A DNA stretch of 64,000 nucleotides, from positions 930,001 through 994,000 of the forward strand of contig NZ_CP113939.1 of assembly GCF_029392315.1 (NCBI RefSeq). Reading direction: 5' to 3'. Under the pieces are notes generated by a model that was not told the DNA's origin, did no database searches, and was given only the letters and a program-made list of their open reading frames with translations. The DNA is from Bifidobacterium sp. ESL0690 (GTDB lineage Bacteria > Actinomycetota > Actinomycetes > Actinomycetales > Bifidobacteriaceae). Both the position numbers and the translations under genes were made by a program. Below are positions 1-64,000 of this stretch, in pieces (positions within the stretch are counted from its first letter, which is position 1; every line of letters starts with the position of its first letter).

Positions 1-49
1 CTGATTGTCACTTGTGAGATACTCGACACGCCGACGTCAAGAGGGCCGC

Positions 50-55
50 TATAAT
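50..55 (+). promoter_or_regulatory. Candidate -10 box of uraA
   Basis: A perfect TATAAT lies 90 bases before the uraA start codon. I see no convincing -35 hexamer 16-18 bases upstream, so this is a motif call only. The 90-base leader between it and the gene contains a short GC-rich dyad but no clear terminator or riboswitch. Confidence 0.35.
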
Positions 56-144
56 ATCCAACGGCGCGCGACGAAATCAAAGCCGCGCGGTGAATCCCCT
101 ATTTTCTATTAGTGGCGGAAGTATGCCCAAAAGGAGAGTCAAGG

Positions 145-1428
145 ATGAGCAACATGTTCACCTGGAAACTGCATGGTGACGGCAAGACGTTGAACCCCGG
201 GGAAGTGGTCGACCCCGACGAGCGCATGACGTGGGGCCGAACGGCGGGCATCGGTGCCCAGCACGTCATCGCGATGTTCGGCGCGACGTTCCTCGTTCCG
301 ATATTGACGGGCTTCGATCCGTCCACGACATTGTTCTTCACGGCGATGTCGACGGCATTGTTCCTGTTGATCAATAAAAATGAGCTACCCAGTTATTTGG
401 GTAGCTCATTTGGTTTTATAGCCCCGATTGTCGCGGTCACCACCGCTCACAAGGGCATCGCCGTGGCCAGCTTCGGCATCATGGTCACTGGCATGCTGCT
501 GGCGCTCATCGGCATCCTGGTGCACTTCGCCGGTGCGAAATGGATCGACATCATCATGCCGCCGGTGGTCAACGGCGCCATCGTCGCCATCATCGGTTTC
601 AACCTGGCTCCATCGGTATGGAACAACTTCCAGAAGGCTCCCGACACCGCAACCGTCACTTTGGTCGCTGTCCTGCTGATTGCCGTGCTCTTCAAGGGCC
701 TGCTTGGCCGCCTGAACATCTTGCTCGGTGTCTTGGTCGGTTACGCCTACGCCTGCTTCCGCGGTCAGGTTGATTTCGCCGCCGTGGGCAGGGCCGCATG
801 GATTGGCTTCCCTCACTTCCATCTGCCGCAGATTGACTTCTCCGTGCTGCCCATGTTCATCCCGGTGGTCATGGTTCTGATTGCCGAAAACGTCGGCCAT
901 GTCAAGTCGGTCGCGCAGATGACCGGCCGCAACTACGATGACCACATCGGCACCGCCCTCTTCGCCGATGGCCTCGGCACCACGATCGCCGGCTTCGGTG
1001 GCGGCTCTGGCACCACCACCTACGGCGAGAACATCGGTGTGATGGCCGCCACCCGCGTCTATTCCACCGCCGCCTACTGGTGCGCCGCGGCCTTCGCGCT
1101 GATTCTGAGTCTCTGCCCGAAGTTCGGCGCCATCATCAACACGATTCCCGCCGGCGTCTTGGGCGGTGTAACCACCCTGCTCTACGGCATGATCGGCATG
1201 GTCGGCGTGCGTATCTGGGTCGACAATCACGTCGACTTCGGCAAGCCGCTGAACAATATGACCGCCGCCGTGACGATGATTATCGGCATCGCCGACTTCG
1301 GCTTCGCCATCAGCGGTGTCAAATTCAACGGCATCGCCATCGGCACCGTCGCGGTCCTGGTCATGTACCACGGCCTGCGCGCCATCGGCCGCGCCACCGG
1401 AGCCATCGCCAAAGACGGCACCGAGTGA
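145..1428 (+). CDS. uraA: Uracil/xanthine permease (NCS2 family)
   Basis: An integral membrane nucleobase:cation symporter of the NCS2 family, probably importing uracil (or xanthine) for pyrimidine salvage. The 427-residue length fits the family. The conserved ELPSYLGSSF segment sits at about residues 80-89, and the later GGGSGTTTYGENIGVMAATRV stretch is the family signature around the substrate-binding glutamate. Hydrophobic helices fill most of the protein. I chose the ATG at 145 because AAAGGAGAG lies just upstream; an ATG reading in from 112 has no such site. A strong terminator follows, so the gene seems to be transcribed alone. Odd point: codons 78-91 use rare AT-rich codons (CTA, AGT, TTG, TCA, ATA) and form a perfect hairpin, listed separately. 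The family call is firm; uracil rather than xanthine is inferred from general similarity. Confidence 0.9.
   Translation: MSNMFTWKLHGDGKTLNPGEVVDPDERMTWGRTAGIGAQHVIAMFGATFLVPILTGFDPSTTLFFTAMSTALFLLINKNELPSYLGSSFGFIAPIVAVTTAHKGIAVASFGIMVTGMLLALIGILVHFAGAKWIDIIMPPVVNGAIVAIIGFNLAPSVWNNFQKAPDTATVTLVAVLLIAVLFKGLLGRLNILLGVLVGYAYACFRGQVDFAAVGRAAWIGFPHFHLPQIDFSVLPMFIPVVMVLIAENVGHVKSVAQMTGRNYDDHIGTALFADGLGTTIAGFGGGSGTTTYGENIGVMAATRVYSTAAYWCAAAFALILSLCPKFGAIINTIPAGVLGGVTTLLYGMIGMVGVRIWVDNHVDFGKPLNNMTAAVTMIIGIADFGFAISGVKFNGIAIGTVAVLVMYHGLRAIGRATGAIAKDGTE
378..411 (+). repeat. Perfect 13-bp hairpin inside uraA coding sequence
   Basis: AAATGAGCTACCC at 378-390 pairs exactly with GGGTAGCTCATTT at 399-411 around an 8-base loop, and is followed by GGTTTTATA. 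The shape is that of an intrinsic terminator, yet it sits in frame over the conserved ELPSYLGSSF codons. The codons used here are unlike those of the surrounding gene, which suggests selection on the RNA structure as well as the protein. Confidence 0.8.
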
Positions 1429-1496
1429 CGTCGATGGCTCGATAACTTCAAAAAGTACCGCAAAAGTACCAAGCCGGAAACCAAGGCCGGCTGATT

Positions 1497-1533
1497 CGCC
1501 GGGTGACCATCCAACGTCACCCGGCGTTTTTTT
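1497..1533 (+). terminator. Intrinsic terminator of uraA
   Basis: CGCCGGGTGAC (1497-1507) pairs perfectly with GTCACCCGGCG (1516-1526) over an 8-base loop and is followed directly by seven T residues. It is a textbook Rho-independent terminator. Confidence 0.95.
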
Positions 1534-1714
1534 AACCGTGTGTGGCCGGTCCAAGGTAAAAATACGCCTCGGCCGGTCTGCATATCTCGAAATCTGTATT
1601 GCGAATGCACTGTCGGCGTGTCATATCTGCACAATTATCCAGATACTTGTAACCCCATAGTTTATATAGCAGAATGATTAACGCCTGAATATATCTGATT
1701 ATAAAGATAAGTAC

Positions 1715-1725
1715 TCTCTTTAAAA
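1715..1725 (+). promoter_or_regulatory. Candidate gluconate-regulator operator upstream of gntK
   Basis: TCTCTTTAAAA at 1715-1725 recurs exactly at 6018-6028 in front of gnd, in the intergenic space that also serves the GntR-family regulator gene. It sits 15 bases before the -35 box of gntK. Flanking AAAGA/TCTTT half sites are also shared. The assignment to the GntR regulator is inference from shared sequence and context. Confidence 0.4.
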
Positions 1726-1740
1726 ACTTTGGTCATTCTT

Positions 1741-1769
1741 TTGACAAAACGGTTACATCGTCATATAGT
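1741..1769 (+). promoter_or_regulatory. Promoter of gntK
   Basis: TTGACA (1741-1746) and TATAGT (1764-1769) are separated by 17 bases, a near-consensus vegetative promoter 45 bases before the gene. It lies in a 385-base gap (1429-1813) that otherwise holds the uraA terminator, an AT-rich stretch and the motif at 1715. Confidence 0.75.
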
Positions 1770-1813
1770 AATTTTCGTCAGTTGTTCATTGCGAGGACGC
1801 AGGAGAGTTAAAT

Positions 1814-2335
1814 ATGAGTATTCATGTTGTCATCATGGGCGTTGCCGGCTGCGGCAAAACCACCGTGGCACAGGCCGTGCGAGACCAATTGGGCTTCGTG
1901 ATGGCTGAAGGCGACGATTTCCACCCCAAGGCGAATGTAGACAAAATGAGCCATGGCATACCGCTCACGGACGAGGATCGTTGGCCTTGGCTGGAGACCA
2001 TTAGCCAGTGGATGACCGACCAGGACAAGGAAGGCAACTCCACCGTGGTTTCCTGCTCCGCGTTGAAGCGGGCCTATCGCGAGGTGCTCCACAAGCATGT
2101 CGACGTCCTCTTTGTCCACCTTTCCGGCACCCAGGAACTTATCGGCGGCCGTCTGGCCAAGCGCAAAGGCCATTACATGCCGCCGTCGCTGCTTCCCAGC
2201 CAGTTCGCCGACCTCCAGCCGCTTGAGCCGGACGAAAACGGTGTCACGGTCTCCGTTGAGGGCGACCCGACCACCGTCGAAAACCGCGCCATCGCAGCCA
2301 TCAAACATTACGAAGAAACCGGCAAGCTCGCTTAG
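1814..2335 (+). CDS. gntK: Gluconokinase (GntK/IdnK family)
   Basis: Phosphorylates D-gluconate with ATP to give 6-phosphogluconate. The 173-residue protein has the small-kinase P-loop GVAGCGKT at residues 9-16, followed by the family's GDDFHPKANVDKM segment that lines the sugar site, and the DRWPWL stretch typical of gluconokinases. The start at 1814 is supported by AGGAGAG 7 bases upstream. It opens a gluconate block with the SDR, GntP permease, GntR regulator and 6-phosphogluconate dehydrogenase downstream, so imported gluconate would be channelled to pentose phosphate. A near-consensus promoter precedes it and a GC-rich hairpin follows, so it appears to be its own transcription unit. Confidence 0.95.
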   Translation: MSIHVVIMGVAGCGKTTVAQAVRDQLGFVMAEGDDFHPKANVDKMSHGIPLTDEDRWPWLETISQWMTDQDKEGNSTVVSCSALKRAYREVLHKHVDVLFVHLSGTQELIGGRLAKRKGHYMPPSLLPSQFADLQPLEPDENGVTVSVEGDPTTVENRAIAAIKHYEETGKLA

Positions 2336-2358
2336 CCGGCGTCGCTACTAGTAAAAAG

Positions 2359-2390
2359 CCGCGGCGAAGATAAGGCCGTTCTCGCCGCGG
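2359..2390 (+). terminator. GC-rich hairpin after gntK
   Basis: CCGCGGCGA (2359-2367) pairs perfectly with TCGCCGCGG (2382-2390). There is no T-run after it, so termination is likely but not certain. A second weaker dyad, CCTGATTC/GAATCAGG, follows at about 2396-2425. Confidence 0.5.
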
Positions 2391-2431
2391 AAATCCCTGA
2401 TTCGGCAAAAATCTGCGGAATCAGGCGGCTT

Positions 2432-2475
2432 GGTTGAATTAGTCGATTTGAGTAATTTAGTCGATTGATTCAACC
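2432..2475 (+). promoter_or_regulatory. Compound operator-like repeats before the SDR gene
   Basis: GGTTGAAT (2432-2439) and its exact inverse ATTCAACC (2468-2475) bracket two direct copies of TTAGTCGATT (2439-2448 and 2457-2466) spaced 18 bases apart. This nested arrangement 55-100 bases before the gene looks like a binding site for a dimeric or oligomeric regulator. Which regulator is unknown. Confidence 0.45.
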
Positions 2476-2529
2476 GAATGTAGTTAAAACGTATAACAAG
2501 GCCTTTAACGATGAAGGAAAGGATATATT

Positions 2530-3303
2530 ATGGCCGATTTTTCCATTCACAGTTTTGAGCTGACCGACAAGGTCGTGCTCATCACCGGAGGCGCGAGCGG
2601 ACTGGGCAAGTACTATACCCAGGCTGTCAGCACCGTCGGGGCCGATGTCTGCGTGGTCAGCGACTCGCAGAACGGCTGGGACGAGACGCGCAAGATCGTC
2701 GAAGGCAATGGCCGCAGGGTCGAGTTCATCGAGCAGGACATCACCGAAGACGGTGCCGCAAAGTCCATCGTAGAAAAGACGCTCGGCCTGTTCGGCCGTA
2801 TCGACGTGCTCATCAACAACGCCGGCATTCAGCTTCGCCACGATCTCGCCGATTTCCCCGACGAAGACTGGCGCAAGGTCATTGATGTGAACCTCAACGC
2901 TTTGTACTACCTTTCGCATGAAGTCGCGAAAGTGATGATGAAGCAGAAGAGCGGCAAGATTGTCAACATTGGCTCGATGCAGTCCTACCGCGCCGGCAAG
3001 CGAATTTTCCCGTACGCCGCCAGCAAGCATGCGGTCATGGGGCTCACCAAGGCCTATGCCGATGCCCTTGCGCCCTACAACGTGCAGGTCAACGGCCTGG
3101 CGCCCGGCTACATCAACACGCCGATGACCCTCGCCCTGCAGAACGACCCGGTGCGCAGCGTCGAGATTCACGACCACATCCCGGCAGGCCATTGGGGCGA
3201 GCCGAGCGAGCTCATGGGGGCGATGGTGTTCCTGTGCTCCGCGGCCTCCGACTACGTCACCGGCGTGATGCTGCCTGTCGACGGAGGCTACCTGCTCCGC
3301 TGA
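2530..3303 (+). CDS. SDR oxidoreductase, gluconate 5-dehydrogenase-like
   Basis: A classical short-chain dehydrogenase/reductase, 257 residues. The NAD(P)-binding motif TGGASGLG is at residues 19-26, NNAG in the middle, and the catalytic YxxxK is Y162/K166, followed by PGYINTPM after the active site. The position between gluconokinase and a GntP gluconate permease suggests interconversion of gluconate and 5-ketogluconate (IdnO/Gno type), though the SDR fold alone does not fix the substrate; a related sugar-acid or polyol is possible. AAGGAAAGG before 2530 supports the start. The promoter region carries nested direct and inverted repeats. A gap of 157 bases separates it from gntP, so the two may be co-transcribed. 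Confidence 0.8.
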   Translation: MADFSIHSFELTDKVVLITGGASGLGKYYTQAVSTVGADVCVVSDSQNGWDETRKIVEGNGRRVEFIEQDITEDGAAKSIVEKTLGLFGRIDVLINNAGIQLRHDLADFPDEDWRKVIDVNLNALYYLSHEVAKVMMKQKSGKIVNIGSMQSYRAGKRIFPYAASKHAVMGLTKAYADALAPYNVQVNGLAPGYINTPMTLALQNDPVRSVEIHDHIPAGHWGEPSELMGAMVFLCSAASDYVTGVMLPVDGGYLLR

Positions 3304-3460
3304 CGCTGGTCCAATGCCGGTCCTGCTCAAAGCGGGCTGACCCGAAGGCCGGCCGATTAATCCCGAGGCCGGTTCATCAACAAAGTTGTTTTCCATGTCG
3401 CAAGATGCGGAAATAAAAATAGAAAATAAAGAAGAACAATAAGAAGGAGTGTAAGAAGCA

Positions 3461-4795
3461 ATGCCATTAGTAATCGTGGCCTGCGCTGTCGCAGTGCTGA
3501 TTTTCCTGATCGCTAAATGCAAACTCAATACGTTTGTATCGCTGATTATAACCTCAATCCTGGCGGCGCTGGTCCTCCAGATTCCAATCGCCAAGATTCC
3601 GACGACCATCGAGACCGGTATCGGCGGCCAGCTCGGCCACCTTGCCGTCATCTTCGGCTTCGGTTCGATGCTAGGCAAGCTGGTCTCCGATTCGGGCGGC
3701 GGCCATCGCATCGCCATGACGCTTATCGACAAGTTCGGACGCAAGCACATCCAGGTCGCCGTCGTTCTGGCGTCCTTCATCGTCGGCATCGCGCTGTTCT
3801 TCGAAGTCGGCCTCGTCGTGCTGCTGCCGATCATCTTCGTCATCGCCCGCGAGATCGACATGCCCTTCATGGAGCTTGGCCTTTCCGCGGCCGTCACGTT
3901 GAACGTGGCCCACGCCTTCCTGCCGCCGCACCCCGCGCCCACCGCTATCGTCGGCACTCTCGGCGCCAACATGGGCCAGGTCATGATCTACGGCATCATC
4001 GTCTCCATCCCGACCGTCATCATCTCCGGTCCGGTCTTCAACCACTTCCTGCACAAGCTGCGTCCCGGCCTCTACCGCAAGGACATCGACATCACCGTGC
4101 TCGGCGAGTACAAGGAATTCAAGACCGAAGACACCCCGGGCTTCGGCATCTCCGTGCTCACCTCGCTGCTGCCGGTCATCCTGATCGCGTTCGCGACCAT
4201 CTGCTCGTTCATTCTCCCCAAGAAGAACATCGTCAACGAGGCCATCCAGTTCGTTGGCGCGCCTGATATCGCGATGCTGCTCTCCATGCTCTTCGCCATG
4301 TGGTCGATGGGCTTCCATCAGAAGAAGAAGATGGGCGAGATCACCAAGTCCATGGAAGAATCCGTCAAGCAGATCGCCATGATGCTCCTCATCATCGGTG
4401 GTGGCGGCGCCTTCAAGCAGGTGCTCGTCGACGGCGGTGTCTCCACCTACGTCTCTCACCTGTTCACCAACATCAGCATGCCGCCGCTGATTGCAGCCTG
4501 GCTCATCACCGCTATCCTGCGTGTCTGCGTGGGCTCCTCGACCGTCGCCTCGCTGACCGGTGCGGGCCTGGTGCTGCCGCTGATGGCCTCCACCGGCGTG
4601 AACCCCGCACTGATGGTGCTCGCCGTCGGCGCAGGCTCCGTGTTCTGCGATCACGTCAACGACGCAGGCTTCTGGATGATCAAGGAATACTTCGGCCTTT
4701 CACTGAAGGACACCCTTTCGTCCTGGACAGTCGCGACAGCGGTGATATCCGTTGTGGGCTTGCTTTCCGTGCTCTGCCTCTCGCTCTTCGTCTGA
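3461..4795 (+). CDS. gntP: GntP-family gluconate:H+ symporter
   Basis: A 444-residue polytopic membrane protein of the GntP family, importing gluconate or a close sugar acid by proton symport. The N-terminus starts straight into a helix, and the family's conserved HAFLPPHPAPTA segment (about residues 149-160) and the late SVFCDHVNDAGFWMIKEYF stretch are both visible. Length matches the usual 440-450 residues. The start is backed by AAGGAGTG about 10 bases upstream. It lies between the kinase/SDR genes and the divergent-convergent regulator, and a strong bidirectional terminator follows it. Substrate is inferred from family plus the kinase neighbour. Confidence 0.92.
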   Translation: MPLVIVACAVAVLIFLIAKCKLNTFVSLIITSILAALVLQIPIAKIPTTIETGIGGQLGHLAVIFGFGSMLGKLVSDSGGGHRIAMTLIDKFGRKHIQVAVVLASFIVGIALFFEVGLVVLLPIIFVIAREIDMPFMELGLSAAVTLNVAHAFLPPHPAPTAIVGTLGANMGQVMIYGIIVSIPTVIISGPVFNHFLHKLRPGLYRKDIDITVLGEYKEFKTEDTPGFGISVLTSLLPVILIAFATICSFILPKKNIVNEAIQFVGAPDIAMLLSMLFAMWSMGFHQKKKMGEITKSMEESVKQIAMMLLIIGGGGAFKQVLVDGGVSTYVSHLFTNISMPPLIAAWLITAILRVCVGSSTVASLTGAGLVLPLMASTGVNPALMVLAVGAGSVFCDHVNDAGFWMIKEYFGLSLKDTLSSWTVATAVISVVGLLSVLCLSLFV

Positions 4796-4828
4796 GCGAT
4801 AGCGTCAGCAGACACTAGGCATAATAGA

Positions 4829-4879
4829 AAAAATCGGGTTCTGCGCCATTCTGTTTGAGTGGTGCGGGACCCGATTTTT
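4829..4879. terminator. Bidirectional terminator between gntP and gntR
   Basis: AAAAATCGGGT (4829-4839) pairs with ACCCGATTTTT (4869-4879). A-run on one side and T-run on the other let it stop both gntP and the convergent regulator gene. Confidence 0.8.
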
Positions 4880-4929
4880 GTATGTCTGATTATCTGATTA
4901 TCGGTTTGCAGGTTTGCCGGTTTGTCGAA

Positions 4930-5922
4930 TCAGGAGTGCTGCGTGGTCGTGCGCACCTCGCTGACGATATGCGTCATGGCCTTGCGCGCAAGTTTCGCGT
5001 CGCCCTTCCAGATGCCCTCGGCCACCTTTTCGTGAGCGTCCAGCGCGTCGGGACGTGGCCTGGCGGGGTAAAGCCCCTGCTCCACACGGCTTTTCAGAAC
5101 GATGTCGACCAGCGGTGAAAGCGCGGTGAACAGTTCGTTGCCGCTGTGCGTCAATATCTCGTTGTGGAACCGGGTATCAAGTTTATGGAATTCCGTAAGA
5201 TTGCCGGATTCCCCGTCCTTGCGCATCTGGCTGGCCAGAACCGGCATCAGTGCTTTGGTTTCCATCGGTGCGTACATCGCGGCGTCCTCGGCGGCCACGG
5301 GTTCGACGGCCAGACGCAGCTCGGTAATTCTCAGCAGTTGCTCTTTCCTGCAGCTGGAGTGCAGTTTCCATTCGATGACCTGGGTGTCGAGTGACTGCCA
5401 TTTGTCCAGTTCCTGGGCGATGAGACCGACGCGTTTCCGCACGATGACGGCATTGGCGGATTGCAGGGCATGCGCGGCTTCCCTTGCCACCGTCCTGGAG
5501 ATCGAGAAACGTTCCTGAATGTCGTTGAGCGTGATGCTGGTGCCTGGTTTCCAGCGGTTTTCGATGATATCGATCGCGAGTTTTTCGGCGACGTCGTGAT
5601 GCATGGGAATCGGCGTGGGTTGTGCCTCAGTTGCGCTCACCGGGGCTAAATGTGCACTCGTCGTGCTCACCGGGGCCGGTTGTGTTTCGGTCGCATTCGC
5701 GGGAGCGGATTGAGCCTCGATAGCATTTGTCGAGCTTACCTGTGTGACGGAATCATTCGCGGGTGTTGCCTGCATTTCGTCTGCATTCGCCGCACTCTGT
5801 GCCAGCTTTGTTTTCGGCTTGGCCTTTTTGGCTGGATGTTTCTTCGCTTCCCAATCGTCATCGTCGTTGGTTCGGGAATCGGGGACGGGGCTGTGCGTCT
5901 GCCCTTTGTGTTTGCTGCTCAT
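4930..5922 (-). CDS. FadR-subfamily GntR transcriptional regulator with long N-terminal tail
   Basis: A DNA-binding repressor, probably of gluconate genes. From the ATG at 5922 it is 330 residues. About residues 105-170 form the winged helix (segments KLAIDIIENRWKPG and FSISRTVAREAAHALQ), and the rest is an all-helical FCD ligand domain (RITELRLAVEPVAAEDAA, FHNEILTHSGNELF). The first 100 residues are unusual: a lysine-rich patch (AKKHPAKKAKPKTK) and a roughly 10-residue repeat rich in A, P, T, Q and S. A reading from a TTG at 5970 is possible, but that TTG lies in a TTGACA promoter-like hexamer, so I prefer 5922. The gene is divergent from gnd and shares its AT-rich promoter region. Family call is firm; gluconate as effector is inferred from context. 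Confidence 0.85.
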   Translation of the reverse strand: MSSKHKGQTHSPVPDSRTNDDDDWEAKKHPAKKAKPKTKLAQSAANADEMQATPANDSVTQVSSTNAIEAQSAPANATETQPAPVSTTSAHLAPVSATEAQPTPIPMHHDVAEKLAIDIIENRWKPGTSITLNDIQERFSISRTVAREAAHALQSANAVIVRKRVGLIAQELDKWQSLDTQVIEWKLHSSCRKEQLLRITELRLAVEPVAAEDAAMYAPMETKALMPVLASQMRKDGESGNLTEFHKLDTRFHNEILTHSGNELFTALSPLVDIVLKSRVEQGLYPARPRPDALDAHEKVAEGIWKGDAKLARKAMTHIVSEVRTTTQHS

Positions 5923-6017
5923 TCTCTCAAGGTTATCAAAAACTTGTAAATAATTCGTATATGTTGTCAAAAAATTAAAGATAAAATATAAAGAAATCTT
6001 TTTAAAAATAAAGGTAA

Positions 6018-6028
6018 TCTCTTTAAAA
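6018..6028 (+). promoter_or_regulatory. Candidate gluconate-regulator operator upstream of gnd
   Basis: The 11-mer TCTCTTTAAAA found before gntK is repeated here, followed by a partial copy ACTCTTTAA at 6037-6045 and preceded by AAAGAAATCTTT near 5991. The whole 5923-6080 divergent gap is very AT-rich. A TATGAT at 6031-6036 could be the gnd -10 box. Confidence 0.4.
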
Positions 6029-6080
6029 TATATGATACTCTTTAATCGTAGACAAACAGTTGTTTCTCAAGGAGGAAATG

Positions 6081-6956
6081 ATGCAGCTTGGCATGATTGG
6101 TCTAGGACGTATGGGCGGCAACATGGCCAAAAGAATTCGCGAAGCGGGGCACGAGGTCGTGGGCTATGACCTGAGCCCTGAATCCGGTCGCGATGTCTCC
6201 AGCCTTAAGGAACTGGTTTCGAAGCTTGACGCCCCGCGCAACGTGTGGGTCATGGTGCCTTCCGGCAAGGCTACGGACAGCACGCTCGACGAGCTCATGG
6301 AGTTGCTCGAGCCCGGCGACATGGTGGTCAACGGTGGCAATTGCCGCTATACCGATGACAAAATCAACGCCGACAAGCTGGCGAAAAAAGGCATTGAATA
6401 CATGGATTGCGGCGTCTCCGGCGGCGTCTGGGGCGAAGAACGCGGATATGCGCTGATGGCTGGTGGCACTGATGCGGAATATGAGCGTATGCTGCCGATT
6501 TTCGAGGCGCTGAAGCCGGAAGGCAAGGATGGTCTGGTGCATGCCGGTCCGGTCGGCGGCGGCCACTTTGCCAAGATGGTGCACAACGGTATCGAATATG
6601 GCATGATGCAGGCGTTCGGCGAAGGTTTCGCCACCATGGAACGCAGCGAGTATGTCACCGATCCCGCGAAGGTCATGGCTTCATGGCGCGCGGGTAGCGT
6701 CGTTGATTCGTGGCTCCTCGACCTTGTGGTCCGGGCGATGAAGGACGATCCTGATCTGAAGGGAATGCCGCCGGTGGCTGACGAGACTGGCGAGGCGAAA
6801 TGGACAATCGAGGCGGCGGCGGAGCTCGGTGTGCCGACTCCGGCCATCAGCGCCGGTCTCTATACCCGTCAGGCTTCGCGCGGCGGTGCCGATGACATCT
6901 TGCGTGTGGTCACCGCGATGCGTAACCAGTTCGGCGGCCACATCACCAAGGCCTGA
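6081..6956 (+). CDS. gnd: 6-phosphogluconate dehydrogenase, decarboxylating (short GntZ/YqeC type)
   Basis: Oxidises and decarboxylates 6-phosphogluconate to ribulose 5-phosphate. The 291-residue protein belongs to the short form of the family rather than the 470-residue form. The nucleotide-binding GLGRMGGNMAKR is at residues 7-18; the catalytic segments CGVSGGVWG and GHFAKMVHNGIEYGMMQ follow, holding the Lys and Asn-Gly-Ile-Glu of the active site. Start: AAGGAGG at 6069-6075 is best spaced for the second of two adjacent ATGs (6081). It finishes the gluconate route begun by gntK and feeds pentose phosphate to the phosphoketolase pathway. A 15-bp perfect hairpin follows the gene. Confidence 0.93.
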   Translation: MQLGMIGLGRMGGNMAKRIREAGHEVVGYDLSPESGRDVSSLKELVSKLDAPRNVWVMVPSGKATDSTLDELMELLEPGDMVVNGGNCRYTDDKINADKLAKKGIEYMDCGVSGGVWGEERGYALMAGGTDAEYERMLPIFEALKPEGKDGLVHAGPVGGGHFAKMVHNGIEYGMMQAFGEGFATMERSEYVTDPAKVMASWRAGSVVDSWLLDLVVRAMKDDPDLKGMPPVADETGEAKWTIEAAAELGVPTPAISAGLYTRQASRGGADDILRVVTAMRNQFGGHITKA

Positions 6957-7002
6957 GTCGAAAAAGCGTTGAGCATAGACTAAGTGCGAAACGTGATTAA
7001 TA

Positions 7003-7039
7003 TTGTGGGGTTCCATCCGTTGAAGATGGAACCCCACAA
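7003..7039. terminator. Perfect 15-bp hairpin after gnd
   Basis: TTGTGGGGTTCCATC (7003-7017) pairs exactly with GATGGAACCCCACAA (7025-7039) over a 7-base loop. It sits between gnd and the convergent brnQ. It lacks a long T-run but is very stable, so it probably ends transcription from gnd. Confidence 0.65.
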
Positions 7040-7182
7040 ATATATAGAGTGGAATGTTTTAGTGGTGGCGTTCCCCAGCGTCACTCCAGCCTTTTAGCGT
7101 CGTGGGTATTCGCGGCGAGGCATATTCCGGAAGGCGACTGCCGTTTGACGGATTAAGGCTGACGATGACTGGCCGATATTTT

Positions 7183-8619
7183 TTACTTGGTTTGCCGACT
7201 ACGCCGAATCAGGCTGTCGATGATGCCGATGATGATGCCGGCGGCTGCGGGGATAAGCCAGGTCAGCTGAGCGTTATAGAGCGGCAAGTGAGCCAGCGCG
7301 TTGCTCACTGAGGCAACGGAAAGTCCGAAGACGGCGAGCAGTTTGACGATGCAGTCGAAGATGGTGAAGATTGCCACCAGCAGTACCGTCCAGAAATAGA
7401 CGCGCGGGAACTTGGATGAGAACGGCTTCTGCACAAGATTGAGTAGTACCAGGACGATGGCGATGGGGTAGAGGGCGCCGAGCACCGGCAACGAGACGGT
7501 GATGATGGCACTCAGGCCCGCGTTCGAGACGATGAAGCTGAACACGGCGAAGAAAACGCTCCATGCACGATATTTGACGGGATGGCCGAAAACAGTGGGG
7601 AAGGTGTCTTCGAAATAGGTCGCGCAGGTCGAGATAAGGCCTGTGCAGACGTTGAAGCAGGCAAGCACGAAGATGAGACCGACGAAGGCGGTGCCGATGG
7701 AACCGAATGCCGAAGTGGTGAGGTTGGTCAGCACGGTGGCGCCGGTGTCGTTCTTGCCGTCGGCGGATTTGATGGTTCCGCTCACCGCGCCGATAAAGGA
7801 AAGCGCAGCGTAGATGAGGATCAGCAGGATGCCGGCGCCGGTGCCTGCGATGCCGGTTTCGCGGCGGTTGGCCTTGGTGTCGGTGACGCCGAACTCCGAA
7901 ATGTTGGCGGAGATGACGATGCCGAAATAGAGCGCGGCAAGAAGGTCCATGGTCTGGTAGCCGTTGATGAACCCATAGATCAGGGAACCGTGGGCGTAGT
8001 CACCGAACGGTTTACCGAGCGGGGTGTGGCTGATGAAAATGCAGGCGACGAACATGACCGCGATAAGTACCAGAAGCAACGGTCCCATGAAACGTCCCAG
8101 CGATTTGGAGAGCTTTTCCGGGTGCTGGCTCAGGATGAACGACAACGTAAAGAAGACCAGCGAGTAGATCAGCAGCGCCACGCGGTTGTTTTCGCCGGCG
8201 AAGGGCGTGATGGCCATTTCGTAGGAGGTCGTGGCCGTGCGGGGGATGGCGAAGCAGGGGCCAATGGCCATGATGATCACGAAGGCCAACACAGCGGCGA
8301 ACTTGGGGGAGACACGTGAGGCGAGATGTTCGAAGCCGCCGGCCGAGGCCACGGCCAGCACGCCCAGAATCGGCAGACCAACCGCCGAGACGATGAATCC
8401 AATGGTGGCCGGGAGTGCGGCGGATTGCGCCTGCGCGCCCATCAGCGGCGGGAAAATCAAGTTGCCGGCGCCAAAGAACATGGAGAAGAAGGTGAAGGCG
8501 ACGACCAGCCGGTGCTTGCCGGAAAGCTTCATGGTTTGCGGCTTTTCGGACTTTTCGGCCATTTGTTGCGAGCCGTCGTTGGCTTTTGGCTCGACGGTTT
8601 CGTTCGCTGTTTGAGGCAT
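7183..8619 (-). CDS. brnQ: Branched-chain amino acid transport carrier (LIVCS family)
   Basis: A 478-residue inner-membrane carrier taking up leucine, isoleucine or valine with a cation. After a polar N-terminal stretch of about 35 residues the first helix carries the family signature FSMFFGAGNLIFPPLMG; the remaining sequence is a series of about 12 hydrophobic helices, ending in a short basic tail. The start at 8619 has AGGAGC six bases upstream. Neighbours are unrelated: it converges on gnd and is divergent from the UPF0182 gene. Family assignment rests on the signature and overall pattern and is firm; the precise amino acid is not visible. Confidence 0.93.
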   Translation of the reverse strand: MPQTANETVEPKANDGSQQMAEKSEKPQTMKLSGKHRLVVAFTFFSMFFGAGNLIFPPLMGAQAQSAALPATIGFIVSAVGLPILGVLAVASAGGFEHLASRVSPKFAAVLAFVIIMAIGPCFAIPRTATTSYEMAITPFAGENNRVALLIYSLVFFTLSFILSQHPEKLSKSLGRFMGPLLLVLIAVMFVACIFISHTPLGKPFGDYAHGSLIYGFINGYQTMDLLAALYFGIVISANISEFGVTDTKANRRETGIAGTGAGILLILIYAALSFIGAVSGTIKSADGKNDTGATVLTNLTTSAFGSIGTAFVGLIFVLACFNVCTGLISTCATYFEDTFPTVFGHPVKYRAWSVFFAVFSFIVSNAGLSAIITVSLPVLGALYPIAIVLVLLNLVQKPFSSKFPRVYFWTVLLVAIFTIFDCIVKLLAVFGLSVASVSNALAHLPLYNAQLTWLIPAAAGIIIGIIDSLIRRSRQTK

Positions 8620-8845
8620 GCTAGCTCCTGAATATTGCAGTATTACAAAATTTCATCGCATGATACGCGTGATGACGCTCACTATATAGCAAGACCTTGT
8701 TGAGCGAGTTTTATGGGGTTTCTCCGATTTTCCGGGATGGGTGAGGCTTCTGGAGCGGGAATAACGAATTTAGATGATAAATGATATTGCGTAACTACTG
8801 ATTCGCTCAAAGGTGACGGGCGACACCTTTCGGTACGATTGAAGC

Positions 8846-11800
8846 ATGTCTTTCTTTGACTTTTTCGGTGGGTTTCCGGACCCGCGCAATGGTTCCAACA
8901 GCGGCCGTCAGCAAGACGATGACGACGACCCGAAGATTCTGCATATCCACACCGATGGGGACGACGAGGCCAACAGCGGCCGTCGACGTCCGAATTTCTC
9001 CGCAAGCGACTTCTGGCCGCCGCGGGGCGGCACTGGCAACCCCCGTCTCACGCGCCGGGCGAACTACAAGCCAAAGGGCACGTCCAAAGGTACGAAGATC
9101 TTCATCGGCGTGGTCGTGGTCGTAGCGCTGATTCTGGCTCTGGTCTTTGGCCTTGACCATTTCGTCACCGACCTAATGTGGTACGGCCAGCTCGGCTTCC
9201 AGTCGGTGGTGTGGACGCAGCTTTGGACGAAGATAGGCCTGTGGGTCGCCTTCGCCGTGTTGATGGCGTTGGTGAGCTATTTCGCCGCCACCATGGCCAT
9301 TCGCAAGCGTCCGGATTCCGCTGATGGCTCCAAGATTCGCGTCCGGGGCGACGTCGTTGAAGTCGGCAAGTCCGTCAGTTCGAAATCCGCTAGGAAAGTG
9401 GCGGTGATCGTCTCGCTGATCGTCGGCCTTATTTTCGGTGCGCAGTTCAACTCGAACTGGTCCGAGGTTCTGCTGATGTTCCACGCCCAGCCATTCGGCG
9501 TGCGCGACCCGCAGTTCGGCATCGATAACGGCTTCTATGTCTTCATCCTTCCCGGCGTCAACCTTATGCTTTCCGCCTTGAGGATGCTGCTCTTCTTCGG
9601 TCTGCTTTTCTCGGTGATCACCCACTTTGCCATGGGCGGCATCCGTGTGACCATGCCGGTCAACGGCCATGGCATCATGACCATGACCAAGTACGCACGT
9701 CGCCAGATCAGCGTCTGGTTCATCCTGAACATGCTCGCTTGGTCCATTCGCCAGGTCATCGGCGTCTTCAACACGTTGACCCAGGTTGGCGACCGCTTCA
9801 CCGGTGCCGATTACACCACGGTGCATGCCAACGTTCCGGTGGCCTTCATTCTCGCTGGCTTGACCGCGATTCTTGGGCTTCTGTTGGGCATCTGGCTCAT
9901 GCGCTCCCACTCCTTCGACGGGCCCGCCTCGCCTGATGTCCGCGTGGTCGCCGCCGTCAAGGCTTGGCGCGTGCCGATGATCGCCATCGCGGCTGTCGTA
10001 GTCGTCGCCGTCGTCCTCGGCATGCTCTGGCCGACGCTTCTGCAGCGCTTCAAGGTCAGCCCGAACGAGCAGGAAATGGAATCGTCTTACATCGCCCGCA
10101 ACATCAAGGCGACGCAACAGGCTTACGGCCTTGACAAGGTCAAGGTCGGCAGCTACAACGCCACCACCCACGGCCAGTCCGGCGCGCTCGCGAGTGACCC
10201 CGAGACCACCGCGCAGATTCGTCTGCTTGATCCCGATGTCATTTCCCCGACGTTCAAGCAGCTGCAGCAGTCCAAGCAGTATTACATGTTCGCCGATTCG
10301 TTGGCGGTCGATAAATACGACATCGACGGGCATAGCCAGGATACCGTCATCGCAGCCCGCGAGCTCAACGTCAACGGCAACGACAACCGCAACTGGGTCA
10401 ACGACCATACTGTGTTCACGCACGGCTACGGCGTCGTCGCCGCTTACGGCAACAAGGTGACCAGCGACGGTAACCCCGAGTTCTTCGAATCCGGCATTCC
10501 TACGCAAGGCAAGTTGACGAAGACGCAGCATTATCAGCCGCGCATTTACTTCTCGCCGAACTCGCCGGAATACTCCATCGTCGGCTCTCCCAAGGGCACC
10601 TCGCCTTGGGAATTCGATTACCCGAAGGGCTCCACCGGTGCCTCCAACACCTTCGACGGCAACGGTGGACCGAAGGTCGGCAACATGCTGACCCGTCTGC
10701 TCTATGCCATCCGTTTCGGCAGCGACCAGATCTTCTTCTCCGACCGCGTCACCTCCGACTCGCAGATTCTCTATGATCGCAGCCCGCGTGACCGTGTGGC
10801 CAAGGTAGCCCCGTATCTGACGCTCGACGGACGCGTGTATCCGGCTGTGGTCAACGGACGGGTGAAGTGGATCGTCGACGGCTATACGACTTCGGATGCC
10901 TATCCGTATTCGCAGATGACCGATCTCGGCGTGGCCACGCAGGATTCGACCACGATCACTTCCAAGACCGTGCAGGGCCTTAATTCACAGCCGGCCAACT
11001 ACATTCGCAACTCGGTGAAGGCCACGGTGGATGCCTACGACGGTTCGGTCGATCTCTATACTTGGGACACGAAGGATCCGGTCATCAAGGCTTGGCAGAA
11101 GATCTTCCCGGGCCAATACCATCCGATTTCCGATATTTCCGGCCAGCTGATGAGCCACTTGCGTTACCCGGAAAGCCTCTTCAAGGTCCAGCGCCAGCTG
11201 CTTGCCAAGTATCACGTCGGCGATGCAAAGCAATTCTTCTCAGGTGAGGACTTCTGGCAGACTCCGGTCGACCCCACGGAATCTCCCACCAAGAGAGATC
11301 ACAACGTGCTGCAGCCTCCTTATTACCTGACCCTCAAAACCGGTGGATCCAAGCGACCGTTGTTCTCATTGACCTCGACGTATATCCCGGCCGGCAATTC
11401 GTCGGTAAGAAGGGAAAATCTGACCGGTTTCCTCTCGGTGGATTCCGATGCGGGAGGTCAGAAGGGCAAAGTCGGTCCGAATTACGGAACGATACGGCTT
11501 CAGGAGTTGCCGAAGGATGCGAACGTACCCGGACCGGGGCAGGCTCAGAACAATTTCAATACCAATGCGACTGTGGCCACACAGCTCAATCTTTTGGGCA
11601 GCAAGGAATCCAATAGCAAGGTATCCACCAACGTGGTGCAGGGCAATCTGCTTACCCTTCCGCTTGGCGGGGGACTGGTGTACGTCGAGCCGATTTATGT
11701 GCAGTCGAGCGGTGGCACTGGTTTCCCCTTGCTGAAGAAGGTCCTTGTGGCCTTCGGCGATCAGGTCGGTTTTGCAGACACGTTGGATGAGGCACTCGAT

Positions 11801-12154
11801 CAGGTCTTCGGTGGCGATTCCGGTGCCTCTGCGGGCGACGCCGAGAACAAGGGCGGTGGCGCTGCTGCGGCTGGCGATTCGTCGTCCGGTGATTCTTCTA
11901 CCGGTGATACTTCTTCCGGTGGTTCCGCCGCACAAGGTGACACCAGCGGCAAGAGCAGCACCTCAGGCACGTCCGGTACGTCAGGAAACACTGCCAGCAA
12001 TCCTGACTTGAAGGATGCCTTGAGCAAGGCCAGCCAGGCTATGAAGGATTCCGACGCCGCCATGAAGAAGGGCGACTGGGCGGCCTATGGCAAGGCCCAG
12101 CAGGAGCTCAACGACCAGTTGAACCGCGCCTTGCAGTCGGAAGGTCAGCAGTAA
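8846..12154 (+). CDS. UPF0182 family large membrane protein
   Basis: An actinobacterial/cyanobacterial conserved membrane protein of unknown function, 1102 residues. After a charged cytoplasmic start (residues 1-80) about seven hydrophobic helices occupy residues 85-390 (for example FIGVVVVVALILALVFGL and MIAIAAVVVVAVVLGMLW). A large presumably extracytoplasmic domain of about 550 residues follows (from PNEQEMESSYIARNIKATQQAYGL on, a family hallmark). The tail after about residue 990 is a low-complexity G/S/T/A/D run ending in a short amphipathic helix. Start site at 8846 has no strong ribosome binding site but begins the family's usual MSFFDFF-type N-terminus. No operon partner is evident. 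Confidence 0.9.
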   Translation: MSFFDFFGGFPDPRNGSNSGRQQDDDDDPKILHIHTDGDDEANSGRRRPNFSASDFWPPRGGTGNPRLTRRANYKPKGTSKGTKIFIGVVVVVALILALVFGLDHFVTDLMWYGQLGFQSVVWTQLWTKIGLWVAFAVLMALVSYFAATMAIRKRPDSADGSKIRVRGDVVEVGKSVSSKSARKVAVIVSLIVGLIFGAQFNSNWSEVLLMFHAQPFGVRDPQFGIDNGFYVFILPGVNLMLSALRMLLFFGLLFSVITHFAMGGIRVTMPVNGHGIMTMTKYARRQISVWFILNMLAWSIRQVIGVFNTLTQVGDRFTGADYTTVHANVPVAFILAGLTAILGLLLGIWLMRSHSFDGPASPDVRVVAAVKAWRVPMIAIAAVVVVAVVLGMLWPTLLQRFKVSPNEQEMESSYIARNIKATQQAYGLDKVKVGSYNATTHGQSGALASDPETTAQIRLLDPDVISPTFKQLQQSKQYYMFADSLAVDKYDIDGHSQDTVIAARELNVNGNDNRNWVNDHTVFTHGYGVVAAYGNKVTSDGNPEFFESGIPTQGKLTKTQHYQPRIYFSPNSPEYSIVGSPKGTSPWEFDYPKGSTGASNTFDGNGGPKVGNMLTRLLYAIRFGSDQIFFSDRVTSDSQILYDRSPRDRVAKVAPYLTLDGRVYPAVVNGRVKWIVDGYTTSDAYPYSQMTDLGVATQDSTTITSKTVQGLNSQPANYIRNSVKATVDAYDGSVDLYTWDTKDPVIKAWQKIFPGQYHPISDISGQLMSHLRYPESLFKVQRQLLAKYHVGDAKQFFSGEDFWQTPVDPTESPTKRDHNVLQPPYYLTLKTGGSKRPLFSLTSTYIPAGNSSVRRENLTGFLSVDSDAGGQKGKVGPNYGTIRLQELPKDANVPGPGQAQNNFNTNATVATQLNLLGSKESNSKVSTNVVQGNLLTLPLGGGLVYVEPIYVQSSGGTGFPLLKKVLVAFGDQVGFADTLDEALDQVFGGDSGASAGDAENKGGGAAAAGDSSSGDSSTGDTSSGGSAAQGDTSGKSSTSGTSGTSGNTASNPDLKDALSKASQAMKDSDAAMKKGDWAAYGKAQQELNDQLNRALQSEGQQ

Positions 12155-12181
12155 CAGGCCGGCGGTAATAACCGGTAAGCC

Positions 12182-12252
12182 ATGGTAACGGCGTTATACG
12201 GGCAGTGCGTTTCACGTGCTGTTCATATAACGCCGTTACCATATCGAATCGA
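12182..12252. repeat. 17-bp perfect inverted repeat with 37-base loop
   Basis: ATGGTAACGGCGTTATA (12182-12198) is exactly inverted at 12236-12252. A further partial copy GGTAACGGA lies at about 12260. No T-run follows, so it may be a factor-independent stop for the UPF0182 gene or a structured regulatory element ahead of the acetyltransferase. Confidence 0.6.
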
Positions 12253-12371
12253 TACGGTAACGGACGGATTGGTACGGTTTGGGTTTCGGGCAAGCCTGAT
12301 CGGTTTATGTTAAGGCTTATCCAAGTCATATACTTTCGGATGAATATGAACGAATTGGGATAGGGGCAGTC

Positions 12372-12863
12372 ATGATTCGAGCGGCGCGAGACAGCGATTT
12401 GCAGGCAATCACCGACATCTACAATGAGGCGGTCGTCGCCGGCGGATCCACCGCCGACTTGAAGCCGCGCACCCTCGAGCAGCGCCGCGAATGGGTGGCC
12501 GAGCACGAACCTCGCCGTGATTTTCCTGTGGTCGTCTTGGAAGACCGGAACGGGAAAGTGGTCGGTTTCGGCTCCCTGTCGCGTTTCCATCCTCGTGCCG
12601 GCTACGACGGCGTCGTCGAGCTGAGCTATTACATCGCCACCGCCGCACAATATCAAGGATATGGCACCCAAATGGTCTCCTGGCTGATCGACAAAGCCAA
12701 GGAACTCGGTAACCGCAAGGCCATCGGCCTGATTTTCGCCAGCAACACCGGCTCCATCGCCCTGATGAAGCACTTCGGTTTCACCCGCTACGGCTTCCTC
12801 CCTAAGGCTTGCTGGGACGGCCACGGCTATCTCGATATGTCGTACTGGTATCTCGATTTGTGA
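12372..12863 (+). CDS. GNAT family N-acetyltransferase (phosphinothricin acetyltransferase-like)
   Basis: A 163-residue acyl-CoA-dependent N-acetyltransferase. The fold's order is visible: MIRAARDSDLQAITDIYNEAV at the start, a central strand VVELSYYIATAAQYQGYGTQMVSWLIDKAK containing the CoA pyrophosphate loop QxxGxG (about residues 96-101), and the C-terminal NTGSIALMKHFGFTRYGFL. The pattern resembles the phosphinothricin/methionine-sulfone acetyltransferase group, but the acceptor cannot be deduced. AGGGGC just before 12372 could serve as ribosome binding site. It precedes pth by 192 bases and is probably transcribed separately. Confidence 0.85.
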   Translation: MIRAARDSDLQAITDIYNEAVVAGGSTADLKPRTLEQRREWVAEHEPRRDFPVVVLEDRNGKVVGFGSLSRFHPRAGYDGVVELSYYIATAAQYQGYGTQMVSWLIDKAKELGNRKAIGLIFASNTGSIALMKHFGFTRYGFLPKACWDGHGYLDMSYWYLDL

Positions 12864-13055
12864 TAGCAGCAGGTTGATCGTCTGCAGCTTCGTGCGTTCA
12901 CCGGTAGGCGTAGCTAAGCGTCTCTTGGAATCGGTATGATGGGTATCGTGTAACCGCGTTTCGGGGTGTTTTGTCATGCCCGTATACAGGCGGTTTGTGA
13001 GAATAGACCTGAGATATCGCTTGTATATCGCCGAAAAGAAAGAACGTAGCGCGAG

Positions 13056-13655
13056 ATGGCATCACAATTCTGGTTGATTGCAGGACTGGGCAACCCCGGC
13101 AAGAAGTACGAAGGCACCCGCCACAACATGGGGTTCATGGTCGCCGACGTGCTGGCGGAGCGCTGGTCGGTGTCGTTTAGCGATCACAAGGGATTGGCCG
13201 ATCTGGGCAAAGGCGTGATGAACCTCAGCGGCAAAAGCCTCAAGTTCTTCCTTGCCAAGCCGCTGACCTATATGAACGATTCCGGCGATGCCGTCTCGTC
13301 GATTTCTGAGTATTACGATATCGATCCTAGCCGGGTTATCGCCATCCACGACGATATGGACCTCGATTTCGGGCGTATCAAGGTCAAGGCCGGCGGTTCC
13401 GCTGGAGGGCACAACGGCATCCGCTCCATCGACAAATCGCTGGGGACCAATAAATATTCCCGCGTCCGTATGGGCACCGGTCACGCCGCACGTGGCCCGC
13501 ACGCCCATGAAAACACGGTCAACTGGGTGCTCGGCGGATTCTCCGGCCAGCAGCGCAAGGAACTTCCCGAATTCCTCGCCGATGGCGCTGACGCGGTGGA
13601 AACTATTATGTTCGAGGGGCTAAGCGAGGCGCAGGAGCGGTTCAACGGCCGCTGA
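13056..13655 (+). CDS. pth: Peptidyl-tRNA hydrolase
   Basis: Releases tRNA from peptidyl-tRNA that dropped off ribosomes. The 199-residue protein shows the family motifs in order: GLGNPGKKYEGTRHNMGF at the start with the catalytic His in RHNMG, KPLTYMNDSG, HDDMDLDFG with the conserved Asp, and GGSAGGHNGIRSI. Length is typical. The start at 13056 has no strong ribosome binding site but no alternative fits the conserved N-terminus better. The mfd gene begins 46 bases downstream, so pth and mfd probably form an operon, the arrangement usual in bifidobacteria. Confidence 0.96.
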   Translation: MASQFWLIAGLGNPGKKYEGTRHNMGFMVADVLAERWSVSFSDHKGLADLGKGVMNLSGKSLKFFLAKPLTYMNDSGDAVSSISEYYDIDPSRVIAIHDDMDLDFGRIKVKAGGSAGGHNGIRSIDKSLGTNKYSRVRMGTGHAARGPHAHENTVNWVLGGFSGQQRKELPEFLADGADAVETIMFEGLSEAQERFNGR

Positions 13656-13701
13656 AGCGCAGGGCCGCGGCAACAGTGAAAGCAAACATCGTCATAACCA
13701 T

Positions 13702-16700
13702 ATGAATCAATCAGACAAGGACAAAGTCAACACGTCTACTTCGAAAACATCGAGCGGCAAAACCAAGGATTCCCGCCAACGCAATGGTGCGCCGGCATCG
13801 GGGGAACCGGTTGTGTCTGCTAAGGATTCCAATGCACATGGGAATGCAGCATCGGTAAAACAGCGTGCTCAGGCTGCAGAAAAATCCGACGACCATGCCG
13901 CGCAGGATATGTCGGGTGCGTTGGCGGGATTTTTGCCGCGTCTTGACGATGACGGAGCGTTCCGTGATCTGCTCGCGGGCGAAATTGAACCGCCGGAGGG
14001 CGCGGCCGATCAAGCGCTGACCGTCGGCGCGCCGGAAGGCATCCGACCGGCACTCGCGGCTGCACGTGCGCAATATTCTTCCGTCGTGATGGTCGTATCT
14101 TCAAGCCGTGAGGCCGAGGAAACCGTTAATTCCATCCGCTCGTGGTATGGGGGAGACCCCAATGAAGTAAGTCAGCTCGAGGCTTGGGAGACGCTGCCGC
14201 ACGAGCGACTTTCGCCACGTGCCGACACCGTGGCCAGCCGCATGGCCGTCTTCCGCAGGCTCTGCCATCCCAAAGACGGCAGCGAAATGTTCGGTCCGAT
14301 TCGCATTCTCGTCATGCCGGTCCGTTCGCTGATTCAGCCGGTGGTGGCCGGGTTGGGCGACGTGGAGCCGTTGGTGTTCAGGGTAGGCAGCGAGATTCCG
14401 CTGGATGAGGTTTCCGCACGATTGGTCGAAAACGCTTATACCCGCGTCGATCTGGTCGTCAATCGTGGCGAGTTCGCGGTGCGCGGCGGCATTGTCGACG
14501 TGTTCCCGCCGACGCTTCCGCATCCGGTGCGTATCGAATTCTTCGGTGATGAAATCGATACCATCAAGGAATTCCATGCCTCAGACCAGCGCACCTATGG
14601 CGATGGCATCGATACCGTCTGGGCCACGCCTTGCCGTGAGCTTCAATTGACCGACAAGGTGCGGGCCCGCGCGAAATCGCTGATTGGCCGGATTCCCAAC
14701 GCCGACGACATGCTGCAATCCATTGCCGATTCCATTCCGGTGGAAGGCATGGAATCGCTGATTCCTGCGCTGATCGACGACATGCAGCCGGTGGCCACGA
14801 TGCTGCCCCGCGATGCGGTCATCATGCTTTCCGACCCCGAAAAGCTGCGTCGCGCCGCCGCCGACCTTGCCAAAACGGCCAACGAATTCCTCGCCGCAAG
14901 CTGGCACGTGGCCGCAAGCGGTCATGGAGCCGGTGCGCCCATCAGTTTTGACCAGGCAAGCTTCCTCGATTTCGACGAGACCATCCGTTCACTGGAATTC
15001 TCCAACCACGATGTCTGGCGTTTGACCAGTTTTGGCGTCGACAAGACCATGCCCGGCCACGTCCAGCTTGACGCGTCGGTTCCCGAAGAATATCGCGGCG
15101 ACGAGAAGCGTGCCAAGACAGGCGTCGAAGGGCTGATTGACGACGGTTTCGAAGTAACGATTACCGCCGCGGCCAATGGAACGTTGTCGCGTTTGAAGCG
15201 TGCACTCGGCCAGACCGGCGTGACGCGATTCGACACCGTGCGCTCGCAAGCCATGGACGGATTCATCGATTCCGCCGCCAAATTCGCGCTCTTGACCGAA
15301 CGTGACCTTACTGGCAAAACCAGTGCCGTTGCTCAGCAGAAGTCCTCGCGTCGCCGCCACAAGGCCATCGACCTGATGGAGCTCAAAGCAGGCGACTATA
15401 TCGTCCACGAGCAGCACGGCATCGGCCGATTCGTCGAAATGCGACAGCGTACCACCGGTGTCGGCGCGAACCGTGCCACCCGCGAATATCTGGTCATCGA
15501 ATATGCTCCGTCCAAGCGCAACGCGCCGCCGGACAAACTGTTCATCCCCACTGATCAGCTCGATCAGGTCTCCAAATATATCGGCGCCGACAAGCCCAAG
15601 CTTAACAAGCTCGGCGGCTCCGACTGGGCTCAGACCAAGGCCAAGGCCCGCAAGCACGTCCACGAGATCGCCGACGACCTGGTCAAGCTTTATTCCGCCC
15701 GTCAGCAGGCCGAGGGATTCGCCTTCAGTCCCGACACCCCGTGGCAGAAGGAGCTGGAGGACGCCTTCCCGTATCAGGAGACGGCCGACCAGCTCACCAC
15801 CATCGACGAAGTCAAGGCTGACATGGAAAAGCCCGTGCCGATGGATCGTCTCATCTGCGGCGACGTCGGCTTCGGCAAGACGGAAATCGCCGTACGTGCC
15901 GCGTTCAAGGCGGTGCAGGATGGCAAGCAGGTGGCCATTCTGGCGCCGACCACACTTTTGGTGCAGCAGCATTATGAGACGTTCACCGAGCGTTACGAGG
16001 GCTTCCCGGTTCATGTGGCGGCGATGAGCCGATTCCAGACCAAGAAAGAGATCGACGAGACGCTTAAGGGCTTGGAATCCGGTTTTGTCGATGTCGTCAT
16101 CGGCACACACAAACTGCTGAACCCCAAGATCAAGTTCAAGGATTTGGGACTCCTGATCATCGACGAGGAGCAGCGTTTCGGCGTCGAGCACAAGGAGACG
16201 CTGAAGGCGCTGCGTACCAATATCGATGTGCTTTCGCTTTCCGCGACGCCAATCCCCAGAACGCTGGAAATGGCTGTTACCGGTATCCGTGAGATGTCGA
16301 CGCTGGCCACGCCTCCTGAAGACCGCTTGCCGGTGCTCACCTACGTGGGCGCCTACGAGGACGCGCAGGTCACCGCCGCCGTCCGGCGCGAGCTGCTGCG
16401 TGGCGGCCAGGTTTTCTACGTGCACAACCGCGTCAACGACATTGATAAGGTCGCGGCAAAGATCCACGATCTGGTGCCCGAGGCGAAAATCGGCATCGCG
16501 CACGGCAAGATGGGGGAGAAGCAGCTCGACAACATCATCCAGGACTTCTGGCATCGCGATATCGATGTGCTCGTATGCACGACGATTATCGAAACCGGCC
16601 TCGATATCACCAACGCAAACACGCTGATCGTCGACCACGCCGACCGTTTCGGCTTAAGCCAGTTGCACCAGCTGCGTGGTCGCGTGGGCCGTGGCCGCGA

Positions 16701-17433
16701 ACGCGCCTACGCCTACTTCCTTTACGACCCGTCCAAACCGATGACCCAGCAGTCGCACGACCGCTTGGCCACGATTGCACAGAACACGGCGCTCGGAAGC
16801 GGCTTCGACGTGGCGATGAAGGATCTTGAACTGCGCGGAACCGGCAACCTTCTAGGCGGCGAACAGAGCGGCCACATCGAGGGCGTCGGTTTCGATCTCT
16901 ACGTGCGCATGGTCTCTGATGCCGTCGAAAAGTACAAGGAACCGGAACGTAAAGAATCCGTGGCCGTCACCATCGACCTGCCCATCGAGGCTTCCATTCC
17001 GGTCGACTACATCGATTCGGACAAGCTGCGTCTCGAGGCCTATCGCAAGCTGGCCAGCGCCAGAACCGAAGAAGACTTCACCGAGTTGCGCGAGGAGCTC
17101 ACCGATCGTTACGGTCCGTTGCCAGAGGAATTCGATACACTCTTCGACGTCGCCCGCCTCCGCAGCAAGGCCCGTGCATTGGGTATCTCCGAAATCGTCA
17201 CACAAGGCAACCGCGTGCGCATCGCCAAGATCGACCCGCCCGAATCCCTACAAATGCGGCTTTCGCGTATCTACCGCGGCACGCAATATCGTCCGGTCAC
17301 GCATACGCTCCTGATTCCCGCACCGTTCGGCGGAACCCTCGGCGGCAAGCCGATGACCAGCCCCGAAGTGATGGGCTGGACCGATCAGCTGCTCGAGGAT
17401 CTGGCGTGGACAGGTAAGCCAAAGCAGAGCTGA
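13702..17433 (+). CDS. mfd: Transcription-repair coupling factor
   Basis: Removes RNA polymerase stalled at DNA lesions and recruits the UvrABC system. The 1243-residue protein has the UvrB-like N-terminal domain, the RNA-polymerase interaction domain (about 550-630, GDYIVHEQHGIGRF), and a RecG-like translocase with Walker A GDVGFGKTE at 720-728, DEEQRFG, and SATPIPRTLEMAVTGIREMS, then the C-terminal TRCF domain. The first 70 residues are low-complexity, polar and not part of the conserved core, so an ATG at 13909 is a possible later start. The neighbouring pth suggests co-transcription; uvrB is elsewhere in the window with its own SOS box. Confidence 0.95.
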   Translation: MNQSDKDKVNTSTSKTSSGKTKDSRQRNGAPASGEPVVSAKDSNAHGNAASVKQRAQAAEKSDDHAAQDMSGALAGFLPRLDDDGAFRDLLAGEIEPPEGAADQALTVGAPEGIRPALAAARAQYSSVVMVVSSSREAEETVNSIRSWYGGDPNEVSQLEAWETLPHERLSPRADTVASRMAVFRRLCHPKDGSEMFGPIRILVMPVRSLIQPVVAGLGDVEPLVFRVGSEIPLDEVSARLVENAYTRVDLVVNRGEFAVRGGIVDVFPPTLPHPVRIEFFGDEIDTIKEFHASDQRTYGDGIDTVWATPCRELQLTDKVRARAKSLIGRIPNADDMLQSIADSIPVEGMESLIPALIDDMQPVATMLPRDAVIMLSDPEKLRRAAADLAKTANEFLAASWHVAASGHGAGAPISFDQASFLDFDETIRSLEFSNHDVWRLTSFGVDKTMPGHVQLDASVPEEYRGDEKRAKTGVEGLIDDGFEVTITAAANGTLSRLKRALGQTGVTRFDTVRSQAMDGFIDSAAKFALLTERDLTGKTSAVAQQKSSRRRHKAIDLMELKAGDYIVHEQHGIGRFVEMRQRTTGVGANRATREYLVIEYAPSKRNAPPDKLFIPTDQLDQVSKYIGADKPKLNKLGGSDWAQTKAKARKHVHEIADDLVKLYSARQQAEGFAFSPDTPWQKELEDAFPYQETADQLTTIDEVKADMEKPVPMDRLICGDVGFGKTEIAVRAAFKAVQDGKQVAILAPTTLLVQQHYETFTERYEGFPVHVAAMSRFQTKKEIDETLKGLESGFVDVVIGTHKLLNPKIKFKDLGLLIIDEEQRFGVEHKETLKALRTNIDVLSLSATPIPRTLEMAVTGIREMSTLATPPEDRLPVLTYVGAYEDAQVTAAVRRELLRGGQVFYVHNRVNDIDKVAAKIHDLVPEAKIGIAHGKMGEKQLDNIIQDFWHRDIDVLVCTTIIETGLDITNANTLIVDHADRFGLSQLHQLRGRVGRGRERAYAYFLYDPSKPMTQQSHDRLATIAQNTALGSGFDVAMKDLELRGTGNLLGGEQSGHIEGVGFDLYVRMVSDAVEKYKEPERKESVAVTIDLPIEASIPVDYIDSDKLRLEAYRKLASARTEEDFTELREELTDRYGPLPEEFDTLFDVARLRSKARALGISEIVTQGNRVRIAKIDPPESLQMRLSRIYRGTQYRPVTHTLLIPAPFGGTLGGKPMTSPEVMGWTDQLLEDLAWTGKPKQS

Positions 17434-17468
17434 GCGGAAAGTGACGAATACTTTTGGTAGCAGTAATA

Positions 17469-17482
17469 TGTGAGCGCTCACA
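17469..17482. promoter_or_regulatory. LacI-family-type operator upstream of eno
   Basis: TGTGAGCGCTCACA is a perfect 14-bp palindrome 86 bases before the eno start. A one-mismatch copy (TGTGAACGCTCACA) sits before pyk at 63598. Palindromes of this form with a central CG are typical of LacI-family regulators; a global LacI-type regulator of central carbon genes (AraQ) has been described for bifidobacteria and is the likely binder, by inference. Confidence 0.7.
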
Positions 17483-17558
17483 AATAATGCCTAATTTTGT
17501 CTGTTTACGTCCATCAAACGCATTAATCTTGGAAGTGTTAGTGAAAGTCCATCTTTAA

Positions 17559-18863
<1,305 letters not shown>

Positions 18864-18908
18864 TTTCTAGCTAGCCATTCGCAGCGCATACTTGTGCTGT
18901 GAGCTTTG

Positions 18909-18958
18909 CCCGTCGCATTCACTCTGCTGAGTCGAATGTGACGGGTATTTTATGTTTT
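18909..18958 (+). terminator. Intrinsic terminator of eno
   Basis: CCCGTCGCATTC (18909-18920) pairs with GAATGTGACGGG (18934-18945), one G-T wobble, then TATTTTATGTTTT. It ends right at the ftsB start codon, which argues against a GTG start for ftsB at 18899. Confidence 0.8.
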
Positions 18959-19642
18959 ATGGGCACTACGAAAAGCAAGGGCAAAGGCAAAGCTGAGGGC
19001 GATAAGAAGCGCGGCGGATCGCGTGGTTCCGGCCCGATAGCGTTCTTTATCGCGGTGTTCATCGTCGCTTTGGGCGCCATCCAACTGGTGGCTACCTTTC
19101 ACAGCTATGCTTTGAACCTCGCCGAACTCAACGGGTTGAAGAGGCAGGAAGCTGCGTTGGTATCGCAAAAGCAGAATCTGGAGAATGATATTTCCCGTTG
19201 GAATGACAATGCTTACGTCACCGCGCAGGCGCGCGAAAGGCTTGGCTTCGTCTTCCCCGGAGAGCAGGCCATCCATGTCGAACATCCCGAAGCGGTCACC
19301 GGCGTCAAGCCGAAATCGGACAATACCGATCAGGACGATGTCAGCTCGGATAAGCCTGCATTGCCATGGTATCGTGAACTGGCATACGGCTTCAAGAAAG
19401 CCGATGAGCCGCTGAAAAAGAACAAGTCCGGTGAGGTCACGACTCCCAAGGCCGTGGGTGGGCAAAGTGATTCCGACCCGGATGCGGGCGGTACGCCAAA
19501 TGCTGACGACAATACCAATCAGACCGGCAACGCGAATCATGCGGGCAACAACGATAAAAAGAATGCCGTAAATCCGCAGAACAAGGGTCAAAAGGCGGGC
19601 GCCGGTTCCGGTTCGCAGAGCGGCGGCAGCGGTAAGAAATGA
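18959..19642 (+). CDS. FtsB/DivIC-type septum formation initiator
   Basis: A bitopic cell-division protein of the FtsB/DivIC family that links early and late divisome proteins. From the ATG at 18959 it is 227 residues: a short lysine-rich cytoplasmic stretch, one membrane helix (about residues 28-50, PIAFFIAVFIVALGAIQLVA), a coiled coil (LNGLKRQEAALVSQKQNLEN), then the conserved ARERLGFVFPGEQ that ends the family core near residue 110. The last 90 residues are a low-complexity tail of N, G, D and K. A longer reading from GTG 18899 would run through the eno terminator, so I reject it. Gene order eno-ftsB-DUF501-ppx is the usual actinobacterial one. Confidence 0.85.
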   Translation: MGTTKSKGKGKAEGDKKRGGSRGSGPIAFFIAVFIVALGAIQLVATFHSYALNLAELNGLKRQEAALVSQKQNLENDISRWNDNAYVTAQARERLGFVFPGEQAIHVEHPEAVTGVKPKSDNTDQDDVSSDKPALPWYRELAYGFKKADEPLKKNKSGEVTTPKAVGGQSDSDPDAGGTPNADDNTNQTGNANHAGNNDKKNAVNPQNKGQKAGAGSGSQSGGSGKK

Positions 19643-19802
19643 ACGGTTCCGCGATAGTCGGAACTGGCGGTGCATTTGACATTGGTACTTGGCGTTGCGT
19701 TCGATAAAAATCTGAACGCAGCTATAAAGACATGTTCTAGATATGCCAAATACCGATAATTTTTACATAAATAAGACAGAACGATATTCGATAAGGAACA
19801 GC

Positions 19803-20480
19803 GTGCAAGAAGAGCAATCCCAATCTTTGAAATCCCCGAATCCGGAGTCGAGCGATATCCAACGGCAATCCGTTGCCAGCGATGGAAGTGTGTCGGCGTC
19901 GATTCAGATTGATGAAGCCGGCCTCGAGGCGCAAGCCAAGGAACTGGTGGACCGTGTGATGGCTGACAAGGCCAGCGATGACGATATCGCATTGGTCAAA
20001 AAGCAACTCGGCCGTTTCCCGCGTGGCATGGTCGCGGTCGGTGCTCGTTGCGTGTGCGGCAGGCCGCTGGCAGTGGTCACGCGGCCCGTGCTGCCCGATG
20101 GCACGCCGTTCCCCACGACCTGCTATTTGACCAGCCCGGAGGCGACCAAGGCCGTTTCACGCGTCGAAGCGGACGGTTCGATGCAACACTATACCGATCT
20201 GGTCCAGCATGACGAGACTATTCATGCGCAGTATGAGCGTGCGCACCGGCTCTATCTCGCCTTCCGTCACGAGTTGGCGACCCGTCTTGGCGACAGCGAG
20301 GAGCACATCGCTGGTACCAGTGCAGGAGGGATGCCCGTGCGCGTCAAATGCCTGCACGCGCTCGTGGCACAGACGCTCGTGATGGGAGAGGGAGCAAACC
20401 CCATTGGCGACATGGTAATGAAGCGTATCGTCGACGAGTTCGACCCGAAGGTCTGCCGCTGTACTACGGAACTGGACTGA
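19803..20480 (+). CDS. DUF501 family protein
   Basis: A conserved actinobacterial protein of unknown function, 225 residues from the GTG at 19803, which has AAGGAA just upstream; an in-frame ATG at 19743 lacks such a site. The first 60 residues are polar and variable. The conserved core starts at about residue 60 (DDIALVKKQLGRFPRGMVAVGARC) and keeps several cysteines (RCVCGRP, CYLTS, VKCLHAL, CRCTTELD) that could bind a metal. It sits between ftsB and ppx, as in most actinobacteria, and this conserved order is the main hint that its role is tied to growth or division; no reaction is known. Confidence 0.85.
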   Translation: MQEEQSQSLKSPNPESSDIQRQSVASDGSVSASIQIDEAGLEAQAKELVDRVMADKASDDDIALVKKQLGRFPRGMVAVGARCVCGRPLAVVTRPVLPDGTPFPTTCYLTSPEATKAVSRVEADGSMQHYTDLVQHDETIHAQYERAHRLYLAFRHELATRLGDSEEHIAGTSAGGMPVRVKCLHALVAQTLVMGEGANPIGDMVMKRIVDEFDPKVCRCTTELD

Positions 20481-20675
20481 GCGACCAGAAGGAAATTTAC
20501 CGGCGTGCTGGTTGACCGGCTGATCGGTCAAGAATCGGCGAACGTGAAAATTCACCAGGACCGCTGGCTTTATGCGTGTCGCGGCGTGGCTATGGTCTTT
20601 GCCGTCGCGAGACCGGCTTCGCAATGTTGCGTCTGACGGATAATGTCTTAAGCGACGAAACAAGATGATGCGAAA

Positions 20676-21704
20676 ATGGATGGTGCTGAAATGCAAGATG
20701 GAACCAAGGATTTTGTGACCGTTGCCGGAATCGATTGCGGCACCAATTCCATACGTCTCAAGGTTTCCAAGGTGTTTGCCGACGGCAGCGTCGAGGACGT
20801 CGTGCCCCGCGTCTTGCAGGTCATCAGGCTCGGTCAGGACGTTGACAAGACCCATCGTTTCGCCGAAGACGCGCTTGAACGCGCCTACTCGGCCGCTCGC
20901 GACTTCGCAAAAGTCTTGAAGGAACATCCGGCTGATGGGTTGCGTTTCGTGGCCACTTCGGCGACGCGCGATGCCGAGAACCGCAAGGAATTCGAAGACG
21001 GTATCGAATCGATCTTGGGGGTACGGCCCGAAGTCATTCCCGGAACGGAAGAAGCCGCGCTGAGCTTCCTTGGGGCCACGGGCAGCGTGCCGCGCAAGGG
21101 CCTCGAGGCGCCGTATCTGGTGGTCGACCTCGGCGGAGGTTCCACCGAAATGGTGATGGGCGGCGACGGCAAGTCCGCGCCGGCCACCAGCGTGCAAGCC
21201 GCATTCTCGATGAACATCGGTTCGGTTCGTATGACGGAACGTCATTTGCGCACCGACCCGCCGACGCAAGCCGAGATTGCCGAGGCGAGCGAGGACATCG
21301 ACCGGTATATCGATGAGGCGTTCGAACATATACCCGCAGGCAAAACGCGCACCATTATCGGCGTTTCCGGGACGGTGACCACGATGACCGCGCTGGTGTT
21401 GGGTTTGAAGGCATACGACCACCGTGCCGTCGACGGCGTACGGGTTTCATACAAGGATATTTTTGATGTCGACGACCGTTTCCTCAACATGACCCGAGCC
21501 GAACGCGCCACCTACAAGACCATCCATCCCGGCCGCATCGACGTGGTCGGCGGGGGAGCGCTGGTCTGGAATCGCGTGCTGGCCAGGGTTTCCGAGGCCG
21601 CGCAATGCGACCACGGCACGCCGATTGATTCTTTTATTTCCAGCGACCACGGCCTTCTCGACGGCATCGTCCTCGATTATGGAACAAGGATGCTGAATAG
21701 CTGA
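20676..21704 (+). CDS. Ppx/GppA family phosphatase (exopolyphosphatase-like)
   Basis: Hydrolyses terminal phosphates of polyphosphate and/or pppGpp. The 342-residue protein is the short, two-domain actin-fold form without the C-terminal HD part. The two phosphate-binding loops are GIDCGTNSIRL near residue 18 and VVDLGGGSTEMV near residue 150; the ATSATRDAENRKEF and PGTEEAALSFLGA stretches are typical of the family. Two upstream ATGs are close together (20676 and 20691); neither has a strong ribosome binding site. It is the last gene of the eno-ftsB-DUF501-ppx group. Whether it prefers polyphosphate or alarmone cannot be told from sequence. Confidence 0.9.
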   Translation: MDGAEMQDGTKDFVTVAGIDCGTNSIRLKVSKVFADGSVEDVVPRVLQVIRLGQDVDKTHRFAEDALERAYSAARDFAKVLKEHPADGLRFVATSATRDAENRKEFEDGIESILGVRPEVIPGTEEAALSFLGATGSVPRKGLEAPYLVVDLGGGSTEMVMGGDGKSAPATSVQAAFSMNIGSVRMTERHLRTDPPTQAEIAEASEDIDRYIDEAFEHIPAGKTRTIIGVSGTVTTMTALVLGLKAYDHRAVDGVRVSYKDIFDVDDRFLNMTRAERATYKTIHPGRIDVVGGGALVWNRVLARVSEAAQCDHGTPIDSFISSDHGLLDGIVLDYGTRMLNS

Positions 21705-21839
21705 TTTTCGCCTGATTCCATCTGCTGTTTGGCTCAACCCGTTCCGCCGGTTTGTTCTTTTTCGCCGGCTAGCCCCGTTTCGTCGGTGTCATGCCTTTTG
21801 CCGGTGTTTCGGCCTTGTTCTGCGGTAGAGACGATGTGG

Positions 21840-21845
21840 CATAAT
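21840..21845 (+). promoter_or_regulatory. Candidate -10 box of tRNA-Leu
   Basis: CATAAT lies 27 bases before the mature tRNA. A TTGTTC at 21815-21820 could be the -35, but the 19-base spacer is long. Confidence 0.3.
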
Positions 21846-21871
21846 TTCATTTTGTCGGCGTTCACCGGCGT

Positions 21872-21952
21872 GCCCCCGTGGCGGAATTGGTAGACGCAAC
21901 CGACTTAAAATCGGTCGCCATTGGCTTGTGGGTTCGAGTCCCACCGGGGGTA
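21872..21952 (+). tRNA. tRNA-Leu (TAA anticodon)
   Basis: An 81-base cloverleaf with a long variable arm as expected for a class II leucine tRNA. The acceptor strand GCCCCCG pairs with CGGGGGT (first pair G-T); the anticodon stem ACCGA/TCGGT encloses CTTAAAA, giving anticodon TAA; the T arm has GGTTCGAGTCC. The CCA end is not encoded. It reads UUA codons, which are rare in this genome. Confidence 0.95.
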
Positions 21953-22274
21953 CTTTTCCGTATTGGCTTGTATAGGCACGCTGTCGTGCTTATCTCGGTC
22001 ATTTCGGCAGAAGCGGAAGCCTCTCATTAAGCCCGTGTAATTAAAGCCATTTGTTTTATCGAGAAATAGTTATTAGTATTATTTCATAATGATGTGTGAT
22101 AACGTATTTGTCTTCTATCGTTCAAAGGAATTCTAAGGATACATCGCCGGGTTTTCCCCTTTGCGTCGATACCGAGCCGCCGCCGCTTCTATGAGACAAC
22201 GGAAGCAGCGTCACTTCGTGGAAATTGAAGGGTTGATGATTTTAGGCAGAATTCGTAGGGAGTATTTGTAGGTA
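21953..22274 (+). promoter_or_regulatory. AT-rich intergenic region before the polyketide-like locus
   Basis: This 322-base gap has no open reading frame or strong dyad. The middle (about 22040-22130) is markedly AT-rich. TTGTTT (22051-22056) and TAGTAT (22074-22079), 17 bases apart, are a weak promoter candidate. No repeat of the tRNA end is seen here. Confidence 0.3.
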
Positions 22275-25200
22275 ATGGTCGATATTGATGCAAAAGATGT
22301 GTTTTCGCTGGGTGCCTTGGTCAAGGACACAAGTGCTGGCGGCGACGATGTCGCGGTATGTTTCCCTGGGCACGGCAGCCAATCGCTTGATATGTTCGAC
22401 GGTTTCATCGCCCGTTCGCCGGCCGCAAAGCGTCTGATCGGGCGGGCCGACGAGGTCTATGCGGCGCGTTACGGTCAACCGCTGACAAAGGTGATCGGTG
22501 ACGGCACGAAAGCGACGCTGATGATGCCGCAGGTCATGCAGCCGGCCATCGTCACGGCTTCCGTGGCCATGTTCGAGGCCATCCGTGAACACTCGATTCC
22601 GGTCGGATTGCTGATGGGACATAGTCTCGGCGAATACAGCGCTTTGATCGCTTCGGGCGCGGTGTCGTTCGAAGACGGGCTTTCCGCGGTTCTGGACCGT
22701 GCCGAATGCATCGCCTCGATTCCCGAAGGCATGCGCGGGGCGATGGCGGCAACCAAGATTGATTCTCCGGAAACCGAGGCTCTGGTGCGCGCCGTCGTCG
22801 CGGAACTGGCCTACCGTGGACCGATTGTCGTGGGCATTGTCAATTCGAATTCGCAGATGGTCGTTTCAGGCAGCACTACGTTGGTTGACCAGGCGATCAG
22901 TGATTTGAAGGCATGCGGGGTACAGGCCACGAAATTGGCGATTCCTGTCGGCTTCCACAGTGAGGTACTCTCGCCTGTGTTGCCGGATCTGCACGCCCGC
23001 TTGAAGCGCTATGAATGGAAGACGCCCACGATTCCTGTGGTTTCCACGATTACCCGGTCGGTGCTGGGCGAGCATGAGGTCAAGGCATTGCCGGAGCTCT
23101 TGGCCGGCCAGTTGGTTACGTCCTTTGATTTCCGGGACTGCGTGGCGGCTTGCGAACGTCGCGGAATCAGGATTTTCATTGACGCCGGTCCAAAAGGCAT
23201 CGTCGGCAGACTGATTGGCGAGTCTCTTCAAAGCGGCCGTGGCGGCGTGGTCCGCCTGGATTATGGCGCGGCAAAGGCTGAGAAGACCGAGGACCGTCTT
23301 GACGGGCTGCGCTGGCTTTGCGGCGGGAATATCGCCGGTTCGGTTACAGACAATCATGCTGGTGATGTTGCTGGTGCTGATGCCGGTGCAGCAGAAGAAG
23401 GCGCCGGTGCTAATCGCGTTGCTGATGCTGCTATCGATACCGGTGAAGGTGCCGTTGCCGATGACACCGGACGGCAAGAGACCGTTGCCAATGACGCAGA
23501 ATACAAGGAAACCGCAAGGGATAACGCGTCGAAGAATCCTGCTATCACCGATGCTTCGTTGGGGTCTCTTTTGGTGGATGTCTTCTGTGAGGTGACGGGT
23601 TATCCCAGTGATGTCCTTGACCCTGATATGGATTTGGAAGGCGATCTGGGTATCGATTCGGTCAAGCAGATGGAGGCGTTGGGCAAGGTCGCCGACAGGC
23701 TCGGCCTCGACCCGCAGGATGTGGACCTTTCCGAGGTGCATACCCTTCGCCAGCTTGAAGCCGAGCTGCGCAAAATCACCATATCTCCTTCAAACGATGA
23801 TGCTGACAGCAGCCATGCCGATATGACAAATCAGGAAGCGAATACTGCCAGTGAGGGCGGCAACCAAGAAAAGACGGGTTCGGCACCGATATCCGATGCC
23901 GCACGTCTCTCTGATTCCATACCATCTGATTCTTCTTTCGCTTCGGCAGAATCCGAAAAACCTGCGAAAGAAAATCTGTCGGATGAAAATCTTGCGGATG
24001 GAAAGCCAGGGAGCGGAAAGATTACGGATGGTGATCTCGGGGCCTTGTTGGTGGATGTTTTCTGTGAGGTGACGGGTTATCCCAGTGATGTTCTTGATCC
24101 TGATATGGATTTGGAGGGCGATCTGGGCATTGATTCGGTCAAGCAGATGGAGGCGTTGGGCAAGGTCGCCGACAGGCTCGGCCTCGACCCGCAGGATGTG
24201 GACCTCTCCGAAGTGCATACGTTACGCCAGCTCGAAGCCGAGCTGCGCAGCATGACGAACCAATCTGTGGCAGATGGGCAAGGCAAGGATGCCGCGAACC
24301 AGGGTGTGGATGAGGCGAGCGTGACCGGTGCCACGAATACGACGAACGCGACGAACGCAGCGAACGCTGAGGATGGGAACGAGTCAACCGACGCAATCGA
24401 CAGGACAAACGCGACAAACCCGGCGAACGATAATGCAAGAAGCGCCAACGAAGACTTCGGTCGCTTCGTGCCCCAGCTGGTCGTCAGCCATGTCGATGAC
24501 AACGAGGAAACCGACGATTTCAGCGATGCCGGTTGCCTGGTGGTCTCAAGTGGCGACGCACGGCTCGATCTGAAGGTCAGCAACGCGTTACGGCCGTTCG
24601 TCGCTCAGGTCAAAACCATCGTGCTGAATGCCGAAGGGCCACAAGAAGCGGTGAACATCCCCCATTTCGACAGGCCGTTGCGCGTCGTCGTCGATTGCCA
24701 CGCCTTGCTTGACCGTTTCAATGGCGCCGATATCGCGCAGAATGAATGGATGCGTCATGTCGAGCGTGCCTACGCTTCCGTCTTCTCCTTGAGCAAGGCC
24801 TTGCTCGCAGACGTCGAGGGAACAAAGCAGCCGTTCGCTTGGGTTTCACTGACCAATTCCGGCGGGATATCGGGCATCGGTTCCGAAGGGACCAAGGGGA
24901 CCGGCAACCCGCTCGGGGCGCTCAACACTGGTTTCTATAAGAGCCTGTGCCGTGAATACGAGAACCTGACCATCAAGACCATCGATCTGGACGAGTGCGA
25001 CCGTGCCCCCGAAATCGTGGCAGACGAACTGCGTCATTTCAGTGCTCGCAACGATACCGAAATCGGTTATGTGGACGGTCAGCGCCAGGTCGTGCGCGTC
25101 ATTCCGCTCGAAATCAAACAGGAACATTCGGTTCGTCAGAAGCTCAAGGCCGGCACGGTGGCCCTGTTTTCCGGAGGCTCGCGTGGAATCGCCCTCGAGT

Positions 25201-27014
25201 GCGCGAAGGCGTTGGCCGACGAGCAGCCCGATATCGAGGTTGTGGTCACCGGTCGTTCGGATATTCACGACCCGTCGGCGCAGCCATGGCTCAGGATGGA
25301 AGACGAGGCATTCAAGGCCGCGAAACCCGATTTCATGCGCCGGCTGCATGTGCGCTCACCGCAATTGAGCGCGGCGTCGATCGCCGACGAATACGAGCGC
25401 ATCGGTCATATCCGTATGCTTGCCCGGAATATGAACGATTTCATCTCTTCGAAAAAGAACCTTCATTATTATCCGTGCGACGTTTCGAACGCCCAATCGG
25501 TGCAGTCTCTGGTCGATCGCGTTCAAAGTGAGCTGGGGCCGATTTCGCTGGTCGTGCACGCGGCGGGTTTGGAATCGTTCGGCAGGCTTTCGTCCAAGAG
25601 CCTCGAGAAGACGCTTGAATGTCTTAAAGTCAAGGTGGCCGGTTTCCGCAACCTTTATATGGCCACGTTGAATGATGAAAGCCTGAGTGCTTTCGTGTCG
25701 TTCGGCTCGGTTTCCGGGCGTTTTGGCATGGACGGACAGGTCGATTACACCGCCGGCGCCGCTCTGCTCGCCGCCTTGTCGTATTACCTTTCGATGGATG
25801 CCTCGGGCAGGCGCCCCGACGTCTCGTTCACGACACTGGAATGGTCGGCCTGGGCCGGCGTCGGTATGGCCGCGGACCCCAAGGTGATGGCCGTGCAAAG
25901 CAAGGGCCGTGGCATGGACTATCTTCCCGTGGAAACGGGTAGGCGGTTCTTCCTCGATGAGCTTGCCGTAGGTCTGGCCGATCCGGAGGTGCTTGTTCTG
26001 GGAGGTCTCGGCTCCAACAAGCCGTTGGGCCAGCTGGATGCCTTGGATGAACATCGCAGGCTTATCTCGGTGGTGGATGCCGATGGTTATGTCATCGACA
26101 AGCCGCATTTTCCGCTCATTGACCGGTTCGAACGCAAGGATCAGGACAATGCCACGGCCTATAGGGATCTTCGATACGACCGCGATCTTTACCTGCCCGA
26201 CCATCGTGTCAAGTCCATGACCACCTTCCCGGGCCTGCTGCATATGGAGACCCAGGTGGAGGCCGCGGCGTATCTGGTCGACCCGCACCGATATGGGGTC
26301 GAACTCGACAGCGTAAGTTTCGACCGGTTCCTGAAATGTAGGGACAACGACGAAGTGCCGGTTTCCGTTTCCATCCACCGTCAGGGCCCGCAGATCGAGA
26401 CGAAGCTTTACTCCACGTTCAAGGCTCCCAACGGCAGGGTTCTTATCCCGAAACGCTTCCATTCCGGCGCCAAAATGCATATCGTGGGCGACCCGTTCGC
26501 TCCCTACCGCGCGGATTGGTCTTACGAGGAGCTGATGAAGGAGGGCGTCGCCTTCGATCTTGACCGTTATTATGCCAGCACGGCGCATTTCATCAGCTTC
26601 GGGCCCACTTTCCGCTACGTACGGCAGGCCAGGCTGGTCAACGACAATTGCATGGTCGGCCAATTCGTGGTCTCGGCCATACCAGGGCTCTTCAGCGACG
26701 TGCGTAACCCCCGGTTCCTGTGCTGCCCGCTGCTGATCGACAATGTCGGCCGGATGGCCTTGATGCGCGAGTTCCAGTTGTTCGGACGCCATATCGTCCC
26801 CACGATGATCCGCGGAGGCCGCCAATACCGTTGCCCTGCGGCCCGCGAGGTCTGCTACGGCAAGGTGACGGTTTTGGGCGAGGACGAAAACACCGTGGAT
26901 ACCAATATGGAGATCGTCGACCAGGAAGGTTTCGTGCTCTGCAAGGCCGACCGCGTCACGCTTACCAAGCTCGGGCCCTCTGAAGACGAGCACGATATAT
27001 TGCAACGGTCATGA
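22275..27014 (+). CDS. Multidomain polyketide/PUFA-synthase-like protein: AT-ACP-ACP-KR-DH
   Basis: A 1579-residue iterative-type synthase subunit. Residues about 27-330 are an acyltransferase: GHGSQ, GHSLGEYSA with nucleophile Ser117, and GFHS with His228, a pattern pointing to malonyl-CoA. Two acyl carrier domains follow, with phosphopantetheine serines in GIDSVKQ at Ser462 and Ser621; they are almost identical and separated by low-complexity Ala/Asn/Thr linkers. Residues about 700-1270 are a ketoreductase: structural half, SGGSRGIALECAK at 966-978, then Ser1145 and Tyr1158 of the catalytic set. The end is a double-hotdog dehydratase with His1310 (LPDHRV, then PGLLHME) and Asp1489 (LLIDNVGRMAL). 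The KR style and ACP repeats resemble PfaA of PUFA synthases. The condensing activity is missing here and supplied by the next gene, which begins where this one ends. No enoylreductase or thioesterase is seen. Product is unknown. Confidence 0.88.
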   Translation: MVDIDAKDVFSLGALVKDTSAGGDDVAVCFPGHGSQSLDMFDGFIARSPAAKRLIGRADEVYAARYGQPLTKVIGDGTKATLMMPQVMQPAIVTASVAMFEAIREHSIPVGLLMGHSLGEYSALIASGAVSFEDGLSAVLDRAECIASIPEGMRGAMAATKIDSPETEALVRAVVAELAYRGPIVVGIVNSNSQMVVSGSTTLVDQAISDLKACGVQATKLAIPVGFHSEVLSPVLPDLHARLKRYEWKTPTIPVVSTITRSVLGEHEVKALPELLAGQLVTSFDFRDCVAACERRGIRIFIDAGPKGIVGRLIGESLQSGRGGVVRLDYGAAKAEKTEDRLDGLRWLCGGNIAGSVTDNHAGDVAGADAGAAEEGAGANRVADAAIDTGEGAVADDTGRQETVANDAEYKETARDNASKNPAITDASLGSLLVDVFCEVTGYPSDVLDPDMDLEGDLGIDSVKQMEALGKVADRLGLDPQDVDLSEVHTLRQLEAELRKITISPSNDDADSSHADMTNQEANTASEGGNQEKTGSAPISDAARLSDSIPSDSSFASAESEKPAKENLSDENLADGKPGSGKITDGDLGALLVDVFCEVTGYPSDVLDPDMDLEGDLGIDSVKQMEALGKVADRLGLDPQDVDLSEVHTLRQLEAELRSMTNQSVADGQGKDAANQGVDEASVTGATNTTNATNAANAEDGNESTDAIDRTNATNPANDNARSANEDFGRFVPQLVVSHVDDNEETDDFSDAGCLVVSSGDARLDLKVSNALRPFVAQVKTIVLNAEGPQEAVNIPHFDRPLRVVVDCHALLDRFNGADIAQNEWMRHVERAYASVFSLSKALLADVEGTKQPFAWVSLTNSGGISGIGSEGTKGTGNPLGALNTGFYKSLCREYENLTIKTIDLDECDRAPEIVADELRHFSARNDTEIGYVDGQRQVVRVIPLEIKQEHSVRQKLKAGTVALFSGGSRGIALECAKALADEQPDIEVVVTGRSDIHDPSAQPWLRMEDEAFKAAKPDFMRRLHVRSPQLSAASIADEYERIGHIRMLARNMNDFISSKKNLHYYPCDVSNAQSVQSLVDRVQSELGPISLVVHAAGLESFGRLSSKSLEKTLECLKVKVAGFRNLYMATLNDESLSAFVSFGSVSGRFGMDGQVDYTAGAALLAALSYYLSMDASGRRPDVSFTTLEWSAWAGVGMAADPKVMAVQSKGRGMDYLPVETGRRFFLDELAVGLADPEVLVLGGLGSNKPLGQLDALDEHRRLISVVDADGYVIDKPHFPLIDRFERKDQDNATAYRDLRYDRDLYLPDHRVKSMTTFPGLLHMETQVEAAAYLVDPHRYGVELDSVSFDRFLKCRDNDEVPVSVSIHRQGPQIETKLYSTFKAPNGRVLIPKRFHSGAKMHIVGDPFAPYRADWSYEELMKEGVAFDLDRYYASTAHFISFGPTFRYVRQARLVNDNCMVGQFVVSAIPGLFSDVRNPRFLCCPLLIDNVGRMALMREFQLFGRHIVPTMIRGGRQYRCPAAREVCYGKVTVLGEDENTVDTNMEIVDQEGFVLCKADRVTLTKLGPSEDEHDILQRS
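23571..24249 (+). repeat. Tandem near-identical ACP-coding repeats (202 bp each)
   Basis: Bases 23571-23772 and 24048-24249 encode the two carrier domains. The translated units are the same except at the last residues, and only a few silent differences separate the DNA. The offset is exactly 477 bases (159 codons), while the linkers on either side are unrelated, which points to recent duplication or ongoing gene conversion. Confidence 0.9.
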
Positions 27015-27037
27015 AAGACGTAATGAGGAAGTCGAAT

Positions 27038-29560
27038 ATGTCGAACAATAGTTTTGAACCGATAGCCATCGTCGGCACGGGATGCGTCCTGCCGCCCTCG
27101 TCGTTTTCGCCCGAAGAGTTCTGGCAGGCCGTCACTCACGGGGTCTCCGGCATCGCGCACGCACCCAAAAACAGGTGGAACAATGCCCTCGAATATTTGG
27201 ATGCAGACCGCAGCGCCGAAGACAAGACCTACTGCGGGGTCGGTGGTTTCGTCGTCGGCTATCACGGCCCTCAAGGCCATTCGCCCGACGGCAAGCCGTG
27301 GTCGTCGTACCGGTTGAACAGGACCCAGCAATTCATTGTGGACACGGCCGAACAGGCGTTTGCACAGGCGGGAATCGACGTCCCAGACAGGCGTCGGTGC
27401 AGGCTCTTGCTGGGCAATATGCTTGGTGACGAGGCGTTTGACGACGACGAACTTGTCGATATCATCCATGAGCTCCTGAGTGAGGACGGCGATGAGTTGC
27501 CGGTCGACCTGCGCGGGGAGGCCGAAAAGGCCATCGACCATTATGTGATGGAAGACAAGGTGCGCGGCGAAGCGAACACGTCCACCGATCTTGCCCGCGT
27601 GCCCTCGAAACTCATGGGCATGGACGATCACCCGGTGCTGGTCGACGGCGCTTGCGCCTCCGGCCTGCTGATGGTTGACCTTGCGTCGCGTTATCTTCAT
27701 CGTTATCCGAATCGGATGATCATGGCCGTCGGCGCGATGTCGAATATGTCGGTGACCGGCAACGTCACTTTCGCCAAGGTCGGAGGCCTTTCGGACCGTG
27801 CGCCCAAGCCCCTGGACGCGCACGCCAACGGGCTGGTGCCCGCCGAAGGTTCTTCGACCGTGCTGTTATGCACGCCGGACTATGCGCGCGCCAAAGGCTA
27901 CAAAATCCTGGCGCTGGTCACCGGTGCGTTCTCCACCAGTGACGGGCGGGGCAAAGCCATCTATGCGCCCAAGCCGGCAGGGCAGTTGCGTGCCATGTCG
28001 TCCGCACTGGCCACAGCCGGTGAAAATGTGGAACGCATCGACTACATCGAGACCCACGCCACCGGCACGCCCGCAGGCGATGCCTCGGAGCTTTCGGCGA
28101 TCGCGGACCTGGTCGGCCATCGGCGCCGAGGACCGATGCCGGTGGGTTCGGTCAAGAACCTGATTGGCCATGGTTTCCCTGTGGCCGGCATGTCGAATCT
28201 TCTGGTGGTGCTCGAGGCTATGAAACATGCCACTTTCCCTGCGGTGACGGGAGTGGAGACGCCCAATGAGGTCATCGTCGAACATCCCGAATCCCTGATG
28301 ATTCATACCAGGCCCGCACGCTGGGAGCGGCCGGGCGACGGCCCGCGCAGGGCGTTGATCAATGCCTTTGGCTTCGGCGGGATCAACTCGTCGATCGTCT
28401 TGGAGCAATACGACGGTTCCGACGCCACCGATATCGCCGAAGTCCGGCGGCCCGAAGGCCGTGACGCCTCCTATCTGGTCGTCCAATCGGTCTCGCACAG
28501 CGCATGCAAGCGGCCCGACGGATTGCTGGAAGACCCGATGAAGGACGTGGATTGGCGCGTCTTTCGTATGCCTCCCGTATTGGTCTCGCATATGGACGTG
28601 ACCCAGCGCCTTGCCATCCTCGCCGCCAAAGACATTATGGAAGACGTGCGAAAGGAGCCGAAGGACACTGTCGGGGCACTGTTCGGGCAGCCGTCGGGTC
28701 TGGCCGTAGGGGGCCGCAGGGAGCTGCGCATACGCCTTGTTGAAGTCAACGCCGCCATTGACCGTTCGTCGATGGCCGCCGACGACAAGGAGCGTGTGAA
28801 GCAGTGGATCGACCATCAGGTCAAGGCGCGCATCGAAAAGACCAGCGAGGCCTCTCTGCCCGGTTATATGGACAATATCATCTCCGGTCGCGTGGCCAAC
28901 ATGTTCGATCTGACCGGGCCGAATTACATCGTCGACGCGGGCACGGACTCCTTCGGCACCACGTTGGAATTGGCGCAATTGCAGCTTTCCAGCCACGAAG
29001 CGGATGCGATGATCGTCGGCTCGTCGTTCGCCAATCCAAGCAGGGTCGTCAACCAGGATGCCGCCGAGCTCGGAGCATGCGACATCGCTTTGGTGCGGAC
29101 GCTCGATTGGGGGAGGGCACACCCCGATTTGGTCAAGGCGGTTATTCGCATCGACCAATCGCAGGAACCCGCAAAAGACCTGGATGTTTTGAAAGCGGCG
29201 ACGCTGGTGGACATCGTGCACAATCAACGCTGGCCCGCCCGGCGGTTCCGTGCTGCAGGAGCCAGCATCGACCTGTTAAGCACGAAGAATCTTGATACGG
29301 TCGATGCCGAGCCTGCGCCCCAAGAGACCGGCCCTGAGCCGGCATTCTGCGAGCCTCAAGTGAACAGTGGGATGTCATGGCTGGGAATAGGCGGCAGCGA
29401 CATCGCCGATTGCATCTCGCGTCTTCAGGATGTTCCGGTGGCTTCGGGGCAGGCAACGCCGGAAAACGTGAGGGTCATGATTCCCTTCGATTCCGAAGTC
29501 CAGAAAAACGAAAAGGAAGCCGCGCTCCTTCAGCTGTTGGAACGGAACGCCGTCGTTTGA
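27038..29560 (+). CDS. Ketosynthase plus chain-length-factor-like protein (PfaC-type KS-CLF)
   Basis: The condensing partner of the preceding synthase, 840 residues. The first half (about 1-455) is a complete beta-ketoacyl synthase: IAIVGTGCVLPP at the start, active Cys206 in DGACASGL, His340 in HATGTPAGD and Lys373/His378 in KNLIGHGFPVAG, then NAFGFGGINSS. The second half (about 510-750) has a ketosynthase-like fold, but at the nucleophile position reads VDAGTDSFGTT with Thr636 in place of Cys, as in chain-length factors. The last 80 residues are not recognised. The ATG at 27038 has GAGGAAG well placed; an earlier ATG at 27011 overlaps the upstream stop by 4 bases and would imply translational coupling. 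The KS-CLF layout is that of PUFA-synthase PfaC without its dehydratases. Confidence 0.87.
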   Translation: MSNNSFEPIAIVGTGCVLPPSSFSPEEFWQAVTHGVSGIAHAPKNRWNNALEYLDADRSAEDKTYCGVGGFVVGYHGPQGHSPDGKPWSSYRLNRTQQFIVDTAEQAFAQAGIDVPDRRRCRLLLGNMLGDEAFDDDELVDIIHELLSEDGDELPVDLRGEAEKAIDHYVMEDKVRGEANTSTDLARVPSKLMGMDDHPVLVDGACASGLLMVDLASRYLHRYPNRMIMAVGAMSNMSVTGNVTFAKVGGLSDRAPKPLDAHANGLVPAEGSSTVLLCTPDYARAKGYKILALVTGAFSTSDGRGKAIYAPKPAGQLRAMSSALATAGENVERIDYIETHATGTPAGDASELSAIADLVGHRRRGPMPVGSVKNLIGHGFPVAGMSNLLVVLEAMKHATFPAVTGVETPNEVIVEHPESLMIHTRPARWERPGDGPRRALINAFGFGGINSSIVLEQYDGSDATDIAEVRRPEGRDASYLVVQSVSHSACKRPDGLLEDPMKDVDWRVFRMPPVLVSHMDVTQRLAILAAKDIMEDVRKEPKDTVGALFGQPSGLAVGGRRELRIRLVEVNAAIDRSSMAADDKERVKQWIDHQVKARIEKTSEASLPGYMDNIISGRVANMFDLTGPNYIVDAGTDSFGTTLELAQLQLSSHEADAMIVGSSFANPSRVVNQDAAELGACDIALVRTLDWGRAHPDLVKAVIRIDQSQEPAKDLDVLKAATLVDIVHNQRWPARRFRAAGASIDLLSTKNLDTVDAEPAPQETGPEPAFCEPQVNSGMSWLGIGGSDIADCISRLQDVPVASGQATPENVRVMIPFDSEVQKNEKEAALLQLLERNAVV

Positions 29561-29615
29561 CTGAACGGACGGAATCGGCGGAATTGACAAAATCGGCGCG
29601 ATTGGCAGGCGCAGG

Positions 29616-30254
29616 TTATGCCGGAACCATTGTCATTGCAGCGATAAGATGCCCGAAGTGGGTCCATTGTCCGCTGCAATGAAAGCGGTCGGTGCTGGCA
29701 TTGAAAATCCCGTCTGGCTTGAGCCGGATGGTCACGCGTCTGCAATCGCCTATGTACTTGGAAGCGTTATAGGCTTTGAAAACCGCCTCCTTGGCACAGA
29801 AGCAGGCTTTCGTCTCCACGGCGGTGAGCTGGCGGTCCGATTCCTGTTCCGCCAGCGAGAACACGGCTTCGAAAGCCGCCTGCGGCAAGGGACTGTCCTC
29901 TTCCACGTCCACTCCGAGGGTGGTATGTTTATAGTCAAAATCCACTGCCGCCACCGAAAGCGTCGGGCAATGGGAAAGCGAACCCACAATGCCTTCAGGC
30001 CAGATGGGCGCTCCGTCGTGTCCGCGCAAAACCGGGCCGTCACGATGAAGCCGTTGCAATGCCAGATGCGCGCATTCCCGTCCCGTCAGGAATTCCGTAC
30101 GTCGTTTGGGTGTGGCATGGCGGAGCGATGTGCGCTCCTCGTCCCTGATATGATCCAGTCCGTCGATTTCCTCGGAGGTCACGATTGTGCAGCCTTGTTT
30201 GAGCAGAGGGGCGAACAGACCATTGACGTCTTGTTCTGAAATATTTTTATTCAT
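29616..30254 (-). CDS. 4'-phosphopantetheinyl transferase, EntD/Sfp type
   Basis: Transfers phosphopantetheine from CoA to carrier-protein serines, here most likely to the two ACPs of the adjacent synthase. About 212 residues. Motifs in order: TPKRRTEFLTGRECAHLAL, GAPIWPEGIVGSLSHC, the Mg-binding LGVDVEED, and FCAKEAVFKAYNA with the catalytic KExxxK. This is the secondary-metabolism class, not the short AcpS that serves the fatty acid synthase. It converges on the KS-CLF gene with a 55-base gap. Start is uncertain: ATG 30254 has AAGGA too close, and ATG 30272 or longer readings are possible, but the conserved core is unaffected. Confidence 0.9.
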   Translation of the reverse strand: MNKNISEQDVNGLFAPLLKQGCTIVTSEEIDGLDHIRDEERTSLRHATPKRRTEFLTGRECAHLALQRLHRDGPVLRGHDGAPIWPEGIVGSLSHCPTLSVAAVDFDYKHTTLGVDVEEDSPLPQAAFEAVFSLAEQESDRQLTAVETKACFCAKEAVFKAYNASKYIGDCRRVTIRLKPDGIFNASTDRFHCSGQWTHFGHLIAAMTMVPA

Positions 30255-30496
30255 TCCTTCATAATATGCCATACATCCACAAAAGTTGATTGATATTAAT
30301 AAAATGTAATAAATATCGACACATATAATCGTCGCCATGCCGACCTGCTCCACAATGCATAGGGCAATCGGTACCGGTTGACTTGGCTACGTACGTCAGG
30401 TAAAAGCTTTGTCTCATAAAGTGCCGGTTTTGTAACCTTGGCGACATTTCTGCGGGTAAAATAATCCGTGTTTTACTTACTTGAAAGGCGGTACAC

Positions 30497-31777
30497 ATGG
30501 CTGAGACTGTAGAGGGCAAACCGACAGCAGATACGGCAAAACGCGGCGGCGCGATGATCGTTGTCTCGCTGATGGCCGGCTATTCCGTGGTCTACATGGA
30601 CAAGAGCATGATTTCGTTGGCCATCATGCCCATCGGCAAGCAGTTCGGGCTTGACACCGGCCAGACCGGCCTGATCATGTCGTTCTTCTTCTTGGGCTAC
30701 GCCTTGATGCAGATTCCCTGCGGCTGGCTGGCTGACCGGATCGGCGCCAAAAAGGTGCTGGTGGGCTCGCTTGCCTTCATTGCCGTTTTCGCCTTCCTCT
30801 TCGGAGCCATGGGTGGTCTGATCCTCTTCATTGTCATGCGTTTCTGCATGGGTCTCGGCCATGGCGGCTATCCGCCGAGCGTCACCAAGTCGATCGCCGA
30901 GAACTTCCCGCTTAAAAAGCGCACGTTCGTCCAGTCGTTGATTCTTTCCACCTCCGGCATCGGCGGAATCCTCGCCTTCACCTTGGGCGGCGTGCTGGTC
31001 GATAAGAACTGGCGTCTCGCCTATGCCGTCCTCGGCGCGCTTTATCTGGTCTCCGTCATCCTCATCTGGTTCTTCGTGCCCTCGCACGGTGGCGCGGCCG
31101 AAGAGGAACGCAAGGCGCAGGCCGAAGCTCAGGCAGGCAATACGGAAGCCGCCAAAGCCGACGCCCCCAAGGCCAGTTTCAAGGACGTTATCAAGAACCG
31201 CAACGTCATCGTCCTGTTCATCGCGATGCTCTTCATCAATGTGATGCTCTACGGCCAGATGTCGTGGATGCCCACCTATATCAAGACCACTTTCGCGTTG
31301 AGCACGACAAAGGCCGCGTTGGTGCTGGCGTTCAACTCCATCTTCACCATGTTGGCCACCATCTTCTCCGGCTCGCTGCTCTCCAAGCTGTTCCTCGGCC
31401 GCGAGCGCATGGCCATTATCGGTTCCTGCCTGATCACCGCCGTGCTCATCGTGGTCTTCATCTTCGTGGGCAAGAGCAGTCTGGTGATATCGATGGTGCT
31501 GCTCGCCCTGATGAGCCTGGTCTCGATGTTTGCCTTCACCGGCATCTTCACCTGGCCGCACAAGATCATGAACGCCGAAATCATCGGTTCCTCCATTGCC
31601 GTCATCAATACCGGCGGTACGATCGGCGGCTTCCTGGCCCCGACCATCCTCGGCAATATGGTCAAGTCCGCGGGCGGCTCGTTCACCGGCGCCTTCCTGT
31701 TCATCGCCGCGATGACGGTGCTGTGCGCGCTGGTCGTGCTGTTCGTGAAGCCCGAGCTCACGACGGCCGGCAAGTAA
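30497..31777 (+). CDS. Major facilitator superfamily transporter
   Basis: A 12-helix secondary transporter of 426 residues. The MFS signature GWLADRIGAKKV lies in the first cytoplasmic loop (about residues 75-86), and a long charged central loop (about 197-230, EEERKAQAEAQAGNTEAAKA) divides the two halves. The sequence before the first helix is short and polar. AAAGGCGG precedes the ATG at good distance. The pattern recalls the anion/hexuronate symporter branch, but the substrate is not evident. It is divergent from the phosphopantetheinyl transferase across 240 bases and 73 bases upstream of the serine ammonia-lyase gene, so a role with either is conceivable but unproved. Confidence 0.88.
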   Translation: MAETVEGKPTADTAKRGGAMIVVSLMAGYSVVYMDKSMISLAIMPIGKQFGLDTGQTGLIMSFFFLGYALMQIPCGWLADRIGAKKVLVGSLAFIAVFAFLFGAMGGLILFIVMRFCMGLGHGGYPPSVTKSIAENFPLKKRTFVQSLILSTSGIGGILAFTLGGVLVDKNWRLAYAVLGALYLVSVILIWFFVPSHGGAAEEERKAQAEAQAGNTEAAKADAPKASFKDVIKNRNVIVLFIAMLFINVMLYGQMSWMPTYIKTTFALSTTKAALVLAFNSIFTMLATIFSGSLLSKLFLGRERMAIIGSCLITAVLIVVFIFVGKSSLVISMVLLALMSLVSMFAFTGIFTWPHKIMNAEIIGSSIAVINTGGTIGGFLAPTILGNMVKSAGGSFTGAFLFIAAMTVLCALVVLFVKPELTTAGK

Positions 31778-31850
31778 GCCGATAACCGATATTTTGTGGG
31801 TTCGCACACAAAGAAACGTGTTGCACATAGAGCGACGTTAGAATAGCGAT

Positions 31851-33314
31851 ATGTTCACTATTCTCGACATGTTCAAAATCGGCGTCGGGCCGAGCTCGTC
31901 GCATACCGTCGGCCCGATGGTGGCTGCTTCCGATTTCGTCACCTCGCTTGACGAGCGTGACCTGCTCGGCCGTGTAAGCCGCGTGAAAACCACGCTTTAC
32001 GGCTCCCTGTCGATGACGGGTCTCGGCCACGGCACCGATAGGGCCACCATGGCGGGGCTGGAAGGCGACGTGCCGGCCACGGTCGACACGATGCATCTGG
32101 CGACCATCAGGGAAGAGTGCGAGAACACCGGCAGGCTCAACCTCGGCGGCAAACATCATATTGATTTCGATTACGGCAAGGACGTCATCTTCGAAAAATG
32201 GAAGATGCTCGCCGCCCACCCCAACGGCATGCGTTTCGAGGCGTTCGACAAAACAGGCCGGAAAATAGACGAGCAGGTCTGGTATTCCATCGGCGGCGGG
32301 TTCGTGCGCAAAGGCCATCCCGACGACCTTTTGATCGGCATCCACGAGAAGGCGCCGAAGGGCACGACCTTCGCCGAAGAAGCGAGTGTCGACAGCAGCA
32401 ACGATTTTCCGCCCGAAGCCCCGTATCCCTTCGCCAGCGCGGACGAACTGCTCGAAATCTGCAAGTGCGAAGGCAAAAGCATCTCCGAAATCGTATGGGC
32501 CAACGAGACGGCCACGCGTTCGCCCAAAGAAGTCAAGGACGCGCTGCTGAACGTCTGGCATCATATGGACGACTGCGTCAAAAACGGCTGCATGTCCACC
32601 CAGCACACGCTTCCCGGCGGCCTTGACGTGCCGCGACGCGCGCCGAAGATCTATCGCGAGCTTTCCGGCAACGCCGATATTCTCTCACATAATGTGCGCA
32701 GGCCCGCCGCTCTGCTCGAATCCTCGGAATGCACGTGGGTCGACCTCTTTGCGCTCGCGGTCAACGAGGAGAACGCCGGCGGCGGCCGCATCGTCACCGC
32801 CCCGACCAACGGTTCGGCGGGCATCATTCCCGCAGTCCTTGAATATTATTGGCATTTCGCCGGAACAGCGAACGAGGATGGCGTCATCCGCTTCCTCTTG
32901 GCCGCCGGGGCCGTCGGTTACCTTTTCAAACGCAACGCTTCCATTTCCGGAGCGGAGGTGGGCTGCCAGGGCGAAGTCGGTTCTGCGGCTTCGATGGCGG
33001 CGGCAGGGCTTTGTGAAGTGATGCAGGGCACTCCACGGCAGGTCGAGAATGCGGCGGAAGTGGCTATGGAGCATCATCTGGGGCTGACCTGCGACCCGGT
33101 GGCCGGCCTCGTCCAGATTCCCTGCATCGAGCGCAACGCGATGGCCGCGAACACCGCCGTCAACGCGGTGCGCATGGCCTTGCTCGGCAACGGCCAGCAC
33201 ATGGTCAGCCTCGACCAGGTCATCAAGACGATGAAAGACACCGGTGCCGACATGATGTCGAAGTACAAGGAGACCTCGGAAGGCGGCCTTGCCGTCAATG
33301 TCGTGGAATGCTGA
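31851..33314 (+). CDS. sdaA: L-serine ammonia-lyase, iron-sulfur dependent
   Basis: Deaminates L-serine to pyruvate and ammonia using a [4Fe-4S] cluster. The 487-residue single chain carries the beta domain first ([23 protein letters not shown]) and the alpha domain after about residue 200. The cluster cysteines are found in the conserved [20 protein letters not shown] and [19 protein letters not shown] stretches; the [20 protein letters not shown] motif is also intact. Length is a little above the 455 of the E. coli form. No strong ribosome binding site precedes 31851, but the N-terminus matches the family. It follows the MFS gene in the same direction. Confidence 0.95.
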
Positions 33315-33488
33315 TGATGGGGCGAACCGGTAACTTGCCGTATCTGCAGCGATTGGTTCGGCCGGTTTATTTCAAAGCGATAACGATTTTCCTCTCGTAG
33401 GTTCTGTGCACTTTCGGCCTACCGACAAACTTCGGGGTGCGGGAAGTGCTAACCTAATGTCATTGTAAAACAACAAGGAGGCCTACGT

Positions 33489-33896
33489 ATGGCTACGAAC
33501 ATGCCCGAGGTAAATGCCGAGTTCGGCGCGAAACCCGTTATCGAATTCCCCGATACCCCCGCGCCGGCCGGTCTCAAGGCCGTGGAACTGGTCGAAGGCA
33601 ACGGTCCGATGGTCCGTTCCGGCGACAATGTCACCGTGAACTATCACGGCGTGGTCTGGGGCAAGGACGAACCGTTCGATTCGAGTTTCGACCGCCACCA
33701 GCCGGCGAGTTTCGGCATCGGCATCGGCCAGGTCATCAAGGGCTGGGACCGCACGGTTCCCGGACACAACGTCGGCTCCCGTCTGGTGGTTTCCATACCG
33801 CCGGAATACGGCTACGGCAGGCAGGGCATGCCGCAGGCCGGGATAGGCGGCGATGACACGCTGGTGTTTGTCATCGATATCATTTCCACGCGCTGA
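33489..33896 (+). CDS. FKBP-type peptidyl-prolyl cis-trans isomerase
   Basis: A small, single-domain prolyl isomerase of 135 residues without a signal peptide, so cytoplasmic. The first 40 residues are a short extension; the FKBP core then shows VTVNYHGVVWGKDEPFDSSF, the GIGQVIKGWDRTVPGHNVGSR loop and IPPEYGYG, with the aromatic and Asp residues of the drug/proline pocket present, and ends VFVIDIIS. AAGGAGG stands 8 bases before the ATG. It is followed by greA in the same direction 117 bases on; both are protein- or transcript-maintenance genes and may be co-transcribed. Confidence 0.94.
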   Translation: MATNMPEVNAEFGAKPVIEFPDTPAPAGLKAVELVEGNGPMVRSGDNVTVNYHGVVWGKDEPFDSSFDRHQPASFGIGIGQVIKGWDRTVPGHNVGSRLVVSIPPEYGYGRQGMPQAGIGGDDTLVFVIDIISTR

Positions 33897-34013
33897 AGCC
33901 AAGGAAATCCAATACGATTGGCCGGCCAGCGTGCCGGTCAAATTTGTTTTGGTCGCCCGGTATCCGCCGGGCACGTAACGTAACAACAAACCATAAAAAG
34001 GCAAGGAAGAATC

Positions 34014-34496
34014 ATGGCAGAGGAAGAAAAGACCATTCTGCTCACGCAGGAGGCTTACGACAAGCTCCAGAAGGAACTGGCTTACCGTCAGGGCGACTAT
34101 CGCGACGAGATTACCCAGCGCATCGCCACCGCGCGCGCCGAAGGCGACCTTTCCGAAAACGGCGGCTATCAGGCGGCCCGCGAGGAGCAGGGCAAGAACG
34201 AGGGGCGCATCAACGAGCTCATCGTCAAGCTGCGCAACACCAAGATCCTGAAGGCCCCGCCGGCAGGCAAGGTGGGCAACGGTTCGCTGGTCACGCTCGA
34301 ACTGGCCGGCAAGGAGATGAAGTACGTGCTCGGTTCGCGCGACATCGCTGTGGCCACCGACTACGACGTCATCAGCCCGGAATCGCCGATCGGCGCGGCC
34401 ATCATGGGTGCCAAGAAAGGCGACGAAGTCTCCTACAAGGCCCCGAACGGCCGTGAGATCAAGGTGAAGATCAAGGACTCCAAGCCGATGAAGTAA
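34014..34496 (+). CDS. greA: Transcription elongation factor GreA
   Basis: Rescues backtracked RNA polymerase by stimulating transcript cleavage. The 160-residue protein has the N-terminal coiled coil (about residues 8-80) with the acidic tip ATARAEGDLSENGGYQAAREEQ and a C-terminal FKBP-like domain ending in VSYKAPNGREIKVKI. Length and both domains are standard. CAAGGAAG lies before the ATG. A strong bidirectional terminator closes the unit downstream. Confidence 0.96.
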   Translation: MAEEEKTILLTQEAYDKLQKELAYRQGDYRDEITQRIATARAEGDLSENGGYQAAREEQGKNEGRINELIVKLRNTKILKAPPAGKVGNGSLVTLELAGKEMKYVLGSRDIAVATDYDVISPESPIGAAIMGAKKGDEVSYKAPNGREIKVKIKDSKPMK

Positions 34497-34540
34497 GGCT
34501 GGCTTTCGTCTACCTGTTTTATCGACGTATCGACAAATAC

Positions 34541-34584
34541 GAAAAGGGTCTGAATCCATGCAATCGTGGGTTCAGACCCTTTTC
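34541..34584. terminator. Bidirectional terminator after greA
   Basis: GAAAAGGGTCTGAA (34541-34554) pairs perfectly with TTCAGACCCTTTTC (34571-34584), giving T-rich tails in both directions, for greA on one side and the hemolysin III-type gene on the other. Confidence 0.85.
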
Positions 34585-34699
34585 ATCTGTCTTATGAGGG
34601 TATGGAAAGAATGAAAGTATGGAAAATGGTCTTGGAGCGTCGTTAACAGTTCTATGGGGTATACGGGAAAATCTTTCTAAGACGAAAGGTTTTCGGCGT

Positions 34700-35716
34700 T
34701 TACCGTAGGTTGACGATGACCATGTAGATGGCCACCATATGGCAGGCGTAACCTGCCACGGTGCCCAAGTGGAAAATCTCGTGGAAGCCAAAGATGCGCG
34801 GCCAAGGGTCGGGCTTGCGCAGCGCGTAGACGATAGCCCCGGCGATATAGCAGGCGCCGCCCGCCGCGAGCAGCACGACCACGGCAGGGCCTGCATAGGG
34901 TGAGAACCAGAAAAGGTCGAGGAAGGCGACGCCGGAGACGCCGAAGATGATGTAGACCGCGGTATAGAGCCAGCGCGGGGCGTTGATCCAGATGACGTGG
35001 ATCAAGAGCGCCACGAGCGTGCAGGCCCACATTCCCCCGATCACCCCGTTGCGCCAGTTCGGGGTCAGGGCGAAGGAAACCGGGGTATAGGTTCCGGCGA
35101 TCAGCAGGAAGATGTTCATATGGTCGATGCGGCGCAGGATATCCGTGGTCTTGGCCGACCAATCACCCAAATGGTAGGCGGCAGAGTTCGTGAACAGAAT
35201 CAGCGAGCAGACCATGAAAACGGCGCACGCCCATTTGAGCCCTGCGCCTTTCGCCAGGCAGATGAGCACGATGCCGGCGGCGAGGGCGAGCGGCGCCGCC
35301 ACGGCATGTATCCAGCCGCGCAGCAACGGTTTCGGCCGGCCGTGCACGTCGAGGCGGACCTTGCGTCCGGGCATGGGCGGGGGAGTGATGCCCAATGTTT
35401 CGGCGGCCTTCACCTCGCCTTGGGCGATGACGTAGGCTGCGCGCTCCTCGGCCTTGCGGCGGATGGTGTCGGCCTTGTTGTGTGCCACCGTTCTGATGGT
35501 TTCGGCCTTGGCTTCCATGGCCTGCTGCTGCGCCTTGCTGACAGTGGTTTTGATGGCTTTGAGGTCTTGTGCGGGTTTGCCCAGTGTATCGGAACCTGAT
35601 TTGCCTTGCTTCGTTGCGTTGGTTACGGGAGTGCCGTCGTTTTTTCTGGATGTATTTTGATACGAATTGATGGCTATGGTGCCGTCAGCCATTGTTTTGA
35701 CGGACTTGTCGGACAT
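34700..35716 (-). CDS. Hemolysin III/PAQR family membrane protein with N-terminal extension
   Basis: A seven-helix membrane protein of the hemolysin III (YqfA/PAQR) family, 338 residues instead of the usual 210-230. The family's metal-site motifs are all present: the SAAYHLGDW Ser/His, the RRIDHMNIFLLIAGTYTP Asp, and FHEIFHLGTVAGYACH with its histidines. What is unusual is the first 115 residues: a polar segment followed by an Ala/Lys/Glu-rich helical stretch (KAQQQAMEAKAETIRTVAHNKADTIRRKAEE, about residues 61-95) likely to form a coiled coil in the cytoplasm. GGAGGG before the ATG supports this long start. Enzymatic role is unknown; members have been linked to membrane homeostasis. Confidence 0.9.
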   Translation of the reverse strand: MSDKSVKTMADGTIAINSYQNTSRKNDGTPVTNATKQGKSGSDTLGKPAQDLKAIKTTVSKAQQQAMEAKAETIRTVAHNKADTIRRKAEERAAYVIAQGEVKAAETLGITPPPMPGRKVRLDVHGRPKPLLRGWIHAVAAPLALAAGIVLICLAKGAGLKWACAVFMVCSLILFTNSAAYHLGDWSAKTTDILRRIDHMNIFLLIAGTYTPVSFALTPNWRNGVIGGMWACTLVALLIHVIWINAPRWLYTAVYIIFGVSGVAFLDLFWFSPYAGPAVVVLLAAGGACYIAGAIVYALRKPDPWPRIFGFHEIFHLGTVAGYACHMVAIYMVIVNLR

Positions 35717-35910
35717 GGTCCCTCCAAAGTCTCAACTATTCCTGTTGTCTCAACTACCTGTACATCGAGCGATACGCTGTGAAATGCTCAAAACCAGATA
35801 ACTGGTCTCCGCCTACGCAAACGTAACTTACGATATCGTAACCTGAGTTGGTGACATATTTTTTAAGACCGACAACACCCGGCGAAACCGACTCATAGTA
35901 TCATTGAACT

Positions 35911-37413
35911 ATGGCTGATTTTGATGAGATTCTCGCCGCGCAGTCCGATTTCGACGCGGGCGATCGTGAATGGCTTCATTTGTTGGTGGCGGACTGGCAG
36001 GTCATCGCCGATTTGAGTTTTGCGGACCTGCTGCTGGTGCTTCGGCGCGACGACGGCAAATACATCGTCGCCGAGCAGTGCCGCCCATCCACCGTGATGA
36101 CGATGCGCAGCGATGACGCCGTGGGCAACGAGGTCTCGCCGAACCTCGTCGACGAGATCGACACCGCGATGAACGCCGAAGGGGTGCTGCACACCACCAC
36201 GCTTCATCAGGTCGGCAAATCAAGCGTCTGCAACGTCTATGCACCGGTGCGCTGCGGCAACAAGACACTTGGCGTGGTGGTGCGCGAGACAAATATGTCG
36301 ACCCGCGAATCCAACGGCCGCTACGAATCCGAAAGCATCAACGCTGGAAAGATGCTCTTCGAAATGATTCCTCGTGGTCAATTCCCATATCATGACGCGC
36401 TGATGAGCCAGCAACACAACGCCAGGGTCTCGGACGGTTTCATCATCCTCGGCCCCACCGGCATCGTCAAATATGCCGCGCCCAACGCCATCAGCTGCTT
36501 CCGCAGGCTTGGTGCCATCACCCAAATGGAAGGACACTACCTAAGCGAAATAGGAACGCAACTGCTCCATCCCAAAGACCCGGTCCCCGAGACCCTGCCG
36601 CTGGTCCTGAGCGGCAAAGCGGCCGCCGACTGCGAGCTTGATGCCAACAATTCCATGGTTTCGATGCATTCGCTGCCGCTCTACAACGAAACAGGACGCG
36701 CCGGCGCCATCGTGCTGTGCCGCGATGTCACGGAACTGCGCCGCCGCGAACAGGAACTGCAAACGAAGGACGCAACCATCTCCGAAATCCACCACAGGGT
36801 AAAGAACAATCTCCAGACAGTGTCTGCATTGCTCCGCCTGCAGGCGCGAAAAACGAAATCACAGGAGGTGAAAACCGAGCTCAAGGAAGCGCAACGACGT
36901 ATCCAGACCATCGCCACCGTGCACGAGGGCCTGAGCCAGACCGTCAACGAGATCGTCGACTACGACGCCGTGATCTCCAATTTGCTCAAGATGAGCGTTG
37001 ACCTGGCCACGATGGACGACCAGCATATCCATATCCGCTATATCGGCAAGTTCGGCATGATGCCGGCGCAGGACGCCACGCCGCTTTCGCTGGTCTTGAC
37101 CGAGCTCATCACCAATGCCGTCGAGCATGGTTTCGAAGGCCGCAAGGAAGGCAACATCACCATTTCCGTGGGACGCAGCGGCAATCACCTGAACGTCGTC
37201 GTCGAGGATGACGGCTCCGGCCTGGCTGCGGAGGAAGACAACGGCATGGCCCGTTCCTCCGGCTCCGGACTCGGTACGCAGATCATCAACACCTTCGTGA
37301 CCAACGATTTCAACGGCACCGTGCGCTGGGACGAACGCCACGGCGGCGGCACAAGGGTCATCCTCGACATCAACCTGCGTGCGGCGCAGGAAGGCGACGA
37401 GGGGGAGTACTGA
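35911..37413 (+). CDS. pdtaS: Sensor histidine kinase, PdtaS-like
   Basis: A cytosolic sensor kinase of 500 residues, almost the length of mycobacterial PdtaS. Order: an N-terminal GAF-type sensor domain (about residues 1-145), a PAS domain (about 170-275), a HisKA_2 dimerisation/phosphoacceptor part with IHHRVKNNLQTVSALLRLQ (phospho-His near 294-295), and an HATPase domain with LTELITNAVEHGF, DDGSGL and GSGLGTQI. There is no membrane helix. The cognate regulator in this family is the antiterminator PdtaR, not seen in this window. The neighbour is a WhiB1-like gene, the same pairing as in mycobacteria. The start codon at 35911 lacks a good ribosome binding site. Confidence 0.88.
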   Translation: MADFDEILAAQSDFDAGDREWLHLLVADWQVIADLSFADLLLVLRRDDGKYIVAEQCRPSTVMTMRSDDAVGNEVSPNLVDEIDTAMNAEGVLHTTTLHQVGKSSVCNVYAPVRCGNKTLGVVVRETNMSTRESNGRYESESINAGKMLFEMIPRGQFPYHDALMSQQHNARVSDGFIILGPTGIVKYAAPNAISCFRRLGAITQMEGHYLSEIGTQLLHPKDPVPETLPLVLSGKAAADCELDANNSMVSMHSLPLYNETGRAGAIVLCRDVTELRRREQELQTKDATISEIHHRVKNNLQTVSALLRLQARKTKSQEVKTELKEAQRRIQTIATVHEGLSQTVNEIVDYDAVISNLLKMSVDLATMDDQHIHIRYIGKFGMMPAQDATPLSLVLTELITNAVEHGFEGRKEGNITISVGRSGNHLNVVVEDDGSGLAAEEDNGMARSSGSGLGTQIINTFVTNDFNGTVRWDERHGGGTRVILDINLRAAQEGDEGEY

Positions 37414-37585
37414 CGGTGTGGCTGTATATCGGTATACCGGTATAACGGTTCTGTGATGTCGGTACGAGTTGCACCGTTGCTTTTCGTGTTACAAACTCGT
37501 TTTATTCGCTAGCCGTGCGTTCCTGACGGATTCGTCGGTTGAATGCAACCGGGCACATAGCCTCACCGACACAACCCGGATAGCA

Positions 37586-37623
37586 AATGTCCCTTCCGAT
37601 TCCAACGAACCGGAAGGGACATT
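37586..37623. terminator. Hairpin between pdtaS and whiB
   Basis: AATGTCCCTTCCG (37586-37598) pairs perfectly with CGGAAGGGACATT (37611-37623) between two convergent genes. No T-run is present, so it is a probable but non-classical terminator. Confidence 0.55.
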
Positions 37624-37692
37624 GACGTTAAGAAACTACAAACAAGCCACTCGCTGGCGCTGTACTCTCCAAGCACATCGCAACAAACGAAA

Positions 37693-37971
37693 TCAGACCT
37701 GCATCTGCATGTTCTGGCTGCGACGGGCGCGCATGGCGCGACGTTTCAGAGCGCGGCGCTCATCCTCGCTCAAGCCGCCCCAGACGCCATAGTCCTGGTT
37801 GGTGTCGAGCGCGCATTTCAGGCACGCGTCGATGACCTTGCAGGTACGGCAGATGGCCTTGGCCTCTTCGATTTGCTGATAGGCGGCGCCCGTGTTGCCG
37901 ACGGGGAAGAAAAGCTCAGGGTCCTTGTCACGGCATGCCGCTTTGGCCCGCCAATCAAAAGCATTACTCAT
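37693..37971 (-). CDS. WhiB-family iron-sulfur transcription factor (WhiB1-like)
   Basis: A small actinobacterial [4Fe-4S] regulator that works with the primary sigma factor. From ATG 37971 it has 92 residues. The four cluster cysteines are C13, C41, C44 and C50 (spacing C-x27-C-x2-C-x5-C); the GVWGGLSEDERRALKRR turn and basic tail follow. The opening WRAKAACRDKDPELFFPVGN closely follows the WhiB1 pattern. A longer reading from 38013 adds residues not typical of the family. It lies tail to tail with the PdtaS-like kinase and just downstream of the LCP gene group on the same strand. Confidence 0.93.
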   Translation of the reverse strand: MSNAFDWRAKAACRDKDPELFFPVGNTGAAYQQIEEAKAICRTCKVIDACLKCALDTNQDYGVWGGLSEDERRALKRRAMRARRSQNMQMQV

Positions 37972-38071
37972 AGAAGCAAACGACCTTCCTATTTGTCCTC
38001 GACTGCATTCCACTACTTAGATAATCACGAAAACGACAATTTTTCAAGGGATTTTGCCAGAAAAATAGATT

Positions 38072-39412
38072 TTAATTGTTTCCGAGCATTTCCGCCAAGG
38101 TGCCGACCGTGCCCGGCTTATGGGTGCCGGTCGCCAGTTGTTCGAACAATTCGAGGTTTTTCGTATCGTCCAGCAGAACGGTGGAACCCACGCCATCGAC
38201 GTAGTGGTCGGGGTCGGTCCAGTAGACGGAGCCGGAGATGCCCTGTTTGCCTGTGGCGGCCTTGAACGCCATGGCCATCGACAGAAGCGTCAGCGGGTTG
38301 GTCTGTTTGTCCACCTCGATGGAGGAGAGGGCGGCTTTGGCGACTTTCTGCGCCTTTGCCGGGTTCTTCATGGTCTCTGACGACGAAGCCTTGCTCATGA
38401 TGGCTCCGATGACCTGGCGCTGGCGTTCGGCGCGCCCGAAATCGCCCTTCGGATCGGAGTAGCGCATGCGTGAGAAGGCCAGGGCGGTGCCGCCGTCGGC
38501 CATGTGGCAGCCGGCCTGCCAGTTGAGTCCGGAGTAAGCGTCGTTGACCGTGGTGTCATAGCAGAGGTTGACCCCGCCCAGCGCGTCAACCACCTTGGTC
38601 AGGCCGTTGAACTTGATTTCGGCGACGTGATCGATTTTCTGTCCGGTTATGTCTTCGACTTCGCCGGTGAGCGTTTTCTTGCTCTGTGTCTCGGCGACGG
38701 CGTTGATTTTCATACTGGTTCCGTCGACTTTGACCAGCGAATCGCGCGGAATCGAGATGAGCGAGGAGCTGCCGTGCTTCGGCTTGGTGAGCACCAGCAT
38801 GGTGTCGGTGCGGAAGCCGGGGGTGTCGTCGGCGCTGCCGCCGATGCCGGAATCGTCGCGTTCATCGGAACCGAGCACCAGCCAGGAAGTGCCGTCGGTA
38901 TCGGCCTTGCCGGTCAGCCAATCGGTTTTGTCGAGTTGGGAATTGGCCCAGTTCCAGCAGCCGAAAAGCGCCAGGACGATGGCCAGAATGATGACCAGCA
39001 ACGTGGTGAGTATCCAGTGATGTTTTTTATGCGGCTTGGCCACTTCGCCGCCAAAACCTGAAGGCTGGGCGCGGTTCGGGCGTTGTGGCGGCATTGCGGA
39101 ACCGCCGTAATTTCTTCCGGAACTGCGGGATGATGAGGAACGTGCCGGGGAAGCGACGCGGGAGGAACCGGCGCTTTGCCGCGGTGTACGTGAGGATCTG
39201 GCTGCGGGTGCCACTGGAGCTGGAGCCGCCGGTTGGACCGGCTGACGGCCCGCCGCCCGTTTACGCGGCTTGGTGGGCGAAAATGCGGGAGGGGTCTGTG
39301 GCGGATTGGTCGCGGCGGGCACCCGGCCCGTATCCGGACGCTTGTGCGCGCCCGAGGGTATGAAGCTGGGTGGGGTGCCCTGCGCGTCGTATCCACCAGA
39401 CTGCTTGACCAT
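38072..39412 (-). CDS. LytR-CpsA-Psr (LCP) family phosphotransferase
   Basis: Attaches phosphate-linked glycopolymers to peptidoglycan at the outer face of the membrane. From ATG 39412 (GGGAGGG upstream) it is 446 residues. The first 165 residues are cytoplasmic, rich in P, R, A and S; one membrane helix follows (HHWILTTLLVIILAIVLALFGCW), then the LCP domain with TDTMLVLTKPKHGSSSLISIPRDSLV, LGGVNLCYD and ALAFSRMRYSDPKGDFGRAERQRQVI, the last holding the conserved arginines for the lipid pyrophosphate. A longer reading from 39565 adds residues with no family support. It is the second of two LCP genes in tandem. Confidence 0.92.
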   Translation of the reverse strand: MVKQSGGYDAQGTPPSFIPSGAHKRPDTGRVPAATNPPQTPPAFSPTKPRKRAAGRQPVQPAAPAPVAPAARSSRTPRQSAGSSRVASPARSSSSRSSGRNYGGSAMPPQRPNRAQPSGFGGEVAKPHKKHHWILTTLLVIILAIVLALFGCWNWANSQLDKTDWLTGKADTDGTSWLVLGSDERDDSGIGGSADDTPGFRTDTMLVLTKPKHGSSSLISIPRDSLVKVDGTSMKINAVAETQSKKTLTGEVEDITGQKIDHVAEIKFNGLTKVVDALGGVNLCYDTTVNDAYSGLNWQAGCHMADGGTALAFSRMRYSDPKGDFGRAERQRQVIGAIMSKASSSETMKNPAKAQKVAKAALSSIEVDKQTNPLTLLSMAMAFKAATGKQGISGSVYWTDPDHYVDGVGSTVLLDDTKNLELFEQLATGTHKPGTVGTLAEMLGNN

Positions 39413-39482
39413 AAACCCTCCCGAAAGATAAAAGCAGTTACTACTTTTACTCGCGGAAACGTGTAAGGAATGAAAAATTGCC

Positions 39483-40889
39483 CTACTTCTGCGCAGGAAC
39501 CGCACATACGGTTGCGTTGAGGTACTGATTGGCGACGCCCATGTACTGGCCGGTGACCGGATCATGGATCATGCCGTTGTCTTTGTCTACCGTGCCTCCG
39601 GTGATCGGGTCGATGAGCCTGCCGTCAGAGGTCGTGATAAGGCCGGTCTTCGGGTCGGGCGTGCCTTGCTGCTGGGCTTGCGTGCCGCTGGAGTCTTGGC
39701 TTTGTCCGTTCGTGCTCTGGCTATTGGGATCCTGGCTCTGGTTTTGTCCGTCCGAACTTTGCACAGAGTCGGTGTCTTGCTGGGTCAGAGGCTTGTATTT
39801 GCGCAGTGCGTTCCAGGTATCGTCGGCGTTGTCGGCCCAGACCACGCGGTTATCGGGGTCTGTGGGCGCCGGGACGACGGGGATGGTGCGCGCATAGACG
39901 TGATCTGGCTTGAGGTTGTGCAGGCTCAAGGCAAGACCCGCCAGCGTGGTGGCGTTGGAGAGACCGGCGGAAATATTCAACGACTTCAAGGCCTCGTGGG
40001 CAAGCCGGTAGAGCTGTTGGCTGTTGGTCAGAAGGTTCTTCGACAACGCTTCGGTGAGTACTTCCTTGACCAGATATTGCTGACGTGCGGCGCGCATGAT
40101 GTCGCTGCCGTCGGTGCCAGTTCCGTGGCGCATACGGGCGTACTCGGTGGCCTGCGTGCCGTCGAGATGCTGGAGTCCGCGTTTGAGGTCAAGACCGGTG
40201 TAATCGTCTTTTGTGTCGGTCGGCAGGCAGACGTTGACTCCGCCGATAGCGTTGATCATGCCTTGAAGGCCTTGGAAATCGACGACAATGAAATGTTCGA
40301 GCTTGAGGCCGGTCAGCGCGTTGACCGCATTCATCGTGCAGCTTGCGGCACTGGCGAGGTCGCCGCCTTCGCTCCAGCCGGTGGCGAAAATGGAATTGAA
40401 CATGACGTCGCGCTGTGCGGGGATGACACCCTTGGTGGTCTGGCAACTGGGCGCATTGACCAGGGAATCGCGGGGAATGGAGACCATGTTGATATAGGAG
40501 CGATCGGCGCTGATTTGCACCACCATCGTGGTGTCGGCGTTGTGCTCGCCTTCGTCATCGCTTCCGCCGAGCGCGGCATTATCGCCGCCCTCTCGTGTAT
40601 CCTGCCCCAAAACGAGGAATTCGATGGCTTTGCCCTCATTGGGGTCGACGAGCTTTTCCTCTTTTACGTGCGGTTGGAGGATGGGCTTGATGCTTTTGGG
40701 GGAACGGGCCAACGCGATTGCGGCGACGCCCACCGCAGTGAAAACGAATACGAGAATGCCCACAAGGGTCATGATGATGCCGCTACGCAGCCTGTGACGA
40801 ACGATATAGGCGGTGCCGTGCATGGGTTTGGGCGAGTGCCACCCACCGAGGTTAGGTATTTTGAGGTCTTTGATACGGTGTGAAGCCAT
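39483..40889 (-). CDS. LytR-CpsA-Psr (LCP) family protein
   Basis: A second LCP-type ligase, 468 residues. A short cytoplasmic start (about 35 residues) leads to one membrane helix (IIMTLVGILVFVFTAVGVAAIAL), followed by the LCP domain: HNADTTMVVQISADRSYINMVSIPRDS, IGGVNVCLP and EYARMRHGTGTDGSDIMRAARQQYLV. The C-terminus has a Q/S/D-rich low-complexity linker and then a repeat-like GLITTSDGRLIDPITGGTVDKDNG region. AGAAAGG precedes the ATG. It lies 70 bases ahead of the other LCP gene on the same strand, probably one operon, and is divergent from a large glycosyltransferase gene. Confidence 0.92.
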   Translation of the reverse strand: MASHRIKDLKIPNLGGWHSPKPMHGTAYIVRHRLRSGIIMTLVGILVFVFTAVGVAAIALARSPKSIKPILQPHVKEEKLVDPNEGKAIEFLVLGQDTREGGDNAALGGSDDEGEHNADTTMVVQISADRSYINMVSIPRDSLVNAPSCQTTKGVIPAQRDVMFNSIFATGWSEGGDLASAASCTMNAVNALTGLKLEHFIVVDFQGLQGMINAIGGVNVCLPTDTKDDYTGLDLKRGLQHLDGTQATEYARMRHGTGTDGSDIMRAARQQYLVKEVLTEALSKNLLTNSQQLYRLAHEALKSLNISAGLSNATTLAGLALSLHNLKPDHVYARTIPVVPAPTDPDNRVVWADNADDTWNALRKYKPLTQQDTDSVQSSDGQNQSQDPNSQSTNGQSQDSSGTQAQQQGTPDPKTGLITTSDGRLIDPITGGTVDKDNGMIHDPVTGQYMGVANQYLNATVCAVPAQK

Positions 40890-41122
40890 ATCTTGCCTTT
40901 CTGTTTACCCGCCAGCCGAAGCCTCAGGGGCCGCTGCGGTACTGCAATTCACTATTCCTAGAGGGCATTGTATGCCTAGAGGTTGAATTTTTCCTGAAAA
41001 TTCGATGTAAAAGCCGCTTTGGGCACGACGATTTATTGTACATAACCCTCCATATAAACCAAAATTTCTCCGTATCGGTGTATTTCGGCGTACTAGCGAG
41101 ACCTTCGTCTACACTGGTGAGC

Positions 41123-44100
41123 ATGAGTTCCAACGGCAGTGTCGATATCAAGCGGATTGTGGCCGAGGTAATCGCTTCCAGGCCCCGGATAAGCGGGCAG
41201 AGTGTCGATCGAAGTGTCGCTGCGATTATCAGTGTCGAACATGATGTGAGGTTTTTCCCGGCGACCTTGCGTGCGTTGATGGCCCAGAAAGTCCTGCCGC
41301 GCACCATCGTCATCGCCGATTGCACGGGTGGCACGGCCCAGCCGATGCGCACCGGTTTCACAGTTTCGTCCGTTCCCAGGCTCGGCCATGGGGCGGCGCA
41401 GCAGCTGATGCCGGAACCTCCCGAGCGCGTGGACGTCCAACTGGTGCGTTCCGCCGGGGCTCGCTCTTTTTCCGATGCCGTTTCCAAAGCGTTCCGCTAT
41501 GCCAGCCTTCCCGCCTCCGTTCGTGCGCTTTGGCTTTTGCATGATGATTCCAGGCCCGTGGGCGACGACTGCCTCGAGGCTCTGGTCGAGGCCTGGCACA
41601 ATACGCCCACGGTTTCGCTGATCGGCGCCAAACAGCTTGATTGGGGTGGCACTGAGCTTCATGATGTTGGCAGCTACGCCGGCAAACATTGTCTTCAAAG
41701 CCTTGTGGTCGACGGCGAACCCGATCAGGAGCAGTACGACGGACGCGCCGACGTGTTCGCGGTTTCGCTCGCCGGTGCCCTGATGCCGTTGCAGACCAAA
41801 AAGGAGACCGGGGAAATCAATCCGTGGTTCACGACCTATGCCGAAGGCGCGGATTTCTCGCGGCGCATCTGCGAGGGCGGAGGGCGCGTCATCGTGGTGC
41901 CGCAGGCCCATATCGCCCACCGTCGGGCCCGTTTCGAAGGCATTCGCAGTCGTGCCGGCGAACCCATCGACGAGGAAAACCCGCTGGATGCCACATCCTC
42001 CGTTCTCGATGCCGCGCAGAAATACTATTACACCGATATCCGCGCCCTCTTCTGGCCGTTGATGTGGGTGCTCAACCTTTTCCGCGCCCTGTGGCACGCC
42101 ATCGGTGCGCTTCTCGCCAAAAGCCCGTGGCGGGCCTGGTGCATCCTATGTCTGCCGTGGCGCATGCTCGGCCAACTGCCGCAGATGATTCACGCAAGGC
42201 GTCAGCAGAAGATACGTCACGGAGCCGGAACGGCGGCACTCGATCTGCTGACGGCCGACCACAAGCAGATTGAGGAATGGCGCAAACGCAGCCGCGCCTT
42301 CGATAGCCAGCAGCATACCGAGCTCCTGAGTCCTTTGGCGAAAAGCCATTTGCGGATGCGCGCCGTGCGGCGTTTCGGCTGTGCGGCCCTCATGGCCGTT
42401 GTGGCCTTTGTGGCGGTCGTCGCCTTTGAATGGGGCGTCTTCCGTAGGGTTTGGGGCGGTGCAAGCCTGTATTCGCCGTCGTTGCTGGCCAGCGGGGCGA
42501 GCTTCTCGACCTTGCTTTCGGCGGCCAGTACGCCGTGGGCCTTCGGGGTCGGCATCGGGGTGCCGGCGCCTCCCGCTCCCTGGCTGATGGTTTGGCTGGC
42601 GGCTTCAGTGATTACTATCGGTCATCCGGTCATCGCCATTTCGTTGATGTTCTTCCTCGCTGCTCCGGCCATGGCCCTGGCCTTCTGGGCATTGGCCGGC
42701 GTTTTCACCCGTTCGGACTGGGTGCGCGTGGTCGTGGGCCTGCTGTGGGTCGCCTTGGCATTGGCTTTGGGGGCGTTTGGTAGCGCGAACATTCCGCTAC
42801 TGATGACCATGGTGTTTCTGCCGGCGGCGTTCGCCTTTACGTTCAGGGCTGTGGGGATGTATGGCACCGAGGATCTCGTGCGTTCGCACGCTTCCGTGCA
42901 GGCCGCGGGTTGTGCGGCGTTGTGCTTCGCCGTCACGGTGGCCTGCGAACCGCAGCTGATCTTCCCGCTGATCATCTGCCTGGTCTTCTTCCTCGTGGTC
43001 GTCCGTTCGCACCGTTTGATGCTCCTGCTTATCCCGGTGCCCGGCTTGGCGCTTCTGCTGCCGACACTCGTCAACAGTGTCCATTACGCAAGTGTGGGGG
43101 CGTGGCGGCAGCTTTTCGCCGACGTCATCCAGCCTTCCGCTGACACCGCACCGGCCTCGCTTTCTTTCGGACAGGTTGTTTCGCGTGCCTTCGCCCTTCC
43201 CTTCGGAGGTGATATCCGCTCGCAGCTTTTCAGTCGGCAGGGTATCGAAGCTTTGGCGGTTTTGGCCGCGTTGTGTGTCATCGTGGTGGTGGCGTTGGCC
43301 GCGCTGTTGCTGCCGTTTGCTCTTCGAGCCTCGAGAATGATGTGGTTCGTCGCCATCACCGGACTCGTGCTGGCCATGGCCGCCTCCCGAATCTGTGTGT
43401 CCGTCGAGAGCGGTGACGCCTTTGCCGCGTCTGTGCTTCCCGGCATTGTGCTGACGCTTCTGGCATTGCTTTCCTGCGCCTGCATCGTTTCCGGCGGTGC
43501 GGTCAAGCGTTTCGTGCCTTTGAGGATTTCGGAAAGCGAGCAGGAGCGGCAGAACTTCGAAGCGAATGCTGCTAATGGCAAAGTCAAAGGCGTGGCCATT
43601 AAATTCGGTCGTGCACTGCTTGTCGTGGTGCTGGCGCTATGCACCTTACTGGCCGGGGCGTTCGGCATGCTCTCGCGGGGCAACCAAGTCGAGGCAAGCG
43701 ATACAGGATTGCCTATGGTGGCCGTGGATTATCTGCAAAATAAGGAAAATCATCGCATTCTGGCGCTTCAGGCGGTTGCCGGCAACCATATTGATTTTTC
43801 CGTGATGCGTTCACGGCGTGGTGACTTGGTCGACGTCTCCCCGGCATGGAAGGCCAGTCTCGCTTCCGGCGCCAGCGATCTGTCGGTCGACCTGATCGCG
43901 AAGGCCAGCAGCGAATTGCTTTCCAACGGCAACGACCAGGCCATCGATTCCCTTGCCAAGCTGGGATTCGGCGGCATCTATGTTTCCGCCGATGAATCCG
44001 CATCCGACAAGGACGCCACGCTGCGCCTGATCAGCAACATCAACTCCAGCGACGGTGCCCAATCCCTGGTAAACGCAACGAGCGGAACCTATTACCGGCT

Positions 44101-44266
44101 GACGAAAGTCGATGAAAAGAAGCAAGGCGTGTTGATGAAGGGGATCGACACCGCGCGGCATAGCGTCTGGCGCAAGACCTGGCTATGGTGTCTGGGCATA
44201 GTCATGGTGATTTATGTTCTGGTGGCGATACCCAGAACGCGCAGATACGGGCGGGAACAGGCATGA
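41123..44266 (+). CDS. Large membrane glycosyltransferase, GT2 family
   Basis: A 1047-residue membrane protein that probably builds or modifies an envelope polysaccharide. About residues 30-270 are a GT-A-fold glycosyltransferase: AIISVEHDVRFFPATLRAL, the LWLLHDDSRPVGDDCLEALV stretch with the DD(S) metal/sugar site, and a later EGADFSRRICEGG. After about residue 310 come many hydrophobic helices and a C-terminal extracytoplasmic domain (about 880-1010) before a last helix. A longer frame open from 40880 would overlap the divergent LCP gene; the ATG at 41123 gives a family-like start. The DUF5719 gene overlaps its stop by 4 bases, so both are translated together. Substrate not deducible. Confidence 0.85.
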   Translation: MSSNGSVDIKRIVAEVIASRPRISGQSVDRSVAAIISVEHDVRFFPATLRALMAQKVLPRTIVIADCTGGTAQPMRTGFTVSSVPRLGHGAAQQLMPEPPERVDVQLVRSAGARSFSDAVSKAFRYASLPASVRALWLLHDDSRPVGDDCLEALVEAWHNTPTVSLIGAKQLDWGGTELHDVGSYAGKHCLQSLVVDGEPDQEQYDGRADVFAVSLAGALMPLQTKKETGEINPWFTTYAEGADFSRRICEGGGRVIVVPQAHIAHRRARFEGIRSRAGEPIDEENPLDATSSVLDAAQKYYYTDIRALFWPLMWVLNLFRALWHAIGALLAKSPWRAWCILCLPWRMLGQLPQMIHARRQQKIRHGAGTAALDLLTADHKQIEEWRKRSRAFDSQQHTELLSPLAKSHLRMRAVRRFGCAALMAVVAFVAVVAFEWGVFRRVWGGASLYSPSLLASGASFSTLLSAASTPWAFGVGIGVPAPPAPWLMVWLAASVITIGHPVIAISLMFFLAAPAMALAFWALAGVFTRSDWVRVVVGLLWVALALALGAFGSANIPLLMTMVFLPAAFAFTFRAVGMYGTEDLVRSHASVQAAGCAALCFAVTVACEPQLIFPLIICLVFFLVVVRSHRLMLLLIPVPGLALLLPTLVNSVHYASVGAWRQLFADVIQPSADTAPASLSFGQVVSRAFALPFGGDIRSQLFSRQGIEALAVLAALCVIVVVALAALLLPFALRASRMMWFVAITGLVLAMAASRICVSVESGDAFAASVLPGIVLTLLALLSCACIVSGGAVKRFVPLRISESEQERQNFEANAANGKVKGVAIKFGRALLVVVLALCTLLAGAFGMLSRGNQVEASDTGLPMVAVDYLQNKENHRILALQAVAGNHIDFSVMRSRRGDLVDVSPAWKASLASGASDLSVDLIAKASSELLSNGNDQAIDSLAKLGFGGIYVSADESASDKDATLRLISNINSSDGAQSLVNATSGTYYRLTKVDEKKQGVLMKGIDTARHSVWRKTWLWCLGIVMVIYVLVAIPRTRRYGREQA

Positions 44267-45984
44267 AGAACAGGAATAAGACTATGAACAATGACATGGA
44301 TAGCGACAAGCGTCGCGCCGGCGTTCCCTCTCTTCAGCAAGCTGTCCTGGGCCCGCCGGCCCCTCCGGCCGCTCCCGGGGTCTCTGGAAGTTCCGAGCAT
44401 TTTCAGGACATTGTCAGTGCCGGGCAGGCGCAAGGTGCCGCGAACGGTCCCGAAGCGGTGAAGGCAGGCGCATCGCATTCGCAGGCGGTTTCGCGTGTCG
44501 TTCTTGCCGTGGTCACCGTCGTGGTGTTGGTCGCGTTGATTGTGGCCGTGGTACTGCTGCCTATGCCGGGCTGGCTCGTCGATTCCGCCAAAGCCGGCAA
44601 TGCCACCGCTGCCAAGCAAGTCGAGCAGACGGATCTGACCTATTATTGCCCCTCCCGCATGGCGCTTTCGGACAACGGGAAATATGGCGACAGCGAGTTC
44701 CAGTCTTCGGAAGGCAACGTGGCTTCATCGGCGCGATACTCCGCTTTCGGCTCGGTCTACGAGGCGAGCGTGGGCGCGGTGACCAACGGCAGCGAGGCCG
44801 ATAACAAGAAACTCACCGGCAAAGACACCGTCGATTCCGCTATGGTCAAAACCTATTCCGGCACCGCCGACCATGGCTCGCAGGCGTTCGAGACACGCCT
44901 TCTGGCTGCAAAATCCGGTACCGGTGCCGCCGCATCCGTAGCTTCTTGGGCCACCGATGGCGACTTGAAGGGTCTGGCGGCCTCCACTTGTGTCGCGCCT
45001 GCGCTCGAACAGGACTTCCTCTTGGGGCCCACCACCACCGGGTCGACGCAACAATTGTCCGTCGCCAATTTCTCCTCGAAGGCGACTTCGTTGCAGGTTC
45101 AGATCTGGAGCACCAAGCATGGCACGCCTTTACAGCTTTCCACCGGAAACGTCGTCAATATCGGCGCCAACGGCGAGACGAATGTGGAACTTTCCGCCGC
45201 GGCACCCGGCAATGAGGCGCTTTTCGTGAAGGTCAAGAGCAAGGAAACCCCGATTGCCGCGGTCGTACGCAGCGTCGAGCTGGATGGCCTGAACGCCAAA
45301 GGTTCTGATTATGCGGTGCCGCTGAACGCCGCGACAACGAAGGCCTATCTGCCCGGGATTACCGGCGATGACGCGGTGACCGTATTGGCCCGTGCCGAAC
45401 AGACCACGGATTTGAACCTTTCGTGGATTGACGGCAATGGGGCTTCGGCTGCCAAAACGCAGCATCTTGAAGCCGGCAAAGTCTTCGCCGTCGACTTGGG
45501 CAAGGCTCCCGACGGGGTTACCGGGCTTCAGGCGAGTGCGGCAAGTCCCGTCGATGTTACCGCCAAAGTGACCCAGAACGCGGATTCCGGCACCGATTTC
45601 GCCTATGTCGCGCCTTCTCAGAGCTTCGCCCAATCAGCCGTGGTGATTCCTGATCATACCGATGGCGTGATCACGTTGCTCAACACCTCCGACAGCGAGA
45701 CCAAGGCCACGTTGCAGGGCTATGACGCTTCCGGCAAACCTGCGGGAAGCAAACAGGTCAGCATTCCGGGCAACGCCGGGACGAGTGTCGCAGCCAAGGA
45801 CGTTGACCAAAACGCCGTGATGTTCACGCTGAAAAACGGCAAGGACGTATCGATGGGCGTGAGACTAACGCAGTCAGATGTTCAGGGGGCCAATCTCGCC
45901 TCGGTCGCCTACCTCGCCTCTTCGGGTCTCGAGCCGCGCAATATGAAGGTGTGGGTCAACGACAACGCCGGAATCGTGCACTGA
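44263..45984 (+). CDS. DUF5719 family membrane-anchored protein
   Basis: A conserved actinobacterial envelope protein of unknown function, 573 residues. The ATG at 44263 overlaps the glycosyltransferase stop (ATGA), indicating coupled translation; another ATG at 44284 is possible. A cytoplasmic stretch of about 80 residues precedes one membrane helix (VVLAVVTVVVLVALIVAVVLLPM); the rest is a beta-rich exported region starting with the family's TYYCPSRMAL and containing repeated strand-turn units (for example VVIPDHTDGVITLLNTSDSETKATLQGYDASG). The pairing with a GT2-type membrane protein is common in actinobacteria and suggests an accessory role in cell wall polymer synthesis. Confidence 0.82.
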   Translation: MKNRNKTMNNDMDSDKRRAGVPSLQQAVLGPPAPPAAPGVSGSSEHFQDIVSAGQAQGAANGPEAVKAGASHSQAVSRVVLAVVTVVVLVALIVAVVLLPMPGWLVDSAKAGNATAAKQVEQTDLTYYCPSRMALSDNGKYGDSEFQSSEGNVASSARYSAFGSVYEASVGAVTNGSEADNKKLTGKDTVDSAMVKTYSGTADHGSQAFETRLLAAKSGTGAAASVASWATDGDLKGLAASTCVAPALEQDFLLGPTTTGSTQQLSVANFSSKATSLQVQIWSTKHGTPLQLSTGNVVNIGANGETNVELSAAAPGNEALFVKVKSKETPIAAVVRSVELDGLNAKGSDYAVPLNAATTKAYLPGITGDDAVTVLARAEQTTDLNLSWIDGNGASAAKTQHLEAGKVFAVDLGKAPDGVTGLQASAASPVDVTAKVTQNADSGTDFAYVAPSQSFAQSAVVIPDHTDGVITLLNTSDSETKATLQGYDASGKPAGSKQVSIPGNAGTSVAAKDVDQNAVMFTLKNGKDVSMGVRLTQSDVQGANLASVAYLASSGLEPRNMKVWVNDNAGIVH

Positions 45985-46071
45985 AGTGTTGGCATGAGCT
46001 GCTGGTATTTTTCTGCTGTTTTCATTCTGTGATAATGCCGTGATGTCGACAAATCGGTGAAGCGGAATGCG

Positions 46072-46509
46072 CTAGAGTTCGGTGCCGGTCCAGTCGGGGT
46101 CGATTTCCTCCGGGCGACGGCCGTAGAGATCGGCGAGCCTTGCGACCAAGGCATCGCGGATGGCCCATTCGAGTTCCGCTTTGTTCGGATGATGCATCTG
46201 CATGGGCATGCGGTAGAGCACAATACGCGCCGGAATGCCATGGTTGGCGGGGAAACTCTGTGATGTCGGGTTGCGCTTGGGCTCCCAAGGCGCGGGGGTG
46301 AAAGGCGGTACATCCTCGACCGCGAACTGCAACGGGCGCACGAGCTCGGGCCACGCTGCAAGCAGACGCCGGATCTGGGAGGAGACCATGTCGTCGAACA
46401 TGCCGCTTCGGGTGCGGTAGCGGGGCAGACGCACGCCGAACATCGGGGTTCTCGAGCCGCGTCCGTGCCGGTTCCGATAGACGTGGGTTTGCCAAGGTGG
46501 TCGCAACAT
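46072..46509 (-). CDS. Zincin-like metallopeptidase family protein lacking HExxH
   Basis: A 145-residue protein of the bacterial zincin-like family (PF06262 type). The family core is recognisable: ELVRPLQFAVEDVPPFTP, ARIVLYRMPM and the closing LADLYGRRPEEIDPDW. At the position where most members have the zinc motif HExxH before this end, the sequence reads RDALVARLADLYG, so the metal ligands are missing and peptidase activity is doubtful. The N-terminus is arginine-rich. No strong ribosome binding site is seen before 46509. It is divergent from the HAD-type gene across a 92-base gap. Confidence 0.75.
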   Translation of the reverse strand: MLRPPWQTHVYRNRHGRGSRTPMFGVRLPRYRTRSGMFDDMVSSQIRRLLAAWPELVRPLQFAVEDVPPFTPAPWEPKRNPTSQSFPANHGIPARIVLYRMPMQMHHPNKAELEWAIRDALVARLADLYGRRPEEIDPDWTGTEL

Positions 46510-46601
46510 GGTTTCATTCTATGGTGCGCCATAGGCATTGGTGGTCGTAACATAAAAGGGTATCGGCTGCCGGGGCAGCCCACGAAACGAACGGAGCATC
46601 G

Positions 46602-47414
46602 ATGGCAGCAGGGGTGAATGCGGCGATAGAGACGTGGCGTGACCACGATCTTTCCGAACTCGTGAATGGTATCAAGGTGATTGCCTTCGATTTGGATAAT
46701 ACGCTCGCTCGCTCAAAGAAACCGATGCATGCCGACATGGCCTCACGCTTTTCCGCACTGACGCGCCTCATCGATGTGGCCGTCATCACCGGCGGCCGCT
46801 TCGAACTGGTCGAAAGCCAGGTACTCGACGTGCTCGAGCCGAATGCCTGCCGTTCCCGTATCCACGTCATGCCCACCAGCGGTACGCGCTATTACCGTTG
46901 GAACGACGGGGCTTGGCAGTGCATTTATGCCAACGAATTGGATATGGCCGATCGCAAGCGTGCCATCGCTTCCATCGAACGGCACGCGCGAGAGCAGGGC
47001 ATCTGGCTGGAGCACACCTGGGGGCCGCGTATCGAGGACCGTGGCAGCCAGATCACGTTTTCCGCGTTGGGTCAGGAAGCCCCGGTCGACGAAAAAGAGC
47101 ATTGGGATCCTTGCAACGCCAAGAAGAACCGGCTTGCCGAGGCGGTGGCCGCCGATCTGCCGAACCTGGTAGTGCGTTCCGGGGGCTCGACCAGCATTGA
47201 CATTTCGGCGCGTGGCGTCGATAAGGCCTATGCCGTGCGCAAGCTGTGCGATATTTTGGGCTGCCAAGTTGATCAGGTCGTTTTCATCGGCGATCGCATG
47301 GATCCGGACGGCAATGACTATCCGGCGGCCATCATCGGCACCAAGCCGATTCTTGTCTCCGGACCCCTTGACACCCTTCAGGTCTGCGACCGTCTCATCG
47401 CCGCTTTGTCGTGA
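46602..47414 (+). CDS. HAD-IIB hydrolase, phosphomannomutase-like
   Basis: A 270-residue haloacid-dehalogenase-superfamily enzyme. Motif I is FDLDNTLA (about residues 29-36) with both catalytic aspartates, motif II VITGGR, motif III the Lys of VDKAYAV, and motif IV GDRMDPDGND. The stretch SGGSTSIDISARGVDKAYAVRKL closely resembles the eukaryotic-type phosphomannomutase group, so sugar phosphate mutase or phosphatase activity is likely. GGAGC precedes the ATG. It follows the glycopolymer genes, where a mannose- or glucose-phosphate enzyme would make sense, but the exact substrate is not visible. Confidence 0.83.
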   Translation: MAAGVNAAIETWRDHDLSELVNGIKVIAFDLDNTLARSKKPMHADMASRFSALTRLIDVAVITGGRFELVESQVLDVLEPNACRSRIHVMPTSGTRYYRWNDGAWQCIYANELDMADRKRAIASIERHAREQGIWLEHTWGPRIEDRGSQITFSALGQEAPVDEKEHWDPCNAKKNRLAEAVAADLPNLVVRSGGSTSIDISARGVDKAYAVRKLCDILGCQVDQVVFIGDRMDPDGNDYPAAIIGTKPILVSGPLDTLQVCDRLIAALS

Positions 47415-47519
47415 TTCCCTTTTCGTTACGACACGCCCGAAATGTGGATAACCCATAGCATCCGACCACAGTGGTCGGTTTTGCCTCGGTAACGATTGAA
47501 AATTCGCTAATGTCGAGAT

Positions 47520-48236
47520 ATGCGAACCGTTGTTTTACGATTTTTCGATGTATTGCGCGCATGGCTTGCGGCCATTGAAGATGTGCTGCTGCCGCGTGGC
47601 TGCGCCGGATGCGACAAGCCGGACGAAGTGCTCTGCCCCTCTTGCGCCTCACTTTTCGGGCATGCGTATCCGAAGGCGTTGCCGGGGGATGCCGGATGCT
47701 GCTATGGATGCTCCTGGTATCGAGGGGCGGTCCGCCAGGCGATCCTCAACTGGAAAGACCACGGCGATGAGGAGTGTGACCGTGCTTTCGCTTTGGTACT
47801 TGCCGATTTGGCGTTGAAAGTGGTTGCACAAGAAAGCCCTTATAGCCGCACACGTTCTCTCGCTTTGATTCCGGCGCCTTCTTCGCCTTCTTCAATGCAC
47901 CGGCGTGGCCGATGGCAGACATTGCCGCTTGTCAGATTGATGGCACGGCGCTTGGATAGCCTCGGTTTTTCGGTCGTGACGAAACCGGTGTTGAAACTTG
48001 AAGGCGTACACGGCAAATCCGTCCAGGCGTCAAGCGCTCAATCCCGTTCGCGAAGAATTGAAGGGCATGTGCGCGTCATTGAGGATCTGAAGGGCGACGA
48101 TTCGTTGTTCATCGTGGTCGACGACATCGTAACCACCGGTGCCACGATGGGCCAGTGCATCTCTGCATTGCGTGCGGCTGGTGCCCGTAATGTCATCGGG
48201 CTCGCATTGGCTTGCACGCCGAATCGAGATGAATAA
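47520..48236 (+). CDS. ComF family phosphoribosyltransferase-like protein
   Basis: A 238-residue protein with an N-terminal four-cysteine zinc site (RGCAGCDKPDEVLCPSCASLF, about residues 26-46), a further CCYGCSWYRGAVRQAILNWK element, and a C-terminal type I phosphoribosyltransferase fold with the PRPP-binding signature FIVVDDIVTTGATM near residue 200. Members help natural transformation in some Firmicutes and Proteobacteria, probably as helicase partners; in actinobacteria the role is not settled. It runs toward the convergent umuC gene with only 25 bases between them. Confidence 0.9.
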   Translation: MRTVVLRFFDVLRAWLAAIEDVLLPRGCAGCDKPDEVLCPSCASLFGHAYPKALPGDAGCCYGCSWYRGAVRQAILNWKDHGDEECDRAFALVLADLALKVVAQESPYSRTRSLALIPAPSSPSSMHRRGRWQTLPLVRLMARRLDSLGFSVVTKPVLKLEGVHGKSVQASSAQSRSRRIEGHVRVIEDLKGDDSLFIVVDDIVTTGATMGQCISALRAAGARNVIGLALACTPNRDE

Positions 48237-48261
48237 CGGGGTGTATTGCGGGTTAAATTGG

Positions 48262-49578
48262 CTAATTGGCATGGGCCACGGCCATCTCATCCCAGCGCGT
48301 GGTGCAGCGCGGGGAAAGCATCTCACGCCTCATCGTCCATGAAGCTGACGTGTCCTCGTCGTTTCGTCCGTTTCCGCGCATGCCGCCATAGCCGATACCG
48401 ACCCGCGCCGTGCCGAATTTCTTGTTGGCCTCGTCGATGACGGCTCCCAGATTGTGGCTGTCGCGTCTGGCTTCGAACCCGTGCAAAGTGTTGAAATCCT
48501 TGGCATCCTGCAGGCCGAGCAGCAGCACCCCTGCGCGGATGTAATGGGCATGCGGGTCGGCCCGGCCGCGCATGGCCTCGCACGCGGCTTTGGCAATGGC
48601 AAGCGGGTCGTCGCTCGGATCGTGCAAGGTGGTGGTCGCATGAAACGACTGATAGCTGTTTTCCGGTCCGAAGGGACTGGTGGCGCAGAACGCGGCGACG
48701 TGCGAACACAGGCTCGACTGACGGCGCAGTCTCCGGCATGCCTTCTGCGCGTAAACACTCAGGGCCTGGTTCAGCTGGGCCACGTCAGTGATGGGTTTTG
48801 AGAACATCCGCGAGCACAATATCTCGGATTTGCGTTTGCCGTCGTTGGCGCTGGCGTCGCCGACGATGCAGGGGATGCCGTTGAGTTCCAGCACAGTGCG
48901 TTCCAAGGTGATGGAAAAACGGTGCCGGACAGACACCGGATCCTGATTTCGTAGGTCGAGCGCGGTGACGATGCCCATGGCCTGCAGCTTGCGGGTGAGC
49001 CGTCTGCCCACACCCCACACGTCGCTTACCGGTATGGAGGCGAGGGCCGCATCGCCGTATTGCGCCTCGATCTCGCTCCACAGACTCACGCCGCCACTTG
49101 AAGGATGCCGTTTGGCCCAGTGGTTGGCTACTTTGGCCAGCGTCTTGCTTGGCGCAATGCCTACGCTCACTGGCACGCCGACGCCCTCCAGCACGGCTTT
49201 GCGCATAGCCTTCGAAATCTGCACAGTCTGAGCAGCATCCGTTGAAGGGGAGAGGAAGCATTCGTCGATGGAATAGATTTCCTGACCGGGCATGAACCGG
49301 CTCATCACCGACATCATTCGTGCCGAAAGACTGGCGTACAACTCATAGTTCGAGCTGCGGGCCACCACGCCGGCCTGTTGCGCCTCCTCGCGGATGCTGA
49401 ACCACGGCGTGCCCTCTTTGATGCCCAGCCGTTTCGCCTCCGCGCTGCGGGCCACCACGCACCCATCATTGTTGGAAAGCACCACAACCGGTCTGTTGGC
49501 CAGTCTCGGGTCGAAAACGCGCTCGCAGGAGGCGAAGAAGCTGTTCGCATCGGCCAGCACCTGAAGCGATTTGCTCAT
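48262..49578 (-). CDS. umuC: Y-family DNA polymerase, UmuC type
   Basis: Translesion DNA polymerase subunit of a UmuD'2C-like mutasome. From ATG 49578 it is 438 residues. Visible are [18 protein letters not shown] at the start with the first catalytic Asp, [15 protein letters not shown], and YSIDECFL with the second acidic pair near residues 100-108; then the thumb ([22 protein letters not shown]) and little-finger regions. The umuD-like gene ends 8 bases before it, so the two are one operon controlled by SOS boxes upstream of umuD. The extra 19 residues of a longer reading from 49635 would overlap umuD and lack family support. Confidence 0.95.
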
Positions 49579-49586
49579 GTCGCCTG

Positions 49587-50237
49587 CTAACCCCGGCGTT
49601 GTGGGAAGGGGTAGATGGTGGCACCGCCCGACCATCCGCGGCTGTGCTCGGCGAGCCCGGTGGTGCCGTTGGCTTTTGCTGGGGTGCCGGAATCGTATGT
49701 GGAAGTGTTCGACATGCCGGGGCGGGTGACGCCCGGCAGAGCGGAGCCGAAGCGGCTCGAACGGCTTTGGGTGTGGAAATTGCCGATGACCACGCCCCAG
49801 ATCACCAGTTCTTCCGCGTTCTCGGGTGAGAAATCGGGGTAACGGGGATTTTCGGGATGCAAAATCGGCGTCGATCCGCGCATCACGAGGCGTTTGACGG
49901 TCAGTTCGTCGTCGAGGACGGCCACCACCACGTCATCGGCCTGCGGTTCAAGCGAGCGGTCGACCACCAGCAGGTCGCCGTCCCAGATGCCGGCCCCCTC
50001 CATGGAGTCGCCGGCGACGGTGATGATGAAGGTGGTGTCCGGGTTGCGGATAATATGCTCGTCGAAGCTGAAATCGCCCGCAAAATAGTCCTGTGCCACC
50101 GACGGGAACCCTGCGTGCACCGCTTCAAGTGCGATGGGGATGGGTGTCGGTGCAAGCGTCGAACGGAAAATCTGGCTGACTCTGCAATCCTGCCTTGAAC
50201 TGTTGCATGTCAACCTGTATGATGCGCTTGCTGTCAT
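49587..50237 (-). CDS. umuD: UmuD-like S24 peptidase
   Basis: Self-cleaving SOS mutagenesis protein; RecA-stimulated cleavage yields the active polymerase partner. It has 216 residues. The cleavage site is A42-G43 in [12 protein letters not shown]; the catalytic dyad is Ser78 (AGDSMEGAG) and Lys115 (DELTVKRLV). There is no helix-turn-helix, so it is UmuD, not LexA. It is about 75 residues longer than the E. coli protein because of a G/S/T-rich C-terminal tail after [17 protein letters not shown] stands 6 bases before ATG 50237, and an SOS box lies 18 bases upstream of the start codon. Confidence 0.94.
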
Positions 50238-50254
50238 CTTGCACCTCCCAATAA

Positions 50255-50270
50255 TCGAACGTTTGTTCGA
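50255..50270. promoter_or_regulatory. SOS (LexA) box 1 upstream of umuD
   Basis: TCGAACGTTTGTTCGA has the actinobacterial/Gram-positive LexA form CGAAC-N4-GTTCG and sits just before the umuD ribosome binding site. Confidence 0.9.
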
Positions 50271-50303
50271 ATATCATTGTGTCAAGAGGTCAAGACAATA
50301 AAA

Positions 50304-50319
50304 TAGAACAAATGTTCGA
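50304..50319. promoter_or_regulatory. SOS (LexA) box 2 upstream of umuD
   Basis: TAGAACAAATGTTCGA is a one-sided imperfect second LexA box, 33 bases beyond the first. A TTGACA (50285-50280 on the minus strand) lies between them, so LexA at both sites would cover the promoter. Confidence 0.8.
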
Positions 50320-50330
50320 TTACGTGGAAG

Positions 50331-51434
50331 TCAGAGAGTAGTCTCTGAAACGGATTCGTCGTCGACGATATGGTATTTCGGCAGCGTGATTTCGAAATCG
50401 GTGCCGCGGTTGTCGTCGACGACTTTGACATTGCCGCCGTGCAGTTGCGCCGCCCAGCGGGCGATCGACAGTCCGAGGCCAGTGCCGCCCGATTCGGTGC
50501 CCGGGCCGGACTTGCCTTTGACGAAGCGGCGGAAGATGTCCGCACGCGCCTCTTCGGGGATCTGTGAGCCGAAATTGACGACGTTGGTCACGATGGTGCC
50601 ATGCGCCTTGTCTTCATGCGCCTCGATAAGCACGGTGGTGTTGTCGGGCGAGTGTTTGAAGGCATTGGAGATGATGTTGGTGAACAGCTGGCGCAGCCTG
50701 TCCTGATCGCCTTCGATTTCGATGGAATCCGGCACATGCACGTCGACGTCGTGGGCGTGGCCGGCATCCGCGATTTCCAACGGTTCCAAGGTCTCGTCGA
50801 TGAAGTCGGCGAAATTGAACTGCTCGATGTTGAGGCTTGCCGCTCCGGCTTCCATGCGCGAAAGGTCAAGCAGGAAGGCGATGAGGTCGGAAAGCCGATG
50901 GGTCTGGTTCAAAATCCCTTCAAGGTTGGCCGGAGTCGGTTCCACCACACCGTCGGCGAGGTTCTCGAGCATTGCCTGCAGGGCCGAGACGGGGGTACGC
51001 AGTTCATGCGAGACGTTGGCGATCATGTCGCGCCGCATCTGGTCGGCGTGCTGCAGTTCCTCGGCCATCTCGTTGAACGAGCGGGCGAGCTGGCCCACCT
51101 CGTCGTTGCTGCGGGTGCCGACCTTGACGCGCACCGTATAGTCGCCTTCGCTCATGGCTTTGGCCGCGTCGCGCATCTGGCGCAGGGGGGCGGTCAACCC
51201 GCGGGAGAAGAAATAGGTGATGCCCAGCGCCACCACGAGCGTCAACGGCATGGCGATCCAGCCGCTCAGCCCCATTTTCAAGAGGAACCAGGCCATGACG
51301 AAGGCGATGGCCGTGGCGATGACGATGATGACGCTCAGTTCGGCTTTGAGTGATGAGAACAAACCTATCGGGCGTTCGTTGTCCAATATCTTCTTGCCGG
51401 ATTGATGTGTGTGGTTGTTCATCGCTGTGGTCAC
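50331..51434 (-). CDS. Two-component sensor histidine kinase
   Basis: Membrane sensor kinase of 367 residues, partner of the response regulator upstream. Two closely spaced helices (about 35-54 and 59-78) leave almost no outside loop, so any signal is sensed in the membrane or cytoplasm. HAMP covers about 78-130, then HisKA with phospho-His143 in NVSHELRTPVSAL, and HATPase with NIISNAFKHS, GLGLSIARWAA. The start codon is GTG at 51434 with GAGAG upstream; an ATG 12 bases later is possible. A hairpin with a short T-rich tail lies between the regulator gene and this one, so expression may be lower than that of the regulator. Confidence 0.92.
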   Translation of the reverse strand: MTTAMNNHTHQSGKKILDNERPIGLFSSLKAELSVIIVIATAIAFVMAWFLLKMGLSGWIAMPLTLVVALGITYFFSRGLTAPLRQMRDAAKAMSEGDYTVRVKVGTRSNDEVGQLARSFNEMAEELQHADQMRRDMIANVSHELRTPVSALQAMLENLADGVVEPTPANLEGILNQTHRLSDLIAFLLDLSRMEAGAASLNIEQFNFADFIDETLEPLEIADAGHAHDVDVHVPDSIEIEGDQDRLRQLFTNIISNAFKHSPDNTTVLIEAHEDKAHGTIVTNVVNFGSQIPEEARADIFRRFVKGKSGPGTESGGTGLGLSIARWAAQLHGGNVKVVDDNRGTDFEITLPKYHIVDDESVSETTL

Positions 51435-51515
51435 TGGGTTCTCTCGACTGGGTTTCTAAACTATGTCTTCTAAAAAGTAAGGTGTATAAAATAAAAACGA
51501 GGGTCATATGAAAAG

Positions 51516-51531
51516 CAGCCCCGTAGGGCTG
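51516..51531 (-). terminator. Possible attenuator between response regulator and kinase
   Basis: On the minus strand CAGCCC-TACG-GGGCTG is a tight tetraloop hairpin followed by CTTTTC, placed 10 bases after the regulator stop and 82 bases before the kinase start. It could lower read-through into the kinase gene. Confidence 0.45.
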
Positions 51532-51540
51532 TTGAATGTT

Positions 51541-52290
51541 CTACTCTTTCACGGAGGCCGTCGCGGCGTTGCCGTCCTCGGGAGGCTCGAACGCGTAACC
51601 GACGCCGTGTGCGGTGCGAATCAGATCGCTGCCGAGTTTGTGGCGCAGCGCCTTGACGTGCGAATCGACGGTGCGGGTGCCGGAGGCGTCGGGCCAATCC
51701 CACACCTCTTCGAGCAGTTTCTCGCGCTTGAACACTGACTTCGGCTTGCGGGCAAGGGTGGCGAGCAGATCGAATTCGGTAGGCGTCAGATGCACCTGTT
51801 TGCCGTCTTGGGTCACGATGCGTTGGCGCGGGTCGATGACCAGCGTGCCGAAGTCCAGCACCTTTTCATTTTCGTTGTTCTTGGCGATGAGGGTAGCGCG
51901 TTCGACGCGGCGCAGCAGCGCTTCGCAGCGAGCGATAAGTTCGCGCGGGGAGAACGGCTTGGTCATATAGTCGTCTGCACCGGCGGAAAGTCCCATGACC
52001 TTGTCAGCTTCGGAATCGCGGGCGGTGAGCATGAGCACCGGCACCGGGCGTTCGGCGATGATGCGCTTGGTGGCTTCGATGCCATCCATGACGGGCAGCA
52101 TGATGTCCATGATGACCAGATCCGGCTTGATCTGGCTTGCGGCGCGTACGGCGCTCGCCCCGTCTCCCGCCACGCGGGCGGTCCACCCGTTGGCCGTAAT
52201 ACGCTGTGCGATTGCCGTGGCGAGATCTGGCTCGTCCTCGACCACCAAGATGGTACGCGGCGTCTTCTGATGTGCCGAAGTGTTGAGCAT
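51541..52290 (-). CDS. OmpR-family response regulator
   Basis: DNA-binding response regulator of 249 residues, paired with the histidine kinase that follows. Receiver domain: acidic pocket EDE at 18-20, phospho-acceptor Asp62 in LVIMDIMLPVMDG, Thr in LTARDS and Lys in DDYMTKPFSP. The winged-helix output domain ends with TRTVDSHVKALRHKLG and AHGVGYAFEP. The ATG at 52290 is preferred because GGAGG stands just upstream, over an in-frame ATG at 52314. The gene order regulator then kinase is standard. The regulon is not visible. Confidence 0.94.
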   Translation of the reverse strand: MLNTSAHQKTPRTILVVEDEPDLATAIAQRITANGWTARVAGDGASAVRAASQIKPDLVIMDIMLPVMDGIEATKRIIAERPVPVLMLTARDSEADKVMGLSAGADDYMTKPFSPRELIARCEALLRRVERATLIAKNNENEKVLDFGTLVIDPRQRIVTQDGKQVHLTPTEFDLLATLARKPKSVFKREKLLEEVWDWPDASGTRTVDSHVKALRHKLGSDLIRTAHGVGYAFEPPEDGNAATASVKE

Positions 52291-52473
52291 GTATCCTCCG
52301 CCTTTCAAAAACATTGCTACAAATAATTCATTATAGGTGCCGTTGCACCCAATTTGCCGTAAAGTCAGGTTTTCAGCCGTTTAGGTGAGGTTTTGCGGGT
52401 TCGCGGCTGGGATAAACGTCCGCGGCGCGTGAAAAACTAATACACATTGCGTTTGAAGCGTTTCGGAGGTTCC

Positions 52474-53085
52474 ATGGATTACAAAGTTGGGGATGTTGTC
52501 GTTTATCCGCGTCACGGCGCGGCGAAAGTGACAGCTTTCGAGAAACGTACGGTCAAAGGCGTTACGCGCGACTACCTGCAACTTTCTGTGCTTTCCAGCG
52601 ACGGCCTGGTCATCGAGGTGCCGGTCGACAACGCCAAGAAAGTGGGCATCCGTAATATTGTCGACGGCAAGGAAGTCGCCAAGGTCTTCGAGATCCTGCG
52701 TACGCCGATCGTCGACAACGAGAAGATGAACTGGTCGCGTCGTTACAAGCTGAACGTCGAGAAAATCGCCACCGGCGAGGTCAACAAGATTGCCGAGGTT
52801 GTGCGTGACCTGGCCCAGCGTGACGTCGACGAGCATGGCCTTTCCGCAGGCGAGAAGCGCATGCTGACTCGCGCCCGCAATATTCTCACTTCTGAGATTG
52901 CGCTTTCCGAGCATATCGAAGAGGACGAGGCCCAGCACCTGCTTGACGTCAACCTCGGATATGCCCAACCTGCACCGGATGATGCCAAGCATCATACCCA
53001 GGCTCCTGAGGAGCCGGCGAGCCAGACGTTGGCGAGAATCGAAGCCGAAAACAAGGAAGCCAAGAGCTCCAAGAAAAAGAAGTAA
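52474..53085 (+). CDS. carD: CarD family transcriptional regulator
   Basis: Binds RNA polymerase beta and stabilises open promoter complexes, an essential global factor in actinobacteria. The 203-residue protein has the N-terminal Tudor-like RNA polymerase interaction domain (MDYKVGDVVVYPRHGAAKV, IEVPVDNAKKVGIR) and the C-terminal helical DNA-contact domain (WSRRYKLNVEKIATGEVNKIAEVVRDL, LSAGEKRML). A tail of about 40 polar residues ends in lysines. CGGAGG precedes ATG 52474; an upstream in-frame ATG at 52447 is less likely. It is divergent from the response regulator and is followed by a long hairpin. Confidence 0.94.
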   Translation: MDYKVGDVVVYPRHGAAKVTAFEKRTVKGVTRDYLQLSVLSSDGLVIEVPVDNAKKVGIRNIVDGKEVAKVFEILRTPIVDNEKMNWSRRYKLNVEKIATGEVNKIAEVVRDLAQRDVDEHGLSAGEKRMLTRARNILTSEIALSEHIEEDEAQHLLDVNLGYAQPAPDDAKHHTQAPEEPASQTLARIEAENKEAKSSKKKK

Positions 53086-53136
53086 CTGTTTCGGCGGTTT
53101 CTGCCGGTAAAAAGCGCTTTCTGATCTTATGATTTT

Positions 53137-53185
53137 ATATGGTTGAGGGCCATCTCGATATTGAAGAGATGACCCTCAACCATAT
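53137..53185. terminator. Long hairpin after carD
   Basis: ATATGGTTGAGGG (53137-53149) pairs with CCCTCAACCATAT (53173-53185), extended inward by CATCTC/GAGATG. The 19-bp stem lies between carD and the convergent permease gene. Confidence 0.7.
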
Positions 53186-53310
53186 TCGGTTTGGACTTAT
53201 AACTGATACGCTATAACACAATGTTGGTCTATAACCTGATTTTTAACCGATAATCCAGCTTCTGGTAATAGCTCGGTAAACCCTATAGTCGGACTTTGTA
53301 TAAGATTCTT

Positions 53311-54147
53311 TCAGCGGCGGCGCAACGCTTCCACACCTTTGGCGACAATCCAGAAGAGCGTCGAAATCGTGACGATGACGAAGCTTGGGGGAGTCGGGAA
53401 CATGGCTGAAATGACCAGTCCGCCCCAAATCGAGACCAGGCAGAGGATGCTGGAAAGCACCATCGAACGCAGCGGCGTGCTCGTGAGGACGTTCGCCGTG
53501 GCGGCGGGGGTGACGACCAGAGCGAAAATAAGCAATGTGCCGACGGCCGGCACGGCGATGGTGATGACGCCGGCCATGATGGCCATGAACAGCACGTTCA
53601 TCACGCCGATCGGCACGCCCTTGGCCTGCGCCACCTGCTCGTCCAACGAGCTGAAGAGCAGCGGCCGGTAGACCACGGCCATCACGGCCAGCAACAGCAC
53701 GTCGAAAATAGCGAAACCGATCACTTGGTCGTTGGTGATGGTCAATATCGAACCGAAAAGAATCGCCTGCATCTGTTGCGAGGCGGAGCTGGACATGCGC
53801 GAGAAGAAGAGGCCCAGGCCGGTGGCGAAGGCGAGTACGGTACCGGTCGCGATTTCGCGCTGCGAGGCTTTCTTGCCAAGTGCCCCGATGGTCAGCGCAC
53901 CGCCAAGGGCGAAGATGCCGAGGCCCAGGGAAACCGGCAACCCGAGCAAAACCGCTCCTGTGGCTCCGGGAAGTCCGATATGTGCCAGCGCGTGGGCGGC
54001 GAACGTGGAGTGACGGGCGATGGTGAAATAGCCCATCACGCCGGCGGCCAGCGCGATGCAAAGACCGGCGATGAAGGCGTTGTGCATGAAGGGCACCGAA
54101 AGCGTTTCCAGCCAATCATGGTTGAAGCCGAATTGGATATGGCTCAT
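53311..54147 (-). CDS. Metal ABC transporter permease (ZnuB/MntB-like)
   Basis: Membrane subunit of a zinc/manganese-type importer, 278 residues with about eight hydrophobic helices and the ABC-3 family stretches GVMGYFTIARHSTFAAHALAHIGLPGA near the start and AVGTLLIFALVVTPAATAN near residue 210. Its ATG overlaps the stop of the ATP-binding gene by 4 bases (ATGA), so translation is coupled. Together with that ATPase and the separately transcribed lipoprotein it makes a full transporter. Zinc is favoured because of the operators, but manganese cannot be excluded. Confidence 0.92.
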   Translation of the reverse strand: MSHIQFGFNHDWLETLSVPFMHNAFIAGLCIALAAGVMGYFTIARHSTFAAHALAHIGLPGATGAVLLGLPVSLGLGIFALGGALTIGALGKKASQREIATGTVLAFATGLGLFFSRMSSSASQQMQAILFGSILTITNDQVIGFAIFDVLLLAVMAVVYRPLLFSSLDEQVAQAKGVPIGVMNVLFMAIMAGVITIAVPAVGTLLIFALVVTPAATANVLTSTPLRSMVLSSILCLVSIWGGLVISAMFPTPPSFVIVTISTLFWIVAKGVEALRRR

Positions 54148-55208
54148 AGCCCTGCCTCCTGACGCCGGTTTTCTTCATTCCCGTCGTTTCGTGCGTTGTC
54201 TTGTCGAGATTTGTCGGATTTGTCGGATTTATCGAATCGAGCAGAAACGGCCTTTTCGAAATGTCGCGGTTGTTCACCGCTGATCGGCGAATCGTGGCGA
54301 CTGCTAGCGATAGACGAGTTCTTGCCGTGATGACGGTGGAAGCCCGCCACTTCCGTCGGCTTGTGGATGTCGGGCGTGACGTCGTCCGGCTCGTCCGGGC
54401 CGGGGGTGACGAACATGTCGCCTTGAGGGGTGGTGACCACCTGCACCTTCGTACCGTAGAGGTGGGTGAGCAGGTCGGCGTCGAGCACCTCGTTCATCTT
54501 CGCGTAGTGTGGATGCCCGTCCAAAAGATAGACCGCGCCGTCGAGGATGGGCAGCAGCATGTTGAGGTCATGGGCCACCACCTGGATGGTCATGCCCATC
54601 TCGTGGTTGAGCTTGGCGAGCACGTGCACCGTCTCGCGTTGGGCCGCCAGATCGAGGTTGGCCAGCGGTTCGTCGAGCATCAGCAGTTTCGGCCCGCTCA
54701 CCAAAGCCTGCGCGATGGCGACGCGTTGGCGCAGACCTCCCGAAAGTTCGGAAAGACGGTAATGTCGCTTGTCCTCCACGCCCGTGAAAGCCATGGCCTC
54801 GCGCGCCCGGTCCCGCTGCGCACGTGTGGTGGGGTGGATGCCGAATCGAGTTCCCGTAAGCCCCAGCAGCACGGATTGTTCGGCAGTGAGGTTCGATTCG
54901 ATGTCGCTGGCGTAGTTCTGCGGTACATAGCCGATCAGATGGTTGGTCGTCCCGGCCGGCCCGCCGAGCACGGTCAGGTTTCCGCTGAACAAGGGGAGCA
55001 ATCCGAGCTCAGCTTTCATCATCGTGGTTTTGCCAGCCCCGTTCGTGCCGACGATGGCGGTGATGGAGCCTGACGGAATGGAGAAATTGCCATGCTGCCA
55101 GATGATTCGTTCGCCGCGTTTGATACCCGCGTCTTTGAAGACCAAGGCCGGTTTGTCGCCTGCGGCGATGCCTGCTGGAAGCTTTTCGGCTTTCGTTTGC
55201 ATGTTCAT
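54144..55208 (-). CDS. Metal ABC transporter ATP-binding protein
   Basis: Energises metal import. The 354-residue protein has Walker A GTNGAGKTT (54-62), Q-loop VPQNY, signature LSGGLRQRVAIAQAL, Walker B LLMLDEPLANLD and the H-loop VVAHD. The ABC core ends by about residue 260; the remaining 90 residues are a polar tail with several histidines (GFHRHHGKNSS) and no recognised domain. Two start codons lie close together (55208 and 55202). Upstream is a promoter overlapped by a perfect Fur/Zur-like palindrome, so the ATPase-permease pair is probably repressed when metal is plentiful. Confidence 0.92.
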   Translation of the reverse strand: MNMQTKAEKLPAGIAAGDKPALVFKDAGIKRGERIIWQHGNFSIPSGSITAIVGTNGAGKTTMMKAELGLLPLFSGNLTVLGGPAGTTNHLIGYVPQNYASDIESNLTAEQSVLLGLTGTRFGIHPTTRAQRDRAREAMAFTGVEDKRHYRLSELSGGLRQRVAIAQALVSGPKLLMLDEPLANLDLAAQRETVHVLAKLNHEMGMTIQVVAHDLNMLLPILDGAVYLLDGHPHYAKMNEVLDADLLTHLYGTKVQVVTTPQGDMFVTPGPDEPDDVTPDIHKPTEVAGFHRHHGKNSSIASSRHDSPISGEQPRHFEKAVSARFDKSDKSDKSRQDNARNDGNEENRRQEAGL

Positions 55209-55266
55209 AGTCGTCTTTCTTTTGCCAGAGGCGGTCGAAACACTACTGAAGGATTGATAGCTCTAT

Positions 55267-55296
55267 ACTATAATTGAAATTGAGAATCATTCTCAA
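55267..55296 (-). promoter_or_regulatory. Promoter with Fur/Zur-like operator for the ATPase-permease operon
   Basis: On the minus strand TTGAGA (55296-55291) and TATAGT (55272-55267) are 18 bases apart. The perfect 17-bp palindrome TTGAGAATCATTCTCAA (55280-55296) covers the -35 box and half of the spacer. The remaining 55209-55487 gap is otherwise featureless. Confidence 0.75.
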
Positions 55297-55487
55297 GTAG
55301 CGGCATAATTGTTCGTTGGGCGAAAGCTATATTGAGGTTGAAGAACGTTCCCGCAAGCGGTTTGGAAGAGCGGCATAGTGAAATAACAATGCGTGGCTGC
55401 AAACCTTTTAATTTGAGGTTCTCAGCCACGCATATGAGTAGTTATTGGTGTTTGCCGACTTGCTACTGAACCGCTTAGGATTCCAGA

Positions 55488-56603
55488 TTACTTGCCCGGG
55501 TCGGTCTGTCCGGCGTTGGAAGGCACCGAACCGTTGCCCGGGGTCGAGGGCGTCTGCTGATTGGAATCCGTCGAATTGCTGGATTGCCCTGACTGCCCGG
55601 ATTGCCCGGACTGTTCCGAGTTGCTGGATTCATTGCCGCTCCCGACTTTCTGGTGGTCGGCCTCGCTGGCCTTGAAATCGTCCATGGCTTTGTCGATCTT
55701 TTCCATCAACGCTGTGATCCAGCCGGTGAGCGTGGTCTGGTCCTGCGGCATCTGCTCGCTCACGTCGACGACGGGCACCTCGGTGCGTCCGGCCGTTCCG
55801 GTCAAAAGATTGGTGGTATTGCTGGCTTCCTGCGTGTTGTTGATGAGCAGATTGACGTCGCGCCCGGAAATCAGATGCTGGAATTTCTGCAGATCGCTCG
55901 GCGCCGGTTCGCCTTCGGAACTGATGGCCTGCGTGTAGCCCTTCGGCGTCTTATCGGTGAAGCCGAGGTCATCCATCAGGTAATAGGCCACCGGCTCGGT
56001 GGCACCGTATGTGGCGTCCTTATGTTTTTGTGAGAATTCCTTCATCGAATCTTCGAGCTTGGTCTCGTTCGCTTTCCACGTCTTCAGCCGTGCTTGGAAC
56101 TGCTTGGCTTTGGCGGGTCGTGCCTTGGCAAAGGCGTCCTCGAGTTCCGTGGCCGTCGCCTTGCGCGCGTCCTTGGAGAACCAGAGATGCGGGTTGTCGC
56201 CCGTGCTCGCGCCGACCGCCGTGGCCGCCGAAACGCTGGTGGTGCCTTTGGCGATGGACTTGCTGGCCCAGTTGTCGTATCCGGCGCCGTTGACCACGAC
56301 GATTTCAGCTTTCTGCAGTTTGGTCATGTCTGTGGTCTGCGGTTCGAAATCGTGTGCGTCGACGGAGACGGTGTTGACGATTGAGGTCACGTTGACGTCG
56401 CTGCCGCCGATTTCCTTGGCCAGCGAGCCCCACTGGTTGATGGAGGCGACCACGTTGATCGGTCCGCTTGCCAGTTTGGAGCTGTTATTGGTCTTGTCTG
56501 GCTGCTGAGAGTCGTTGCCGCCGCCGCAGGCCGCAAGGCCGAAAACCAGGCATAGCGAGCCCAATAGAGCCGTAGCCTTCGTCTGCCATCCGAATCGTTC
56601 CAT
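55488..56603 (-). CDS. Metal ABC transporter substrate-binding lipoprotein (ZnuA-like)
   Basis: Captures metal outside the membrane. The 371-residue precursor has a lipoprotein signal with LAAC, lipidated Cys26. Metal ligands expected for the family are His84 (DAHDFEP) and His139 (NPHLWF); the third position, usually His, is Glu203 in YGATEPVAYYL, a variant seen in some actinobacterial members. The last 60 residues are a low-complexity tail with GQS repeats and S/N/P/T, probably a wall-spanning or flexible extension. It lies behind the ATPase-permease operon on the same strand but has its own promoter with a matching operator. Confidence 0.9.
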   Translation of the reverse strand: MERFGWQTKATALLGSLCLVFGLAACGGGNDSQQPDKTNNSSKLASGPINVVASINQWGSLAKEIGGSDVNVTSIVNTVSVDAHDFEPQTTDMTKLQKAEIVVVNGAGYDNWASKSIAKGTTSVSAATAVGASTGDNPHLWFSKDARKATATELEDAFAKARPAKAKQFQARLKTWKANETKLEDSMKEFSQKHKDATYGATEPVAYYLMDDLGFTDKTPKGYTQAISSEGEPAPSDLQKFQHLISGRDVNLLINNTQEASNTTNLLTGTAGRTEVPVVDVSEQMPQDQTTLTGWITALMEKIDKAMDDFKASEADHQKVGSGNESSNSEQSGQSGQSGQSSNSTDSNQQTPSTPGNGSVPSNAGQTDPGK

Positions 56604-57006
56604 AGTGACCCCTTAATCGAATCCGTTGCTGCAAATCCACATTGGTTTTATTTAAAGTATAATGATACGGCAATATACTGAAAATGAGAATCATTGTCAA
56701 ATACAATACGGCCATTTATCTGGTATCTGGGGATTGCCGAATATGGATTACGAAAATATTTAGGAATCATGGATTGTGGCAACAAATTTTGCGGCTGTTC
56801 GCTGCGTCGCTGTGCTCTTGATTTTCCGTCTTTGGCGTTCAATCTTTCGTAAGCTTATAAACGGTTATAAGCAAACGATATGGCGCAGGCGATGGAAACG
56901 CCTACGTTTGTGGGTCCCTTCACCTTACAATCGATAACTATGGTGCCTGGCCTGCAGCACGGCCGCACGGAATGTCGAAATAACTTACTCGTATTAAGGA
57001 ATCGGT
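56604..57006. other. Intergenic region between the lipoprotein gene and folD
   Basis: A 403-base gap. It holds the lipoprotein promoter/operator (56672-56700) and a small perfect dyad GCTTATAA-ACGG-TTATAAGC (56853-56872). No riboswitch, RNA gene or coding frame with a ribosome binding site is recognisable before folD. Confidence 0.5.
56672..56700 (-). promoter_or_regulatory. Promoter with Fur/Zur-like operator for the lipoprotein gene
   Basis: On the minus strand TTGACA (56700-56695) and TATATT (56677-56672) are exactly 17 bases apart. TGAGAATCATTGTCA (56685-56699 on the plus strand) overlaps the -35 box and spacer and differs at one base from the site at 55281-55295. The arrangement mirrors the ATPase-permease promoter. 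Confidence 0.75.
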
Positions 57007-57903
57007 ATGGCGGATGAGGAACAGACTCCTCTGAAATTGGACGGGAAGGCTGCCGCGGCGGCTATCAAAGAGGATTTGCGAAAACGTGTGGAATCGCTCA
57101 AAGCACGAGGCGTCGAGCCCGGTCTCGGCACCATTCTCGTGGGCGACGACGTCGGTTCGCGCAAATACGTGGCCGGCAAGCACAAGGATTGCGCCGAAGT
57201 CGGCATCGCCTCGATTGCCGTCGAACTGCCCGAGACCGCCAGTCAGCAGGAGATCATCGACGCCGTCGAACGCCTCAATGCCGACCCGAAATGCACCGGC
57301 TATATCGTCCAGCTGCCACTGCCCAAAGGCATCGATACCAATGAAGTCATCGCCCATGTCGACCCGGCCAAGGACGCCGACGGCATGCACCCCGCCAATC
57401 TGGGTGAGCTCGTCACGCATATCGACGGCAACAACCCCGCGCCGCAACCCTGTACACCGCGTGGCATCATCGTGTTGCTGAAGCATTATGGCATCGATCT
57501 GAAAGGCAAGGACGTCTGCGTTGTCGGCCGTGGCATCACCGTCGGGCGCACCATCGGCTTGATGCTCACCGCGAAAGACGTGAACGCCACCGTGACGTTG
57601 TGCCATACCGGCACCAAAGATATCCAGAAGCATCTGCTTGAGGCCGATGTCATTGTCGCCGCCGTCGGCCGCGCCGGGTTTGTGCGTCCCGAAGACGTCA
57701 AGCCGGGGGCGGTATTGGTCGATGTCGGCGTCTCCCGTGTCTATGACGAGGAAGCCGGGCGGTACCGCGTGCGCGGCGACATCGACAAGGCCTGCCACGC
57801 CTTGGCTTCTGCGTATACGCCGAACCCGGGGGGAGTGGGCCCGATGACCCGTGCCATGCTCCTGGCGAACGTCGTGGAGATGGCCGAACGCAAAATCGGC
57901 TGA
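57007..57903 (+). CDS. folD: Methylene-tetrahydrofolate dehydrogenase/cyclohydrolase
   Basis: Bifunctional one-carbon enzyme converting 5,10-methylene-THF to 10-formyl-THF with NADP. The 298-residue protein has the catalytic Lys region [18 protein letters not shown], the family signature [19 protein letters not shown], the Rossmann segment [16 protein letters not shown] and the closing [15 protein letters not shown]. Length is typical. AAGGAAT stands just before the ATG. The next gene, rpsA, begins 139 bases on in the same direction. Confidence 0.96.
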
Positions 57904-58042
57904 AACGCGTGCGACACGCCCGGATTTGTCGGAGTGCTTTGACTAGGGCGACTAGTAATCTTATGACTTGCGTGGCCGCAAGGTCGCCAACATAACTTAA
58001 TAGGTAATATCCATCCAACTAATAACAAAGAAACCACTTTTA

Positions 58043-59530
58043 ATGGCAGAGAACAATAACGAAGTCACCAAGGTCGCGATCAACGATATCGGCACCGAAG
58101 AAGACTTCATCAAGGCAGTCGATTCCACCATCAAGAATTTCGATGATGGTGATCTGGTCACGGGCACGGTCGTCAAGGTCGATCACGACGAAGTGCTGCT
58201 TGACATCGGCTACAAGACCGAGGGCGTCATTCCCTCCCGCGAACTTTCCATCAAGAAAGATGTCAATCCTGACGAAGTCGTTGAAGTCGGCGACACCGTC
58301 GAAGCCCTTGTCGTTACCAAGGAAGACAAGGAAGGACGTCTTATCCTGTCCAAGAAGCGTGCCCAGTATGAGCGCGCCTGGGGCGATATCGAGAAGATCA
58401 AGAACGACGACGGCGTTGTCGAAGGCACCGTCATCGAAGCTGTCAAGGGCGGCCTGATCGTCGACATCGGCCTGCGTGGCTTCCTGCCTGCATCGCTGGT
58501 CGAAATGCGTCGCGTCCGCGATCTTTCGCCTTACATCGGCCAGAAGATCAAGGCCAAGATCCTTGAGCTCGACAAGAACCGCAACAACGTGGTGCTCTCC
58601 CGTCGTCAGTATCTTGAGGAGACCCAGTCCGAGGTCCGTGAGACCTTCCTGGCGCAGCTCAAGAAGGGCCAGATCCGTGAAGGCACCGTTTCCTCCATCG
58701 TCAACTTCGGCGCGTTCGTCGATCTCGGCGGGGTGGACGGCCTCATCCACGTTTCCGAGCTTTCCTGGAAGCACATCGATCACCCGTCCGAGGTCGTCAA
58801 GGTCGGCGACAAGGTCACCGTCGAGGTCCTGGACGTCGATATGGATCGCGAGCGTATCTCGCTGTCCCTCAAGGCCACCCAGGAAGATCCGTGGCAGCGT
58901 TTCGCACGCACCCACGTTCCCGGACAGATCGTCAAGGGCAAGGTCACCAAGATCGTGCAGTTCGGCGTGTTCGTTTCCGTCGAAGACGGCATCGAGGGCC
59001 TGGTCCACATTTCCGAGCTCGCCAACCGTCACGTCGACAACCCGGAGACCGTCGTCAAGCAGGGCGAAGAGATCTTCGTCAAGGTCATCGACGTCGATCT
59101 CGACCGTCGCCGCATCTCCCTGTCCTTGAAGCAGGCCAACGACTCCGTCGATCCCGCCAGCGAGGACTTCGATCCGGCGCTCTACGGCATGCCTGCCGAT
59201 TACGACGAGGACGGCAACTACAAGTACCCCGAAGGCTTCGACCCGCAGACCAACGAATGGATCGCCGGCTACGAGAAGCAGCGCGAGGAGTGGGAGAACC
59301 AGTATGCGACCGCCCACGATTTGTGGGAGCAGCATAAGGCCTTCGTCGCCAAGGAAATCGAAGGCGCGGAGGAATCCGCTGCCGAGGATGGCCAGGGCTC
59401 GAATGCACACGCTGAGAAGGCTTCTGAGGAATCCACCAAGTACTCTTCGGACAACGAATCCGAAGGCACGCTCGCCGGTTCCGACAAGCTCGCCGCTCTT
59501 CGTGAGGAGCTCCTCAAGGAGAAGAAGTGA
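58043..59530 (+). CDS. rpsA: 30S ribosomal protein S1
   Basis: Binds mRNA leaders and brings them to the ribosome. The 495-residue protein has four S1/OB repeats (about 35-105, 122-190, 210-278 and 296-364), recognisable by GTVVKVDHDEVLLDIGYK, GTVIEAVKGGLIVDIG, GTVSSIVNFGAFVDLGG and GKVTKIVQFGVFVSVEDG. The rest is an acidic C-terminal tail. Four repeats rather than six is usual for actinobacteria. There is no clear ribosome binding site before ATG 58043, which is common for rpsA. A terminator follows. Confidence 0.96.
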   Translation: MAENNNEVTKVAINDIGTEEDFIKAVDSTIKNFDDGDLVTGTVVKVDHDEVLLDIGYKTEGVIPSRELSIKKDVNPDEVVEVGDTVEALVVTKEDKEGRLILSKKRAQYERAWGDIEKIKNDDGVVEGTVIEAVKGGLIVDIGLRGFLPASLVEMRRVRDLSPYIGQKIKAKILELDKNRNNVVLSRRQYLEETQSEVRETFLAQLKKGQIREGTVSSIVNFGAFVDLGGVDGLIHVSELSWKHIDHPSEVVKVGDKVTVEVLDVDMDRERISLSLKATQEDPWQRFARTHVPGQIVKGKVTKIVQFGVFVSVEDGIEGLVHISELANRHVDNPETVVKQGEEIFVKVIDVDLDRRRISLSLKQANDSVDPASEDFDPALYGMPADYDEDGNYKYPEGFDPQTNEWIAGYEKQREEWENQYATAHDLWEQHKAFVAKEIEGAEESAAEDGQGSNAHAEKASEESTKYSSDNESEGTLAGSDKLAALREELLKEKK

Positions 59531-59568
59531 GATCACTTCCGGTGATTTCACGATGATTTCGTGAGATT

Positions 59569-59612
59569 GGTCGGCATAGGCTTTTGGCCTGTGCCGACCT
59601 TCTTGTTTTCTT
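59569..59612 (+). terminator. Intrinsic terminator of rpsA
   Basis: GGTCGGCATAGG (59569-59580) pairs with CCTGTGCCGACC (59588-59599), one G-T wobble, 7-base loop, followed by TTCTTGTTTTCTT. Confidence 0.85.
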
Positions 59613-59639
59613 ATCAAAGTCGACGATATCGGAGGATGG

Positions 59640-60248
59640 ATGAGAATCGGATTGACCGGAGGCATCGCGGCCGGCAAAAGCACGGTTGCCGCGCACCTGA
59701 AGGAACGTGGCGCCTACCTTATTGATTACGACCAATTGGCACGTGAAGTTGTTGAACCGGGCGGTGAAGGAATTCGCCAAATTGCTGATGGGTTCGGTCT
59801 TGAGGCCGTGCAATCCGATGGTTCGCTGAATCGCAAGTGGATGGCGGATCATGTCTTCTCGCCCGAAGCTGCGCCGGATGCCAAACAACGGCTTGACGAT
59901 ATCGAGCATCCGCTGATTTATCGTCGTGCCCAGGAATTGGAACGGCAAATCGCGAAGAAATCTTCTTCAGGCCCGATTATCGTTCATGACGTGCCATTGC
60001 TGGCTGAAGTCATCGATACCATTCCGTTCAAATTTGACCACATTCTTACTGTTGAGGCACCTGAAGAGGTTCGCATTCAACGCATGATGGAAACGCGGGG
60101 AATGAGCCGGGAACAGGCCGAAGGTAGGATACGGCATCAGTCAAGCCGCGAGCAGCGCGAGGCCATCGCCGATGTGGTGATTGACTCCACACAGCCAATC
60201 GAACAAATGTTCGAGCATCTTGATATGCTGTTCGCACAATGGCAGTGA
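59640..60248 (+). CDS. coaE: Dephospho-CoA kinase
   Basis: Last step of coenzyme A synthesis, phosphorylating the ribose 3'-OH of dephospho-CoA. The 202-residue protein begins MRIGLTGGIAAGKSTVA with the P-loop, then GAYLIDYDQLAREVVEPG and VHDVPLLAEV, and the lid R residues in RIRHQSS. Length is typical. GGAGGATG provides a good ribosome binding site. The last 50 bases of the gene contain a perfect LexA box that probably serves uvrB downstream. The CoA made here is also the phosphopantetheine donor for the synthase at 22-30 kb, though this link is only general. Confidence 0.94.
   Translation: MRIGLTGGIAAGKSTVAAHLKERGAYLIDYDQLAREVVEPGGEGIRQIADGFGLEAVQSDGSLNRKWMADHVFSPEAAPDAKQRLDDIEHPLIYRRAQELERQIAKKSSSGPIIVHDVPLLAEVIDTIPFKFDHILTVEAPEEVRIQRMMETRGMSREQAEGRIRHQSSREQREAIADVVIDSTQPIEQMFEHLDMLFAQWQ
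60199..60214. promoter_or_regulatory. SOS (LexA) box inside coaE, upstream of uvrB
   Basis: TCGAACAAATGTTCGA is a perfect 16-bp LexA palindrome, matching the umuD boxes, in the last codons of coaE and 182 bases before the uvrB start. uvrB is a classic SOS gene. Confidence 0.75.
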
Positions 60249-60396
60249 ACGAGGCAGGATTCGCATAAAGTAAGGCATTGGGAATGCGGTCATAAACCGC
60301 AAGTAAGCGGAGATTTCGGAACGAAACCGAACAAAACTTACTAGGTCTATTGCGAAGCATTGAAGACGTTGGCTGGTGAAAGGAATCGAAACAGGC

Positions 60397-62511
60397 ATGG
60401 GGTTTAATATCGAGCGTACGCATCATCCGTTCGTGGTGAAAGCGCCATACAAGCCGTCCGGCGACCAGCCCGAGGCTATCGACGAGATCGCGCGACGCAT
60501 CGAGAACGGCGAGAACGACGTGGTGTTGATGGGTGCCACCGGCACCGGCAAGACCGCGACCACCGCATGGCTCGTCGAGAAGCTACAACGCCCGACGCTT
60601 ATTTTGGAACCCAACAAGACTTTGGCCGCCCAGCTTTGCGCGGAGTTCCGCGAGCTGATGCCGGACAATGCCGTCAGCTACTTCGTTTCCTACTACGATT
60701 ACTACCAGCCTGAGGCCTACATTCCCCAGACCGATACCTACATCGAAAAAGACTCGAACGTCAACGACGACGTGGAGCGTCTGCGTCACGCCGCCACCGC
60801 GAACCTCCTGACCCGAGATGATTGTGTGGTGGTGGCCACCGTCTCCTGCATCTACGGTTTGGGTACCCCGGAGGAATACGCCGGTCGTATGCTTTTCCTG
60901 CATGAGGGGGAGGAGATCAACCGCGATGCGCTCTTGCGCAAGTTTGTCGCGATGCAGTATAAGCGTAACGACATCGCCTTCACCCGTGGCACTTTCCGTG
61001 TGCGCGGCGACACCCTCGAAATCATTCCCGTTTATGAGGAACTGGCTATCCGCATCGAGTTCTTCGGCGACGAAATCGACCGCATCTCTACGTTGCATCC
61101 GTTGACCGGCGATGTCATCGCCCACGAGCCGCAAGTCCACATTTTCCCGGCTTCGCACTATATCGCAGGCCCCGAGCGCACCGAGCATGCGCTGAAAACC
61201 ATCAAGGAAGAGTTGGTCGACCGCACCGCCGAGCTGCGCAAACAGGGCAAGGAACTCGAAGCGCAGCGCCTCGAGATGCGCACCAACTACGACCTTGAAA
61301 TGATTCAACAGGTCGGCTTCTGCTCCGGCATCGAGAACTATTCACGGCACTTCGACGAACGCGAGCCCGGCAGCCCGCCGCACACCCTGCTTGATTTCTT
61401 CCCGGACGATTTCCTCTTGGTCATCGACGAATCGCATGTCACCGTCCCGCAGATCGGCGGTATGTACGAAGGCGACGCCAGTCGTAAGCGTACGCTGGTC
61501 GAAAACGGGTTCCGTCTGCCTTCCGCGATGGACAACAGGCCGCTGAAATGGCCGGAGTTTCTTGATCGTGTCGGCCAGACCGTCTATCTTTCCGCGACCC
61601 CCGGTGACTACGAACTCGGGCTTTCCGACGGTGTGGTGGAGCAGGTCATCAGGCCCACCGGTTTGCTCGACCCGAAGGTCATCGTACGTCCGGTCAAGGG
61701 GCAGATCGACGACCTGCTCGGGGAAATCAAAGACCGCGTGGCCAAGCATGAGCGCGTGCTCGTGACGACACTGACCAAGAAAATGGCCGAAGACCTCACC
61801 GATTACCTGCTGGAACGCGATATCAAGGTCGAGTATCTCCATTCCGATGTGGATACGCTTCGCCGTGTCGAGCTGCTGCGCGAACTGCGCGAAGGCAAGA
61901 TCGACGTCATCGTCGGCATCAACCTTCTGCGTGAGGGCCTCGATTTGCCGGAAGTCTCTCTGGTGGCGATTTTGGATGCCGACAAAGAAGGCTTCCTGCG
62001 CTCGCACCGTTCACTCATCCAGACCATCGGCCGTGCCGCGCGTAATGTCTCCGGCACCGTCATCATGTACGCCGACGAGGTCACCGACGCGATGGAAACC
62101 GCCATCAGCGAGACCAACCGCCGTCGCGAAAAGCAGATCGCCTACAACAAGGAACACGGCATCGACCCGAAGCCCCTGGTCAAGAAAATCAGCGACGTCA
62201 CTGACATGCTGGCCAAGGAGGATGTGGACACCGAGACGCTTCTGGCCGGCGGCTACCGCGACGAGAAGCGTGCCGGCAGCGACAAGCGCATCGCCCTGAC
62301 CAGTCTCGACGAGAAGGATCTGCAGAAGAACCACGACGCCATCGTCAACGCCGGCCTACCCGCGCAGGACCTGGCCGACCTCATCCGCCAGATGAGCGAC
62401 CAGATGCACACCGCCGCCGAACAGCTACAGTTCGAGCTCGCCGCCCGTCTGCGCGACGAGATTCGTGACCTCAAGAAGGAACTCCGCCAGATTACCGAAG
62501 CCCAGAAATAA
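60397..62511 (+). CDS. uvrB: Excinuclease ABC subunit B
   Basis: Damage-verifying helicase-like subunit of nucleotide excision repair. From ATG 60397 it has 704 residues. Walker A GATGTGKT is at 46-53, the damage-probing beta-hairpin [21 protein letters not shown] near 93-113, DESHVT later, the helicase motif QTIGRAARN, and a C-terminal UVR domain ([17 protein letters not shown]) that binds UvrC. A GTG at 60376 is an alternative start, but the ATG gives the family's MGFNIER beginning. The LexA box at 60199 and the Mfd gene in the same window complete a repair theme. Confidence 0.95.
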
Positions 62512-62595
62512 AAAGTTTATCCAAAATTTCCAATAGTCAGTCATAAACAATAAATAACGTCACGCTAGGTCACCGGCACCCCGTAGGGTAGAAAT

Positions 62596-63579
62596 ATGGC
62601 CGAAACACCCCTTGCGTTTATGATCGCCACATACGTGGTGCTTGCGATTTTCTTCGTCGTCGATTTGTTCGTCATTGGTCGTAAGCCCCATGTGCCTTCC
62701 ACCAAGGAGTGCGTGCAGCACATCGCGTTCTTCGTGGTGGCAGCCCTGATTTTCGGCGGCCTGGTCTGGTGGGTGTCCGGTTCGCAGCCGGCGCTCGAGT
62801 TCTATTCCGGCTGGCTCACCGAATATTCGCTGAGCATTGACAACCTCTTCGTTTTCGTCATCATCATGACGAATTTCGCTGTGCCCCGCAAGCTGCAGAA
62901 ATACGTGCTGAGCGTCGGCATCACCATCGCGTTGATTTTGCGTGGCCTCTTCATCCTGGTCGGCGCGGCCGTCATCCAGCGCTTCACATGGGTCTTCTTC
63001 ATCTTCGGCGCATTCCTGATTTATACCGCCGTAAAGCTGGTGGCCGGCGACGATGACGACGAGGAATACCATGAAAACGCGATCATCCGTGCGCTAAGAA
63101 AAGTGGTGAAAATCACTGACCACTATGACGGCGAAAAGATCCGTACAACCATCGACGGCAAGAAGTTCTTCACCCCGATGCTCATCGTCTTCCTGACCAT
63201 CGGCACCACCGACGTGATGTTCGCCTTCGATTCGATTCCTGCCATTTTCGGTCTCACCAAAGACCCGTTCATCGTCTTCACCTCCAACATCTTCGCGCTC
63301 CTTGGCCTCCAGCAGCTCTACTTCCTGCTCGGCGCGCTGCTCGACAAGCTCGAGTACCTGCCATACGGCCTGGCAGTAGTGCTCGGCTTCATCGGCGTCA
63401 AGCTGGTGATGGAAGCCCTGCACGGCAATTCCCTGCCGTTCATCAATGGGGGACACCCGATTACCCAAGTGCCGGAAATTCCGACGTGGGTATCGCTCGC
63501 CGTCATCATCGTGGCCATCGGCACTGCTGCTCTGGCCAGTGTCATCAAGATGAAGAAAGATGCCGCCAAGACGAAGTAG
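62596..63579 (+). CDS. TerC family integral membrane protein
   Basis: A 327-residue membrane protein of the TerC/Alx family, linked to tellurite resistance, manganese efflux and metallation of exported proteins. About eight to nine helices; the family's conserved acidic motifs are present in the membrane: EYSLSIDNLFVFVIIMTNF (about residue 75-93) and IGTTDVMFAFDSIPAIFGLTKDPFIVFTSNIFALLGL (about 196-232), as is the charged loop after the fourth helix (DDDDEEYHENAI). The first helix starts straight after the ATG. It stands alone between uvrB and pyk. Confidence 0.92.
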   Translation: MAETPLAFMIATYVVLAIFFVVDLFVIGRKPHVPSTKECVQHIAFFVVAALIFGGLVWWVSGSQPALEFYSGWLTEYSLSIDNLFVFVIIMTNFAVPRKLQKYVLSVGITIALILRGLFILVGAAVIQRFTWVFFIFGAFLIYTAVKLVAGDDDDEEYHENAIIRALRKVVKITDHYDGEKIRTTIDGKKFFTPMLIVFLTIGTTDVMFAFDSIPAIFGLTKDPFIVFTSNIFALLGLQQLYFLLGALLDKLEYLPYGLAVVLGFIGVKLVMEALHGNSLPFINGGHPITQVPEIPTWVSLAVIIVAIGTAALASVIKMKKDAAKTK

Positions 63580-63597
63580 ATGTCGTCAAACAGTGTA

Positions 63598-63611
63598 TGT
63601 GAACGCTCACA
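63598..63611. promoter_or_regulatory. LacI-family-type operator upstream of pyk
   Basis: TGTGAACGCTCACA, extended to ATGTGAACGCTCACAT, differs by one base from the eno site at 17469. It lies 109 bases before the pyk start codon. Confidence 0.7.
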
Positions 63612-63719
63612 TAAAAGTCGGCGGAACGGCAACCAATGCCTATGAATGCTAGTAGACTGGTTATATGTCGCGGGTTGATTCCCGCCAAACCACATGTCAG
63701 AAAGAATAGGCAGGTATTC

Positions 63720-64000
63720 ATGAGGAAAGCAAAAATCGTAGACACCATCGGACCGGCGAGCGAATCGCTGGAAAACTTGACCGAGCTGGTCAAGAACGGC
63801 ATGGATGTCGCGCGCCTCAATCGTTCGCACGGCACCACCGATGACCATCTGAAGGTCTACAACAACGTTCGTCAGGCTTCCAAGACCACGGGTCGCAACG
63901 TCGCCGCTCTGGTTGATCTGCAGGGCCCGAAGATTCGCTGCGGTTGGTTCAAGAAGAACGCCGACGGCGAAGACAAGGTCCAGCTTACGGCAGGACAGGA
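63720..64000 (+). CDS. pyk: Pyruvate kinase (5' part, cut by window end)
   Basis: Makes pyruvate and ATP from phosphoenolpyruvate. Only the first 93 codons are in the window. They read MRKAKIVDTIGPASESLENL, then LVKNGMDVARLNRSHGTTDDH and ALVDLQGPKIRCGWF, all hallmarks of the N-terminal TIM-barrel region of pyruvate kinase, including the Arg and Asn-x-Ser of the active site. The ATG at 63720 has AGGCAGG upstream. The operator shared with eno suggests joint control of the last steps of glycolysis. Confidence 0.95.
   Translation, partial: MRKAKIVDTIGPASESLENLTELVKNGMDVARLNRSHGTTDDHLKVYNNVRQASKTTGRNVAALVDLQGPKIRCGWFKKNADGEDKVQLTAGQ

Follow-up and report, generated by a model that had tools for sequence, protein, structure and literature searches.

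Among the closest described relatives of the locus analysed here are the PUFA synthases PfaABCD of marine Gammaproteobacteria and thraustochytrids, whose canonical part list is set out in the available part of PMC13291983. According to the accessible portion of PMC9667614, PKS-like dehydratases (DHs) give a 2-trans-enoyl-ACP that is then reduced by an enoylreductase (ER), and FabA-like DHs give a 3-cis product. The enediyne-type synthase CalE8, with KS, AT, ACP, KR, DH and PPTase domains, produces conjugated polyenes whose release requires a thioesterase (PMC3107222, in excerpt), and the cyl pathway, as proposed in the part of PMC6985545 at hand, yields a polyene, reduction resting with CylG and CylZ alone. 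Clusters for secondary lipid synthases are thought to have been scattered by horizontal transfer (PMC3098273, in excerpt).

In Bifidobacterium sp. ESL0690 (bee-gut type) a compact three-gene synthase cassette occupies positions 22275–30254 of the window, the stretch of 64,000 nucleotides that was analysed (Table 1). The sequence-only reading of this DNA as two genes encoding AT-ACP-ACP-KR-DH and KS-CLF with an adjoining PPTase is borne out by the open reading frames and by a Pfam search of both proteins, which finds the AT (residues 30–306), two PP-binding stretches, the KR (964–1194) and PKS_DH_N/PS-DH in PKS1, and ketoacyl-synt N and C followed by a second KS-fold stretch in PKS2. With the AT in PKS1 and the KS in PKS2, the KS has, as proposed, moved from the AT-bearing protein to that of the CLF, and the catalytic residues named for the AT, ACPs, KR, DH and KS are all present. 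Both PKS frames are open on the plus strand. Their suggested near-overlap stands (4 bp) if the first ATG of PKS2 is used; with the later start, which is probable because the database form has 840 residues, the genes are 23 bp apart.

Table 1. Features of the cassette and of its edge (window positions; residue numbers refer to the frames listed).
Feature	Position (strand)	Length	Key residues	Assignment and remarks
tRNA-Leu(TAA)	21872..21953 (+)			Cassette edge; marks insertion site, outside pathway
PKS1	22275..27014 (+)	1579 aa		AT-ACP-ACP-KR-DH; likened to PfaA subunit minus KS
Acyltransferase (AT)	22350..23222 (+)		GHSLGEY S117, VGFHS H228	PF00698 108.9 bits; NCBIfam FabD 150.7 bits
ACP1	23565..23789 (+)		GIDSVK, S462	PF00550
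ACP2	24042..24266 (+)		GIDSVK, S621	PF00550
Ketoreductase (KR)	25164..25856 (+)		S1145, Y1158, candidate K1120	PF08659 82.9 bits
PKS-type dehydratase (DH)	26127..27011 (+)		H1310, D1489	Double hotdog; PF21089 + PF14765
PKS2	27011..29560 (+)	849 aa		KS-CLF; probable start 27038, giving 840 aa
Ketosynthase (KS)	27056..28408 (+)		C215/H349/H387 (C206/H340/H378 in the 840-aa numbering from 27038)	PF00109 + PF02801
Chain-length-factor domain (CLF)	28466..29290 (+)			KS fold; PF00109 58.2 bits (residues 464-849 alone)
PPTase	29616..30254 (-)	212 aa		Sfp/PptT-type 4'-phosphopantetheinyl transferase; PF17837 + PF01648

The best NCBIfam match of PKS1 is the PfaA model TIGR02813, which spans residues 587–1241 and scores 289 bits against a cut-off of 1010. 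The best solved-structure relatives of its AT are FabD-type malonyltransferases, suggesting that the domain is probably malonyl-specific. The two ACPs are identical at 69 of 75 residues and lie in a DNA repeat of 89% identity over 236 nt; aligned PKS1 relatives have one or two ACPs, the first being missing in two of seven. All seven aligned PKS1 proteins share the catalytic residues listed for AT, KR and DH. In a structure model of the DH (pLDDT 72.1), the 50 Foldseek matches listed are PKS dehydratases or PKS chains, the best among them being 8qk4 (TMq 0.67), and the single DH of the locus is thus assigned, from sequence and model, to the PKS type.

The KS triad of PKS2 is invariant in all 21 aligned KSs of the family. 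In the CLF the KS cysteine is replaced by Thr645, at a position that is variable in the family, and the family motif LPG[YF]MDN is present at residues 616–622; the rows of VIA-align cover almost only the KS part of PKS2 (residues 13–471) and are uninformative for the CLF. A structure model of PKS2 (pLDDT 83.4, pTM 0.85) retrieves the PfaC KS-CLF, 6riw, at Foldseek rank 1 (TMq 0.69), the only chain of the 60 solved ones listed that aligns in one stretch across KS and CLF. TIGR02813 also ties for the best NCBIfam match of PKS2 (214 bits, again versus 1010). The PPTase frame runs from 29616 to 30353 on the minus strand, with Met34 at 30254, the end assigned to it previously, and Pfam recognizes 4PPT_N and ACPS. 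A PPTase does adjoin the synthase genes as claimed, but the label `EntD-type' fits less well, since the PptT/Npt models outscore EntD, with all scores under the curated cut-offs. The genome holds one further PF01648 match, elsewhere.

A tree of KS sequences and AU tests were computed from 50 rows, two long-branch ones (a Thermoguttaceae KS-CLF and genome G736) being omitted. The KS of the locus and its relatives form a separate clade (support 98/99) outside the PfaA-, enediyne- and FAS-I-type KSs. For groups named after the tree had been seen, the AU test rejects grouping of the KS with PfaA (p = 0.0025), with SDR-KS-CLF rows and with PKSE-like rows (p = 0.0067; this label was assigned by the analyst from KS-AT-PPTase content in three of five rows) and permits grouping with PfaC (p = 0.127). 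Of the placements envisaged earlier, the comparison takes in PfaA, PfaC, PKSE-like and FAS-I rows; it speaks against those with PfaA, enediyne-type and FAS-I KSs and for a clade apart from these, for which PfaC is an admissible sister. The two FAS-I rows are set apart by a branch of 3.75 (support 100/100), so that the KS does not fall inside ordinary fatty acid synthase clades, and a frame of FAS-I size in the same genome (3152 aa) matches the KS-CLF at 26% over 241–466; on both counts a FAS-I paralogue is rejected. The proposal of an extra pathway besides the type I FAS agrees with an intact additional iterative synthase whose KS lies outside the FAS-I rows.

Several functions of related systems were not found. 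Genome-wide, the ER search covered the PfaD family alone (TIGR02814) and gave no match at E 0.001, with matches in three of 14 control genomes, one of them over the cut-off. The FabA-type DH/isomerase family (PF07977) likewise has no match in the whole genome (nine of 14 controls match), nor has the thioesterase family PF00975 (ten of 14), to which the genome-wide search for release enzymes was confined. Apart from short-chain-dehydrogenase models that match the KR, Pfam identifies neither an ER family nor a release domain within PKS1 and PKS2, and no ER gene was recognised among the scanned neighbours of the cassette in the window or in two other genomes with the same gene pair (G052 and G646).

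Since a KR and a DH were found and an ER was not, a conjugated polyene is the likeliest product, and the locus can be explained, with moderate confidence, as coding for an iterative type I synthase that descends from PUFA synthases, consists of two subunits, lacks an ER and makes a conjugated polyene or polyenoic acid. The PPTase from the adjoining gene would load pantetheine onto both ACPs and the FabD-like AT would load malonyl. The KS-CLF, judging from its PfaC-like fold, would condense in trans on the ACPs of PKS1, and the CLF would contribute to restricting chain length; the KR would then reduce and the PKS-type DH dehydrate to a 2-trans double bond. As neither a PfaD-type enoylreductase nor a FabA-type isomerase was found, the double bonds would remain conjugated as the cycle repeats, although an ER might be recruited in trans from elsewhere. 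In G052 and G646 the same gene pair is adjoined by an EmrB/DHA2-type efflux pump, a TetR-like gene and a PPTase. Given the pump and TetR-like regulators beside the same genes in these two other lineages, the product probably belongs with regulated small molecules that are exported and not with bulk membrane lipids; neither pump nor regulator adjoins the cassette in the window or in the sister species G084, so that export there is a guess.

Alternatively, the locus might make a secondary lipid of the heterocyst-glycolipid (hglE-like) kind, with a long chain that is saturated or in part unsaturated, an enzyme from outside the locus supplying the enoyl reduction. Its Pfa-like ancestry is compatible with this, as are the tandem ACPs typical of secondary lipid synthases (PMC3098273, in excerpt). 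In B. breve and B. longum, the available part of an antiSMASH survey records clusters of the hglE-KS/PKS class, with hglE-KS called in three B. longum strains (PMC11218132); these clusters are probably, but not demonstrably, of the same family as the locus. Among 477 bee-gut genomes, T1PKS.hglE-KS is called Apibacter-specific, and none is mentioned for Bifidobacterium in the part of PMC10673953 consulted. However, the lack of PfaD matches in the genome and of a recognised ER gene among the scanned neighbours in the window, G052 and G646 argues against such a lipid, and the pump and TetR context points to an exported product, making this alternative unlikely.

The lack of both PF00975 in the genome and a Pfam release domain in PKS1 or PKS2 makes self-release conceivable, and the product could then be a short or partly reduced polyketide (a triketide or tetraketide, pyrone-like, or a polyenoyl pyrone) released spontaneously. 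Nevertheless, the CLF and tandem ACPs, which usually accompany a defined longer chain, point to such a chain here, and the KR and DH residues are intact; this possibility is therefore less likely again. That the locus is a true PUFA synthase, whose products would be methylene-interrupted cis polyunsaturated fatty acids, is highly improbable. TIGR02813 is the top or joint top NCBIfam model for both proteins and PKS2 has the KS-CLF fold of PfaC, but both scores lie far under the cut-off, the AU test rejects grouping of the KS with PfaA, and the absence of PfaD and FabA-type matches together with a PKS-type DH led to rejection of this product class. The PUFA-synthase likeness seen initially thus holds for the PfaA/PfaC-like part list, in a changed split, and not for the product.

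The three genes are under purifying selection, with dN/dS values against G084 of 0.149 (PKS1), 0.160 (KS-CLF) and 0.221 (PPTase), and their frames are intact in the window. That the cassette is a decaying, nonfunctional remnant of an acquired cluster, as its patchy occurrence (orthologues in three of 112 representative Bifidobacterium genomes) and a deletion scar in the relative G015 might suggest, is scarcely credible given that reading frames and catalytic residues are undamaged in the window, that dN/dS lies at 0.15–0.22 and that there are two ACP copies that differ by 11% in DNA yet so little in protein.

At E 1e-3 the KS-CLF query matches 302 proteins and the PKS1 query 1720; together with the dN/dS values, these matches show that the frames are not a product of chance. 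Sought in other Bifidobacteriaceae, the gene set is present in two further Bifidobacterium genomes. Orthologues also occur as proteins named B. breve (P0007 and P0146), B. catenulatum and Actinomyces oris, and relatives of the KS-CLF extend to Streptomyces, Paenibacillus, Clostridium, streptococci and lactic acid bacteria. The locus is thus not peculiar to the ESL0690 genome, KS-CLF proteins of this kind being widespread in Actinomycetota and Bacillota. The cassette adjoins tRNA-Leu, and three close relatives have the same site without it. We propose that it was gained, or selectively kept, beside tRNA-Leu in the bee-gut-type lineage and deleted in another Bifidobacterium. Base composition gives no signal of recent import in PKS1 (58.2% GC) or PKS2 (61.2%) compared with the window (58.2%); the PPTase is lower (53.5%). 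Phage-borne spread gained no support, as scans of IMG/VR gave 14 loci with KS matches of 23–31% only and none for a Streptococcus-named protein query. Nor did plasmid-borne copies: in none of 1256 matching plasmid records does a single locus span 80% of the query, and one plasmid locus that was inspected was set aside. A scan of a contig collection for KS-CLF returned one distant Thermoguttaceae KS-CLF only.

Bifidobacteria are regarded as having little secondary metabolism. Against this background, a three-gene synthase that is complete and under selection, and that has close relatives among proteins named B. breve and B. catenulatum, is a small, tractable target for a new gut metabolite; relatives free of the cassette, and the one that bears a deletion scar, can serve as natural strains for comparison. 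The part list also constitutes a natural experiment on PUFA synthases, on which domains are dispensable and on the output without ER and isomerase. More tentatively, and at somewhat less than even confidence, the locus may belong to an as yet unnamed clade of polyene synthases that have no ER and consist of two polypeptides (AT-ACPn-KR-DH plus KS-CLF). Such a clade would have arisen from the PUFA synthases when the KS of PfaA, the FabA-type DH/I domains and PfaD were lost, and would occur across host-associated Gram-positives (human- and bee-gut Bifidobacterium, oral Actinomyces and, for the KS-CLF half, streptococci and lactic acid bacteria as well), where exported polyenes might shape communities.

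No paper was recognised as characterising the AT-ACP-ACP-KR-DH plus KS-CLF family in the available portions of the open-licence literature, and those of PMC12806405, PMC11840169, PMC8549736 and PMC6469967 hold nothing on it. The Gram-positive granadaene (cyl) polyene pathway shares malonyl transfer, ACP, KS, KR, DH, PPTase and an exporter, with no ER step proposed in the accessible part of PMC6985545; it differs in using discrete proteins together with CylE, CylF and a glycosyltransferase, none of which was recognised among the scanned neighbours of the locus. The secondary lipid synthases of types A–T (Shulse and Allen 2011, PMC3098273, in excerpt) are likewise Pfa-derived FAS/PKS systems with reshuffled domains. 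The AT-ACP2-KR-DH plus KS-CLF arrangement without ER or FabA matches none of the types whose architecture is described in that text, a comparison that covers the types other than H, S and T; S. erythraea, which holds type H, also has a KS-CLF of the locus clade (P0014). Enediyne-type PKSEs (CalE8, DynE8 and SgcE) share KS, AT, ACP, KR, DH, PPTase and the lack of an ER, and make a conjugated polyene (PMC3107222, in excerpt), as the locus probably would. A PKSE is, however, a single polypeptide that includes the PPTase and relies on thioesterase release, whereas the locus comprises three genes with a CLF and no PF00975 match, and its KS lies outside the PKSE-like clade. With the PUFA synthases the locus has in common an AT, GIDS-type tandem ACPs, a KR and a PKS-type DH, arranged as in PfaA, together with the KS-CLF didomain of PfaC fold. 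The locus differs from them in lacking the PfaA KS, the FabA-type DH/I of PfaC and a separate AT gene (PfaB), in the lack of a PfaD match in the genome, in its distinct KS clade and in carrying KS and AT on separate polypeptides; it is in effect PfaA minus the KS plus PfaC minus the DH/I domains.

The cassette consists of two synthase genes, PKS1 and PKS2 (KS-CLF), and a phosphopantetheinyl transferase (PPTase) gene (see table). In the database the KS-CLF protein (P0004) is 840 residues long, so that the gene probably starts at 27038. Every catalytic residue that the sequence-only reading had described as intact is present in the window proteins, its KS numbering being that of the 840-residue form. 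Across all 21 aligned family members the KS cysteine, both histidines and one lysine never vary, and the seven aligned PKS1 proteins have identical AT, KR and DH residues. The number of ACPs is one or two among the bifidobacterial PKS1 proteins: P0126 (named B. catenulatum, 1454 residues) has two, and ACP1 is absent from two of the seven aligned proteins, P0146 (named B. breve, 1346 residues) and P0188 (1330 residues). ACP1 and ACP2 of the window protein have 69 of 75 residues in common and are 89% identical over 236 nt.

Coordinates of the cassette and its flanking genes in the window
Feature	Position	Strand	Description
ppx	20676-21704		upstream flank
tRNA-Leu(TAA)	21872-21953	+	between ppx and the cassette
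PKS1	22275-27014	+	1579 residues; AT, two ACPs, KR and C-terminal dehydratase
PKS2 (KS-CLF)	27011-29560	+	KS, then another KS-fold domain that lacks the catalytic cysteine (chain-length factor)
PPTase	29616-30254	-	Sfp/PptT-type phosphopantetheinyl transferase
MFS gene	30497-31774		most like 2A0114

Comparison with the sister species G084, the proteins of which carry the name Bifidobacterium sp. ESL0704, gave dN/dS values (NG86) of 0.149 for PKS1 (1503 codons), 0.160 for KS-CLF (832 codons) and 0.221 for the PPTase (212 codons). Uninterrupted reading frames are present in the window, G084 (837 and 1503 codons) and the Bifidobacterium genome G052. An internal TGA in the G084 KS-CLF gene was considered and rejected, since this TGA terminates the gene: the match at G084:C1:1620041-1622581 stops at position 9042 of its locus L024, where the open reading frame ends. 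The window system is real, intact and selected.

The cassette follows ppx and tRNA-Leu and occupies the same place in G084. Among five loci compared, those of the close relatives G085, G088 and G091 include both flanks, and in each of them ppx and tRNA-Leu are followed at once by the MFS gene with no cassette; the G052 locus reaches a contig edge and that of G074 lacks the MFS gene, so that neither tests the junction. The site measures about 0.3 kb in G091 and G088 versus 8.7 kb in the window. G085 (L080 5648-8361) carries an extra 2.7 kb between ppx and the tRNA that is unmatched in the window stretch compared, and a frame near the tRNA in this insert may encode the C terminus of a tyrosine integrase, which suggests that the tRNA-Leu site is an integration hotspot. 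In the loci in which tRNA and ppx are both seen (L080, L081, L082, L084 and L024), the tRNA-Leu is opposite to ppx (five of five: G084, G085, G088, G091 and G074); in the window it lies on the ppx strand, a flip that amounts to a small local inversion taking in the tRNA and its upstream region. The MFS gene was set aside as a member of the system because relatives without the cassette also keep it; in G084 it is absent between the PPTase and a serine dehydratase gene.

The window and G084 hold only PKS1, PKS2 and the PPTase, without a pump or TetR-like gene alongside. The order in G052 (L025) is an EmrB/DHA2-type efflux pump, PKS1, PKS2, a TetR-like gene and the PPTase (reverse strand), and that in G646 (L063) is PPTase, TetR-like (reverse), pump, PKS1, PKS2, TetR-like (reverse). 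Both pumps exceed the TIGR00711 cut-off; the matches of the TetR-like and PPTase genes there fall below their own cut-offs. Searched against the window's own genome, the G052 pump has seven matches outside the locus (22-38% identity) and none within it. In the Bifidobacterium genome G015 (L028 9283-10256) pump and TetR genes flank a remnant of the PKS pair: relative to G052, a stretch of about 6.4 kb (PKS1 codon 41 to KS-CLF codon 737 of 841) is swapped for about 0.26 kb, the scar keeping about the first 40 codons of PKS1 and the last 100 of KS-CLF. This remnant is a natural loss of the PKS pair by deletion.

A KS match of some kind is found at E 0.001 in 106 of 112 representative Bifidobacterium genomes, nearly all weak and within FAS-size frames. 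Full-length KS-CLF orthologues occur in three of the 112, namely the window's own genome, G084 (83%) and G052 (51%), and PKS1 occurs in these three among 189 genomes of the family (one of 16 genera). Six of 396 genomes in the order-level sample match at 1e-40, own included; KS-CLF matches in this sample are 44% identical in G646 (over 10-720) and in G670 (over 16-486), and the start of the G646 PKS1 resembles the Actinomyces oris protein P0220. In the class-level sample 30 of 394 genomes match, own included, all others at 28-40% identity. Protein searches at 1e-3, with about 8000 candidates scored per search, gave 302 matches for KS-CLF and 1720 for PKS1. Names among the 120 PKS1 matches listed include B. 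breve, B. catenulatum and A. oris; additional names among the 120 listed for KS-CLF are Saccharopolyspora erythraea, Streptomyces, Actinomadura, Corynebacterium glaucum, Paenibacillus, Desulfotomaculum, Clostridium, Butyrivibrio, Limosilactobacillus reuteri, Streptococcus salivarius and Leuconostoc gasicomitatum. As these matches span many genera, the placing of KS with CLF is a trait of a wide family and no peculiarity of the window genome.

Other synthase loci occur in Bifidobacterium. That of G041 (L026 8108-16668) encodes a condensation-AMP-binding-PP protein, a KS-PP-thioesterase protein, an acyltransferase and a thiolase-like protein; it differs from the window cluster and is an NRPS-PKS hybrid. 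G040 (L027 9458-19694) has a FAS-I-like synthase over two genes (Fas1-like helical, MaoC and AT; FAS_I_H and KS) and also a KS match inside a 3426-residue frame. A survey of bifidobacteria from IBD patients describes seven PKS clusters, found in B. breve and B. longum, and three B. longum strains with hglE-KS clusters inhibited both E. coli and S. enterica in that work (PMC11218132); these clusters may be the same genes as those of the window. The literature searches returned no paper recognised as characterising the KS-CLF/PKS1 family, and within their reach the window system is uncharacterised.

Among NCBIfam models, PKS1 matches TIGR02813 (PfaA) best (289 bits), and for PKS2 this model shares the top score (214 bits); both values are far under the cut-off of 1010. 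The family profile covers the PfaC KS-CLF structure 6riw in one stretch across KS and CLF; by total score 6riw comes second to 7zma, a structure with two KSs that are each matched by the KS part. The first Foldseek match of the predicted PKS2 model (pLDDT 83.4) is also 6riw (TMq 0.69). Profile and predicted fold thus agree on a PUFA-synthase ancestry. In a tree of 48 KS domains, the 23 KSs of the window family form one clade (98/99) apart from PfaA-type, PfaC-type, enediyne-type (PKSE-like) and FAS-I KSs. With groups named after the tree was seen, grouping of the family with SDR-KS-CLF rows (p 6e-8; one of three domain-scanned), with PfaA KSs (p 0.0025; TIGR02813 above cut-off for G167, G199 and G316, below for two more members) or with PKSE-like KSs (p 0.0067; KS-AT-PPTase content in three of five rows) is rejected, and grouping with PfaC KSs (p 0.127; two of three domain-scanned, all but G474) is not. 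Four of the 23 KS-CLF rows have a PKS1 partner alongside (the window, G084, G646 and G670, the last truncated where its contig stops), as does G052, a genome outside the tree; for the other 19 the label means a KS-CLF protein of the window kind and no more. In kind, the window system is a pared-down relative of PUFA and secondary-lipid synthases. Shulse and Allen distinguished 20 Pfa-like types, in some of which pfaA is split, and S. erythraea holds type H (PMC3098273); this species also has a KS-CLF of the window clade, which may be the type H gene.

Neither PfaD nor a FabA-type DH has a match in the whole genome, in searches that recovered their controls. The sole DH of the system is PKS-type by Pfam, and all 50 listed matches of its fold model (pLDDT 72.1) are PKS dehydratases or PKS chains. 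The thioesterase family PF00975, which bears on product release, has no matches in the genome. In PUFA synthases the PKS-like DH yields a 2-trans-enoyl chain, which is saturated by the ER in the next step; cis bonds come from FabA-like DHs (PMC9667614). A PUFA product is disfavoured by the absence of PfaD and a FabA-type DH from the genome and by the PKS-type DH. Because a PfaD-type ER and a FabA-type DH are missing while KR and a PKS-type DH are present, the parts list points to a polyene: KR and DH alone would leave a conjugated chain. Malonyl would be used, the domains would be used iteratively, the CLF would set chain length and the product may be exported. Since canonical PfaA is KS-AT-ACPs-KR-DH, PfaC is KS-CLF-DH/I-DH/I and PfaD is the ER (PMC13291983), the window pair resembles PfaA minus its KS plus PfaC minus DH/I. 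The conjugated-chain logic proposed for it is that of the enediyne PKS CalE8, in which KR and DH leave a conjugated chain (PMC3107222), and of the proposed cyl pathway to the polyene granadaene, in which the chain likewise comes from KR and DH (PMC6985545).
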